Of a stretch of DNA of 42,119 nt, positions 1-42,119 are shown one piece after another; within the stretch, counting starts at the first letter, position 1, and the number at the start of each line of letters is the position of its first letter. The stretch comes from Oscillospiraceae bacterium (GTDB taxonomy: Bacteria; Bacillota; Clostridia; Monoglobales; WRAG01). The stretch lies in the NCBI GenBank assembly GCA_009780345.1, contig WRAG01000001.1:71267-113385 (forward strand), in the 5' to 3' direction. The position numbers were made by a program, and so were the translations under genes. The notes beneath the pieces are model-generated. The model saw only the letters and a list, made by a program, of their open reading frames with translations. It did no database searches and was not told where the DNA came from.

Positions 1-140
1 TCGGCGTCGCTTGCACGAATTAAGGACAGATGCCCTTCGTGAAGCGCGCCCATTGTGGGTACAAAGCCGATTGATTTGCCGTTTCGGCGGCAATCGGCGG
101 AGTATTCGTGCATTTCTTTAATTGTGGTTATGATTTTCAT
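1..140 (-). CDS. panC: Pantothenate synthetase, N-terminal part (runs off the window)
   Basis: Reading the minus strand from an ATG at 140 gives 46 codons that continue past base 1. The translation carries the family's N-terminal signature [18 protein letters not shown], which holds the ATP-binding HxGH-type motif. The enzyme joins pantoate and beta-alanine using ATP, the last step of pantothenate (coenzyme A precursor) synthesis in the cytosol. TTAGGAG lies just upstream of the ATG. panB is upstream on the same strand, so the two would form a pan operon, but about 650 bp of hairpin-rich repeat (R1) lies between them. The rest of the gene cannot be judged. Confidence 0.93.
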
Positions 141-188
141 GTGTATGCTCCTAATATATTGCCACCTGCGGTGGCGGTGGTTTACTTT

Positions 189-208
189 GTTAAGGACCAG
201 TCCTTAAC
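189..208 (+). repeat. Module A palindrome, copy 1
   Basis: GTTAAGGACCAGTCCTTAAC, a perfect hairpin with an invariant AAGGAC-CA-GTCCTT core. The outer three pairs (GTT/AAC) differ from other copies in a matched way. It is followed by the conserved word AATCCAGCA, which here is separated from the second A hairpin (309-331) by a K insertion. Confidence 0.85.
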
Positions 209-220
209 AATCCAGCATTT

Positions 221-260
221 GAGACTTCGCTTGTGTGATTTTTCACAAGCGGTAGTCGAA
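221..260 (-). repeat. Module K hairpin, copy 1
   Basis: Conserved flanks GAGACTT and GTAGTCGAA enclose the stem CGCTTGTG/CACAAGCG (228-235 with 244-251). The flanks match the other four K copies; the stem does not, but it is self-complementary. It is inserted between the two hairpins of module A. Confidence 0.8.
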
Positions 261-442
261 AAGTGCAGGGGCGTAAGATTTTGCTTGCAAAATCCACAGC
301 CATCTGCCAAACTTTTGTGCGCCAAAAGTTTGACCAAAACCGTCGCCCTCCCCGTCGCGACCCTTCTCGACAAAAAACGTCGGGCGGGCACCCCGCTGGA
401 CATGAGGGCGACAAAAGTTAGCGAACCGCATTCGCGGTAAAT

Positions 443-480
443 GAGACTTAGCTTACGTATTTTGTAAGCTGTAGTCGAAT
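443..480 (-). repeat. Module K hairpin, copy 2
   Basis: GAGACTT, then AGCTTAC (450-456) pairing with GTAAGCT (464-470), then GTAGTCGAATTATCCAG. Part of the minus-strand half of R1. Confidence 0.8.
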
Positions 481-695
481 TATCCAGTGAGCGTAAGCGA
501 GTCGGGAAAGATTAGCGAGATATAATGTCGCGCCCGTTCGAGGGCGACACGCGCCTAAAAGCGCGAGATCTGACTTGATTAGGGTGCTATGTTTGTACTA
601 ACTTTCGCCCGCGGTTCCGCCACAACGGTTTTTGTTGTGGTCAGGGAGGGCGACGGGTTTAGTCAAGTTTTTGACGCGCAAAAACTTGCTGGATT

Positions 696-715
696 GACAA
701 GGACTGGTCCTTGTC
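696..715 (-). repeat. Module A palindrome, copy 2 (inverted)
   Basis: On the minus strand GACAAGGACCAGTCCTTGTC. The core is identical to the other copies and the outer pairs are GAC/GTC. The second A hairpin (CAAGTTTTTG with CAAAAACTTG, 664-688) follows on the minus strand after AATCCAG. Confidence 0.85.
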
Positions 716-789
716 GCGTCGCGCGCGCCCGCGCAAAAGCCCTAGGGCATGCCCTAGAAAGGTTTTAAGCCCTCCGCCGAAGGCGGAAA

Positions 790-1566
790 CTACTTCGGAT
801 ACTCCCCATTCTGCACTTCGTCAATATATTGCGACACGGCTTGTTTAATATCATTATTAATGTTTGCGTATTTCTTCACAAATGACGGAGTGAAGTCGTC
901 GTAAAATCCTAACATATCGTGAAGCACTAATACTTGCCCGTCGCAATATGGACCCGCGCCGATTCCGATGGTTGGAATGCTTATCGATTCTGTTATCTTC
1001 GCCGCGAGCTTGGGCGGAATACATTCCAACACAACCGCGAACGCGCCGGATTCTTCTAATATCTTCGCGTCTTCAATCAATATTTTCGCTTGCTCTTCGG
1101 TTTTACCTTGCATTAAATGACCGCCGAATTGGTTTACTGATTGCGGCGTAAGTCCTAAGTGACCCATTACGGGAATTCCGGCGTTAGTGATTGCGCGGAC
1201 GATCGGAGCGACACATTCGCCGCCTTCAAGTTTTACCGCGCCCGCGCCGGCTTGAATAAGCAAACCTGCGTTTTCGATTGCTTTATATTCGCCTAAATGA
1301 TAGGACAAAAACGGCATATCGGCAACAATCAACGCACGATTTGCTCCGCGCGCGACTGCTTTGGTGTGGTGAAGCATATCTTCCATAGTAACATAGGTGG
1401 TGTTCGGATAGCCTAAAACCACATTCCCCAACGAATCGCCGACTAATATAATATCGCAGTCGCTTTCGTCGATTATTTTCGCGGTTGGATAATCATATGC
1501 GGTAAGCACGGTTATTTTCTTGCTATTCTTCATTTCGCGAATGGTTTTAGTTGTTGTTTTCTTCAA
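790..1566 (-). CDS. panB: 3-methyl-2-oxobutanoate hydroxymethyltransferase
   Basis: A 258-residue protein of normal family length. It transfers a hydroxymethyl group from methylenetetrahydrofolate to 2-oxoisovalerate to make ketopantoate, the first committed step of pantothenate synthesis. Visible signatures are [15 protein letters not shown] (metal/substrate loop), a central [13 protein letters not shown] and the C-terminal GIGAG. The start is a TTG at 1566 behind GAGGGGTTAATTT on the minus strand; no nearby in-frame ATG is better placed. It lies upstream of panC on the same strand, and its stop is followed almost directly by repeat region R1. No convincing promoter was found in the AT-rich gap shared with pyrG. 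Confidence 0.96.
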
Positions 1567-1718
1567 AATTAACCCCTCATTTTAAATAAAAAACATGAAA
1601 TTTTTAAAAAAGTTAGTATTTTATGGAACTTTTTTTAAATTTTGTCGTCTAACACAATAAGACCCTTTAAAATATACCATAAAAATTTCTGTTTTGCAAA
1701 TTATTTTTTCTAAAAGGC

Positions 1719-3424
<1,706 letters not shown>

Positions 3425-3522
3425 GCCGCAAGGTCCGCCGGACAATAATCGGCAAATAAGCACATGATTTTTCGTTATTTGTTACAAATTTGTTACAATT
3501 TTGCAAAAAGTTAAAAAAAAGC

Positions 3523-3551
3523 TTGACTAGTAGGAATTGGAATGATATAAT
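3523..3551 (+). promoter_or_regulatory. Near-consensus promoter of the S-layer gene
   Basis: TTGACT (3523-3528), 17-bp spacer, TATAAT (3546-3551). The predicted transcript starts near 3558, giving a leader of about 105 nt before the ATG. Long leaders are common for highly expressed S-layer genes. A strong GGGAGGA ribosome binding site lies at 3647-3653. Confidence 0.85.
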
Positions 3552-3662
3552 GTGATAACATTAAAGTAAATTGGAAAAGTATCCTTATTTTTCCATGTGT
3601 TTAAATTGGTTACACTACTTTCAAAAAAAATTAAATTTTATATAAAGGGAGGACATTAGATT

Positions 3663-6600
3663 ATGAAAATGTCAAAAAAATTAATTGCTTTAGTAGTGAT
3701 AGTTGCTATGATCGCTACAATGGGCATGACTGCATTTGCGTCATTCTCTGACGTACCGGCAGGCACTGTTACATACGAAGCAGTGAACACACTTAGCGCA
3801 CTTGGTATTTTAGAAGGTTTCCCGGATGGATCATTCCAACCTGACGGAGACATCACTCGCGCGCAATTCGCGGCAGTTGTTACTAGAGCTATGGGCTTTA
3901 GCGGCATCATGACGCAAGGAAGCACAAGATTTACAGACGTTCCTGCTACACATTGGGCGTCAGGCTATGTAAGAATGGCTACAGATTTAGGCGTAATTAA
4001 CGGTTTCCCGGATGGAACATTTGGTCCTGACGCTAACGTTACTTACGAGCAAGCGGTAACTATGATTATGCGTGCTATAGGCTTTGAGCCGATGGCGCAA
4101 CAAAGAGGCGGATTCCCAACCGGTTATTTAGTAGCGGCTGCACAAATGAACGTTACTGCTAACATCGGTGTTGTGAATCAAACTGAGCCGGCTCCTCGTG
4201 GTTTGGTTGCTCGTCTTGTTTACGCGGCAATCGACACTCCTCTTATGGAAAGATTCTCTTGGGGTAATGAAGCTCAATATGTTATCATGGACGGAACAGG
4301 CGGAAATCCGCGCAGAACTCTTCTTTCTGACGCGCACAACGTTACTAAACTTAGAGGCGTTGTAACTGCTAACAGATTTACTACACTTACAGGTCTTGAA
4401 GTAATCAACAATCAGTCAATCCAAGAAGAAACTGTTAGAATGACTATTACTGACAACTTCATGACTAACAACCAAAGATATTTCTTGCCGACGGGATATC
4501 CATTCGTACTTACTAACGTTGCTTTCCGTGTTGGAACTTCTAATGCGGCTAACCTAATCGGACAACGTGTAATCGTTTACGTTAGAAACGAAGCTGGTCT
4601 TACTCAAGACGATGTTGTAATTTCAATCGTTCCTGAGGCGGGCAGAAATGTAAGCACTGAATTCTCAATCGCTGATTTGGACAGATTTGACGCTCCTAAC
4701 ACAGGTGCTCACAGTCTTAGATACTTCAGAGATGGCGGTTCAAGAAACGCGACTACTTTGACTCTTGCTATGGATGGAAACGACCCTGCTTACGCTGTTC
4801 TATTTAACGGCAGATGGGTTGACGCTGAAGAGTTATTTACAAGCGGAACAAGCATGATTCTAGGCGATCAACTTGCAAACGGAACTATTACTGTTGTTGA
4901 CACTAACGGAACCGGAACTAACGATCTAGTTATCGTAAATTCTGCGGCAGTTTTCGTTGTTGACGAAGTTGACCTAAGATCTAGAGCTCTTATCGCAAGA
5001 AATCCTGTAAATTCTCGTCGTGTACCTTCTGTTATTGAGCTTGACGTTGACAATTTAGACGTTGCTTACAGAATTACAGCAAACGGCAGAACAATCAGAC
5101 TTGAAGATATTGAAGAAGGCGACGTGTTATCTGTAGAAGTTAACATGGTTGAAGTTGTTGACGATTTCTTGTTCAACATCCGTGTTGCAAGTTCAACTGT
5201 TGAAGGAAGAGTTGATATTTCTTCTACTTCAGCTCGTTCTTGGAATCCGTCTGAAGCAACTGACGCTCAAGGAAACCTTCTTCCTGGCGCAACTTACTGG
5301 GTTGACGGAACTGAGTACTATGTTGCAGTTGGAGCATACAATACTGAAGGAATCAGAGTAGGTTCTGAAGGTATATTCACTCTTGACGAAAATGGAAACA
5401 TTGCTGCGTTTGAAGGCAGAACAGGTCGAGCTAACTATGGATTTGTTACAGCTGTTAACGCAGGTGATGACGGTTTCTCTAGAAGAGGCGTTATCCAAAT
5501 CGTTGAAAGAGACGGAAGTGTTGCTAATCGTCAACTTGCAACTGTTATAAACATTGAAAACTCACAATTTGGCGCTGGAAATGACTCGTTCAGAGGCGAC
5601 GGCGGCACAAATGGTAACTTCGCTCCGCTTCCTATGGTTCCGGGCGGATCAACAGGAACAGGACTTGACTATTTTGTAGGCAAACTTATCAGATTCGATC
5701 TTAACGCTAGTTATCAAATCGCTTCTGTTGAATTTGCAAGAACAAATGCTAACAGCGACAGAGAATTCTCTTCTGTAGGCGCTGCTTACACTGACAGAGA
5801 GTTCGAGTTTGACGCTCGTAACAACAGATTCTCTACTATTGATGGTACGCCTAGATTGAATGCAAACATCGATAACGAAACACTTGTATTCTTTATCGCT
5901 GGCGGCGGAACTAATGCTAATCCGTTTAATGCTGACAGATCTGAAGTTAGAAGAGCAAACACTATCGCTGATGGTGAAGTATTCGAAAGAATGCAATTGT
6001 TTGATCTTAACGACAGAAGTGGTGCGATTAGCGTAGCTGTTGCTATCGATCATAGCTTTATCCCGAGAACAGGTTCAGTTGCGGTATTTGACTCTGTATC
6101 TCAAACTATCAACAACGTAGGCGAGCGTGTAAGAAGCGTAAGATTCTTCATCGACGGACGTGAAACTACTGCAAACACAACTATGGATACTGTACATTAC
6201 TTTGATAACATGGATAGAGGTACTGCTTTCCGTTACAACGTAAATACTAGAAACGAAATTGATAGTGTTGCTGTATTGTTTGGATTAAATAACGTTAGCG
6301 TGGATAATACACCTCCTACTACTCTTAGATTGCCGACATTAGTAGATTTGGCGGATAACTTCTATGTAGAAACAGGAACTCTGGTTAATGAAGTTTCTGT
6401 TTGGATTGATGATGCTAACAGAAGTCAAACAAGAATTATCATGGGTCCTGTTGTACAAACAGGTACAGGATTTGTAACTGTTGGACCGAGAGCAACTGAT
6501 GCGGCTCCGGAGCTTGAGGGCGATACACAAGCTTCACGTTGGAACGCGGCAAGCATGAGATACAACATCCGTTCTGACGCTAATATCTATGTACTTGATA

Positions 6601-6836
6601 TGAGCCAAAGAACTTCAAACAGACAATTAGTTCTTGGAAATCTTGGACAAATCACTCGTCCGCATCAACAATGGTTGACAGCTGGCGCTAGATTGAGAAC
6701 TACTGCTCTTGACGCTAACCCAGACTTCCCGGCTCCTGCAATCGCAGTTCGTGATTGGGTTGTTATCCTTGAGCAAGACAACGTAGTTACAGATGTTATC
6801 ATCTTGAAAGCATTCCCATACCAGTTGAGACTGTAA
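3663..6836 (+). CDS. S-layer protein with SLH domains
   Basis: A 1057-residue secreted protein. It has a clear signal peptide (KK then a hydrophobic core, likely cut after TAFA, residue 26). Two clear SLH domains follow (about 28-80 and 94-146: FSDVP...LGILEGFPDGSFQPDGDITRAQ and FTDVP...LGVINGFPDGTFGPDANVTYEQ), then a more diverged third (about 155-200, IGVVNQTEPAPRGLVARLVYAAI). SLH triplets bind pyruvylated secondary cell wall polymer, so this is likely a lattice-forming surface protein. The remaining 850 residues are rich in Asn, Thr, Asp and Val, have no Cys I could see, and match no domain I know. Start ATG 3663 has the best-spaced RBS; ATG 3669 is an alternative. It is monocistronic in appearance, with its own promoter and terminator. 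Codon use is strongly biased, which fits high expression. Confidence 0.93.
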   Translation: MKMSKKLIALVVIVAMIATMGMTAFASFSDVPAGTVTYEAVNTLSALGILEGFPDGSFQPDGDITRAQFAAVVTRAMGFSGIMTQGSTRFTDVPATHWASGYVRMATDLGVINGFPDGTFGPDANVTYEQAVTMIMRAIGFEPMAQQRGGFPTGYLVAAAQMNVTANIGVVNQTEPAPRGLVARLVYAAIDTPLMERFSWGNEAQYVIMDGTGGNPRRTLLSDAHNVTKLRGVVTANRFTTLTGLEVINNQSIQEETVRMTITDNFMTNNQRYFLPTGYPFVLTNVAFRVGTSNAANLIGQRVIVYVRNEAGLTQDDVVISIVPEAGRNVSTEFSIADLDRFDAPNTGAHSLRYFRDGGSRNATTLTLAMDGNDPAYAVLFNGRWVDAEELFTSGTSMILGDQLANGTITVVDTNGTGTNDLVIVNSAAVFVVDEVDLRSRALIARNPVNSRRVPSVIELDVDNLDVAYRITANGRTIRLEDIEEGDVLSVEVNMVEVVDDFLFNIRVASSTVEGRVDISSTSARSWNPSEATDAQGNLLPGATYWVDGTEYYVAVGAYNTEGIRVGSEGIFTLDENGNIAAFEGRTGRANYGFVTAVNAGDDGFSRRGVIQIVERDGSVANRQLATVINIENSQFGAGNDSFRGDGGTNGNFAPLPMVPGGSTGTGLDYFVGKLIRFDLNASYQIASVEFARTNANSDREFSSVGAAYTDREFEFDARNNRFSTIDGTPRLNANIDNETLVFFIAGGGTNANPFNADRSEVRRANTIADGEVFERMQLFDLNDRSGAISVAVAIDHSFIPRTGSVAVFDSVSQTINNVGERVRSVRFFIDGRETTANTTMDTVHYFDNMDRGTAFRYNVNTRNEIDSVAVLFGLNNVSVDNTPPTTLRLPTLVDLADNFYVETGTLVNEVSVWIDDANRSQTRIIMGPVVQTGTGFVTVGPRATDAAPELEGDTQASRWNAASMRYNIRSDANIYVLDMSQRTSNRQLVLGNLGQITRPHQQWLTAGARLRTTALDANPDFPAPAIAVRDWVVILEQDNVVTDVIILKAFPYQLRL

Positions 6837-6867
6837 TTTTGAGATAACTACTTAGATAACTAACTTA

Positions 6868-6895
6868 AAAGCCCGCCTTAATGGTGGGCTTTTTA
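6868..6895 (+). terminator. Intrinsic terminator after the S-layer gene
   Basis: AGCCCGCC (6870-6877), loop TTAAT, GGTGGGCT (6883-6890), then TTTT. The tsaD ribosome binding site begins only 17 bp later and no separate promoter is visible, so tsaD may depend on read-through. Confidence 0.85.
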
Positions 6896-6917
6896 CTACT
6901 ATGTTAGAGGAGTACGG

Positions 6918-7916
6918 TTGAATATGTTAATTTTGGCGATTGAAACGTCCTGCGACGAAACTGCGGCGGCGGTGATAAAAGACGGCGTAGAAATTCTATC
7001 AAACGTGATAAATTCGCAAGTCGATATTCATCAAAAGTTCGGCGGCGTGGTTCCGGAGGTTGCGTCGCGGCATCATATTGAGAATATCAAGTCGGTGGTG
7101 AGCAAAGCGCTAGCTGAAGCAAATATTAAACTTTCGGATATTGACGCGATTGCGGTGACAAACACGCCCGGCCTTGTCGGCGCGCTTTTGGTCGGTGTGT
7201 CATATGCGAAAGGGCTGGCGTTCGGGCTTGGCGTGCCGCTTATTCCCGTAAATCATATTCACGCGCATATTTGCGCACTTTTTTTAGCGCATCCGAAGCT
7301 GAAACCGCCGTTTTTGTGTCTGGTTGCAAGTGGCGGACATAGTCATATAATCTATGTAAAGGGCTTTACTGATTTTGAGGTGATTGCGCGGACGCGCGAC
7401 GACGCCGCAGGCGAAGCATACGACAAAATTGCGAGAATTTTGGGGTTAGGATATCCGGGCGGACCGGTGGTTTCAAAATACGCTGAAAACGGCGATGAAA
7501 ATTTTCTGAAACTTCCGCGAGTGAAGATGGCTGATAGTTTCGATTATAGTTTTAGCGGCGTGAAAACTTCGGTGATCAATTATGTTCATACTTGTCGACA
7601 AAAAGGCGAGGAACTCCGCGCCGCCGATATTTGTGCATCATTTCAGCGTGCGGTAAACGAGGCGTTGTGTCAACATCTGATAGACGCAGCAAAGGAGATT
7701 AAAGTTGATACTATCGCGCTTGCCGGCGGAGTCGCGGCGAATCAAAAGCTCCGTGAGTTGGCGGAAAAGTTTGCGTACGATAATAATATGAAATTTTATT
7801 GCCCGTACTTGGAGTTGTGTACCGATAACGCCGCAATGGTAGGTTGTAGCGGATATTTTAACATGCAAGCGGGGATTACGGCGGATATGTCGCTAAATGC
7901 GATTGCGACAATATAA
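6918..7916 (+). CDS. tsaD: tRNA N6-adenosine threonylcarbamoyltransferase
   Basis: A 332-residue member of the TsaD/Kae1/YgjD family, which moves threonylcarbamoyl from its AMP adduct onto A37 of ANN-decoding tRNAs together with TsaB and TsaE. Visible: N-terminal ILAIETSCDETAAA, the metal-binding HIHAH (near residue 113), ASGGHSH, GEAYDKIARILGLGYPGGP and the C-terminal LAGGVAANQKLR and CTDNAAMV. Length is normal. The start could be TTG 6918 (GAGGAG 5 bp upstream) or ATG 6924, which matches the usual N-terminus MLILAIETSCDE. It is the first gene after the S-layer terminator and is closed by its own terminator. Confidence 0.97.
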   Translation: MNMLILAIETSCDETAAAVIKDGVEILSNVINSQVDIHQKFGGVVPEVASRHHIENIKSVVSKALAEANIKLSDIDAIAVTNTPGLVGALLVGVSYAKGLAFGLGVPLIPVNHIHAHICALFLAHPKLKPPFLCLVASGGHSHIIYVKGFTDFEVIARTRDDAAGEAYDKIARILGLGYPGGPVVSKYAENGDENFLKLPRVKMADSFDYSFSGVKTSVINYVHTCRQKGEELRAADICASFQRAVNEALCQHLIDAAKEIKVDTIALAGGVAANQKLRELAEKFAYDNNMKFYCPYLELCTDNAAMVGCSGYFNMQAGITADMSLNAIATI

Positions 7917-7920
7917 ATAA

Positions 7921-7953
7921 AAACGAGACTGTGTTTACACAGTTTCGTTTTTT
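7921..7953 (+). terminator. Intrinsic terminator after tsaD
   Basis: AAACGAGACTGTG, loop TTTA, CACAGTTTCGTTT with one G-U pair, followed by a T run. It starts a few bases after the tsaD stop. Confidence 0.88.
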
Positions 7954-7983
7954 AAAACTTATATTAGTTTTACTAGATATCAG

Positions 7984-8154
7984 CTAACCCCAAGTATCGC
8001 CTTGGAGTTCAACTGCGGCAGTAACGGGAATCATGGAAGAGAAATCTTTCCATAAAAACGCCCTAACGTATGTGTCATAAACTTCCGTGCTATGCCGAGC
8101 TTTTAATATTTTATAATTGTTATCGTACACGAAATCATATTCAGTTACAAACAT
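7984..8154 (-). pseudogene. Remnant or small ORF of unknown function
   Basis: The minus strand is open from about 8223 to the TAG at 7984-7986. From the internal ATG at 8154 it gives 56 residues (starting MFVTEYDFVYDNNYKILKAR). The frame continues upstream with coding-like residues (TLTLFCADTRLKEI) but has no usual start and no ribosome binding site before the stop near 8224. That pattern suggests the 3' fragment of a longer gene that has lost its 5' end. I recognise no family. It lies between the tsaD terminator and a transposase-like remnant, so decay around an old insertion is plausible. Confidence 0.35.
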
Positions 8155-8308
8155 TATTTCTTTGAGCCTGGTATCGGCGCAGAAAAGTGTCAGCGTTGGT
8201 GATATAATGTATAAAAACGTCGTTTAAAAATTGTAAGATTGTGGCGAATGAGGAAAAAATTTGATATACTACTTCTTGATTAAAATGAAGAAGGAGCGTA
8301 TCGTAAAA

Positions 8309-8455
8309 ATGGAAGGAGAAAAATGGGTGAACATTCGCAGTGACTATAAAAAAGGATTATCTTATGCCGAAATAGGCAGAAGAAACAACGTTGACTGGCG
8401 CACGGCAAAAGATTACTGTCAACGCCGAAATTATTCATTTTCATTCCGGCGTTGA
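8309..8455 (+). pseudogene. Fragment resembling the N-terminal HTH of an IS21-type transposase
   Basis: Forty-eight residues from ATG 8309. The first 35 (EGEKWVNIRSDYKKGLSYAE, then IGRRNNVDWRTAKDY) look like the N-terminal helix-turn-helix of IstA-type transposases, where an aromatic-start helix is followed by G-x-S-x-x-x-I-A/G and D-x-R-T-A/V-K. The similarity stops at about residue 38 and the frame ends soon after in unrelated sequence. No transposase catalytic domain or IstB is nearby. AAGGAG lies 12 bp upstream. It could instead be a tiny HTH protein, but a truncated transposon remnant fits better with the adjacent broken ORF. Confidence 0.4.
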
Positions 8456-8502
8456 CACATCTTCCTATATTTCTGCAAAAATCAAGAATTGTCCGCAAAA
8501 GA

Positions 8503-8524
8503 GAGCCGCAACATAGTGCGGCTC
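8503..8524 (-). terminator. Hairpin terminator downstream of sigE
   Basis: GAGCCGCA and TGCGGCTC around a 6-base loop. On the minus strand the stem is followed by TCTTTT, 18 bp after the sigE stop. On the plus strand it is followed by only a weak T run. Confidence 0.65.
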
Positions 8525-8541
8525 ATATAGTTTTGTACATT

Positions 8542-9276
8542 TTACGACGACATCATCTTCGCAATCTCTCGCTTTAGCCGTGAGATAATTCGCTTCTCCA
8601 ACCGCGAGATATACGATTGGGAAATTCCAAGCATATCTGCGACCTCTTTTTGCGTCATCTCGTTTTCGCCGCGGTTGATTCCAAACCGCAACGTCATAAT
8701 CCGCTGCTCACGCTCTGAAAGTTTCTCCATAGCAAGAGATAGCAGATTTTTGTCCACTTCCTCTTCAATCCCCCGTTGCGTAACATCGCTTTCGGTTCCC
8801 AAAATATCGGACAGAAGCAGCTCGTTTCCGTCCCAGTCGATATTAAGCGGCTCGTCAATGGAAATTTCGGTTTTCTGCAAATGATTTTTCCGAAGATACA
8901 TCAAAATTTCGTTTTCAATACACCGTGACGCGTATGTCGCGAGCTTTATATTCTTATCCGGCTTAAACGTGTTAATTGCTTTAATAAGCCCGATGCTTCC
9001 GATGGAAATCAAATCCTCAATTCCGATTCCGGTGTTTTCGAACTTCCGCGCGATATAAACGACAAGCCGCAGATTGCGCTCGATTAAAGTTTGGCAAACG
9101 CTTTTATCGCCCTGCGCAAGACGAAGAATAAGCTCGCTTTCTTCGACCGAGCTAAGCGGCGGCGGCAAAATCTCGCTTCCGCCGATATAGTAAATCTTGC
9201 GAAGTCGCGATAAATTTCTTCGTCGTAAAAAGAAGTAATATCTCATTCGAATAGCGTAAATTAGTTTTTTTATCAT
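8542..9276 (-). CDS. sigE: Sporulation sigma factor E precursor
   Basis: A 244-residue sigma-70-family protein matching Bacillus pro-sigma-E throughout. The N-terminal basic/hydrophobic pro-sequence ends at the processing motif [14 protein letters not shown]. Region 2 follows ([52 protein letters not shown]), then the characteristic [16 protein letters not shown] linker and region 4 ([14 protein letters not shown]). It directs the first mother-cell programme in sporulation after cleavage by SpoIIGA at the septum. It lies 18 bp downstream of spoIIGA on the same strand with a strong AAAGGAGG site. This gene is the strongest evidence that the organism forms, or descends from formers of, endospores. 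Confidence 0.98.
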
Positions 9277-9294
9277 GATATTTTTTGCCTCCTT

Positions 9295-10197
9295 TTAGTA
9301 TGCCAAAGTAGCGTGTGTAAGCGCGAAAAACGCATCGTCGGACGATAATTTTTCGGCGCAAATTCCAATTACGCAAGAAGTTTGCGGCTGCTTCCGCCCA
9401 AGAAATTCGATTTTGTCGGGAATAATTCCAAGCATCATCCCACTTTTCGTCCCAAGCGCCGCAAACGGAATTAAGCAAAATTTATAATCACCTAAGTTAC
9501 TTTCGATAATATCAACTAAAATCTCACAGTCGAAATCAGCGGTATGATTGTATAAATCGGCGACATTCTCAGGCAATAATCCCATCAAAACATCATATTC
9601 CACAACGATTACCGGCTTTTTCGAAACCGGCTCGACAAGTTCGGAACCGGTATCGATTAATGCTTTCGTCACGATTTCCTCGCTTTTAATGTTGATTTTA
9701 ACGTCCACGATAAGCCGCTCGTTTTCAAACTTTCGCCGAACAATTTTCGTATAAACAACCACGCCGGTATACGCCGCGCAGATTCCAAACATTAAAATTC
9801 CAATCGGAATATTAAGATAAACCTCGCCGTTCGAAACTACCATTCCAAGCGTGGTGCTTGCGCGTGTTAAAAACAAAATCCCGAACACCGTTCCGCCGAA
9901 TGCAAATGATGTCATATAAAATATAGCGGTAAGTTTTGCGACCGTTCGCCAGTTAACCGCTCGAAACGTTAGCATAACAAGCAATATTGAGAATATTAGC
10001 CTTCCTAAAATAGTTGCAGTTATTGCCGTAATATCTAAAAACATCACGCAAGCGTATAACGCCCCAATCGCCGCGCCGAGAGATAAGAATAGCAAATTTA
10101 CATCTCGTTTGGCGACCTTACTTGTGGCGTAAAGAATTATCGAATTTATAAAAAAATTAAGCAAAAATAGAACATCTATATAAATAACAGGTTGCAT
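9295..10197 (-). CDS. spoIIGA: Sigma-E processing peptidase SpoIIGA
   Basis: A 300-residue membrane aspartic protease that cleaves pro-sigma-E. The N-terminal half has about five hydrophobic segments, starting VIYIDVLFLLNFFINSIILY. The C-terminal half is the protease domain with the active-site ALIDTGSELVEP, followed by KKPVIVVE and the conserved IPFAALGTKSGMM region. I place the start at ATG 10197, where AGAGGTGA sits at normal spacing. An upstream in-frame ATG at 10218 would add seven residues that match no family N-terminus. It is the upstream partner of sigE, as in Bacillus and Clostridium, and the spacing suggests co-transcription. Confidence 0.96.
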   Translation of the reverse strand: MQPVIYIDVLFLLNFFINSIILYATSKVAKRDVNLLFLSLGAAIGALYACVMFLDITAITATILGRLIFSILLVMLTFRAVNWRTVAKLTAIFYMTSFAFGGTVFGILFLTRASTTLGMVVSNGEVYLNIPIGILMFGICAAYTGVVVYTKIVRRKFENERLIVDVKINIKSEEIVTKALIDTGSELVEPVSKKPVIVVEYDVLMGLLPENVADLYNHTADFDCEILVDIIESNLGDYKFCLIPFAALGTKSGMMLGIIPDKIEFLGRKQPQTSCVIGICAEKLSSDDAFFALTHATLAY

Positions 10198-10216
10198 TAT
10201 ATTCACCTCTCGTTTC

Positions 10217-10249
10217 ATTATACAGCTTGTTCCAAGAAAAATATGTCAT
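10217..10249 (-). promoter_or_regulatory. Possible wide-spaced sporulation promoter of spoIIGA-sigE
   Basis: On the minus strand ATGACA (10249-10244) is followed after 21 bp by TATAAT (10222-10217). Normal sigma-A promoters have 17 bp. The Bacillus subtilis spoIIG promoter is known for a 22-bp spacing that requires Spo0A. No clear TGTCGAA 0A box was recognised, so this is tentative. Confidence 0.4.
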
Positions 10250-10317
10250 AATTTGGTAATTAAATAAAAATTTTTTGATAAATTAAAATAATGAAAATGA
10301 AGTGTGAAAAAAAGTGC

Positions 10318-10347
10318 TTGACATTGCATATAATATTGTGATATACT
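10318..10347 (+). promoter_or_regulatory. Promoter of the initiator tRNA gene
   Basis: TTGACA (10318-10323), 18-bp spacer, TATACT (10342-10347), about 40 bp before the tRNA 5' end. Confidence 0.75.
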
Positions 10348-10386
10348 ACTTTAGGTAAGATTTGCTGTCGCAATAAGCGGCCATGC

Positions 10387-10463
<77 letters not shown>

Positions 10464-10466
10464 TGA

Positions 10467-10500
10467 AAAAGCGCTGTAATTGCGAAATTACAGCGCTTTT
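10467..10500 (+). terminator. Terminator of the tRNA-fMet gene
   Basis: AAAGCGCTGTAATT pairs with AATTACAGCGCTTT around GCGA, ending in TTTT. The layout tRNA-CCA, TGAAAA, GC-rich hairpin is the same as that found after the element at 26618-26664. Confidence 0.88.
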
Positions 10501-10534
10501 GCTATATAAAGATTAAAAAAAGGAGACTGAAACC

Positions 10535-11461
10535 ATGTATCCGTTAAAAATGAAGCCTGTTTTCAAAGATTATCTTTGGGGCGGAAATCGCCTTAGAGAA
10601 ATTTACAAAAAAGATGTTCCGTTCGAAATCGGCGCTGAAAGCTGGGAAGCGTCTTGCCATCCAAACGGACATAGTATTATCTCGAACGGCGATTTTGCCG
10701 GAAAAACCTTGGAAAGCGTGATTGGAAGCGAAGAGAAGTTTCCGTTGCTTTTTAAACTGATTGACGCGAACGATAATTTGTCGGTTCAGGTTCACCCTGA
10801 TGATAAATTCGCGAACGCAAATGAAAACGGCGAACTTGGCAAAACTGAAATGTGGTATGTTCTGCACGCCGACGCGGGAAGCAAGCTTGTTATCGGCGTT
10901 AAGAGCGGCGTTACGCGCGAAAGTTTCAAAATGGCGTTGGACAAAGGCGAGCTTGAGAGCCAACTTAACTTTGTCGAGGTGAAAAAAGGCGATTGTTTCT
11001 TCATTCCCGCAGGGCTAATCCACGCAATTGGCAAGGGAATCGTGATTGCCGAGATTCAGCAAAATTCGGATACGACGTACAGAGTGTATGACTATAATCG
11101 CGTCGGTGCAGACGGAAAACCGCGCCCGCTTCATGTGGATAAGGCGCTTGCTGTATCCGATTTTTCGGGTGGCGCAGAGGCGACGGCCGGCACTTCCGAA
11201 AAAATCGGCGATAATGTTTACACTAAATATGTGTCCTGCGAATATTTTTCGTTTGACAAAATAGAAATAAACGGCGAATACAGCGAAAAATCAGACAGAA
11301 GTTTCCAGATTTTATTTATGGAAGAGGGAAAATGCACCATTTCCGGTGACGATGGTGAAGAATTCACGTTCGAAAAAGGAGATACATATGTAATTCCCGC
11401 AAGTCTTGCGGGTTATACGATAAAAGGTATGGGAACGGTTTTGAAGTCTTATGTGGGGTAG
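10535..11461 (+). CDS. manA: Mannose-6-phosphate isomerase, class I
   Basis: A 308-residue cupin-type zinc enzyme that interconverts fructose-6-phosphate and mannose-6-phosphate, feeding mannose-containing surface polymers or mannose catabolism. The metal ligands are visible as QVHPDD (near 88), KTEMWYVL (near 104) and the later AGLIHAIG, with YRVYDYNR following. Length matches the short Firmicutes form. Start ATG 10535 has AGGAG at good spacing. It stands alone downstream of the tRNA terminator and is followed directly by repeat region R2. Confidence 0.95.
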   Translation: MYPLKMKPVFKDYLWGGNRLREIYKKDVPFEIGAESWEASCHPNGHSIISNGDFAGKTLESVIGSEEKFPLLFKLIDANDNLSVQVHPDDKFANANENGELGKTEMWYVLHADAGSKLVIGVKSGVTRESFKMALDKGELESQLNFVEVKKGDCFFIPAGLIHAIGKGIVIAEIQQNSDTTYRVYDYNRVGADGKPRPLHVDKALAVSDFSGGAEATAGTSEKIGDNVYTKYVSCEYFSFDKIEINGEYSEKSDRSFQILFMEEGKCTISGDDGEEFTFEKGDTYVIPASLAGYTIKGMGTVLKSYVG

Positions 11462-11535
11462 GGTTTTGCGCCCTGCGGGCGGGGGTTTAAGGCGCGTTGT
11501 GCCTTAGACCAATGGTGCGCGGGCACGCGCGGCGC

Positions 11536-11555
11536 GGCAAGGACCAGTCCTTGCC
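11536..11555 (+). repeat. Module A palindrome, copy 3
   Basis: GGCAAGGACCAGTCCTTGCC. Same core as copies 1, 2, 4 and 5, but the outer pairs are GGC/GCC. The next hairpin is AAACTTTTG-tgcga-CAAAAGTTT (11564-11586). Confidence 0.85.
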
Positions 11556-11829
11556 AATCCAGCAAACTTTTGTGCGACAAAAGTTTGATCAAAACCGTCG
11601 CCCTCCCCGTCGTGACCCTCCCCGACAAAAAGCGTCGGGCGGGTACCCCGCTGACGGAACCGCGGGCGATACTTAGTGCAAACATAGCACCCTAAGCAAA
11701 ATAGATCTCGCGCTTTTAGGCGCGAGTCGGTCTTAAATGAGCGCAATGCTATATCTCGGTACTTTCTTTTTCCGCGAATGCGGTTATCTGTGGCTTTTCG
11801 TCGCCGCTTGCGGCACAAATCGCGCTTTT

Positions 11830-11940
11830 GGAGTGGCTTCCGAATCCGTCTTTGGGATTCGGCTAATGCCACCCTTGTGAAAACTGCCAAAGAACACGAG
11901 TCGCTTGTTGACGAAGTATGATTTGATGCAGTTGACCGCT
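11830..11940 (+). repeat. Module H, copy 1, inserted in the loop of hairpin G
   Basis: P1: GTGGC...CCGAATCC (11833-11847) pairs with GGATTCGG-CTA-ATGCCAC (11855-11872), with CTA left as a bulge. Linker CCCTTGTGAA. P2: AACTGC (11882-11887) pairs with GCAGTT (11928-11933). Inside it, P3 is GTC-GCTTGTT-GAC (11900-11912), flanked by GA and GAA. The insertion splits the G hairpin arms CACAAATCGC and GCGTTTGTG, which are contiguous in R4. Confidence 0.82.
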
Positions 11941-12043
11941 GCGTTTGTGAACGCCAGGCGACCGGGATTGGCAAGGGCAGAGCCCTTGCCGCTCGTCCGG
12001 CAGGACACAATGCCTACAGAGCCTCGCTCTGAATAATGGGTTT

Positions 12044-12065
12044 AAGGGCTTAAAGCCCTTTTTTT
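12044..12065 (+). terminator. Hairpin with T run at the end of R2
   Basis: AAGGGCTT, A, AAGCCCTT followed by TTTTT on the plus strand. It overlaps the last codons of uvrB, which is on the other strand. It could end plus-strand transcripts coming from manA through R2. Confidence 0.5.
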
Positions 12066-14008
12066 AATCTCTCAATCTCGTCACGAATCTGTGCCGCCAA
12101 CTCGAACTGCAAAAGTTCGGCGGCTTTTTTCATATCCATAGTCAGGTTAGCAATCATAACCGCAACATCTTTCTCCTTCATTGGTTTTGCCGATTTTCCG
12201 TCGTTGCTTGCGCTATGCGTCGCCTCGATAATCGCGTGAACGCCTTTTTTCACCGACGTCGGCGTAATGCCGCGCGCCTCGTTATGCGCAATCTGCTTTT
12301 CACGCCGCCGCTCGGTTTCGTCAATCGCCGCCCGCATCGAGCGGGTTATCTGGTCGGCATACATGATAACTTTCCCGTCAACATGTCTCGCCGCGCGCCC
12401 GATTGTCTGTACAAGCGACGTTTCGGAACGCAAAAATCCTTCTTTGTCCGCGTCCAATATGGCAACCAGCGAAACCTCGGGAATATCAAGCCCCTCGCGA
12501 AGCAGATTGATTCCAACAAGCACGTCGAAAAGCCCGAGCCGCAAGTCGCGGATAATTTCCATTCGCTCGATTGTTGCGATATCCGAGTGGAGATAGCGAA
12601 CTTTTATTTTCATTTCCTCAAAATATTCGGTCAAACGCTCTGCCATCTTTTTAGTTAGCGTCGTCACAAGCACCCGCTCGCCAACGTCGACACGTTTCAC
12701 AATCTCGCCGTAAAGGTCATCGATCTGCCCGCTTACGGGACGGATAATTATCTCGGGGTCAATAAGCCCCGTCGGGCGAATCAACTGCTCCACAATTTGT
12801 GAAGATTGCTCTCGTTCGAATTCTGCAGGCGTCGCGGATACGAAAACCGCTTGATTTAATTTTTCATAGAATTCGTCAAAAGTAAGCGGGCGGTTGTCGA
12901 ACGCCGACGGCAGTCGGAATCCGTAATTCACCAAATTTTCCTTTCGCGCGCGGTCGCCGTGATACATCGCGCGAAACTGCGGCAACGTAACATGCGACTC
13001 GTCAACAAACACCAAAAAATCTTTCGGAAAATAGTCGATAAGCGTAAACGGCGAACTTCCCGCAACTCGTCCGCTTATATGCCGCGAATAATTCTCAATT
13101 CCCGAGCAAAATCCTACCTCGCGCATCATTTCTATATCATATCTTGTCCGTTGCGAAAGGCGTTGCGCCTCTACAAGCTTATTCTGATCTTCAAACTCTT
13201 TCACCCGCTCGTCAAGCTCAATTTCAACCGACGAAATCGCACGCTGCATTTTTTCGGGCGTTGTAACGTAATGTGACGCGGGATAAATCGCGATATGCTC
13301 GCGAATTCCCAAAATTTCGCCTGTCAAAGTGTTAATTTCCGAAATTCGCTCAACTTCATCGCCGAAAAATTCGATGCGAATGGCGTTCCCGCTACTGTCC
13401 GACGGAAAAACCTCAATCACATCGCCGCGGACACGGAACTTGTTACGAACGAAGTTTATATCGTTGCGCTCGTATTGAATTTCCACAAGTTTCGCGATAA
13501 CTTCGTCACGATCTTTCGTCATTCCGGGGCGAAGCGAAACCACCAGATTATTATAGTCAATCGGGTCGCCAAGCCCGTAAATGCAGGAAACACTAGCGAC
13601 GATAATAACATCTCTGCGCTCGAATAACGCGCTTGTCGCGCTGTGACGAAGCTTGTCGATTTCATCGTTGGTGGTTGCTTCCTTTTCGATATATGTATCC
13701 CTGCCGGGGAGATACGCCTCGGGCTGGTAATAGTCGTAGTAACTTACGAAATACTCCACCGCGTTGTTGGGGAAAAGTTGCTTAAACTCGCTACAAAGTT
13801 GCGCGGCGAGGGTTTTATTATGCGCCAAAACAAGGGCGGGTTTCTGCACCTCTGCAATTATATTCGCCATGGTAAAGGTTTTGCCGCTCCCGGTAACGCC
13901 AAGCAGGGTTTGAAACCGCTCGCCAGCAGTTATTCCGCGGGAAAGTTTGGCAATCGCGGCGGGCTGATCGCCCTGCGGCTTATATTCGGATACAACTTCG
14001 AATTGCAT
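12050..14008 (-). CDS. uvrB: Excinuclease ABC subunit B
   Basis: A 652-residue nucleotide-excision repair helicase that loads onto damaged DNA with UvrA and recruits UvrC. Visible: Walker [17 protein letters not shown], the damage-binding beta-hairpin region [22 protein letters not shown] (DEAD-type Walker B), helicase motifs V and VI ([21 protein letters not shown]) and the C-terminal UVR coiled coil ([20 protein letters not shown]) that contacts UvrC. I chose ATG 14008 (protein starting [16 protein letters not shown]) because GGAGG sits 7 bp upstream and it matches family N-termini. An in-frame start at 14047 adds 13 residues without support. uvrA and uvrC are not in the window. Confidence 0.97.
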
Positions 14009-14040
14009 ATTAGACCTCCAAAATCGGTTGTCCTCGTTTG

Positions 14041-14069
14041 TTGACAAAAATTGAGGATAGTGTTACAAT
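14041..14069 (+). promoter_or_regulatory. Promoter of toxin-like gene A
   Basis: TTGACA (14041-14046), 17-bp spacer, TACAAT (14064-14069). It lies in the uvrB upstream region but faces away from uvrB. The RNA would begin near 14076 with ACGAGGTAAGG. Confidence 0.82.
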
Positions 14070-14123
14070 ACATAAACGAGGTAAGGTTGGGATGGTTGGC
14101 CGCTCCCGAGAGGGGGTGGACTT

Positions 14124-14192
14124 ATGAACGAAAATTACATACTATCATTTATGATATTGCTTGTGGTTCTCGTAATCATAGTTAGAAAATAA
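14124..14192 (+). CDS. Putative type I toxin-like hydrophobic peptide A
   Basis: Twenty-two residues: a short polar start (MNENY), one continuous hydrophobic segment (ILSFMILLVVLVIIV) and a basic end (RK). This layout is typical of small membrane toxins of type I systems such as TxpA/BsrG-type peptides, though I see no specific sequence match. AGGGGGTGG lies 7 bp upstream of the ATG. The preceding CCGCTCCC-GAGA-GGGGGTGG would fold the ribosome binding site into a hairpin, as expected for a translationally controlled toxin mRNA. A convergent strong promoter makes an antisense RNA across its 3' end. It could also be a regulatory leader peptide. Function is inferred from layout only. Confidence 0.6.
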   Translation: MNENYILSFMILLVVLVIIVRK

Positions 14193-14274
14193 CCCCCAAC
14201 TAGTTGAAGTAGTTGGAGGTTTAATTTATTTTACCCAAACAATTCGGCTAACCATTTTGGTCTTACCTCTTTGT
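14190..14274 (-). ncRNA. Candidate antisense antitoxin RNA A
   Basis: Bounded by the minus-strand promoter at 14281-14309 and the hairpin at 14191-14221. On the minus strand that stem is AACCTCCAACTA with TAGTTGGGGGTT, followed by ATTTTC. The RNA would be about 85 nt and complementary to the toxin mRNA's 3' end. Its 5' part (GAGGTAAG...ATGGTTAGCCG) repeats the 5' part of the toxin mRNA (GAGGTAAG...ATGGTTGGCCG). Confidence 0.6.
14191..14221. terminator. Shared bidirectional terminator of locus A
   Basis: AACCCCCAACTA, loop GTTGAAG, TAGTTGGAGGTT. The plus strand has one C-A mismatch, which becomes a G-U pair on the minus strand. It starts inside the toxin stop codon and serves both convergent transcripts. 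Confidence 0.75.
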
Positions 14275-14280
14275 ATTTTT

Positions 14281-14309
14281 ATTATACAACCATTTGCAAT
14301 ATTTGTCAA
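14281..14309 (-). promoter_or_regulatory. Promoter of antisense RNA A
   Basis: On the minus strand TTGACA (14309-14304), 17-bp spacer, TATAAT (14286-14281): a perfect consensus and stronger than the facing toxin promoter. Confidence 0.88.
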
Positions 14310-14341
14310 TACTTTATTTAAAAATTTAACGAGGTGGCAAC

Positions 14342-15970
14342 ATGAACAAACTCACGCACACGCCCGACGGGCTTTCGGACATGCTTGTTTCGGAATACAA
14401 GCAAAAAAAAGAAATCGAGACGAAAGCGGTCCAAGTCTTTGAAAAATACGGATACACTATGGTGCAAACGCCGACATTTGAATTTGGCGATCTTTATGAC
14501 GTTGCTTCAACCTTGCCGACCGAGCAAATTTTCAAATTTTTTGATAATGACGGCCGCACGCTTTCGCTGCGCCCTGATATTACTACCTCCATTGCGCGAA
14601 TCGCGGCGACGAAGTTAAAGGATGCACCAACACCGCTTAGGCTCAGCTATATCGGAAGCTCGTTTCGCAACGACGAGGCGTATAGCAGCGCGCGCCAACG
14701 CGAGTTTACTCAAATGGGTATCGAACTTTTGGGCGACGACTCCAACCAAGCGGACGCGGAAGTGATTAAAATCGCGATTGAAACGCTGAAAGCGGCGGGG
14801 CTTAAAAAATTTAAAATAGATATCGGGCACATCGGATTTTTCAACGGACTTGTCGATGAAGCTGGACTTGATAACGCCGCAAAAGCAGAGCTTCAACGAA
14901 TATTCGAGCGCAAGGACGCGACCGAATTGACTAAATTTTTGGACGATTGCAAAGTGTCCGGCGAGATTAATGATATTATATCAGAGGCGCCGTTTATGTT
15001 CGGAGATACTGCCGTCATAGAAAATATTCTAAATAAATTCCCTGAAATTAACGTGAAAAGCCGCGCCGCGCTTGAAAATCTTCAAGCGGTTTGCAAAATT
15101 CTTGAAAAAGCCGAGTATGCGGACTATCTTTCAATCGACCTTGGAATGGTTCCGAATTTGGATTACTATACTGGCATTATCATCAAAGGATTTACGTGCA
15201 AAGTAGGATTTCCGCTGGTTAGCGGCGGCCGATATGACACTTTGACCGAAAAATTTGGGAAGAAAATGCCCGCAACCGGAATCTCTATCGCGATTGAGCG
15301 CGTTATGACCGCGCTATCCAGCACGTTTGGCGACACTGACGACGAATATGTAACAATCGCGCTTGCCAAAGGACGATTGGCGGAATTCGCGATGGACTTG
15401 TTTGCCAAGGCGGGATATGACGTTGCCGCCATGAGAGAAAAGTCGCGCAAGTTGATCTTCGAGGACGCTAAAAATAAGCTGAAATTTATATTGGTCAAAG
15501 CCGGCGATGTTCCGACGTATGTGGAATACGGCGCGGCGGATATCGGAATTGTCGGAAAAGACACGATTATGGAAGAGGGAAAACGGATTTACGAGTTGAA
15601 CGATTTAGGATTCGGGCGATGTAAAATGTCGGTATGCGGGAAAAATGCGCAACTGCTGAACGAACACGGAGTTTTGCGCGTCGCGACAAAGTATACCGCC
15701 ATCGCCAAAGATTATTTTCACAACAAAAAAGGGCGAACCGTTGATATCATTAAACTTAACGGCTCGGTTGAGCTTGGTCCGTTGATTGAACTTTCAGACG
15801 TAATTGTTGACATTGTCGAAAGCGGCAAAACGTTGGAGGAGAATGGGCTGAAAGTTCTTGAAGACATATGCGACCTATCCGCGCGAGTGGTGGTTAACCG
15901 CGTAAGCGTAAAGATGAAGCGAGAAAAAGTGCTTGGAATTATAGGGAAACTTGAAAAAGCATTAATATAA
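14342..15970 (+). CDS. hisZG: HisZ-HisG fusion: ATP phosphoribosyltransferase with built-in regulatory subunit
   Basis: A 542-residue protein. Residues 1 to about 330 are the histidyl-tRNA-synthetase-like HisZ (TPDGLSDML, YGYTMVQTPTFEF, LSLRPDITTSIAR, IGSSFRNDEAYSSARQREFTQMGIELLG, LDYYTGIIIKGF, SGGRYDTL). From about 335 it is a complete short-form HisG (VTIALAKGRLAEFAMDLF, ADIGIVGKDTIMEE, GRCKMSVCGK, NGSVELGPLIELSDVIVDIVESGKTLEENGL). HisG starts histidine synthesis by joining ATP and PRPP; short HisG normally needs separate HisZ for activity and feedback control. There is no stop or frame change between the halves. The start ATG has only a moderate GAGGTGG site. It heads the his cluster with hisA, hisI and hisE. 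Confidence 0.95.
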   Translation: MNKLTHTPDGLSDMLVSEYKQKKEIETKAVQVFEKYGYTMVQTPTFEFGDLYDVASTLPTEQIFKFFDNDGRTLSLRPDITTSIARIAATKLKDAPTPLRLSYIGSSFRNDEAYSSARQREFTQMGIELLGDDSNQADAEVIKIAIETLKAAGLKKFKIDIGHIGFFNGLVDEAGLDNAAKAELQRIFERKDATELTKFLDDCKVSGEINDIISEAPFMFGDTAVIENILNKFPEINVKSRAALENLQAVCKILEKAEYADYLSIDLGMVPNLDYYTGIIIKGFTCKVGFPLVSGGRYDTLTEKFGKKMPATGISIAIERVMTALSSTFGDTDDEYVTIALAKGRLAEFAMDLFAKAGYDVAAMREKSRKLIFEDAKNKLKFILVKAGDVPTYVEYGAADIGIVGKDTIMEEGKRIYELNDLGFGRCKMSVCGKNAQLLNEHGVLRVATKYTAIAKDYFHNKKGRTVDIIKLNGSVELGPLIELSDVIVDIVESGKTLEENGLKVLEDICDLSARVVVNRVSVKMKREKVLGIIGKLEKALI

Positions 15971-15994
15971 AATTTATGTTTTGCGGAGGAGCAT

Positions 15995-16072
15995 ATGGAA
16001 AACTTTAAATGTGTAGTTTGTGCTGGTAAAAACACATATACTATTTATTGTAATGAGTGTGCTGACAGTTAG
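15995..16072 (+). CDS. CxxC-CxxC microprotein between hisZG and hisA
   Basis: Twenty-five residues from ATG 15995 with a textbook ribosome binding site (GCGGAGGAGCAT). It has two Cys pairs, CVVC near residue 6 and CNEC near residue 19, spaced like a minimal zinc ribbon. It starts 24 bp after the hisZG stop and reads in the same direction as the his genes. I know no named family. It could be a metal-binding accessory peptide or a leader peptide. The strong RBS and cysteine pattern argue against chance. Confidence 0.55.
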   Translation: MENFKCVVCAGKNTYTIYCNECADS

Positions 16073-16151
16073 TTTGGGTGATAACTAAAGGTTTGAGGTC
16101 GAAACGAATAAACATAATGAGTGCTATCTAACTATTAAGGAGCGAATTCAT

Positions 16152-16862
16152 ATGAAAGAATTTATCGTATATCCCGCAATTGATATTATCGGCGGCTCTG
16201 CCGTGCGTTTGTCACAGGGCGATTACGCGCGAAAGGAAGTTTACCATGCCGATCCGTCGGAAGTCGCGCGGCGTTGGGAAAATGAGGGCGCAAAATTTAT
16301 CCATGTCGTCGATTTAGAAGGCGCAAAAGAGGGAAAATCGTTTAACCGTGAGGCGATCGCAAAAATTTGTGCCGCCGTTTCGGTTCCCGTTCAAGTCGGA
16401 GGGGGAATTCGGAATATGGAAACGGTGGAAGATATGTTTAATATCGGCGTAAGCCGTGTGATACTCGGAACCGCCGCGTTGGCGAATCCCGATTTTGTCA
16501 AGGAAACGGTTGCCAAACACGGCGATAAAATCGCAGTTGGAATTGACGCGAAAGATGGCAAAGTCGCGGTTCAAGGCTGGCTTGAAGTAAGCGATACAGA
16601 CGCAATTGAATTCGCGCGATTGATGGCGCAAATCGGCGTGGCGCATATCATTTATACCGATATTGCAACCGACGGAATGTTGCAAGGCCCGAACGTCGCG
16701 GCAATGCGTGAGATGGCGGAAGCGGTTAGCTTAAACGTTATCGCCTCCGGCGGTGTAAGCTGCACCGCTGACGTAGAAGAGTTGCGACCGACCGGCGTTG
16801 GCGGCGTGATTGTGGGCAAAGCCCTCTACACCGGAGCGGTAACGTTGGGAGATATATTGTAG
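16152..16862 (+). CDS. hisA: ProFAR isomerase (HisA)
   Basis: A 236-residue TIM barrel that isomerises ProFAR to PRFAR, the fourth step of histidine synthesis. Visible: YPAIDIIGGSAVRLSQGDY with the catalytic Asp near residue 10, VQVGGGIRNMETV, RVILGTAAL, and the second-half phosphate site YTDIATDGMLQGPN and VIASGGV. ATG 16152 has AAGGAG at normal spacing. hisF and hisH, its usual neighbours, are absent from this cluster. The stop is followed at once by repeat region R3, which separates it from hisI. Confidence 0.96.
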   Translation: MKEFIVYPAIDIIGGSAVRLSQGDYARKEVYHADPSEVARRWENEGAKFIHVVDLEGAKEGKSFNREAIAKICAAVSVPVQVGGGIRNMETVEDMFNIGVSRVILGTAALANPDFVKETVAKHGDKIAVGIDAKDGKVAVQGWLEVSDTDAIEFARLMAQIGVAHIIYTDIATDGMLQGPNVAAMREMAEAVSLNVIASGGVSCTADVEELRPTGVGGVIVGKALYTGAVTLGDIL

Positions 16863-17043
16863 AAGGCGCCCTGCGGGTGCTTTTGCCGCTGTGGCGGCAG
16901 GCTTTTTCGGGCCCGTCCCGAGGGCATGTGTCACTGACCCGGCGAAAACCGCCGCGGAAACGGCGCAAGGTAATGGAACACAAAATACGTGTTGAAACGA
17001 ACGAATGAAAGAAAAAGTTTTCCCGACTCGCTTCGCTCACTAG

Positions 17044-17087
17044 ATAATTCGGCTACAATTTTGTAAAGCACAACAAAATTAAGTCTC
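17044..17087 (+). repeat. Module K hairpin, copy 3
   Basis: AATTCGGCTAC, AATTTTGT (17057-17064), loop, ACAAAATT (17073-17080), AAGTCTCATTTA. Confidence 0.78.
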
Positions 17088-17340
17088 ATTTATACAGTCA
17101 AAACTTTTTCAACTGTTATCACGCGCTAAAGCGCGGGCTGCCGTTACCGGACGGGCGATAAGGGCTCTGCCCCGTCGCAATAAACTCCGCTCGCTCATTT
17201 TCGGACCAGAAACGTCCGAAAAGCTCGCATGCTCCGTGTATTGCTCCTCTATCCCACAACGTCTACTGCGTTGGGATGTCGTGGGAGCCCTACCCGGTCG
17301 CCTGGCGGTCACAAACGCCCGACTCGCTTCGCTTACTGGA

Positions 17341-17385
17341 TAATTCGACTACGATTTTGCAAAGAATCAGCAAAATCAAGTCTCA
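17341..17385 (+). repeat. Module K hairpin, copy 4
   Basis: TAATTCGACTAC, GATTTTGC (17353-17360), loop, GCAAAATC (17370-17377), AAGTCTCATTTA. Confidence 0.8.
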
Positions 17386-17496
17386 TTTACAAAAAGGCGC
17401 GATTTGTGCCGCAAGCGGCGACGGAAAAACGTAGAGAGCCGCATTCGCGGAAAAATTGCCGAGACATAACATTGTTTCAGTCGAGATTGCGGCTTT

Positions 17497-17604
17497 GGGA
17501 GTGTCGTCGAAAACTTGTTTTCGCTAACGACACCCCTGTGAAAACTGCCAAAGAGAGTGAGCCGCTTTTGGGCGAAACTCGATTTGACGCAGTTGACCAC
17601 TGCC
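17497..17604 (+). repeat. Module H, copy 2
   Basis: P1: GTGTCGT-CGAAAA (17501-17513) with TTTTCG-CTA-ACGACAC (17518-17533), a completely different stem from the other copies but equally paired and with the same CTA bulge. Linker CCCTGTGAA. P2: AACTGC (17543-17548) with GCAGTT (17589-17594). P3: GAGT-GA-GCC (17555-17563), loop GCTTTTG, GGC-GAA-ACTC (17571-17580), fully paired. Confidence 0.83.
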
Positions 17605-17681
17605 GCCGCAGATACTTAACTGATACGTAGATGTTTGCACTATTTTAGCGGCGCGGTTACAATAGCGCCATAGCGCGTTTG

Positions 17682-17795
17682 GGGAGTGGCATCCGGATTG
17701 GTTTTTTAATCCGGCTAATGCCACCCCTGTGAAAACCGCCCGTGAAAGCAAGGCGTTTGTTGCCGTAGCTTGAATGGTTGCGGTTGACCGCCGCC
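17682..17795 (+). repeat. Module H, copy 3
   Basis: P1: GTGGCAT-CCGGATT (17686-17699) with AATCCGG-CTA-ATGCCAC (17708-17724). P2: AACCGC (17734-17739) with GCGGTT (17780-17785), a matched change from AACTGC/GCAGTT. P3: AAGC-AA-GGC (17746-17754), loop GTTTGTT, GCC-GTA-GCTT (17762-17771). Confidence 0.83.
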
Positions 17796-17978
17796 GCAAG
17801 TTTTGTAAAACTTTTCTAAAAGTTTTTCGGGGTGTGTCGAGGGTATTCGATAATACCCTTGACGGTCTTAATGCCCTAGGGCATATCTTGAAATGGTTTT
17901 AAAAACCCGCGCAACGCCCACGCCCGTAGGCGTAAAAAAGGGTCTTAGGACCCGTTCTAAAAAAGGAGCATCACAATC

Positions 17979-18320
17979 ATGAATTTCATCAACCAAATTA
18001 AATTTGACGCCAGCGGGCTAATCCCTGCGATTGCGCAGGATTGGAAAACCGGCGAAATCCTAATGTGCGCGTATATGAACGCCGAATCGCTTACGAAAAC
18101 CATCGAAACCGGGCGGGCAACCTACTTTTCTCGTTCGCGGCAATCGCTATGGCTCAAGGGCGAGACGTCGGGACATTATCAAAACGTCAAGGAAATTTTA
18201 GTAGACTGCGACGCCGATGTATTGGTTTTGAAAATAGAACAAATGGGCGGAATTGCCTGCCATACAGGCAATCGCACTTGTTTTTATCGTAAAATTGAAG
18301 GAGGAGAAATCGTTGAATAA
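17979..18320 (+). CDS. hisI: Phosphoribosyl-AMP cyclohydrolase
   Basis: A 113-residue zinc enzyme that opens the purine ring of PR-AMP in the third step of histidine synthesis. Visible: [37 protein letters not shown], the metal-binding [13 protein letters not shown] and [14 protein letters not shown]. It is the stand-alone cyclohydrolase form; hisE is a separate overlapping gene. AAAGGAG lies 9 bp before ATG 17979. The start follows the last palindromes of R3 by only about 30 bp. Confidence 0.96.
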
Positions 18321-18597
18321 CCAAATTTTGCAAGATGTGTACAATGTAATCGTTGACCGCAGAGCAAACCCGAAAGAAGGGTCGTATACCAACTATCTGT
18401 TCGACAAAGGGCTTGATAAGATGCTTAAAAAGGTCGGCGAAGAAGCGAGCGAGATTATTATCGGCGCGAAAAACGGCGACAAGGATAATGTTCGCTATGA
18501 GGTCGCGGATTTGCTGTATCACCTATCAGTTGTGCTGGTCGAGCAAGAGTTAACATGGGCCGACGTTTTCGGCGAGTTGGAAAGTCGATATAAATAA
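18313..18597 (+). CDS. hisE: Phosphoribosyl-ATP pyrophosphatase
   Basis: A 94-residue MazG-fold enzyme that removes pyrophosphate from PR-ATP, the second step of the pathway. The family pattern [32 protein letters not shown] and [21 protein letters not shown] carries the acidic metal-binding residues (E..E and D). I start it at TTG 18313 because GGAGGAG lies 7 bp upstream. That gives an 8-bp overlap with the end of hisI, a sign of translational coupling. The longer frame from 18253 lies wholly inside hisI and lacks a ribosome binding site. Confidence 0.94.
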
Positions 18598-18617
18598 CAG
18601 TAAATAAGGAGGAAAAC

Positions 18618-18995
18618 ATGATGGTAAAAGGGATTGAACACTTGGCGATATTTTCGAATGATACCGCCGCGCTTAAAAACTGGTATATGGAAATGTTCGG
18701 ATTTGAGCAGGTATATGACAACGGAAAGGGAACGTATTTTCTAAAAGCGCAAGACGGCGGCATGTTAGAGTTCGTAACCGCCGAGGAAGTTGCTTCGGCG
18801 CAGGGCGCGAAAACATCGGGAATTCGGCATATCGCAATCGCGGTAAGCGACTTTGAGGGAATGGTTGAAAAATTGATGACAGAATCGGTCGGAGTTGTGT
18901 CCGAACCTGCGGAATCGAACGGAATCAAAACGTTTTTCTTCCGCGACATCGACGGAAATGTGCTTCATTTGATTTTCCGCCCAAATCCGCTGTAA
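18618..18995 (+). CDS. VOC (glyoxalase/dioxygenase-fold) protein
   Basis: A 125-residue protein with the paired beta-alpha-beta-beta-beta pattern of the vicinal oxygen chelate superfamily: GIEHLAIFSNDTAALKNWYMEMFGFEQV in the first half and GIRHIAIAVSDFEGMVEKL, then FFFRDIDGNVLHLIF in the second. Likely metal ligands are the His in each HLAI/HIAI strand and the Glu in MLEFV. Substrate cannot be told; members include glyoxalase I, fosfomycin-resistance enzymes and epimerases. AGGAGG precedes ATG 18618, with ATG 18621 also possible. It lies 20 bp after hisE, so it may be the last gene of the his operon. Confidence 0.85.
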   Translation: MMVKGIEHLAIFSNDTAALKNWYMEMFGFEQVYDNGKGTYFLKAQDGGMLEFVTAEEVASAQGAKTSGIRHIAIAVSDFEGMVEKLMTESVGVVSEPAESNGIKTFFFRDIDGNVLHLIFRPNPL

Positions 18996-19018
18996 TAGAC
19001 GAAAACATATATAAATTA

Positions 19019-19054
19019 AAAAGCAATATTTCCTAATGGAAATATTGCTTTTTA
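19019..19054. terminator. Bidirectional terminator between VOC gene and cysK
   Basis: AAGCAATATTTCC, loop TAAT, GGAAATATTGCTT with A and T runs on both sides. It sits 25 bp after the VOC stop and 6 bp after the cysK stop, so it serves both converging genes. Confidence 0.88.
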
Positions 19055-19059
19055 AAGTT

Positions 19060-19980
19060 TTAAACATCCATCGACAAATATCGCTCCCCTGTATCGGGCA
19101 AAATTACAACTATGTTTTTTCCGCTGTTTTCGGGGCGTTCTGCAATCTTTTTCGCCGCGAAAAGCGCTGCTCCCGACGAAATTCCAACCAACAATCCGTC
19201 AGTTTTCGCAAGTTCGCTTCGTGCCTCAAACGCTTCGTCGTTTTCAACCGTGATAATTTCGTCATAGATTTCGGTGTTCAACGTGTCCGGCACAAATCCG
19301 GCGCCGATTCCTTGAATTTTGTGTGGGCTCGGCTTGCCGCCCGACAAAACAGGGCTTGCCGCCGGCTCGACAGCCACAATTTTTATATCTGGATTTTTCG
19401 ATTTCAAATATTCGCCCGCGCCGCTTATGGTTCCGCCCGTTCCAACTCCCGCAACGAAAATATCAACCTCTCCGCCGCTCGCCTCCCAAATTTCAGGACC
19501 GGTAGTGGCTTTGTGAGCCGCAGGGTTGGCGGGATTTACAAACTGCCCGGGAATAAACGAGTTAGGCGTGCTTTCTGCCAACTCGGCAGCCTTGTCAATC
19601 GCGCCTTTCATACCCTTCGCGCCTTCGGTAAGCACGAGTTCGGCGCCGTAAGATTTAAGCAAATTCCGCCGCTCAACACTCATGGTTTCGGGCATTGTAA
19701 GAATTATTCTATATCCCCTTGAAGCACAAACCGCCGCAAGCGCGATTCCGGTGTTGCCGCTTGTCGGTTCGATTATAACCGAATCGGGCGTCAACAGCCC
19801 TTTCGCTTCCGCGTCTTCAATCATGGCTTTCGCGATTCGGTCTTTAACGCTTCCGGCAACATTAAAATATTCCAATTTCCCGAAAATATTGGCGTTTAAG
19901 CCGTTCTTTGCAGCATAATTCTCCAACTTTAAAAGTGGAGTTTTTCCAATTAATTCTGTGATGTTTTCATAATTTGGCAT
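19060..19980 (-). CDS. cysK: Cysteine synthase A (O-acetylserine sulfhydrylase)
   Basis: About 306 residues, PLP fold type II. It makes cysteine from O-acetylserine and sulfide. Visible: [11 protein letters not shown], the PLP lysine in [11 protein letters not shown] (near residue 45), the substrate loop [14 protein letters not shown]-phosphate loop [18 protein letters not shown] and [11 protein letters not shown] 19980 (protein [15 protein letters not shown]) has AAGGAG 9 bp upstream and matches family N-termini. An ATG at 19986 and a TTG at 19989 lie too close to the site. It is a single gene with its own terminator, next to the tRNA-Met locus. Confidence 0.96.
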
Positions 19981-20119
19981 AGCCATCAACTCCTTTGTAT
20001 TATAGCATTCTACTACATATTACGCGATATGTCAAGAACCGATAACGTGAACATCAATTATATCATTTTCTCGGTAAATTTGTATAGATTAAAATATGCA
20101 ATTAACATCAATTTGCTAC

Positions 20120-20148
20120 TTGACATCAGTTTGAGAATGTGGTAAAAT
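20120..20148 (+). promoter_or_regulatory. Promoter of tRNA-Met
   Basis: TTGACA (20120-20125), 17-bp spacer, TAAAAT (20143-20148), 17 bp before the tRNA 5' end. Confidence 0.82.
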
Positions 20149-20165
20149 ATATTTTGCGCTAATTA

Positions 20166-20242
20166 GGAGCTTTAGCTCAGCTGGTTAGAGCAACCGGCTC
20201 ATAACCGGTTGGTCCGGGGTTCGAGTCCCTGAAGCTCCACCA
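20166..20242 (+). tRNA. tRNA-Met (CAT), elongator
   Basis: A 77-nt cloverleaf with encoded CCA: acceptor GGAGCTT/AAGCTCC, D arm GCTC/GAGC, anticodon stem ACCGG/CCGGT around CTCATAA, T arm CGGGG-TTCGAGT-CCCTG. The fully paired acceptor end distinguishes it from the initiator. A tRNA-Ile read by modified CAT is possible but the body looks like elongator Met. Its 3' end is the attachment site of the element to the right, and no terminator follows directly. Confidence 0.95.
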
Positions 20243-21668
20243 AGCGAGTGTAATACAAACACGGAGAATGGCTATCTTCTACATTGTAGTAGATAGTCAT
20301 TTTTTCGTCTAATAGCTCAACCTTATTTATAAAGGTATCAACAAGACTTTTCCTAAATGTAAGGTCGTTTATGTCGCCGCTTTTGAAACGGCGTAAAAAA
20401 CGCTTGATTTGCTCTACTGTATACATAGGACGTTTCATACTTTCGTTAGCAATTTGCCGTTTCAAATCAGCCAATTCGACTTTCTTTTGGGTTATTCTTT
20501 CTGCTATGATGTCAACAATTTCACCTTGTTCAAGCGCTATCAGCAAATTTTCAATAGCTTTTTCGGTATTTTTCAATTCACGTTTCCAATGTTTAAGATT
20601 GCTGTCATCGTTCATTTCTTTTTCAATTTGTGCCATTATTTTGCGAGCAATGGCATCAATAAATTTATCAGTCAAGACATCTTTGGTTTCAGCAACTACT
20701 AAATCTTCAATTTTCTCTTTTCTAATAGTCTTTTTAGTACATTCTTGTTTGTGGCGGTTAACGCATTTATAGTAATAATATGTGTTCCTCGCCTTGCCTG
20801 TACCGCTAATACCAGTCATTGGCGAATTGCATTGACCGCAAAACAGTTTTGTAGTTAAAATATACTCAACATCAGCTTTTGCCCTTGCAGGAGCTTTTTT
20901 ATTCTTATCCAATATTTTTTGGCAGTCTTCAAATAACAAATCGGATATGATTGGAGGAATAAGTCCTTTCGCTTCTGTGCCACGATAGGTATAGTGTCCT
21001 ATATAGCGTTTATTCGTCAAAATTCGGCGGATACTGTTTTGATTGAATTTAGTATCGTTTGATGTTTTTATTTGATTATCGTTCAGATAATGTATTATTT
21101 CAGCCATTTTCTTTCCGCCTGCGTACATTTGAAATATTTTAGTAACAATAGAGGCATCTTTTCGATGAATTTGAAATTTTTTGTCCTCGTCAATGTAATA
21201 TCCCAATGTAATATTGCCCCCTAACGACAACCCTTTTGACGCACTTATATCCATACCTCGTCTTATCTTCACAGACAATTCATCAGAATAATATGCATCC
21301 ATTGCGTGAATGAAATTTTTAACCATTTTTCCCATAGGTGTATTGTCAATATTTTCAGTTGCAGAAATTAATTCTACATTATTTCTTTTTAGTACAATGC
21401 CGAATGTGACGCTATCTTCGACACTCCTAGCAAACCTATCAAGTTTGTAAACTAAGATGAATTGAAATTGATTTTTACTGCTATCACGCAACATTTTTTG
21501 AAATTGCGGACGTTTATCGTTTGTGCCTGTTGTTGCTCTGTCTATATATTTGTCAATTATAGTATAACCTTTGCGTTCGGCATATTCCTTGCATACTTTC
21601 AACTGCCCCTCGATTGATTGTTCTGTTTGAGAGTGCGAGCTATATCTTGCGTAAATTACTGCGTTCAT
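20199..21668 (-). CDS. Large serine recombinase (integrase of the tRNA-Met element)
   Basis: A 489-residue large serine recombinase. It has a resolvase catalytic domain (AVIYARYSS with the nucleophile Ser near residue 10, VYKLDRFARS), a recombinase domain (GITLGYY-type region, IRRILTNKRYIGHYTYRG), a zinc ribbon (CGQCNSPM...CVNRHKQEC) and a C-terminal coiled coil (about 345-410). Such enzymes integrate and excise mobile elements between short att sites. The last 15 codons lie inside the tRNA-Met gene read antisense, and the stop is there too, so the host tRNA supplies the protein's end. It overlaps the upstream Xre gene by 4 bp (ATGA), which implies one transcript from the promoter at 22334-22362. 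Confidence 0.95.
   Translation of the reverse strand: MNAVIYARYSSHSQTEQSIEGQLKVCKEYAERKGYTIIDKYIDRATTGTNDKRPQFQKMLRDSSKNQFQFILVYKLDRFARSVEDSVTFGIVLKRNNVELISATENIDNTPMGKMVKNFIHAMDAYYSDELSVKIRRGMDISASKGLSLGGNITLGYYIDEDKKFQIHRKDASIVTKIFQMYAGGKKMAEIIHYLNDNQIKTSNDTKFNQNSIRRILTNKRYIGHYTYRGTEAKGLIPPIISDLLFEDCQKILDKNKKAPARAKADVEYILTTKLFCGQCNSPMTGISGTGKARNTYYYYKCVNRHKQECTKKTIRKEKIEDLVVAETKDVLTDKFIDAIARKIMAQIEKEMNDDSNLKHWKRELKNTEKAIENLLIALEQGEIVDIIAERITQKKVELADLKRQIANESMKRPMYTVEQIKRFLRRFKSGDINDLTFRKSLVDTFINKVELLDEKMTIYYNVEDSHSPCLYYTRLVELQGLEPRTNRL
20236..20243 (+). other. Proposed attL core
   Basis: TCCACCAA at the 3' end of tRNA-Met. The same 8 bases occur at 26618-26625. Between them the sequence is AT-rich and carries mobile-element genes. 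Short shared cores at att sites are known for large serine recombinases. Confidence 0.6.
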
Positions 21669-22315
21669 TTCTTGTTCCCTCTTTCTTTGATAAATAATGG
21701 TTTATAAAAATTATTGTAACAATCATCTGCGAGCTGTTCCGTAGTTTTTGTAAATAAATATTTTGCACTATCTATATCAGAAACAGCGATTTCAAAGGGG
21801 ATTCCCTCCTTATCAACTTTCATTTTTTCGTTAAAATAACTTAATAACCTTTTTGAAAAGTTCAACATAAAATTTTGATTTGACAACATATAGTTAAAAA
21901 AATCAATATCATAATATGGAGCTGAGGGATATAATAAGTCCCTTAAACGTCTATTGTATACGTTCCTTAATTGCTTTATAGCGTCATCGGAAAGTCCAAT
22001 CGAAACAGAAATGCCTTTGTCCTCTGGGATTAAAGTTGTTGCTTTTGAAAATCCTAATAAATAATCTAATGATACTCCATAAAATTCAGCAATAGCAAGC
22101 AAATTATTTATGTTTGGAGCTTCTTTCTTATCTGCATTTTCATATTTGCCTAATTGTGTAGCGGAAATAGAAACCTTTGTTTTTTCAAAAATAGCCTTGC
22201 TTAATTCGGCTAATGTATATAATGTTTTCCCATTTGGTCTCCTCAAATCTTCCATTCTGTCTGAAAAAAGTTCTTTGCTAAATAAGCGTTTATTATCCTT
22301 TTTTTCGTTTCCCAT
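21665..22315 (-). CDS. Xre-family regulator of the integration module
   Basis: A 216-residue protein with an N-terminal helix-turn-helix (SKAIFEKTKVSISATQLGKY, NINNLLAIAEFYGVSLDYLLGF) similar to phage CI-like repressors. The C-terminal half (about 95-216) has no domain I recognise and no Ser/Lys LexA-type protease signature. I start it at ATG 22315, where GAGGTGA is 5 bp upstream; the longer frame to 22354 runs back over the promoter. It overlaps the recombinase by 4 bp, so it likely controls integration or excision. Confidence 0.85.
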   Translation of the reverse strand: MGNEKKDNKRLFSKELFSDRMEDLRRPNGKTLYTLAELSKAIFEKTKVSISATQLGKYENADKKEAPNINNLLAIAEFYGVSLDYLLGFSKATTLIPEDKGISVSIGLSDDAIKQLRNVYNRRLRDLLYPSAPYYDIDFFNYMLSNQNFMLNFSKRLLSYFNEKMKVDKEGIPFEIAVSDIDSAKYLFTKTTEQLADDCYNNFYKPLFIKERGNKK

Positions 22316-22333
22316 AACAATCACCTCGAAAAC

Positions 22334-22362
22334 ATTATAATTTATAAAAATCATTTTGTCAA
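22334..22362 (-). promoter_or_regulatory. Promoter of the Xre-recombinase operon
   Basis: On the minus strand TTGACA (22362-22357), 17-bp spacer, TATAAT (22339-22334): a perfect consensus. The transcript would start close to the GAGGTGA site of the Xre gene. Confidence 0.87.
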
Positions 22363-22448
22363 CTATAATATTTTTTTAATGTGCATACGGTATAGCGGCT
22401 TTTTGTGTAGTATGATGAAGCTATCTCAAATTGAAAGGGGTAGCTAGG

Positions 22449-22613
22449 TTGGCACATAAAGCATTTGAAAATTTACATAAAAACAAAAGCCTAACCGACG
22501 CTTTCGCAAGGGCAATATATTACGATGTCATTGACTACATAAGCGAACACCCCGAAGAAATTGAAGATATAGGTAATGACGGAACTCAAAATGATATAAC
22601 AGTCGCTAGTTAA
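22449..22613 (+). CDS. Small acidic-tailed protein of the element
   Basis: Fifty-four residues from TTG 22449 (AHKAFENLHKNKSLTDAFAR, then AIYYDVIDYISEHPEEIEDI). It is helical-looking with a basic start and acidic end. AAAGGGG lies upstream, giving moderate support for the start. A TTG at 22431 would add six residues but overlaps the ribosome binding site. No family recognised. It is the first gene of the rightward group and could be an excision or copy-control accessory. Confidence 0.55.
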   Translation: MAHKAFENLHKNKSLTDAFARAIYYDVIDYISEHPEEIEDIGNDGTQNDITVAS

Positions 22614-22637
22614 TTTCTAATGACTTTATATATAAAA

Positions 22638-22885
22638 TTGCATAAATGACGGCTTTTTCGCAAGCGAACATGTTAGGAAAGAGGGGAGGGATAAATTATG
22701 AATAGTGCTCAAAAAATAGGCGAGTTGTGCTTTGAATTGGTTACAGCTTTACGAGATATGATTGAAGAACAGCGTGTCGAGGAAATGGCTTCATATTACG
22801 AAATGGAGCAAAATAAATCAACTGAAAATTCGGTTGAGTAAGAGTTTAGTGTAGGCAAGTAGCGAAAAAGTCGTCAAAATGCAAA
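22638..22885. repeat. Imperfect inverted repeat around the 47-residue ORF
   Basis: TGACGGCTTTTTCGC near 22647-22661 and its complement GCGAAAAAGTCGTCA at 22862-22876, with one mismatch and weaker matches continuing outward through TTGCAT. A partial third copy (GCGGCTTTTT) lies near 22396. The arms flank the short gene at 22698-22841. Confidence 0.55.
22698..22841 (+). CDS. 47-residue acidic helical protein
   Basis: Starts at ATG 22698 with a very strong GAGGGGAGGG site 7 bp upstream. Forty-seven residues, beginning MNSAQKIGELCFELVTALRD, then a Glu-rich stretch (MIEEQRVEEMASYYEMEQNK). It looks like an amphipathic helix or coiled coil. No family recognised. The strong ribosome binding site and location between two element genes support it as real. 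Confidence 0.55.
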   Translation: MNSAQKIGELCFELVTALRDMIEEQRVEEMASYYEMEQNKSTENSVE

Positions 22886-22908
22886 TATTTAAAGTGAGGA
22901 TATAAGCA

Positions 22909-23430
22909 ATGCCAAGAGTAACATTTAAACTAATTGAGGATTATTTAAAATCTTGTCATAAAGGCGGTGAAATAACAAGTTTAATAGTCAGTTTATGTAC
23001 TGATGATAGAAAAATCGCAAAGAAAGCATTACAGCGAGTGTATATGATGTTAAAATATTATGTTAATAGGAGTGACGAAGAATATACTTTTATAGTTGGA
23101 CTTTCAAATCGTGACGGTCAAAACCTTGAAAAAATAATACCTTATCATCTACATGTCATAGTTAAAGGTAAAAACTCGTTGAAGCTTTCACAGGATGTTG
23201 CACGACGAATAAATCGTAAGGCTAAACTGGCAAATATAAAAAATGGGGTTGAAACACGAGCAATCCCAGCTAAAACTATGCAGATAAAAGGTTTGGAAGG
23301 TTTCGACGATTGTGGTGTTAGTTTTATTCCCTATGCTCTAAAACAATGTTCACGCTTGCAACAATACTCAAATGCGACCGACGAAAATAAATTTGATATT
23401 CGTAATTTTAGGCAATGGGTTACAGGGTAG
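22909..23430 (+). CDS. Rep-like protein with HLH and YxxK motifs
   Basis: A 173-residue protein. The mid-region IPYHLHVIVKG (near residue 80) has the H-hydrophobic-H arrangement of HUH endonucleases, and the later SFIPYALKQ (near 140) has a Tyr-x-x-Lys like the nicking motif of rolling-circle replication initiators. Upstream, EEYTFIVGLSNRDG could be motif I. It is short for a full Rep and the motif spacing is only approximate, so the call is tentative. GTGAGGA precedes ATG 22909. The following 380 bp hold no gene and may contain an origin. If right, the element has a plasmid-like replication function. Confidence 0.4.
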   Translation: MPRVTFKLIEDYLKSCHKGGEITSLIVSLCTDDRKIAKKALQRVYMMLKYYVNRSDEEYTFIVGLSNRDGQNLEKIIPYHLHVIVKGKNSLKLSQDVARRINRKAKLANIKNGVETRAIPAKTMQIKGLEGFDDCGVSFIPYALKQCSRLQQYSNATDENKFDIRNFRQWVTG

Positions 23431-23809
23431 CAACTAAGAAATTCACTTCGCAAAACACTTCAAAACCCATTGTAAACATTACAAATTTTACGGATTGCCA
23501 AAAATGTATCGCTATTAACATAGACTATGGACTATATACCATATACAGGTAAACAGGGGTGTGGGGGGAGTAGGTAGACGAGGTAAAAAGTGGTTTAGTT
23601 CAAGTGGTTTGGTATCATTTAGTACGACAAGGAACAGAAAAGGAAACGGCTGGATTTGAAAAGACGGCGTAATTAGTAAAATTTCCGCCATTATTTAGTG
23701 GTTATACTTGCACCAATACCCAAACATTGAAAGGCACTATATTTGAAGTAAAACAGTGGTGTAGTAGTAAATATGGCGTTTATAGGTTATTTGACAAATA
23801 AATAGAAAT
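23431..23809. other. Gene-free stretch, possible origin region
   Basis: No ORF with coding character on either strand. It contains a G-rich run (GGGGTGTGGGGGGAGTAG near 23558), an imperfect dyad TATGG/CCATA near 23526-23543 and several direct AT-rich words. Its position after the Rep-like gene makes an origin of replication or transfer possible, but no known origin consensus was recognised. Confidence 0.3.
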
Positions 23810-24025
23810 TTATCTTCTTCGTTGTGGAACAAATCCTAATGCAACATCGGCGGATATGTTGTAGTATTTACAAAGGCGAATAAAATGTCTCATCGGCATT
23901 TCATTGGCTCCACGTTCATATCGGGCATACATAGTTTGAGAAATGCCTAAAATTTCCGCAATTTGTTTTTGAGTCTTGTCGTTATCTTCACGCAAATCTC
24001 GCAAGTATTGGATATAGTATTCCAC
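23810..24025 (-). CDS. Small Xre-family repressor
   Basis: Seventy-one residues that are almost entirely a helix-turn-helix: LREDNDKTQKQIAEILGISQ, TMYARYERGANEMPMRHFIR, then LCKYYNISADVALGF. The start is GTG 24025 with GGGGAGGG 7 bp upstream. It is divergent from the membrane-protein gene. The gap holds two matching 18-bp dyads overlapping the plus-strand promoter, so it probably represses that promoter, and perhaps itself. Confidence 0.88.
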   Translation of the reverse strand: MEYYIQYLRDLREDNDKTQKQIAEILGISQTMYARYERGANEMPMRHFIRLCKYYNISADVALGFVPQRRR

Positions 24026-24066
24026 GCATTATCCCTCCCCATGTGTTAGATAGGGTAAGTTTAGCA

Positions 24067-24109
24067 TAGTAAACAAATTTACTATTGACATTAGTAAACA
24101 TTTTTACTA
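24067..24109. promoter_or_regulatory. Twin operator dyads
   Basis: TAGTAAACAAATTTACTA (24067-24084) and TAGTAAACATTTTTACTA (24092-24109) share the half-site TAGTAAA and its complement around a 4-base centre. Their centres are 25 bp apart. The first abuts the -35 box; the second fills the spacer and enters the -10 box of the plus promoter. The adjacent small Xre protein is the natural ligand. Confidence 0.75.
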
Positions 24110-24113
24110 TAAT
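24085..24113 (+). promoter_or_regulatory. Operator-controlled promoter of the cargo genes
   Basis: TTGACA (24085-24090), 17-bp spacer, TATAAT (24108-24113): perfect consensus, with operator dyads at its upstream edge and in its spacer. Confidence 0.87.
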
Positions 24114-24149
24114 GAATGTGTTAAATTTAATTTATGAGGAGTGTTTGGT

Positions 24150-24428
24150 ATGAAAAAAGATAAAAGAAAAAGCAGTAAAACAGAGGTATTCTTGACAGTT
24201 GTAGCAATATTATCAATGATATTCGCATTGGGGACAAGTATTGAATTAGCGGTCGACCTTGAAGATATTTCTATTTTTTTATTAGGTGGAATGCCAGCTA
24301 TTCTTATTTCGTGCTTATTACTCGGATTTGCTAAAATTATACAGTTATTAGGGGATATTAAAAATAAGCAAGAGCCCAAGGTTGAAAATGGTTTTAGCAC
24401 AGAGGAGGCTCGTGAAAAGCTCAAATAA
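24150..24428 (+). CDS. Small membrane protein, two predicted helices
   Basis: Ninety-two residues from ATG 24150, which has GAGGAG 9 bp upstream (GTG 24141 is an in-frame alternative). It has a basic N-terminus (KKDKRKSSK), hydrophobic segments near 13-32 and 45-68, and a charged tail ending STEEAREKLK. No family recognised. It is the first gene under the operator-controlled promoter, so its expression is presumably repressed until the element is induced. The coding end resembles the repeat units that follow. Confidence 0.65.
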   Translation: MKKDKRKSSKTEVFLTVVAILSMIFALGTSIELAVDLEDISIFLLGGMPAILISCLLLGFAKIIQLLGDIKNKQEPKVENGFSTEEAREKLK

Positions 24429-24648
24429 AGAATTTACGAACTCCGGCTGAACTCCGGAATATAGCAAACGAACACCGAGCGAACGCCGGAACAATCTAAA
24501 ATTTTGGAAAAGTAGCTACGGGCGAACTACGGAAAGTTTGCCAAAGGAAGCCCGGGTGAAGCTCGAAAAAAGCTCAAAGTTAGCATCTAAGTGCTACGGG
24601 TGAACAACGGAAGAATGTCATAAATTTGATAAGAGGTGGAGTCCAAAT
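24429..24648 (+). repeat. Five degenerate CGG-GAA-CGG repeat units
   Basis: Five copies of a roughly 21-bp core with consensus ANNNCGGGYGAACNNCGGAA, at about 24437-24457, 24470-24491, 24513-24534, 24547-24567 and 24592-24613. Start-to-start spacings alternate near 33 and 43 bp, so the true unit may be a pair of about 76 bp. Unit 4 (GGTGAAGCTCGAAAAAAGCT) resembles the 3' end of the preceding gene (GAGGCTCGTGAAAAGCTCAA). No intact gene is present in this gap. Confidence 0.6.
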
Positions 24649-25350
24649 ATGAAAAAAATTATAGCAATAATTATTATGATTGTGTTATGCGTTGGATTGG
24701 TCGGGTGTACAAATTCACGCAACGAACATGAAGATGTAAGAAATGCGGAATATTTAATAAATTTAGTTAGGCACGCTTATAATGCAGGAGATGATTTCGG
24801 CGTTTTTCGGGTTTATTCAGAAATAAATACCAGATTTCCAGATAGCGAGGAATATAAAGAAGCACGACAAATAGTTGACATTGTTAGCGAAAGAAGAGAG
24901 GAACGAGAAGAATCGGAACGCATTGCAAGAGAGGAAAGAGAGGCGGAAGCGGCAGAAGACGCCCAAAGGGCAAGAGCCGAAAGGTTAAGAGGTATTGTAA
25001 GGGTTACAGATGTTCGTGTTAGCCGCCCAAATTCAGCGGGTGGTGTGGATTTATGGGTTGATTGGACAAATATGTCGGATAGACCTATTGCATATTTTGA
25101 TTTTACGGCAGTATTGTATAATGCGGTTGGTCATAGAGTTAATTGTGATATAGGAAGAACCACTAATTTTAGAGGGCGAGCAACGGGTCCATTCAATAGA
25201 GGGCAAGGAAACCCGCGTGGGTATCATTGGCGAAATGCTTGGTGGAATAATTCTGGAAGAAGCGCCATTTTAACAGAAATAAGGATTGAATATATGGACG
25301 GTGACAGAATAACAATTAGTGGTGACGATCTTATACATGTGCAGTATTAA
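24649..25350 (+). CDS. Predicted lipoprotein of the element
   Basis: A 233-residue protein with a lipoprotein signal (MKKIIAIIIMIVLCVGLVGC, lipobox LVGC with Cys20). Next come a helical region (about 30-110) that includes a very charged Glu/Arg stretch (SERREEREESERIAREEREA), likely a coiled coil, and a C-terminal beta-rich domain (about 115-233) with VDLWVDWTNMSDRPIAYFDF and the Trp-rich GYHWRNAWWNNSG. The tail domain resembles extracellular domains that describe how a property changes between paired terms, but I cannot name a family. AGAGGTGGA precedes ATG 24649. It is anchored outside the cell membrane and probably is cargo, such as surface exclusion or host-interaction function. Confidence 0.75.
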   Translation: MKKIIAIIIMIVLCVGLVGCTNSRNEHEDVRNAEYLINLVRHAYNAGDDFGVFRVYSEINTRFPDSEEYKEARQIVDIVSERREEREESERIAREEREAEAAEDAQRARAERLRGIVRVTDVRVSRPNSAGGVDLWVDWTNMSDRPIAYFDFTAVLYNAVGHRVNCDIGRTTNFRGRATGPFNRGQGNPRGYHWRNAWWNNSGRSAILTEIRIEYMDGDRITISGDDLIHVQY

Positions 25351-25552
25351 AAAGAAGTCATGTAATATGAAAAATTTGATAGCAACATTTTTTCAAGGTG
25401 GGTCACTTACGTCGAGCAATCTGCTTTTTGTTCGTAATTTTTACATGTAAAATATAACATTACATTTCGTTTATATCTATATCCCTCAAAATCTATATGA
25501 TTAGTCAACAGAAAATCCAATAAAATAAGTTGGAAATATAAAACAAATAGCT

Positions 25553-25581
25553 TGACACCTTTTCGTTTATAATGTATAATT
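25553..25581 (+). promoter_or_regulatory. Promoter of the small resolvase
   Basis: TTGACA (25553-25558), 17-bp spacer, TATAAT (25576-25581). The 200 bp before it (25351-25552) hold no gene. Confidence 0.85.
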
Positions 25582-25612
25582 AAATTACAATATATGGAAG
25601 AGGTGTTTTTAT

Positions 25613-26206
25613 ATGATTTATGGTTACGCAAGGTGTTCGACTGACGAAGCAAAACAGGATATTGAACGACAAAAGCGAGAGTTGAAAGAAATGGGAGCGA
25701 CGGATAAAACGATTTATTTTGAATATGCAAGCGGCGCAAAAGTTAATAGACTCGAATTGTTAAAACTGTTAGATATCGCAAAAAACGGCGACACGATAGT
25801 AACAACCGAAATATCTCGTCTTACTCGTTCCACAAAACAACTATGCGACATAATTCAAGTCATTAAGGGCAAGCAGTTAAAACTTGTAGTTAAAAACAGT
25901 ATTGTGATAGATTGTACCAATGGTGATATTGATCCTATGACAAATGCTTTCTTGCAAATATCGGGGGTATTTGCTGAATTAGAGCGGAATATGATTTCGG
26001 AGCGGGTCAAAAGCGGAATGGCTAACGCAAAGGAAAAGGGTAAACAGATTGGCAGAAAGCCGATAACCGCCGATGATGTGCCGCAATCATTTTACAAGCA
26101 TTATCCGAAGTATAAAACTGGTGAATTGAATAAACGAGAGTTGTCAAGGATTTGCGATATTAGCTATCCGACTGTATATAAATATCTGCGTATTATTGAA
26201 AAATAG
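25613..26206 (+). CDS. Small serine recombinase (resolvase/invertase type)
   Basis: A 197-residue Tn3-resolvase/Hin-type recombinase. The catalytic domain has IYGYARCSTDEAKQDIERQ with nucleophile Ser near residue 9, TTEISRLTRS, ISGVFAELERNMISERVKSG (helix E), GKQIGRKP, and a C-terminal helix-turn-helix (ELSRICDISYPTVYKYLRII). Such enzymes resolve multimers or invert short segments. The element has a separate large integrase, so this one probably resolves plasmid-like dimers or controls a DNA switch. AGAGGTG precedes ATG 25613. No obvious res-type repeats were identified next to it. Confidence 0.92.
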   Translation: MIYGYARCSTDEAKQDIERQKRELKEMGATDKTIYFEYASGAKVNRLELLKLLDIAKNGDTIVTTEISRLTRSTKQLCDIIQVIKGKQLKLVVKNSIVIDCTNGDIDPMTNAFLQISGVFAELERNMISERVKSGMANAKEKGKQIGRKPITADDVPQSFYKHYPKYKTGELNKRELSRICDISYPTVYKYLRIIEK

Positions 26207-26224
26207 TACACAGATATTTTTTAT

Positions 26225-26488
26225 TTGCAAGGGGTGATTGCGATTATTAGTAAGACTAATGCAGTTCGTGGGTTGGTTATAAATGGTGATTATAAAAAGG
26301 CTCTTCGCATTGTTAAAAGTTTTCAACTTGGCATAACACCAAATAATTTAAGCAAAATAACGTTAGCTTATGAGTGTATGGTATATCCGAAATTTTATGA
26401 ACAGCTTGGAACGGACACAGCAACGGCAATTACTGAGGGAATACAAATATTGAAAACCCTCTACGGTCAAAATGAAAATTACAGTTGA
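26225..26488 (+). CDS. Hypothetical protein downstream of the resolvase
   Basis: Up to 87 residues. The first codon listed (TTG 26225) has no ribosome binding site; AAGGGGTGA lies at about 26229-26237, so the true start may be a non-standard ATT near 26243, giving about 81 residues (SKTNAVRGLVINGDYKKALR, then IVKSFQLGI). The C-terminal part (YPKFYEQLGTDTATAITEGI) looks helical. It begins 18 bp after the resolvase stop and so is probably co-transcribed. I recognise it only as the kind of small protein often paired with recombinases in Firmicutes elements; no function can be given. Confidence 0.55.
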   Translation: MQGVIAIISKTNAVRGLVINGDYKKALRIVKSFQLGITPNNLSKITLAYECMVYPKFYEQLGTDTATAITEGIQILKTLYGQNENYS

Positions 26489-26617
26489 GAGATAAATTTT
26501 GTTGACGTATGATAAAAATTGTGATAAGGTTATATCGGAGCTGCAAGCTATAACAAATTCACAATAATACCAAATCCACGACTGCTAATCAAGGTGTTTG
26601 TATTTAATATAACTTCG

Positions 26618-26625
26618 TCCACCAA
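26618..26625 (+). other. Proposed attR core
   Basis: TCCACCAA, the same 8 bases as at the tRNA-Met 3' end. What follows (TGAAAAACCCGC and a terminator) has the layout seen immediately after the tRNA-fMet CCA end at 10463-10500. Confidence 0.6.
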
Positions 26626-26630
26626 TGAAA

Positions 26631-26664
26631 AACCCGCTAATCTTTACGATTAGCGGGTTTTATT
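26631..26664 (+). terminator. Terminator, probably the original one of tRNA-Met
   Basis: AACCCGCTAATC, loop TTTAC, GATTAGCGGGTT, then TTATTTT. It lies 6 bp beyond the attR core. Confidence 0.85.
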
Positions 26665-26830
26665 TTCATCCCGTTTCATCTTGAAATTTGAACTTTATTC
26701 CTTGACCGGACATTCTACATTATTCATACCCGAATATTAAATCTCGACTCACTATTTTTGTTAGAACCATATTCCCAAAGCCTACATAGTATATAAAGAA
26801 TATAACATCAATAAGGGAGGTTGCTAAACT
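26665..26830. other. Short AT-rich gap with ribosome binding site for the next gene
   Basis: No gene seen. AGGGAGG at about 26815-26821 serves the ATG at 26831. No near-consensus sigma-A promoter was found, so an alternative (for example sporulation) sigma factor is possible. Confidence 0.3.
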
Positions 26831-27319
26831 ATGCCTACTGGCACACTTCAAATGAAAGTTTCTACAGCCGATGGCACATTGCCCGTTTTCGACGCGACAG
26901 TAAAGGTCAGCGACGCGCTAGGGCACATAGTGTACACACTTACTACCGACACAGACGGGATGACGACGATGGTTTCGTTGTTCGCGCCAAGCAGAAAACT
27001 ATCTCAAAGCCCCTATACATCCGCTCTGGCTTACAGCTCGTATCAAATCTTGATTACGCATCCCGGATACGTTCCGCAAATCATACGCGGTGTTCGAGTG
27101 TTTGAGGGCGAGGGCGGCCTTTTGCCGGTTGACTTAGTAGCGCGCACCGCGCGTACCGACCACGGCGATTCGATTAATATTATCGAAATTCCGCCGCTGG
27201 GTGCGTCTCAGAGAATGGAATCCCCACCGCCGCCGGGCTTGCCGCCGCAAGTTGAAACTCCGCCAAGAGTGGCGCAATGGGGCGAATTCCCGCCGCCGGG
27301 CATTTCAATAGGTGGATAA
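26831..27319 (+). CDS. Carboxypeptidase-regulatory-like domain protein, possibly spore-related
   Basis: A 162-residue protein without signal peptide. Residues 1 to about 105 form a beta-rich domain (TGTLQMKVSTADGTLPVFDATVKVSD, LTTDTDGMTTMVSL, YQILITHPGYVPQIIRGVRVF, LLPVDLV) with the TTD-x-x-G and PGY landmarks of transthyretin-like/CarboxypepD_reg domains. The tail is Pro-rich (SPPPPGLPPQVETPP). Similar domains stand at the start of clostridial spore-cortex-lytic and peptidoglycan-binding proteins, from which I infer a spore or cell-wall role. No catalytic domain is present. It is monocistronic with a strong RBS and a bidirectional terminator. Confidence 0.65.
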   Translation: MPTGTLQMKVSTADGTLPVFDATVKVSDALGHIVYTLTTDTDGMTTMVSLFAPSRKLSQSPYTSALAYSSYQILITHPGYVPQIIRGVRVFEGEGGLLPVDLVARTARTDHGDSINIIEIPPLGASQRMESPPPPGLPPQVETPPRVAQWGEFPPPGISIGG

Positions 27320-27330
27320 TTAATTTGCAG

Positions 27331-27366
27331 AAAAAGCCTTGAAACATTTATGTTTCAAGGCTTTTT
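27331..27366. terminator. Bidirectional terminator
   Basis: AAAAAGCCTTGAAAC, loop ATTTAT, GTTTCAAGGCTTTTT. It serves the gene ending at 27319 and the minus-strand deacetylase ending at 27390. Confidence 0.9.
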
Positions 27367-27389
27367 GCTGCCAAAATCACATCATCCAA

Positions 27390-28079
27390 TCAATTTTCAC
27401 TTTCGAACAGTTGTGTAAGGGTTACCGGCTGAAATCCCCTCTGCCTAAGCTCGGGCAAAATGCGTTCGAGAGCTTTCACCGTCGCTATGTTATCATCATG
27501 AAACACAATGATACTGCCATCTTGAACGTTATCCATAATAACAGAGAAAATAATGTCGACATCACTTATCGCCCAGTCGTAACTGTCAATATCCCACAAT
27601 ATCATCGGCAGATGCGATGCCATCAGAACCTGATGGTTGTATCTCCCGAACGGCGGACGCATATATAGCATACTATAATCGGGCAAAACCTGCTCTAACG
27701 CCTCTTGCGTTCGCTGTATCTCCAATCTTATTTCATCCTTGGTTAAAGTGGTAAGATCATAATGATGGTAAGTGTGATTTCCCAATTCATGACCGTCTGA
27801 CACCATTTGTTCAATTAATCCTCGGTTATTTAATATATTTTTGCCGCTGATAAAGAATGTTGACGGCGCCTGGTGTTCGTAGAGAACGTCCAACACTCGC
27901 AATGTATAAAGCGGGTGCGGCCCGTCGTCGAATGTAAGCGCAACAAGCTTTTCCGCACCCGGCTCCACAACAATAGGCTCACGATCTCGCCGTCCTTCCA
28001 TGCACATCAACGAAAAACCGACAATCAGCAAAATAAGTGCACTTATACAAATGATAAAAATCCAATTTTTACGTTTCAT
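27390..28079 (-). CDS. Membrane-anchored polysaccharide deacetylase (NodB domain)
   Basis: About 229 residues. A single N-terminal hydrophobic segment (IFIICISALILLIVGFSLMC) anchors or exports it. The NodB domain shows motif 1 TFDDGPH (catalytic base and metal Asp), motif 2 HELGNHTYHH (zinc His pair), motif 3 RPPFGRYN and the later WDIDSYDW and IIVFHDD. It removes acetyl groups from N-acetylglucosamine polymers outside the cell. ATG 28079 overlaps the stop of the upstream glycosyltransferase (ATGA), so the pair is translationally coupled. GTG 28085 is an alternative start closer to GGAGG. Synthase plus deacetylase suggests a PNAG-like or chitin-oligomer exopolysaccharide system. Confidence 0.92.
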   Translation of the reverse strand: MKRKNWIFIICISALILLIVGFSLMCMEGRRDREPIVVEPGAEKLVALTFDDGPHPLYTLRVLDVLYEHQAPSTFFISGKNILNNRGLIEQMVSDGHELGNHTYHHYDLTTLTKDEIRLEIQRTQEALEQVLPDYSMLYMRPPFGRYNHQVLMASHLPMILWDIDSYDWAISDVDIIFSVIMDNVQDGSIIVFHDDNIATVKALERILPELRQRGFQPVTLTQLFESEN

Positions 28080-29344
28080 TTCCACATCATCCTCCTTTTA
28101 GTTAATTTATTCATATATCCGTGCAACGCGGCGGTACTTTGTATCGGTTGAAACAAAAACAGGAACCCGACAAAGCCGAGAAAGCTGTTTTTAAACGGAA
28201 TTCCAAGCCGCTTTTGATAGATATACATACTTAAATATAAAATCGCCGAAACGCTCATGGCGAACAAAGTCATAAGCCCGACAAAAAGATAATATCCGCG
28301 CAAAGCGAACAAAACGCTTGGAATAAAGCCGAACAAAGCTGCCAAATCAAGGTTTATAACAGACATGTTCACAAATGTAAAATAGCGGGAGTATCCGTTA
28401 CCCTGCCGCCATGGCGTAACATACGAAAAACCGTCCAACATCCCTGTCGCCCACCGTTTGCGTTGATTATACAAGTCGCCCAACGTCTGCGGAACAACGG
28501 TATATCCCACCGCCGCCGGCTCGTAAGCAGACACCAAATTTTTTTGAAGCAATTGATAAGTAAGAACGATATCCTCGCCGAGGCAGTTCTCCCAACCGCC
28601 GACGTTTCGAATATCCCGCGTTTTGTATGCGCTAAACGCCCCCTGCGCGACCAGTGTTGCCGAATAACTGCCTTGAAACCGCTTAATCGCCGCAATGCTA
28701 AGCAGATAATCGTAAATCTGCATTCCGGCGGCGAATGACGATTTCCCGTTTTTCACGAACAAGTTCCCCGCAACGCACGCGCTTTCGTGGAAAACGATGT
28801 GATTCATAATGCGTTGCACGGCGTTTTCCTCCAAAAATGTGTCGGCGTCAACCGTGATAAAATATTCGGTATGAACCATCGCCAAACCGCAGTTAAGCGC
28901 GTTTCCCTTTCCAAGCGCGCCGCAATAGACGTATTCCACGGTGCATTTCGTCGTCGCGTCGGCATAGCTTTCGATAATCCGATCTTTTGTCGCGTCGGTA
29001 GAGCCGTTGTCAACTACAAGCAGCCGAATATGCCCGACGTAATTCTGGGCGCAAATGCTACTAATCGTCTCCGCTATAACGTCTTCCTCATTATGAGCGC
29101 ACATAATAATGGTCGTGTCCTCGCGAGTATCGGGATATTCTTCAAGCTTCCAGTTCAGCAGGTTGGAAAAAAACATCACGCTCATAAGAAATCCGGGTTG
29201 AAGCGCGATTCCTATAATCACCCACCATACATATACTATCGGCAAGAAGTGACTAACGTATGTTGCCCAGGAAAAGGCAAACCAAATTGAAATAATAAGC
29301 CATATTATTCCCAATGTTTGAGAGATAAAAAATTTACTTTTCAT
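28076..29344 (-). CDS. Processive family 2 glycosyltransferase, membrane
   Basis: A 422-residue enzyme with two N-terminal transmembrane helices (about 5-60), a cytosolic GT2 catalytic domain and about three C-terminal helices (about 315-400). Motifs: IIMCAHNEEDVI, VVDNGSTD, the DxD motif VDADTF, the acceptor-site CLGEDIVLTYQL, and NQRKRWATGM (Q/RxxRW), which marks processive synthases such as PgaC/IcaA, NodC and hyaluronan synthase. It likely polymerises UDP-GlcNAc and extrudes the chain. GAGGTG precedes ATG 29344. It forms a two-gene operon with the deacetylase; no PgaA/PgaD or IcaC/IcaD equivalents are present. Confidence 0.92.
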   Translation of the reverse strand: MKSKFFISQTLGIIWLIISIWFAFSWATYVSHFLPIVYVWWVIIGIALQPGFLMSVMFFSNLLNWKLEEYPDTREDTTIIMCAHNEEDVIAETISSICAQNYVGHIRLLVVDNGSTDATKDRIIESYADATTKCTVEYVYCGALGKGNALNCGLAMVHTEYFITVDADTFLEENAVQRIMNHIVFHESACVAGNLFVKNGKSSFAAGMQIYDYLLSIAAIKRFQGSYSATLVAQGAFSAYKTRDIRNVGGWENCLGEDIVLTYQLLQKNLVSAYEPAAVGYTVVPQTLGDLYNQRKRWATGMLDGFSYVTPWRQGNGYSRYFTFVNMSVINLDLAALFGFIPSVLFALRGYYLFVGLMTLFAMSVSAILYLSMYIYQKRLGIPFKNSFLGFVGFLFLFQPIQSTAALHGYMNKLTKRRMMWK

Positions 29345-29454
29345 TCAGACACCTCATGTCACAATATGTCGAATGAACGAAGAGTGTGACATTGCAAATT
29401 TTAGGATCGATTTCAACTTATTCGGCTATAGGAAAAAATATGTGGTTGAAAAAT

Positions 29455-29483
29455 TTGACATTTTCGCAAATAAAGTGTATATT
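29455..29483 (+). promoter_or_regulatory. Promoter of the SLOG-family gene
   Basis: TTGACA (29455-29460), 17-bp spacer, TATATT (29478-29483), about 36 bp upstream of the ATG. Confidence 0.75.
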
Positions 29484-29519
29484 TAAGAGGAAGAAAAAAT
29501 TACATTCGAGGTTATAAAT

Positions 29520-29987
29520 ATGGAAACTCACAACACCTGCTGTTTTACGGGACATCGACAATTTTACAATAAAAGCACGCACGAAATTCGCCTGCTCGCC
29601 ACGCGCGCGATTGAGGATTTAATTCGCGCGGGCATCACAACCTTTAAAGCGGGCGGCGCGCTCGGATTCGACACTGTTTGCGCGCAATCGGTGATTGCGT
29701 TAAAGGAAAAATATCCGAATATTCGGTTGCACCTAATTTTGCCTTGCAAACGGCAGACGCGGAACTGGAATCCGCATGATAAGAAGGTTTATAAGGAAAT
29801 TTTAGAGAAAGCCGACGAAGTCGACTACCTTTTCGAACACTATTTCGACGGTTGTATGCAAATGCGCAATCGCGCGCTGGTAGACGGAAGCGATTGCTGT
29901 ATCGCCTACCTTTGCCGCCATTACGGCGGAACATATTATACCGTGAATTACGCCAAACAACAAGGCGTCGATGTTATATTGATATAA
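29520..29987 (+). CDS. SLOG-family protein (YpsA/DUF1273-like)
   Basis: A 155-residue Rossmann-like protein. The N-terminal CCFTGHRQF and the glycine loop GGALGFDTVCAQ are the nucleotide-binding signatures of the SLOG superfamily (DprA, LOG and YpsA relatives). LHLILPCKRQTRNWNPHDKK and RNRALVDGSDCCIAYL follow as in DUF1273. SLOG domains are thought to bind or process nucleotide-derived ligands and occur in several stress and defence pathways. It is a single gene with its own promoter and terminator. GAGG lies 7 bp before ATG 29520. The exact role is unknown. Confidence 0.85.
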   Translation: METHNTCCFTGHRQFYNKSTHEIRLLATRAIEDLIRAGITTFKAGGALGFDTVCAQSVIALKEKYPNIRLHLILPCKRQTRNWNPHDKKVYKEILEKADEVDYLFEHYFDGCMQMRNRALVDGSDCCIAYLCRHYGGTYYTVNYAKQQGVDVILI

Positions 29988-29988
29988 A

Positions 29989-30012
29989 AAAACCGCCTTT
30001 CGGCGGTTTTTT
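29989..30012. terminator. Bidirectional terminator
   Basis: AAAACCGCC, loop TTTC, GGCGGTTTT with A and T runs on both sides. It ends both the SLOG gene and the minus-strand tsf. Confidence 0.88.
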
Positions 30013-30024
30013 AAATTATATTTG

Positions 30025-30936
30025 TTAGTTCCCACTCATTTTCGCAACTTCCGCCGCGAAATCATCTTCTTTCTTCTCAAGACCTTCGCCTTTTTCAAAT
30101 CGCGCGAATTTTACGATTGAAATATCGGTTCCCAAATCTTTCGCAACTTCGGCCATGTACTGCGTAACCGAAAGGTCAGGGTTTTTGATATACGGCTGAT
30201 CAAGCAAGCAAATTTCCTTATAATACTTTTGAACCCGCCCGATTACCATTTTATCAACGATAGCCTCAGGCTTACCTTCGTTCAACGCTTGCGCTTTCAA
30301 GATTTCTTTCTCTTTTTCGATAATCTCGCTCGGAACTTCGTCTTGACGCACGTATTGAGGCATTGCCGCCGCAATTTGCATAGCAATATCTTTCGCGAAA
30401 GCTTTAAATTCATCTTTTTGCGCCGCCGCAGAATCAACGTCAAAATTTACAAGAACGCCAATTCTCCCGCCGCCATGAACGTATGCCTCACAAACGCCTT
30501 CATACCGCGCGAAACGTCGAATATTCATATTCTCGCCGATAACCGCGATTTTTTCGGTCAAAGCTTCGGCAACCGTTTTGCTTGAATCCGCGTCAAACTT
30601 TTGTGCGCTCAACGTTTCAACGTCAGCAGGATTATTTTTCGCAATATGGCTTGCAACATTGTGAACAAAGTCTTGGAAATCTTTATTTTTCGCAACAAAA
30701 TCGGTTTCAGAGTTAATTTCAACCACAACGCCGACATCGCCGAACACCGCGGCTTCAACCATGCCTTCCGCCGCGATTCTGCCCGCTTTTTTCGCTGCGC
30801 TTGCCATTCCTTTTTCGCGCAGATATTCAACCGCTTTTTCTATATCGCCGCCGGTTTCGGTCAATGCCGCCTTACAATCCATCATACCGCAACCGGTCAT
30901 TTCTCTAAGTTCTTTAACATTTTGAGCCGTAAACAT
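30025..30936 (-). CDS. tsf: Elongation factor Ts
   Basis: A 303-residue nucleotide exchange factor that recycles EF-Tu. The N-terminal UBA-like domain is VKELREMTGCGMMDCKAALTETGGDIEKAVEYLREKG. The EF-Tu contact signature VEINSETDFVAKN follows, then two dimerisation-type subdomains and the C-terminal LSVTQYMAEVAK. Length is typical. ATG 30936 has only a weak GAGAGTTGATC site. rpsB is upstream on the same strand, the universal rpsB-tsf order, but about 550 bp of repeat region R4 separates them instead of the usual short gap. Confidence 0.97.
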   Translation of the reverse strand: MFTAQNVKELREMTGCGMMDCKAALTETGGDIEKAVEYLREKGMASAAKKAGRIAAEGMVEAAVFGDVGVVVEINSETDFVAKNKDFQDFVHNVASHIAKNNPADVETLSAQKFDADSSKTVAEALTEKIAVIGENMNIRRFARYEGVCEAYVHGGGRIGVLVNFDVDSAAAQKDEFKAFAKDIAMQIAAAMPQYVRQDEVPSEIIEKEKEILKAQALNEGKPEAIVDKMVIGRVQKYYKEICLLDQPYIKNPDLSVTQYMAEVAKDLGTDISIVKFARFEKGEGLEKKEDDFAAEVAKMSGN

Positions 30937-30975
30937 AAGTGATCAACTCTCTTTCTTTAATATTATTTTAACTTT

Positions 30976-30995
30976 GTTAAGGACCAGTCCTTAAC
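30976..30995 (+). repeat. Module A palindrome, copy 4
   Basis: GTTAAGGACCAGTCCTTAAC, identical to copy 1, followed by AATTCAGC and the hairpin CAAGTTTTTG-cgcgc-CAAAAACTTG. Confidence 0.85.
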
Positions 30996-31201
30996 AATTC
31001 AGCAAGTTTTTGCGCGCCAAAAACTTGACTAAAAGCGCCTTGCGGACTCACACGCTCAAAAACCGAGCGCACATGGCGCGGAAGCGAGTGCAAACAACTG
31101 CCCCTATCCAAACAATATCTCGCGCTTTTAGGCGCGGGTCGCTCTCGAACGATAGCGGCGGTATATCTCGCTAATCTTTCCCGACTCGCTTCGCTCATTG
31201 G

Positions 31202-31242
31202 ATAATTCGACTACAGCTTACAAAATACGCAAGCTAAGTCTC
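31202..31242 (+). repeat. Module K hairpin, copy 5
   Basis: ATAATTCGACTAC, AGCTTAC (31215-31221), loop, GCAAGCT (31229-31235) with one mismatch, AAGTCTCATTTA, running straight into the F palindrome. Confidence 0.78.
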
Positions 31243-31491
31243 ATTTACCGCGAATGCGGTTCGCTAACCCCGCTTTTCTGTCGCCGCTTACGGCACAAAT
31301 CGCGTTTTTTGCGTTTGTGACCGCCAGGCGACCGGGATTGATAAGGGCAGAGTCCTTATCGCCCGTCCGGTAACGGCAGTCCGCGCTTTAGCGCGTGGCA
31401 TTACCTTATGCCGTTTCCTCGGCGCTTTTTGCCGAATCAGTAACATAAGCTCGCCGCCTCAGCGGCAAAATGGGTTTTAGGGCAAAGCCCT

Positions 31492-32256
31492 TTACCCCTC
31501 TAACATATCATCAAGCACTTTCCCGGCGTCCGGAGCTTCAGCAGGCGCGGCAGGAGCCGCAGGCGTCATTTCCTCGCCTTGTCTGCCTTCAACAATCGCG
31601 TTGCCCATAGTGCTTACAATCAATTTTACCGCGCGAATCGCGTCGTCATTCCCCGGAATAACGTAATCAGCTTCGTCCGGGTCACAGTTTGTATCAACAA
31701 TCGCAACAACCGGAATACCAAGCTTTCTCGCTTCCGCAATCGCGTTTTTCTCTTTCCGCGGATCAACAACAAATAACGCCGCCGGAAGTTTTTTCATATC
31801 TTTAATTCCGCCAAGGAATTTTTCCAAACGTTCTTCTTCAAGTTTAAGTTTAATTACCTCTTTTTTCGGAAGCAAGTCCATAGTTCCGTCGGCTTGCATT
31901 TTTCCAAGCTGCTCCAAACGGTCGATTCGACGTTTGATCGTCTTAAAGTTCGTCAACATTCCGCCCAACCATCTTGCGTTTACGAAATACATTCCAACTC
32001 GAAGCGCCTCATCGCGAATTGCGTCTTGCGCTTGCTTTTTGGTTCCGACGAAAAGAACTTCTCCGCCGTTCGCCGAAACGTCGCGTATAAATTTATACGC
32101 TTCCTCGATTTTTTGCGCTGTTTTTTGCAGGTCGATAATGTAAATCCCGTTACGTTCGGTGAAGATATACTCCGCCATTTTCGGATTCCACCGACGAGTT
32201 TGATGTCCGAAATGAACACCGGCCTCCAACAACTGCTTCATTTGAATTACACCCAT
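31492..32256 (-). CDS. rpsB: 30S ribosomal protein S2
   Basis: A 254-residue S2 protein. Signatures: [58 protein letters not shown] and [33 protein letters not shown]. The C-terminus carries an Ala/Pro-rich extension ([16 protein letters not shown]) beyond the conserved core, which is variable in the family. ATG 32256 is preceded by TGGAGGTAG. It is the first gene of the rpsB-tsf operon, with a clear promoter about 140 bp upstream. Confidence 0.98.
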
Positions 32257-32394
32257 TTTACTACCTCCATTTAGTTAATATACCTCTGTGATAATCATCC
32301 GAAAGCGGGATTTCCTAAAAACACTCTCTGGAAGCACTTCCACCGCCGTCATATCACATGTGTATTGCTTATAGATTAAAAATTTTCCATAAGT
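32257..32394 (-). promoter_or_regulatory. rpsB leader, possible autoregulatory RNA
   Basis: About 138 nt lie between the predicted transcription start and rpsB. The leader contains a strong short hairpin (TGGAAG-TG-CTTCCA) and an AGGAAATCCCGCTTTCGGATG segment capable of pairing. S2 controls its own operon through leader RNAs in several bacteria. I cannot match this leader to a known motif. Confidence 0.35.
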
Positions 32395-32400
32395 CCGAAT

Positions 32401-32429
32401 ATTGTAGCATAATCGGCAAGGTTTGTCAA
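32401..32429 (-). promoter_or_regulatory. Promoter of rpsB
   Basis: On the minus strand TTGACA (32429-32424), 17-bp spacer, TACAAT (32406-32401). Confidence 0.85.
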
Positions 32430-32501
32430 GATTTATTTTATACAAATTTTCCGTTTTTGCCGCTTTTTAACAAATTTGACCAAATTTATCAACATTTGTC
32501 A

Positions 32502-32530
32502 TTGACAGACACAATGAACTGTGGTATAAT
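32502..32530 (+). promoter_or_regulatory. Promoter of the InlB-repeat/dockerin gene
   Basis: TTGACA (32502-32507), 17-bp spacer, TATAAT (32525-32530): perfect consensus. The leader to ATG 32713 is about 175 nt and otherwise gene-free. Confidence 0.87.
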
Positions 32531-32712
32531 ACTTTGGGGCATTGTTGCCTTATGAGAAAAACGTCGAAAATAATCTATTTTTATTAAATAACATAATTGA
32601 TAATCTACACTTTTCGAAAAGTTCTGTTACTAGAACAAAGAATAGTGTATGCTGCATAAAATTGTAGAGTATTTTCAAAAAATATATTTCATAAAAGAAG
32701 GGTGTGTGTTAA

Positions 32713-35700
32713 ATGAAACAGATTCTAGCTCTGATTTTAACTTTCATACTAATTTTCGGAACGCTTCCTATGGCGGCGTTTGGGGAAGTTGAAACATTTG
32801 AAGAACAAGAGACATTCGGAGAATTTGAAACAATTGTACCGTTATCAGGGTTTACGGTCACGTTTATGCCTAACGGCGGCTTGCCGATAGACCCGTCTGT
32901 CGCAATACGTACAACACAGCTTGACGGCACCATTGGCGCCGCCAATATGCCGCCGTCGCAAGCTGTTCTTCGTGACGGATTCATGCTGTTCCACTGGAAC
33001 ACAAATCCGGCGGGCGGCGCGGCAACGGTGTTTACAGGTGAAACGATAGTAGAACAAAACATGAGCGTTTATGCCATTTGGGGTTTGCCGGTGGAGTTTT
33101 TAGGCAATGGCGTAATCCTGCCTATGTATGACAATCCGAGCGATTCGAATGACTATTCGCCTCGTGTTGTTTTGGCAGGGGACAGCGTCGACCAAGCAAC
33201 AAGCATGACTTGGCCGAGCGATCCTGAAAGACAAGGTTTTACATTTGGCGGTTGGTGGAATATGCCAATCAACTTTCTTGAATATCCGACCAATGTGATA
33301 AGTCCCGTCGGCGCTTTGCAATATTTTAGCAACACGCCAATCATAGCAGGGGTTACACTTCACGCACGATGGATTATGAATGACGTTCATACGTTAACTT
33401 TTATTGCAAGCAGTCCGACAGGCGGAGCGTTGCAACCCTGTCAAACCGCTACTCGAAGCGGTGTAGAAGGTATAAGCATTGCTGATTCACACTACGGCCC
33501 GTTTTGGCTTAATCGCGAGCCCGATCCTACTACTCCGCAAGAAAACGGTATCCCGATTGACCGTGCTCAAACCAGCCCGTGGGCAACGCACCCAAGCGCG
33601 ACATTGCACAGTTGGAGATGGCTTCCTCACGGCGGTGGCACGCAGGCCGGAGCAGTTTTTGTAAGCTTATTAAGCCCGCCTCTGCCTCACCTTTTAACAG
33701 AAAGCGCAAATGTATACGCGAACTGGGTATACAGAGTTGCGTTTGAACCGAACGGCGGAAGTTTCGCGAACCCGGATAATCCGGCTAACCCAAGTACCAG
33801 CGCATTTATGCGCGATATTCAAACCGTGAATACAGACGGCACTCCTACCGGCGGCGGAATAGTTGCAAACGATTCAGTAACGTGGGTGACATGGCCGCTT
33901 CCTCCGAATAATATCCAACCGGTAACATTCTTTCCTACTCCTGAGCGAGCGGGCTATACATTTTACGGATGGTGGACGGCGCAAGTTAACCCGCATGACC
34001 ACCCTGACCCGACCGACCCCGGTGATGCCGCGCCCGGCGAGCAATTTTTCCCTAATTCTACTTGGGTAGATTCGTCAAGGCAAGTTTGGGCGAGATGGAT
34101 TCCGGGCGGCGAGGTAAGAGTACGGCTTTTCGTTGAAGACGGTCAATGGGTAGGCTTGACTCCTTTTCAGCAAAATACAAATCACGGTCATGCCCTAACT
34201 GTGAACTCTCCATATCAGTGGAGAGATATACCGTCAGGTTCCAGCATACGTGTTTCGGGTGGAACAAGTGTCGGTCCCGGCGCCTCAAGCGGCAATGCGC
34301 ACGGGTCGCCTGTATACCATCCCATAGGCGGTATGCCGAACGTTCCGATAAGAACCGGATATGTTTTTATGGGCTTTTGGACCGAGCCAAACGGTGGCGG
34401 TACGATATTTAACGGCGCTACCATTGTTAATTCTAATACTGACGTGTTTGCGTATTGGGTGCCTGCAATTACAATCAATCTTAATTTTCACGGCGGAACG
34501 CAGGCAAACGGAAACGCGATAACGCCGGCAAATCATGTTCGCGTTGTTCCATTAGGTTATAGTTTGAGTGAAGTGGCTCAAGCCTGGAGAAATATGAGAG
34601 GAGTCGCTGCCGCCGGAAACGCGGCGCATTTACCTCTTTATTACAGACCTAACGTTTGCACGGGTCTGCGCGAAGGTCTTGGTAATCTTTATGTTTACGG
34701 CGCCGTTCACCAAGGTGGCGTACAGGCAGGTGTGTTTAGCACCGAGCCGGGCGGCTTGGGCGAAAGATTCGGCATGAATACAGTAGTCGATGCGGTATGG
34801 ATGGCTGAACACGGCGCCACCCCTACAACTGCCACGGTTCACGCTGTATGGGCGCCGATAGTTACGTTTAACAGAAATCACAACACATTTGCCTCGGGTC
34901 ATACAAATCTCCAAATCATGCGGCAGGTAACTTGTAATCGATCATTTGCGACCAATACCATCAAAGGTCTGCGAAATCCGACTCCTCCGGTGTTGCCGCC
35001 GGCTCAGACGCCATTAAGCACGCAATGGGCAACGATTGCCAATTGGCCCCAACTTGCGTTAGATGGTCGTGTTTTCCTTGGCTGGTTCACGACGCCGGGT
35101 ACAGCGGCAGACCCAATGGCAGGCACTCGGGTTACCGAAGAATGTATTATAACTCACGACACAACGCTATACGCGCGATTTGCGTTTGGCTTGGAATTCC
35201 ATCCGAACGGCGCGCCGGCCGATATTATCGCGTCGGGAGATCAAATACGTTACGTCGCGTCGGTTCCAAGTCCTGCGCTGGGCGATGCTTGGCCGGACGA
35301 TCCCGTTTGGATCAGAAACGGCGTAAGCGTTCCGTTCCTAGGCTGGAATACGCGTCCTGACGCGGGCGGCATTCCGTATAGCCGTTATTCTCAGATTATG
35401 AACTCGAGAAGATTGTACGCTATTTGGGGAAGCGGCGTGTTTTTTGACGCAAACGGCGGTCGATTTGCTAACAACAACACAATTACCGAGATCCCATTCT
35501 TCGGAGCGCCATTAGGCGAATCATTAGCGACAGTACCAACTCCGACATTTACGACTCCTAACGGAAATTTGGAGTTTAGACACTGGAACACGCAAGAAAG
35601 CACACTTACAACTCCGGGGATAGTGGTTACGACGGCATTGACTCCCGTAGACGCGCAAACATTCTGGGCGCAATGGAATGTACCCATTACATTCAACCCC

Positions 35701-37920
35701 GGAATCGGCGAATGGCCAAGCGGTACGTCCACAGGCAACAGAATTCATCGCGCGCCATACGGCGGAAGCTTGAATCCGGACACGACAGGCTGGAGTTTGG
35801 CAGACAACGATATGCCGTCCAATCCTGCTCTTGCCAATCACACATTTATGGGCTGGCGATATAACGGGCAAGCCGCCAACGCGCCACATATGACGAGCGA
35901 GCAAGTATTGAACGCTTCGCAAGTTATGCCCCGAACATATACGGCGGTATTTTACTTAAATGTAACGTTTGATTTTGCAGGCGGCACATATCCGGAAGGA
36001 GTTCCGGCTGATCGTGCGGCTACAGACCCTTTGATTCGTCCAACGGCGCTTAACGCGGCTGTCGCTTCAAATCGGATACCTCAAATACCTAACCTTGAGC
36101 GTTCGGGCTTTGTATTTATCGGTTGGCGCTATGACAATCAAGCGGCAGGAACGCCTAATTTGCAAGCGGCTGATATTGCGGCTCGAAACGTTACCGTCCC
36201 GCTTACCTATACGGCACAATGGGGACGCGAAGTGCGCTTTAACTTGAACGGCGGAACATATCAACCCGGAATTCCCGCGAATCGTCCGTTTGGAACTGAA
36301 CTTTTAAGACGCGCGGCTCCTGACGGCGGCACTTTGACCGCATTCGGAACTATGCCCGGAAATCCGTCGCGTACAGGTTACCATTTCGTCGGCTGGCAAA
36401 GAGTTACACCGCCGATTTACCCGTCGGTTATTGAAACACCCGAAGAAGTAGGAACCACAGCTCGCGTCACATATGGCGGTTATGAATATATTGCCGTATG
36501 GCATCCTGTCATAACCTTCAACTTAAACGGCGGAAATTATCAGCCCGGAGTTCCGGCAAATCGTCCGAGCGGAACTGAAAACGTAACGCGTATCGTGCCG
36601 ACAGACGGAATGTTGTATACAACTCCTGCGCCAAACAATATGCCGGGCAATCCGGAACGCACAGGACTGGTATTCGCAGGTTGGCGAAACGCCGCCGGCG
36701 ACATTATACAACCGAACGACGTTGCAAACACAGTTCGAACCGTAACCGCAACCTATGTCGCGGTATGGAATCCGGTCATCACGGCGCCGGTAAACAACGC
36801 GCTATCACGGAATATAAGGCAGCCGATTAACGGAACAGGACTTCCGGGCGAAGTCATATATGTTGAAATTCTTGATGAAAATGACGATGTCATAATAAGC
36901 GGAAACACATCGGTTGCCGCTAACGGAACGTGGGTCTTTACGACGGGTATTGATATTATCACTCCAAATCCATATTTGCCATTCAGATTTACCGCAAGAG
37001 CAAGACATGAACATGGGCTTGGTATGATTAGCGATTGGTCAAATGAAGGCAGTTTCTTGCTGAAATCCGCAATCGCTGATCCTACATTCGACGACGAGTT
37101 TGTCGGAACCGAAAGTGATCCGGCGATTGTTGACGAAATAAGGCCGACTATTACCGGAGAAGGCGAGCCCGGCGCGACGGTTACACTCAGAATCTATAAC
37201 GGAGGCAACACGCTTGTAGGCGAATGGGAAATCGACGTTGCGACCGACGGAACATGGAGCTTCACGCCTGATGTTGATCTTGAAGGAAACAAAGACTACA
37301 GAGTCACTATTTCTCAAGAAGACCAGCATGGAAATTACAGCAATGATGTTGACACTTGGATAAGAATTGATACCAGAATCTACAGAAGAATTTCAGGCTT
37401 TGTACTTTATGACGGATGGAGTTTGTATAACCAAGTGCCTACAGCAACGGTAAGACTTTACAACGCGGCTGATAGCACATTTGTGGCTCAAACTACAGCT
37501 TCTGTATTTGTAAATTATGGCTACTTCGAGTTTGTCAGCGTTGATTCAGCGCTAACTTATTACATGGTAATTCATAAGCAAAACCATACCGGCGTAATTG
37601 TGCAAAACATCACTTTTGATCTTGCCGCGTATAATATTTCCGGAAATCCGGACGATATTGGCAATATAGATTATACGAATGAAGCCGGAACAAGATTTTT
37701 ATTGTTCGCCGGCAACATGGACGCGATAAATGACGGTGAAATCAACACACTTGACTGGTCGTTGTTGGTAAATTCGATGTTCCAGACTCATGCTCAAGCT
37801 TTAGAACAAGATTTGAACGATGACGGTCAGATTAACGTTTTGGACCAATCGTTGTTGCTTAACAACTTCTTACAAATAAACAGAGTTGTTCAGCACAACG
37901 CTTTAACTTTAGTGCCTTAA
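32713..37920 (+). CDS. Giant secreted protein: InlB-type repeats, Ig-like domains and dockerin
   Basis: A 1735-residue protein. Signal peptide MKQILALILTFILIFGTLPM, then AAFG. From about 40 to 1350 it has about 13 diverged InlB B-type (Listeria-Bacteroides) repeats, each a VTF-x-NGG strand, a GY-x-F-x-GW turn and a VYAIW-type strand. Repeats 10-13 are closest to each other (NGGTYQPGIPANRP, NGGNYQPGVPANRP). Two Ig-like domains follow (about 1353-1555, TGEGEPGATVTLRIYNGG), then a transthyretin-like domain (RRISGFVLYDG) and a type I dockerin at about 1670-1725 with two calcium loops (DAINDGEINTLD and DLNDDGQINVLD). No SLH or sortase motif is seen, so surface attachment may use a cohesin partner. 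InlB repeats act in adhesion. ATG 32713 has AGAAGGGTG upstream. Confidence 0.92.
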   Translation: MKQILALILTFILIFGTLPMAAFGEVETFEEQETFGEFETIVPLSGFTVTFMPNGGLPIDPSVAIRTTQLDGTIGAANMPPSQAVLRDGFMLFHWNTNPAGGAATVFTGETIVEQNMSVYAIWGLPVEFLGNGVILPMYDNPSDSNDYSPRVVLAGDSVDQATSMTWPSDPERQGFTFGGWWNMPINFLEYPTNVISPVGALQYFSNTPIIAGVTLHARWIMNDVHTLTFIASSPTGGALQPCQTATRSGVEGISIADSHYGPFWLNREPDPTTPQENGIPIDRAQTSPWATHPSATLHSWRWLPHGGGTQAGAVFVSLLSPPLPHLLTESANVYANWVYRVAFEPNGGSFANPDNPANPSTSAFMRDIQTVNTDGTPTGGGIVANDSVTWVTWPLPPNNIQPVTFFPTPERAGYTFYGWWTAQVNPHDHPDPTDPGDAAPGEQFFPNSTWVDSSRQVWARWIPGGEVRVRLFVEDGQWVGLTPFQQNTNHGHALTVNSPYQWRDIPSGSSIRVSGGTSVGPGASSGNAHGSPVYHPIGGMPNVPIRTGYVFMGFWTEPNGGGTIFNGATIVNSNTDVFAYWVPAITINLNFHGGTQANGNAITPANHVRVVPLGYSLSEVAQAWRNMRGVAAAGNAAHLPLYYRPNVCTGLREGLGNLYVYGAVHQGGVQAGVFSTEPGGLGERFGMNTVVDAVWMAEHGATPTTATVHAVWAPIVTFNRNHNTFASGHTNLQIMRQVTCNRSFATNTIKGLRNPTPPVLPPAQTPLSTQWATIANWPQLALDGRVFLGWFTTPGTAADPMAGTRVTEECIITHDTTLYARFAFGLEFHPNGAPADIIASGDQIRYVASVPSPALGDAWPDDPVWIRNGVSVPFLGWNTRPDAGGIPYSRYSQIMNSRRLYAIWGSGVFFDANGGRFANNNTITEIPFFGAPLGESLATVPTPTFTTPNGNLEFRHWNTQESTLTTPGIVVTTALTPVDAQTFWAQWNVPITFNPGIGEWPSGTSTGNRIHRAPYGGSLNPDTTGWSLADNDMPSNPALANHTFMGWRYNGQAANAPHMTSEQVLNASQVMPRTYTAVFYLNVTFDFAGGTYPEGVPADRAATDPLIRPTALNAAVASNRIPQIPNLERSGFVFIGWRYDNQAAGTPNLQAADIAARNVTVPLTYTAQWGREVRFNLNGGTYQPGIPANRPFGTELLRRAAPDGGTLTAFGTMPGNPSRTGYHFVGWQRVTPPIYPSVIETPEEVGTTARVTYGGYEYIAVWHPVITFNLNGGNYQPGVPANRPSGTENVTRIVPTDGMLYTTPAPNNMPGNPERTGLVFAGWRNAAGDIIQPNDVANTVRTVTATYVAVWNPVITAPVNNALSRNIRQPINGTGLPGEVIYVEILDENDDVIISGNTSVAANGTWVFTTGIDIITPNPYLPFRFTARARHEHGLGMISDWSNEGSFLLKSAIADPTFDDEFVGTESDPAIVDEIRPTITGEGEPGATVTLRIYNGGNTLVGEWEIDVATDGTWSFTPDVDLEGNKDYRVTISQEDQHGNYSNDVDTWIRIDTRIYRRISGFVLYDGWSLYNQVPTATVRLYNAADSTFVAQTTASVFVNYGYFEFVSVDSALTYYMVIHKQNHTGVIVQNITFDLAAYNISGNPDDIGNIDYTNEAGTRFLLFAGNMDAINDGEINTLDWSLLVNSMFQTHAQALEQDLNDDGQINVLDQSLLLNNFLQINRVVQHNALTLVP

Positions 37921-37933
37921 ATCAGATCTACGA

Positions 37934-37973
37934 ACAAAAAAGCAGTCGATGAATTCATCGACTGCTTTTTTGT
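37934..37973. terminator. Long bidirectional terminator
   Basis: AAAAAAGCAGTCGATGAA followed at once by its complement TTCATCGACTGCTTTTTT. It lies 14 bp after the giant gene and 9 bp before the end of the minus-strand DUF378 gene. Confidence 0.9.
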
Positions 37974-37981
37974 TGGAATTT

Positions 37982-38203
37982 TTAATCTCTATTATGATTA
38001 TGATTCGCATGTGACGGCACTCTGTCCCTAAACAGCAACGTAATCGCCCAAAGTCCCGCCAATCCGACTATGGTGAAAATAATACGGCTTAACATTCCGT
38101 GCGTCCCTCCGAAAATCGCGCCGACTATATCAACCCCGAAAAGCCCTATACTTCCCCAGTTTATCGCACCTATAATAACCAATATTAAAGCTAACTTATC
38201 CAT
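37982..38203 (-). CDS. DUF378 family membrane protein
   Basis: Seventy-three residues with two hydrophobic helices. The family signature is LALILVIIGAINWGSIGLFG and DIVGAIFGG, followed by the second helix IIFTIVGLAGLWAITLLF and a His/Asn-rich tail. DUF378 proteins are widespread in Firmicutes; the function is unknown. AAAGGAG precedes ATG 38203. Confidence 0.9.
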   Translation of the reverse strand: MDKLALILVIIGAINWGSIGLFGVDIVGAIFGGTHGMLSRIIFTIVGLAGLWAITLLFRDRVPSHANHNHNRD

Positions 38204-38307
38204 ATTAAATGCTCCTTTTTAAAAAATAAATAAATTTTCAGTTATAGTATGTTTAAAAAACCGAAAAATTATTCAAACTTCAAAAAAGGAGCAAATATTT
38301 GATAAAT

Positions 38308-38793
38308 TTATAATTTTCGAATCTTAATAATGTAAATCACAAGCGCAATAATAAGCCATAACCCAATCCCCATCATAATTCCCCAAATCATGTTTCGAGG
38401 AAATTGAGTCGTAAACACGTGAGGAAGTCCCATACGAACAAACAATAATCTTATCGGCGCGAAAAAGCTTATAAGAAGCGCAACCGCCGCAATTGCCCAC
38501 GAAAATATTGCATAATTAAAGAATCGCGGCTTAGCTCTGCCGCCTTTAATCCAAAGATAAACCAAAACTCCGCCGCCAAGCGCGAACACGCCCGCGACAA
38601 TCCGCATAATCAAATTCATATGAAGCAAAAGCCCCATTGTGTGATAACCGTTAATGATAAACTGCAACACAATAACCGAGACAAACGCCCATGTCATATT
38701 GATCATGTACCAGTTTGTCAAACGATTTTTCGCCGCCTGTCGTTCACGATTCCGTTCTTGCTTGTTTTTGATTTCTTCAAGATTTTTTGCCAT
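38308..38793 (-). CDS. Four-helix membrane protein of unknown function
   Basis: A 161-residue protein starting at ATG 38793 (MAKNLEEIKNKQERNRERQA), where GGAGGG lies 8 bp upstream. An ORF start at 38844 overlaps the promoter of antisense RNA B and is unlikely. It has a charged cytosolic N-terminus and four predicted helices: WAFVSVIVLQFII, IVAGVFALGGGVLVYLWI, AIFSWAIAAVALLISFFAP and IWGIMMGIGLWLIIALVIYII. No family recognised. It could pair functionally with the neighbouring DUF378 protein, but there is no evidence beyond position. Confidence 0.7.
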   Translation of the reverse strand: MAKNLEEIKNKQERNRERQAAKNRLTNWYMINMTWAFVSVIVLQFIINGYHTMGLLLHMNLIMRIVAGVFALGGGVLVYLWIKGGRAKPRFFNYAIFSWAIAAVALLISFFAPIRLLFVRMGLPHVFTTQFPRNMIWGIMMGIGLWLIIALVIYIIKIRKL

Positions 38794-38826
38794 TTTTATT
38801 CCCTCCATTTTAAATTTTAAAAAGTA

Positions 38827-38855
38827 TTGACAATTTAAAAACAATATGATATAAT
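38827..38855 (+). promoter_or_regulatory. Promoter of antisense RNA B
   Basis: TTGACA (38827-38832), 17-bp spacer, TATAAT (38850-38855): perfect consensus. The RNA would start within or just after the inverted repeat GTTTCGGAAGCGGT. Confidence 0.88.
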
Positions 38856-38861
38856 GTTTCG

Positions 38862-38945
38862 GAAGCGGTCAGTCGGATGGTCGCTCTCACTAATAAGTGT
38901 ATCTTGTTGAAAGCGCCGTCCTTACCGTAGGGCGGTGTTATTTTA
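38862..38945 (+). ncRNA. Candidate antisense antitoxin RNA B
   Basis: About 84 nt from the strong promoter to a terminator hairpin, CGCCGTCC (38914-38921), loop TTACCGTA, GGGCGGTG (38930-38937), followed by TTATTTT. Its 3' end overlaps the stop codon of the opposing small gene. Its 5' GGAAGCGG can pair with CCGCTT just before the toxin ATG. Confidence 0.55.
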
Positions 38946-39000
38946 TGTCCGGAGTTCTAATCAGGTATAGCATAATAAGTATAACTATTATGTATTCCAT
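38938..39000 (-). CDS. Putative type I toxin-like hydrophobic peptide B
   Basis: Twenty residues: MEY, a hydrophobic run (IIVILIMLYLI), then a polar end (RTPDIK). AAAGGAG lies 6 bp before the ATG at 39000. The six bases before the ATG (CCGCTT) are complementary to AAGCGG at the mRNA's own 5' end, which would hide the start. Size, single helix and antisense RNA parallel locus A. There is no sequence identity to named toxins that I can assert. A possible weak promoter (TTTAGT, then TAAAAT 17 bp later) lies near 39049-39077 on the minus strand. Confidence 0.55.
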   Translation of the reverse strand: MEYIIVILIMLYLIRTPDIK

Positions 39001-39067
39001 AAGCGGCTCCTTTCCGTGATGCAACCCAAACCGCTTCCGAAACATTTTACCATATTATTAATTTATA

Positions 39068-39808
39068 CTAAAGTTCATTATTCTCATACATAATTATCGC
39101 CAACACCGCCGGCCCGACGGTTTCGGTGCGCAAAATCCGCTCTCCAAGCCCGATTAACTTAATTCCGCTTAACTCCGCAAGCTTCGCTTCGCTTTCGTCA
39201 AATCCGCCTTCCGGACCGACTAAAAATCCAATATTTCCATAATTCCTAATATTCGACAAAGTATCCCGCAAATCCTTTTTTCCACCTAAAATTTCATACG
39301 GCATAATCGCTAAATCAAGCGCGCCCATCTTTGCGGCGGCAATTTCAAACGCAATCGGCAAGTGAACAACCGGCACAATCCCGCGTCCGCACTGCTTCGC
39401 CGCCTCAAGGGCAACCTTTTGCCATCGCGCTGTTTTCGCCGCTTTGTCTTTCGCGGTCTCAAGCTTAACCACAGTATATTTCGTAATCACCGGATAAATT
39501 TCACAAATCCCAAGCTCGGTACATTTTTGAATAATCGTCTCCATCTTCCCCGACTTCGGAATCCCTTGAAACAGAACCGTCCGAATGTTCGGCTCGCTCG
39601 TGCATTGCAAAACCTCGTCAATCCCGGCGACACACTCGGATTTATCAACCATTTCAAGAGTGCAGCGATACTCGCCGCCCATTCCGTCGAAAACGATAAT
39701 TTGATCGCCGCGCTTTAGCCGAAGCACGCGGCTTATATGCCCCGCATCCTCGTATATATGAATTTTATCGCCATTAATATCATTCGGCTTTACAAAAAAT
39801 TTATGCAA
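39068..39808 (-). CDS. rsmE: 16S rRNA (uracil-1498-N3)-methyltransferase
   Basis: A 246-residue SPOUT-class methyltransferase that methylates U1498 in the decoding centre. Visible: N-terminal PUA-like part (HISRVLRLKRGDQIIVFDG), QGIPKSGKMETIIQKCTELGI, QCGRGIVP, the knot region GFLVGPEGGFDESE and the C-terminal LGERILRTETVGPAVLAIIMYE. The start is TTG 39808 behind GAGGTGAG. It belongs to a minus-strand group with prmA, its frequent neighbour in Firmicutes, but a secreted protein gene lies between them. Confidence 0.96.
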   Translation of the reverse strand: MHKFFVKPNDINGDKIHIYEDAGHISRVLRLKRGDQIIVFDGMGGEYRCTLEMVDKSECVAGIDEVLQCTSEPNIRTVLFQGIPKSGKMETIIQKCTELGICEIYPVITKYTVVKLETAKDKAAKTARWQKVALEAAKQCGRGIVPVVHLPIAFEIAAAKMGALDLAIMPYEILGGKKDLRDTLSNIRNYGNIGFLVGPEGGFDESEAKLAELSGIKLIGLGERILRTETVGPAVLAIIMYENNEL

Positions 39809-39822
39809 ATTAACTCACCTCG

Positions 39823-40824
39823 TCATACCATATAAGCGCTAAATGACCTGTTAAAATATCCTGCATCATCATACCATTTAAAATACAAGCGAATTGTGCG
39901 GTCGTATTCATTCCAAGTATATCTCGCGCCGTTAATCGAATACCGCGATAAGTGGTTAGTCGGATGGTAGCCCAAACTTTCGATTGCAATCAATGTGCGC
40001 CCGCCTATATTGTAGCTGGGTATATCAAAATACCAGAGACCCAACATTGGATGATGATAATAGGCAAGCCTAACTCGTATATCGGTAAACAAAACTTCGC
40101 CGACAACCTTGTCAGGAGCGTTGCGTTCAATCGATTGATGTTCTTCCGCAAATACTCTGTTTGGGATGAGTGAAAGCAAACGCTCTTCTTCGCTCCATTC
40201 GCCTGTAAACCCAAAACCGTCCTCGAACAAATCTTCGGCAACTATAAAAGTCCGTCCCATAATGTTGTACGACTGAATCGGACGTCCATTTACAAATGCC
40301 AATATATCTGTAGAATATACAGTAGGATTGATCGGCATAAACCGCCGATGAAAAAAACGTTCTAAAGTAGACGCAGGATGACCGAATACTACAGTATCAC
40401 TCGGCAAACGCAAAGGTATATGTTCGATACTTCTACTCGGCACGTCTGACCTGCCCCCCCAAATATATACCGGCCGAGTTCTTAGGGATATAACCGCTTG
40501 AGGATTATGAATTGTCAGCGACATCAAATTCATGCCATAGGGAATCGCGCCCGCGTCAATTTTTGCAATACTTGCGGGAAAATTTAATGAAGTTAGAGTT
40601 TCCGCAACGCTCCTGAAAACATATCCTTCAATCTTCGTCACCGGATATCCGTTTATTTCCGCGGGAATATCAACCGCGCCGCCTGACCCGATATATCCTG
40701 TAATCGTAATCGTTCCATCAAAAATTCGATACTCAAAATCGCCTGCGGGCGAACCCGCAGCCGCCGACAAAATCAAGCCCGTCATAAAAACTATTACCAA
40801 CATTACGCAAACGAACCTTTTCAT
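39823..40824 (-). CDS. Secreted protein with leucine-rich-repeat and copper-amine-oxidase-N-like parts
   Basis: A 333-residue protein with a signal peptide (MKRFVCVMLVIVFMTGLILS, then AAAG). Residues about 29-150 hold BspA-type leucine-rich repeat units (FEYRIFDGTITITGYIGSGG, VDIPAEINGYPVTKIEGYVF, LTSLNFPASIAKIDAGAI). Residues about 180-320 contain beta-strand units resembling stalk domains of the copper amine oxidase N-like family (PIQSYNIMGRTFIVAEDLFEDGF, YNIGGRTLIAIESLGYH, YTWNEYDRTIRLYF). No catalytic residues are apparent. AAGGAGG precedes ATG 40824. It sits between prmA and rsmE with gaps of 19 and 14 bp, so it is probably co-transcribed with them. Confidence 0.75.
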   Translation of the reverse strand: MKRFVCVMLVIVFMTGLILSAAAGSPAGDFEYRIFDGTITITGYIGSGGAVDIPAEINGYPVTKIEGYVFRSVAETLTSLNFPASIAKIDAGAIPYGMNLMSLTIHNPQAVISLRTRPVYIWGGRSDVPSRSIEHIPLRLPSDTVVFGHPASTLERFFHRRFMPINPTVYSTDILAFVNGRPIQSYNIMGRTFIVAEDLFEDGFGFTGEWSEEERLLSLIPNRVFAEEHQSIERNAPDKVVGEVLFTDIRVRLAYYHHPMLGLWYFDIPSYNIGGRTLIAIESLGYHPTNHLSRYSINGARYTWNEYDRTIRLYFKWYDDAGYFNRSFSAYMV

Positions 40825-40843
40825 AAATTTCCCTCCTTAATTA

Positions 40844-41743
40844 CTAATCACAAACCAAAACCGCCCACTCGCCGTCGATTTCGACACTTTTTATCGTGAA
40901 CCCGCTCGCCTCAAGCGCGGATTTCACCTCGTCAAGCCTGTCAATTATAATCCCGCCCGCGATAAACACGCCGTTTTCGGCAATCAAATCTCTCGCTTTC
41001 CCCGCGATTTTTATAATAATATCCGCCACGATATTCGCGACGACAATATCGTATTTTCCATCGATAAAGCCATCGCTCAAAACGTCGCCCGCAAACGCTT
41101 GATACCGCTCGCTTGAAATTCCGTTTTTATCGGCGTTTTCCCGCGCGGTCTCGGCGGATTGCGGGTCAATATCAACCGCAACGGCGGATTTCGCGCCTAA
41201 CAAACACGCAATCACCGACAAAATCCCGCTTCCGCAGCCCAAATCGAGAACAGTCGTATCAGCGGTCACAAAACGCTCCAACTGCTGTATACACAAGCGC
41301 GTCGTCTCGTGCGAACCCGTGCCGAAACTCATCCCCGGATTGATGTAAAACACGGTTCTGCCCGTATCCGTCGGCGCAACTTCCCACTCGGGGCAAATAA
41401 TAATCTTCTCGCCCACGAAAATCGGCTTAAAATATTGCTTCCAACTGTTCGCCCAATCTTCGTGGTTAATGGTTTCGGTTGTGAAGTTTACATCAAATCC
41501 GAATTCAATTTGCTTGATTTCCTCGATTTTCTCCGCCTCATTTTGCGCAACGTAAACACAAACCGCAGGTTCCGCTCCGCCCAACGCGAAATCCTCATCC
41601 GGCGGAAGCTCCCCGTCATTCAGTGGAACGCCAAAATCCGCGCCGACAACCTCAAATTCGGCAATATCCGCGCCACAAAGCCTGTCGCATAAAGCGTCAA
41701 GCCTGTCGCCGGTTGTGGAAATCATAAGTTTGATGTAGTTCAT
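40844..41743 (-). CDS. prmA: Ribosomal protein L11 methyltransferase
   Basis: A 299-residue SAM-dependent enzyme that methylates ribosomal protein L11. The N-terminal substrate-binding domain precedes the Rossmann domain with WANSWKQYFKP, PGMSFGTGSHETTRLCIQ, motif I VLDLGCGSGILSVIA, AVDIDPQSAETARENADKNG and the catalytic-site VVANIVADIII. I use ATG 41743 (MNYIKLMISTTGDR), with AAGGAG 7 bp upstream; a start at 41791 would add residues from the repeat region. It is the first gene of the prmA-LRR-rsmE group. Upstream is repeat region R5. Confidence 0.95.
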   Translation of the reverse strand: MNYIKLMISTTGDRLDALCDRLCGADIAEFEVVGADFGVPLNDGELPPDEDFALGGAEPAVCVYVAQNEAEKIEEIKQIEFGFDVNFTTETINHEDWANSWKQYFKPIFVGEKIIICPEWEVAPTDTGRTVFYINPGMSFGTGSHETTRLCIQQLERFVTADTTVLDLGCGSGILSVIACLLGAKSAVAVDIDPQSAETARENADKNGISSERYQAFAGDVLSDGFIDGKYDIVVANIVADIIIKIAGKARDLIAENGVFIAGGIIIDRLDEVKSALEASGFTIKSVEIDGEWAVLVCD

Positions 41744-41872
41744 ACAAAAACTCCTTTTTCGCGCCCAACGGGCGCAGGTTTTTGCCGCCACGGCGGCAGG
41801 CTTTTAGGGCGTTGCCCTAAAAACCATTATTCAGAGCGAGGCTCTGTAGCATTGCGCGGTCGCGCGCGGCGA

Positions 41873-41892
41873 GTCAAGGACCAGTCCTTGAC
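41873..41892 (+). repeat. Module A palindrome, copy 5
   Basis: GTCAAGGACCAGTCCTTGAC, outer pairs GTC/GAC, followed by AATCCAGC and AAACTTTTG-cgcgc-CAAAAGTTT (41901-41923). Confidence 0.85.
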
Positions 41893-42033
41893 AATCCAGC
41901 AAACTTTTGCGCGCCAAAAGTTTGATCAAAACCGGTCGCCCGGCGTTGTCGCAAAACGCTTGCGCTGCGCAACGAATCGGCGACGGTGAGTTCAAACAAC
42001 TCGCCCCTATCCAAACGACATCTCGCGCTTTTA

Positions 42034-42119
42034 GGGAGTGGCATCCGGATTGGTTTTTTAATCCGGCTAATGCCACCCCTGTCAAAACCATCCAAGAACA
42101 CGAGTTGTTTTTTAACGAA
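42034..42119 (+). repeat. Module H, copy 4, inserted in the loop of hairpin D (partial)
   Basis: P1: GTGGCAT-CCGGATT (42038-42051) with AATCCGG-CTA-ATGCCAC (42060-42076). Linker CCCTGTCAA. P3: ACAC-GA-GTT (42098-42106), loop GTTTTTT, AAC-GAA (42114-42119) at the window edge. It interrupts CTCGCGC-TTTTA, the 5' arm and loop of module D. Confidence 0.8.

Follow-up and report, generated by a model that had tools for sequence, protein, structure and literature searches.

Long intergenic regions of an Oscillospiraceae genome as probable mosaics of nested, fold-selected mobile elements

The long intergenic regions of an Oscillospiraceae bacterium are probably made of small mobile elements, selected for their fold and nested in a framework repeat, R, rather than of one large RNA. 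In the window, the stretch of 42,119 nucleotides analysed here, these regions are named R1 to R5. They would be mosaics produced by repeated exact insertion into R and of elements into one another. The best characterised of these, H, would be a non-autonomous element of 104-110 nt, with about 88 copies in its own genome, that inserts beside T-rich sequence and mostly within other hairpins, either in the loop or 2-3 nt into the stem. We infer that H moves as a folded single strand, either of RNA or of single-stranded DNA (ssDNA), and that an enzyme acting in trans recognises it. R and its satellites would be tolerated inside operons, and a host function would be unnecessary to explain them.

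The framework repeat R and its nested elements

An earlier note on this DNA described R1-R5 as a family of modules in a constant order, designated A to I with K and H as optional parts. R2 is indeed a repeat, since as a DNA query it gave 82 HSPs in its own genome, at no fewer than 40 loci and on most contigs. This genome is a 2.05-Mb draft of 59 contigs, 96% complete; several contigs terminate within R, as expected of a repeat that broke the assembly. A search with R4 uncovered a second subtype of R and additional full-length copies. No match to R was obtained with DNA queries in 118 relatives or in 51 members of the order, a sample without a same-family genome, and the exact module-A pattern was absent from the genome_contigs and viral_contigs collections once the genome's own records were left out. 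R is thus apparently private to its lineage, as far as sampled. The window genome encodes a SpoIIGA homologue, and its closest rpsB relatives are Oscillospiraceae/Clostridia MAGs. The elements recognised in the window are as follows.

R1, 171..790, no strand assigned: composite, upstream of panB, with A-[L]-B-C on the plus strand (~181-396) and A-to-F on the minus strand (~421-735)
L element in R1, 217..308, plus strand: 92 nt, two hairpins, between modules A and B (between CCAGC and AAACTTTTG)
K element in R1, 438..505, minus strand: insertion between TTTCC and GCGAATGCGG, within the part that lies on the minus strand
R2, 11462..12043, plus strand: near-complete R element with an H insertion, a mannose-6-phosphate-isomerase-like gene (plus strand) on one side and uvrB (minus strand) on the other
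H in R2, 11829..11939, plus strand: 103.2 bits in cmsearch, in the loop of the G-module hairpin; an empty paralogous site was found, in which CGCGTCTTT is joined to TGCGTTTGTG
R3, 16860..17940, no strand assigned: scrambled mosaic between hisA and hisI (hisI read from the sequence), with J/I reversed, two K, G, F and two H
K-type copy in R3, 17022..17092, plus strand
Second K-type copy in R3, 17318..17391, plus strand: inserted at the I/G boundary
H in R3, 17497..17600, plus strand: 114.1 bits, in the TTTT loop of the hairpin GCGGC-TTTT-GCCGC; empty site in locus L150; RNA fold z -4.8
H in R3, 17682..17791, plus strand: 112.1 bits, inserted between TAGCGCGTTTG and CGCCGC; empty site in L197; RNA fold z -5.4
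R4, 30940..31490, plus strand: second-subtype R element, located in the rpsB-tsf operon, whose genes are on the minus strand
K in R4, 31180-31248: insertion
R5, 41853..42119, plus strand: R element, cut by the window end
H in R5, 42034..42119, plus strand: 63.3 bits, 3' truncated by the window end, in the D-hairpin loop directly after CTCGCGCTTTTA; equivalent empty sites in L152 and L024

The constant order proposed earlier is seen in R2 and R4, in that half of R1 which lies on the minus strand, and in R5 as far as it is visible. It fails for R3, where modules A to D are missing, J/I are reversed and the K and H copies are differently ordered, and R1 as a whole is not one ordered unit, being a composite of two parts on opposite strands. 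H, K and L are missing from many copies of R, and their sites are then uninterrupted; the existence of such uninterrupted sites identifies them as separate precise insertions, not optional modules of one fold.

The core of R, from A to E, has 89% identity across 16 copies and consists of a chain of hairpins: A0 (GCGCG..CGCGC), A (GGCAAGGACCAGTCCTTGCC), B (AAACTTTTG..CAAAAGTTT), C (TCGCCC..GGGCGA, a long stem whose inner hairpin is exchangeable) and D/E. The matched stems reported for module A are present in the sequence (GTT/AAC in R1a and R4, GTC/GAC in R5, GGC/GCC in R2, GAC/GTC in R1b), as are those of module I (GGC/GCC versus GAT/ATC). The change CCCGAC/GTCGGG versus CCACAAC/GTTGTGG, previously assigned to B, is also there but belongs to the C-module hairpin. 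Matched changes affect hairpins A, B and C, one A pair being GC in 8 copies, UA in 5 and AU in 3, although the changes are few overall; in the 16 cores, the A0, A and B stems include 21 double-change cells versus 5.8 +/- 1.8 in shuffles. In module C, whole hairpins have been exchanged. The rpsB-tsf spacer that carries R4 measures 555 bp, compared with at most 233 bp in 78 relatives.

Two other parts of the window were also noted. In 20166-22354, a large serine recombinase gene (20199-21668, minus strand) overlaps the 3' side of a tRNA gene and is accompanied by an HTH gene, so that this part is probably the end of an integrated element. An ORF of 1735 aa (32713-37920), in which Listeria-Bacteroides repeat and Ig-like domains occur, likely encodes a large surface protein.

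Insertion sites and fold of H

For 70 distinct H insertions, the joined flanks were compared against the remaining sampled parts of the window genome. An intact empty paralogous site was found for 57 of the 70, and in these the junctions were exact, with neither target-site duplication (TSD) nor loss. The inserted unit comprises 104-110 nt in two unlike hairpins and is of two types, GGGAG..TTGACCGC and GGC(T/A)GAAC..CTACCG. Units of the GGGAG type lie mostly in hairpin loops (between TGCGGCTTT and TGCCGC, CTCGCGCTTTTA and GGCGCG, or ACGCGGTTT and TTGCGTG), and the GGC(T/A)GAAC type enters 2-3 nt into the 5' arm of stems (between GG and TAAGGGCAGAGCCCTTACC, GG and CAAGGACTGGTCCTTGCC, or GA and CAAGGGTTTC). 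The 5' flank is T-rich, without a fixed motif. H was also found within H (L202, L209) and within K (L037). K (~70 nt) and L (92 nt) each have two hairpins in a layout similar to that of H, occur at more than one site, and look like further families of the same kind. Many H copies in this genome could be duplications of R elements already nested, not separate insertions. Only spurious ORFs over repeats cross H there, where it is intergenic.

The 5' hairpin of H has a bulge of 3 nt. Internal loops are conserved in its 3' hairpin (GA/GA, and GA or AA opposite GAA), which is followed by a short tail, CTACCG, GACCGC or GACGGC. RNAalifold, applied to 19 copies, gave 35 pairs, of which 26 show compensatory changes. 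The covariance search suggested earlier did find further copies, with 140 matches to the H model in the genome (E<=0.1), of which 88 score >=93 bits. Among 82 distinct copies, taken from 100 matches, 98.3% of paired cells pair in the model-fitted alignment and double changes occur at 31 of the 35 pairs; double-change cells number 664, versus 220 in shuffled alignments and 27-80 in slid structures. Because the alignment had been fitted to the model, a phylogeny-aware test was added. This home-made test, in the manner of R-scape, used a FastTree tree, parsimony changes and an APC-corrected G statistic, with a null in which the changes of each branch were redistributed over random columns. Covariation beyond phylogeny was found at 11 of the 35 structural pairs of H (E<0.05) and at no other column pair.

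Changes from one Watson-Crick pair to another dominate overall (124 events). One-sided changes go from Watson-Crick to G.U in 32 events and to A.C in 12, and on short branches of the H tree one-sided changes outnumber double changes, 22 versus 7. This bias towards G.U over A.C, together with the one-sided excess on short branches, argues that selection maintains a fold in the strand of H given here. In energy terms both strands form good folds, whether as RNA or as DNA, and hence the folding strand was chosen by the G.U bias, not by energy, and RNA and ssDNA are indistinguishable for H. Judged from the substitutions among its copies, then, the fold of H is kept by selection on one strand, as RNA or as ssDNA. 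The conserved fold claimed in the earlier note is retained for H in this form, though not as a single large RNA of 550-580 nt.

Relatives of H and candidate mobilising enzymes

The H covariance model matched 21 of 293 other relatives, with a best E of 3e-15. A model of the 3' hairpin (domain 2), built from 26 sequences, had matches in 50 of the 390 other Clostridia genomes in the sample and, outside that class, in 12 Bacillota genomes, and copy number is high in some carriers (at most 13 places were scored per genome). Across genomes, the stems vary, and what is conserved is the tail and the internal loops (GA/GA, GAG or AAG opposite CGAAG); in the model-fitted alignment A2, drawn from other genomes, 92.4% of cells pair and 31 pairs show double changes. 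In Rfam 15, the window gave only tRNAs at the gathering threshold; R2 and R3 gave nothing at E<=5, and eight further loci gave nothing. No description of the R/H family was found in the literature searched, which had partial coverage with few subscription journals. Judged against Rfam and this part of the literature, the H family has no match among known RNA families.

Relatives of H are frequent at the 3' end of rumA/rlmCD, the gene for a 23S rRNA uracil methyltransferase (PF05958 confirmed in four), at L305, L307, L310, L302 and about ten more loci from several Bacillota families. There the 5' arm of the first hairpin is itself a coding tail (..HVETVVLLTK stop), and the displaced old tail (AETVCLLSK..) follows the element, which thus restores the gene it has entered. 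In most species the restored tail and the displaced one are separated by synonymous changes, which indicates that the element brings its own tail; a fold-back copy of the target was rejected on the same ground. L318 (G529), where the tails are identical, does not discriminate between these two readings; its rumA element lies within an apparent identical repeat of 28 bp from the gene tail, an arrangement due either to a recent insertion that carried the tail or to duplication of the target. In L308:11234-11514 (G389), the element is tandemly duplicated directly 3' of a rumA-like tail. On contig C61 of G405 (L302 and L264:2092-6625), about 20 kb of small plus-strand ORFs lie downstream of rumA and a domain-2 element, followed by two more domain-2 elements around ABC-F-like ATPase, radical-SAM RlmN/Cfr-like and chloramphenicol-phosphotransferase-like proteins. 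A plasmid search with one rumA-type element gave no match.

Some relatives of H occur in or adjoining tRNA genes (L235, L314). Two identical 116-bp copies were seen in one provirus contig (L255:3396-3511 and L256:2055-2170 of IMGVR_UViG_2593339255_000003), in two different ORFs and read in frame, which speaks for mobility outside the window genome; in-frame copies were seen only in this contig and in G193. In L258:1643-8491 (G075), a large serine recombinase gene ends just before one H-like element, then come regulatory genes and a ParE-like toxin pair, and a second H-like element lies 5 kb on, so that this region resembles an integrated element bounded on each side by an H-like unit.

None of the enzymes considered, Y1, RAYT, IS110 and reverse transcriptase, consistently accompanies H in the carriers sampled, although draft genomes can hide genes and such absences are weak evidence. 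The only Y1_Tnp gene of the window genome is IS200-like and has an internal stop, and Y1 genes are absent from the H-rich genomes G268 and G409. RAYT-like genes were found in 5-6 of 30 carriers, and none in the window genome or in the H-rich G268, G409 and G806. G418 (L289) has a RAYT-like gene with two domain-2 hairpins ~0.4-0.6 kb downstream (within ~1 kb), in a locus with several other palindromic repeat families; as this genome is full of repeats, the proximity is possibly due to chance. IS110 was found in only 6 of 18 carriers, not including the window genome, and reverse transcriptase in 8 of 18, the window genome having one truncated group-II-type ORF. Both were rejected as mobilisers, each being missing from most carriers. 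A truncated group-II-type reverse transcriptase ORF runs off the end of contig C9 of G000 (L334), for which reason it probably belongs to another multi-copy element.

Alternative explanations and known systems

The reading of the earlier note, that these regions are a large structured RNA or an mRNA-acting element selected by the host, draws on the strand-specific fold, strong covariation and conserved internal loops of H and on the presence of R within operons such as rpsB-tsf and his, where it is presumably transcribed. It is nevertheless improbable, since relative to co-directional genes both R (14 versus 12, without bias) and H (20 versus 11) occur in either orientation, the arrangements are scrambled, as in R3, and nested, no common gene class is involved, R is confined to one genome and Rfam gave nothing even at E<=5. 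Template switching or arm-to-arm conversion, by which matched stem changes would arise without selection on the fold, would account for the 124 Watson-Crick double events, for the seven double changes on short branches and for the swapping of whole hairpins in module C. It does not predict the one-sided, G.U-biased changes of H, nor the internal loops and bulges conserved across genomes, and is very improbable as an explanation of H; in the A and B stems of R the changes are too few to tell against it.

If H is mobile, as the nested-element reading supposes, the most plausible known model of its movement, held tentatively, invokes an enzyme of the HUH/Y1 type (REP-RAYT-like) that acts on hairpins of ssDNA. 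In its explicit form, the modules would be REP-type elements, hairpins tagged with GTAG or CGTC and moved by RAYT on ssDNA. The absence of a TSD and the single folding strand fit transposition as ssDNA, and on the complementary strand the 3' hairpin is directly preceded by GCNGTAG, GCGGTC or GCCGTC, which resemble REP tags (PMC3733652). This likeness of the tail, along with the G418 locus, keeps the model alive as a possible though doubtful one, given that RAYT-like genes are missing from the window genome and from the three H-rich genomes, that proximity in repeat-rich G418 may be fortuitous, and that the two unlike hairpins of H are neither a palindrome of 20-40 nt nor an inverted REP pair. 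It is unlikely that the modules are MITEs derived from IS200/IS605 (PATE-like) or from a classical DNA transposon. The elements are small, palindromic, nested and in high copy, and the genome holds an IS200-like pseudogene; IS200/IS605 elements insert without TSD. However, no terminal inverted repeats are common to both ends, the ends of H are, by eye, unlike those of the resident IS200-like copy, and Y1 genes are missing from several carriers. It is conceivable, though again doubtful, that H and its Bacillota relatives form a new class of minimal mobile elements. An enzyme not belonging to the known REP-RAYT, IS605, IS110 and group II systems would act on their folded strand, whether RNA or ssDNA, and insert it exactly and without duplication into hairpins; at rumA/rlmCD such an element would carry its own copy of the gene 3' end as the 5' arm of the first hairpin, restoring the gene.

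The origin and mobiliser of short structured intergenic repeats have long been an open question, BOX and ERIC having no known mobiliser. For H, now that its boundaries, its empty sites, its preferred targets, the strand that folds and a homologous domain shared across the phylum are defined, both the mobiliser and the choice between RNA and ssDNA become directly testable. The case also shows that strong covariation in repeat families can signal mobile elements rather than host regulatory RNAs.

H resembles REP and REPIN sequences in being a dispersed, mostly intergenic hairpin repeat whose imperfect stem has a short unpaired tag at its foot (PMC3733652, PMC3116915). REPs carry GTAG and CGTC tags (PMC3733652), and many H copies have the tails CTACCG, CTACTGC, CTACGGC or GACGGC, whose complement contains GTAG or CGTC, others having GACCGC, CACTGC or GAACCGC. 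It differs from them in its length of ~105 nt, its two unlike hairpins, its demonstrable empty sites in hairpins and the lack of RAYT in the window genome. Features of classical MITEs are missing, as the 5' end is GGGAG or GGC and the 3' end ACCGC or TACCG, no sequence relationship exists between the two hairpins, and none of the 57 insertions with empty sites shows a TSD. An IS200/IS605-derived (PATE) element would be expected to lack a TSD and to lie 3' of a fixed tetra- or pentanucleotide; H has no TSD, and its T-rich 5' flank is without a fixed motif.

Hairpins are known insertion targets of group IIC introns. They are also targeted, as by H, by the insertion sequences that enter REP hairpins (PMC1525189); both of these are protein-coding and far longer, whereas H encodes nothing. 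The parallel with BOX drawn earlier holds as an analogy and not beyond it. Pneumococcal BOX elements, together with RUP/SPRITE in that genome, are also modular intergenic repeats in a Firmicute, predicted to fold when transcribed, and the BOX mobiliser is unknown (PMC3049150); by its description, BOX has a fixed A-B(n)-C structure, whereas the elements described here are separate and nested by insertion. The double-hairpin elements of fungal mitochondria, two-hairpinned like H, and the hairpin elements of sponge mitochondria are probably mobile, intergenic and in high copy, and no report of an internal-loop fold conserved across families was found there (PMC2800124). They belong to organelle DNA, and the likeness is one of description. 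Rickettsia palindromic elements are palindromic too and lie inside ORFs, read in frame, whereas H in the genome of the window lies between genes.
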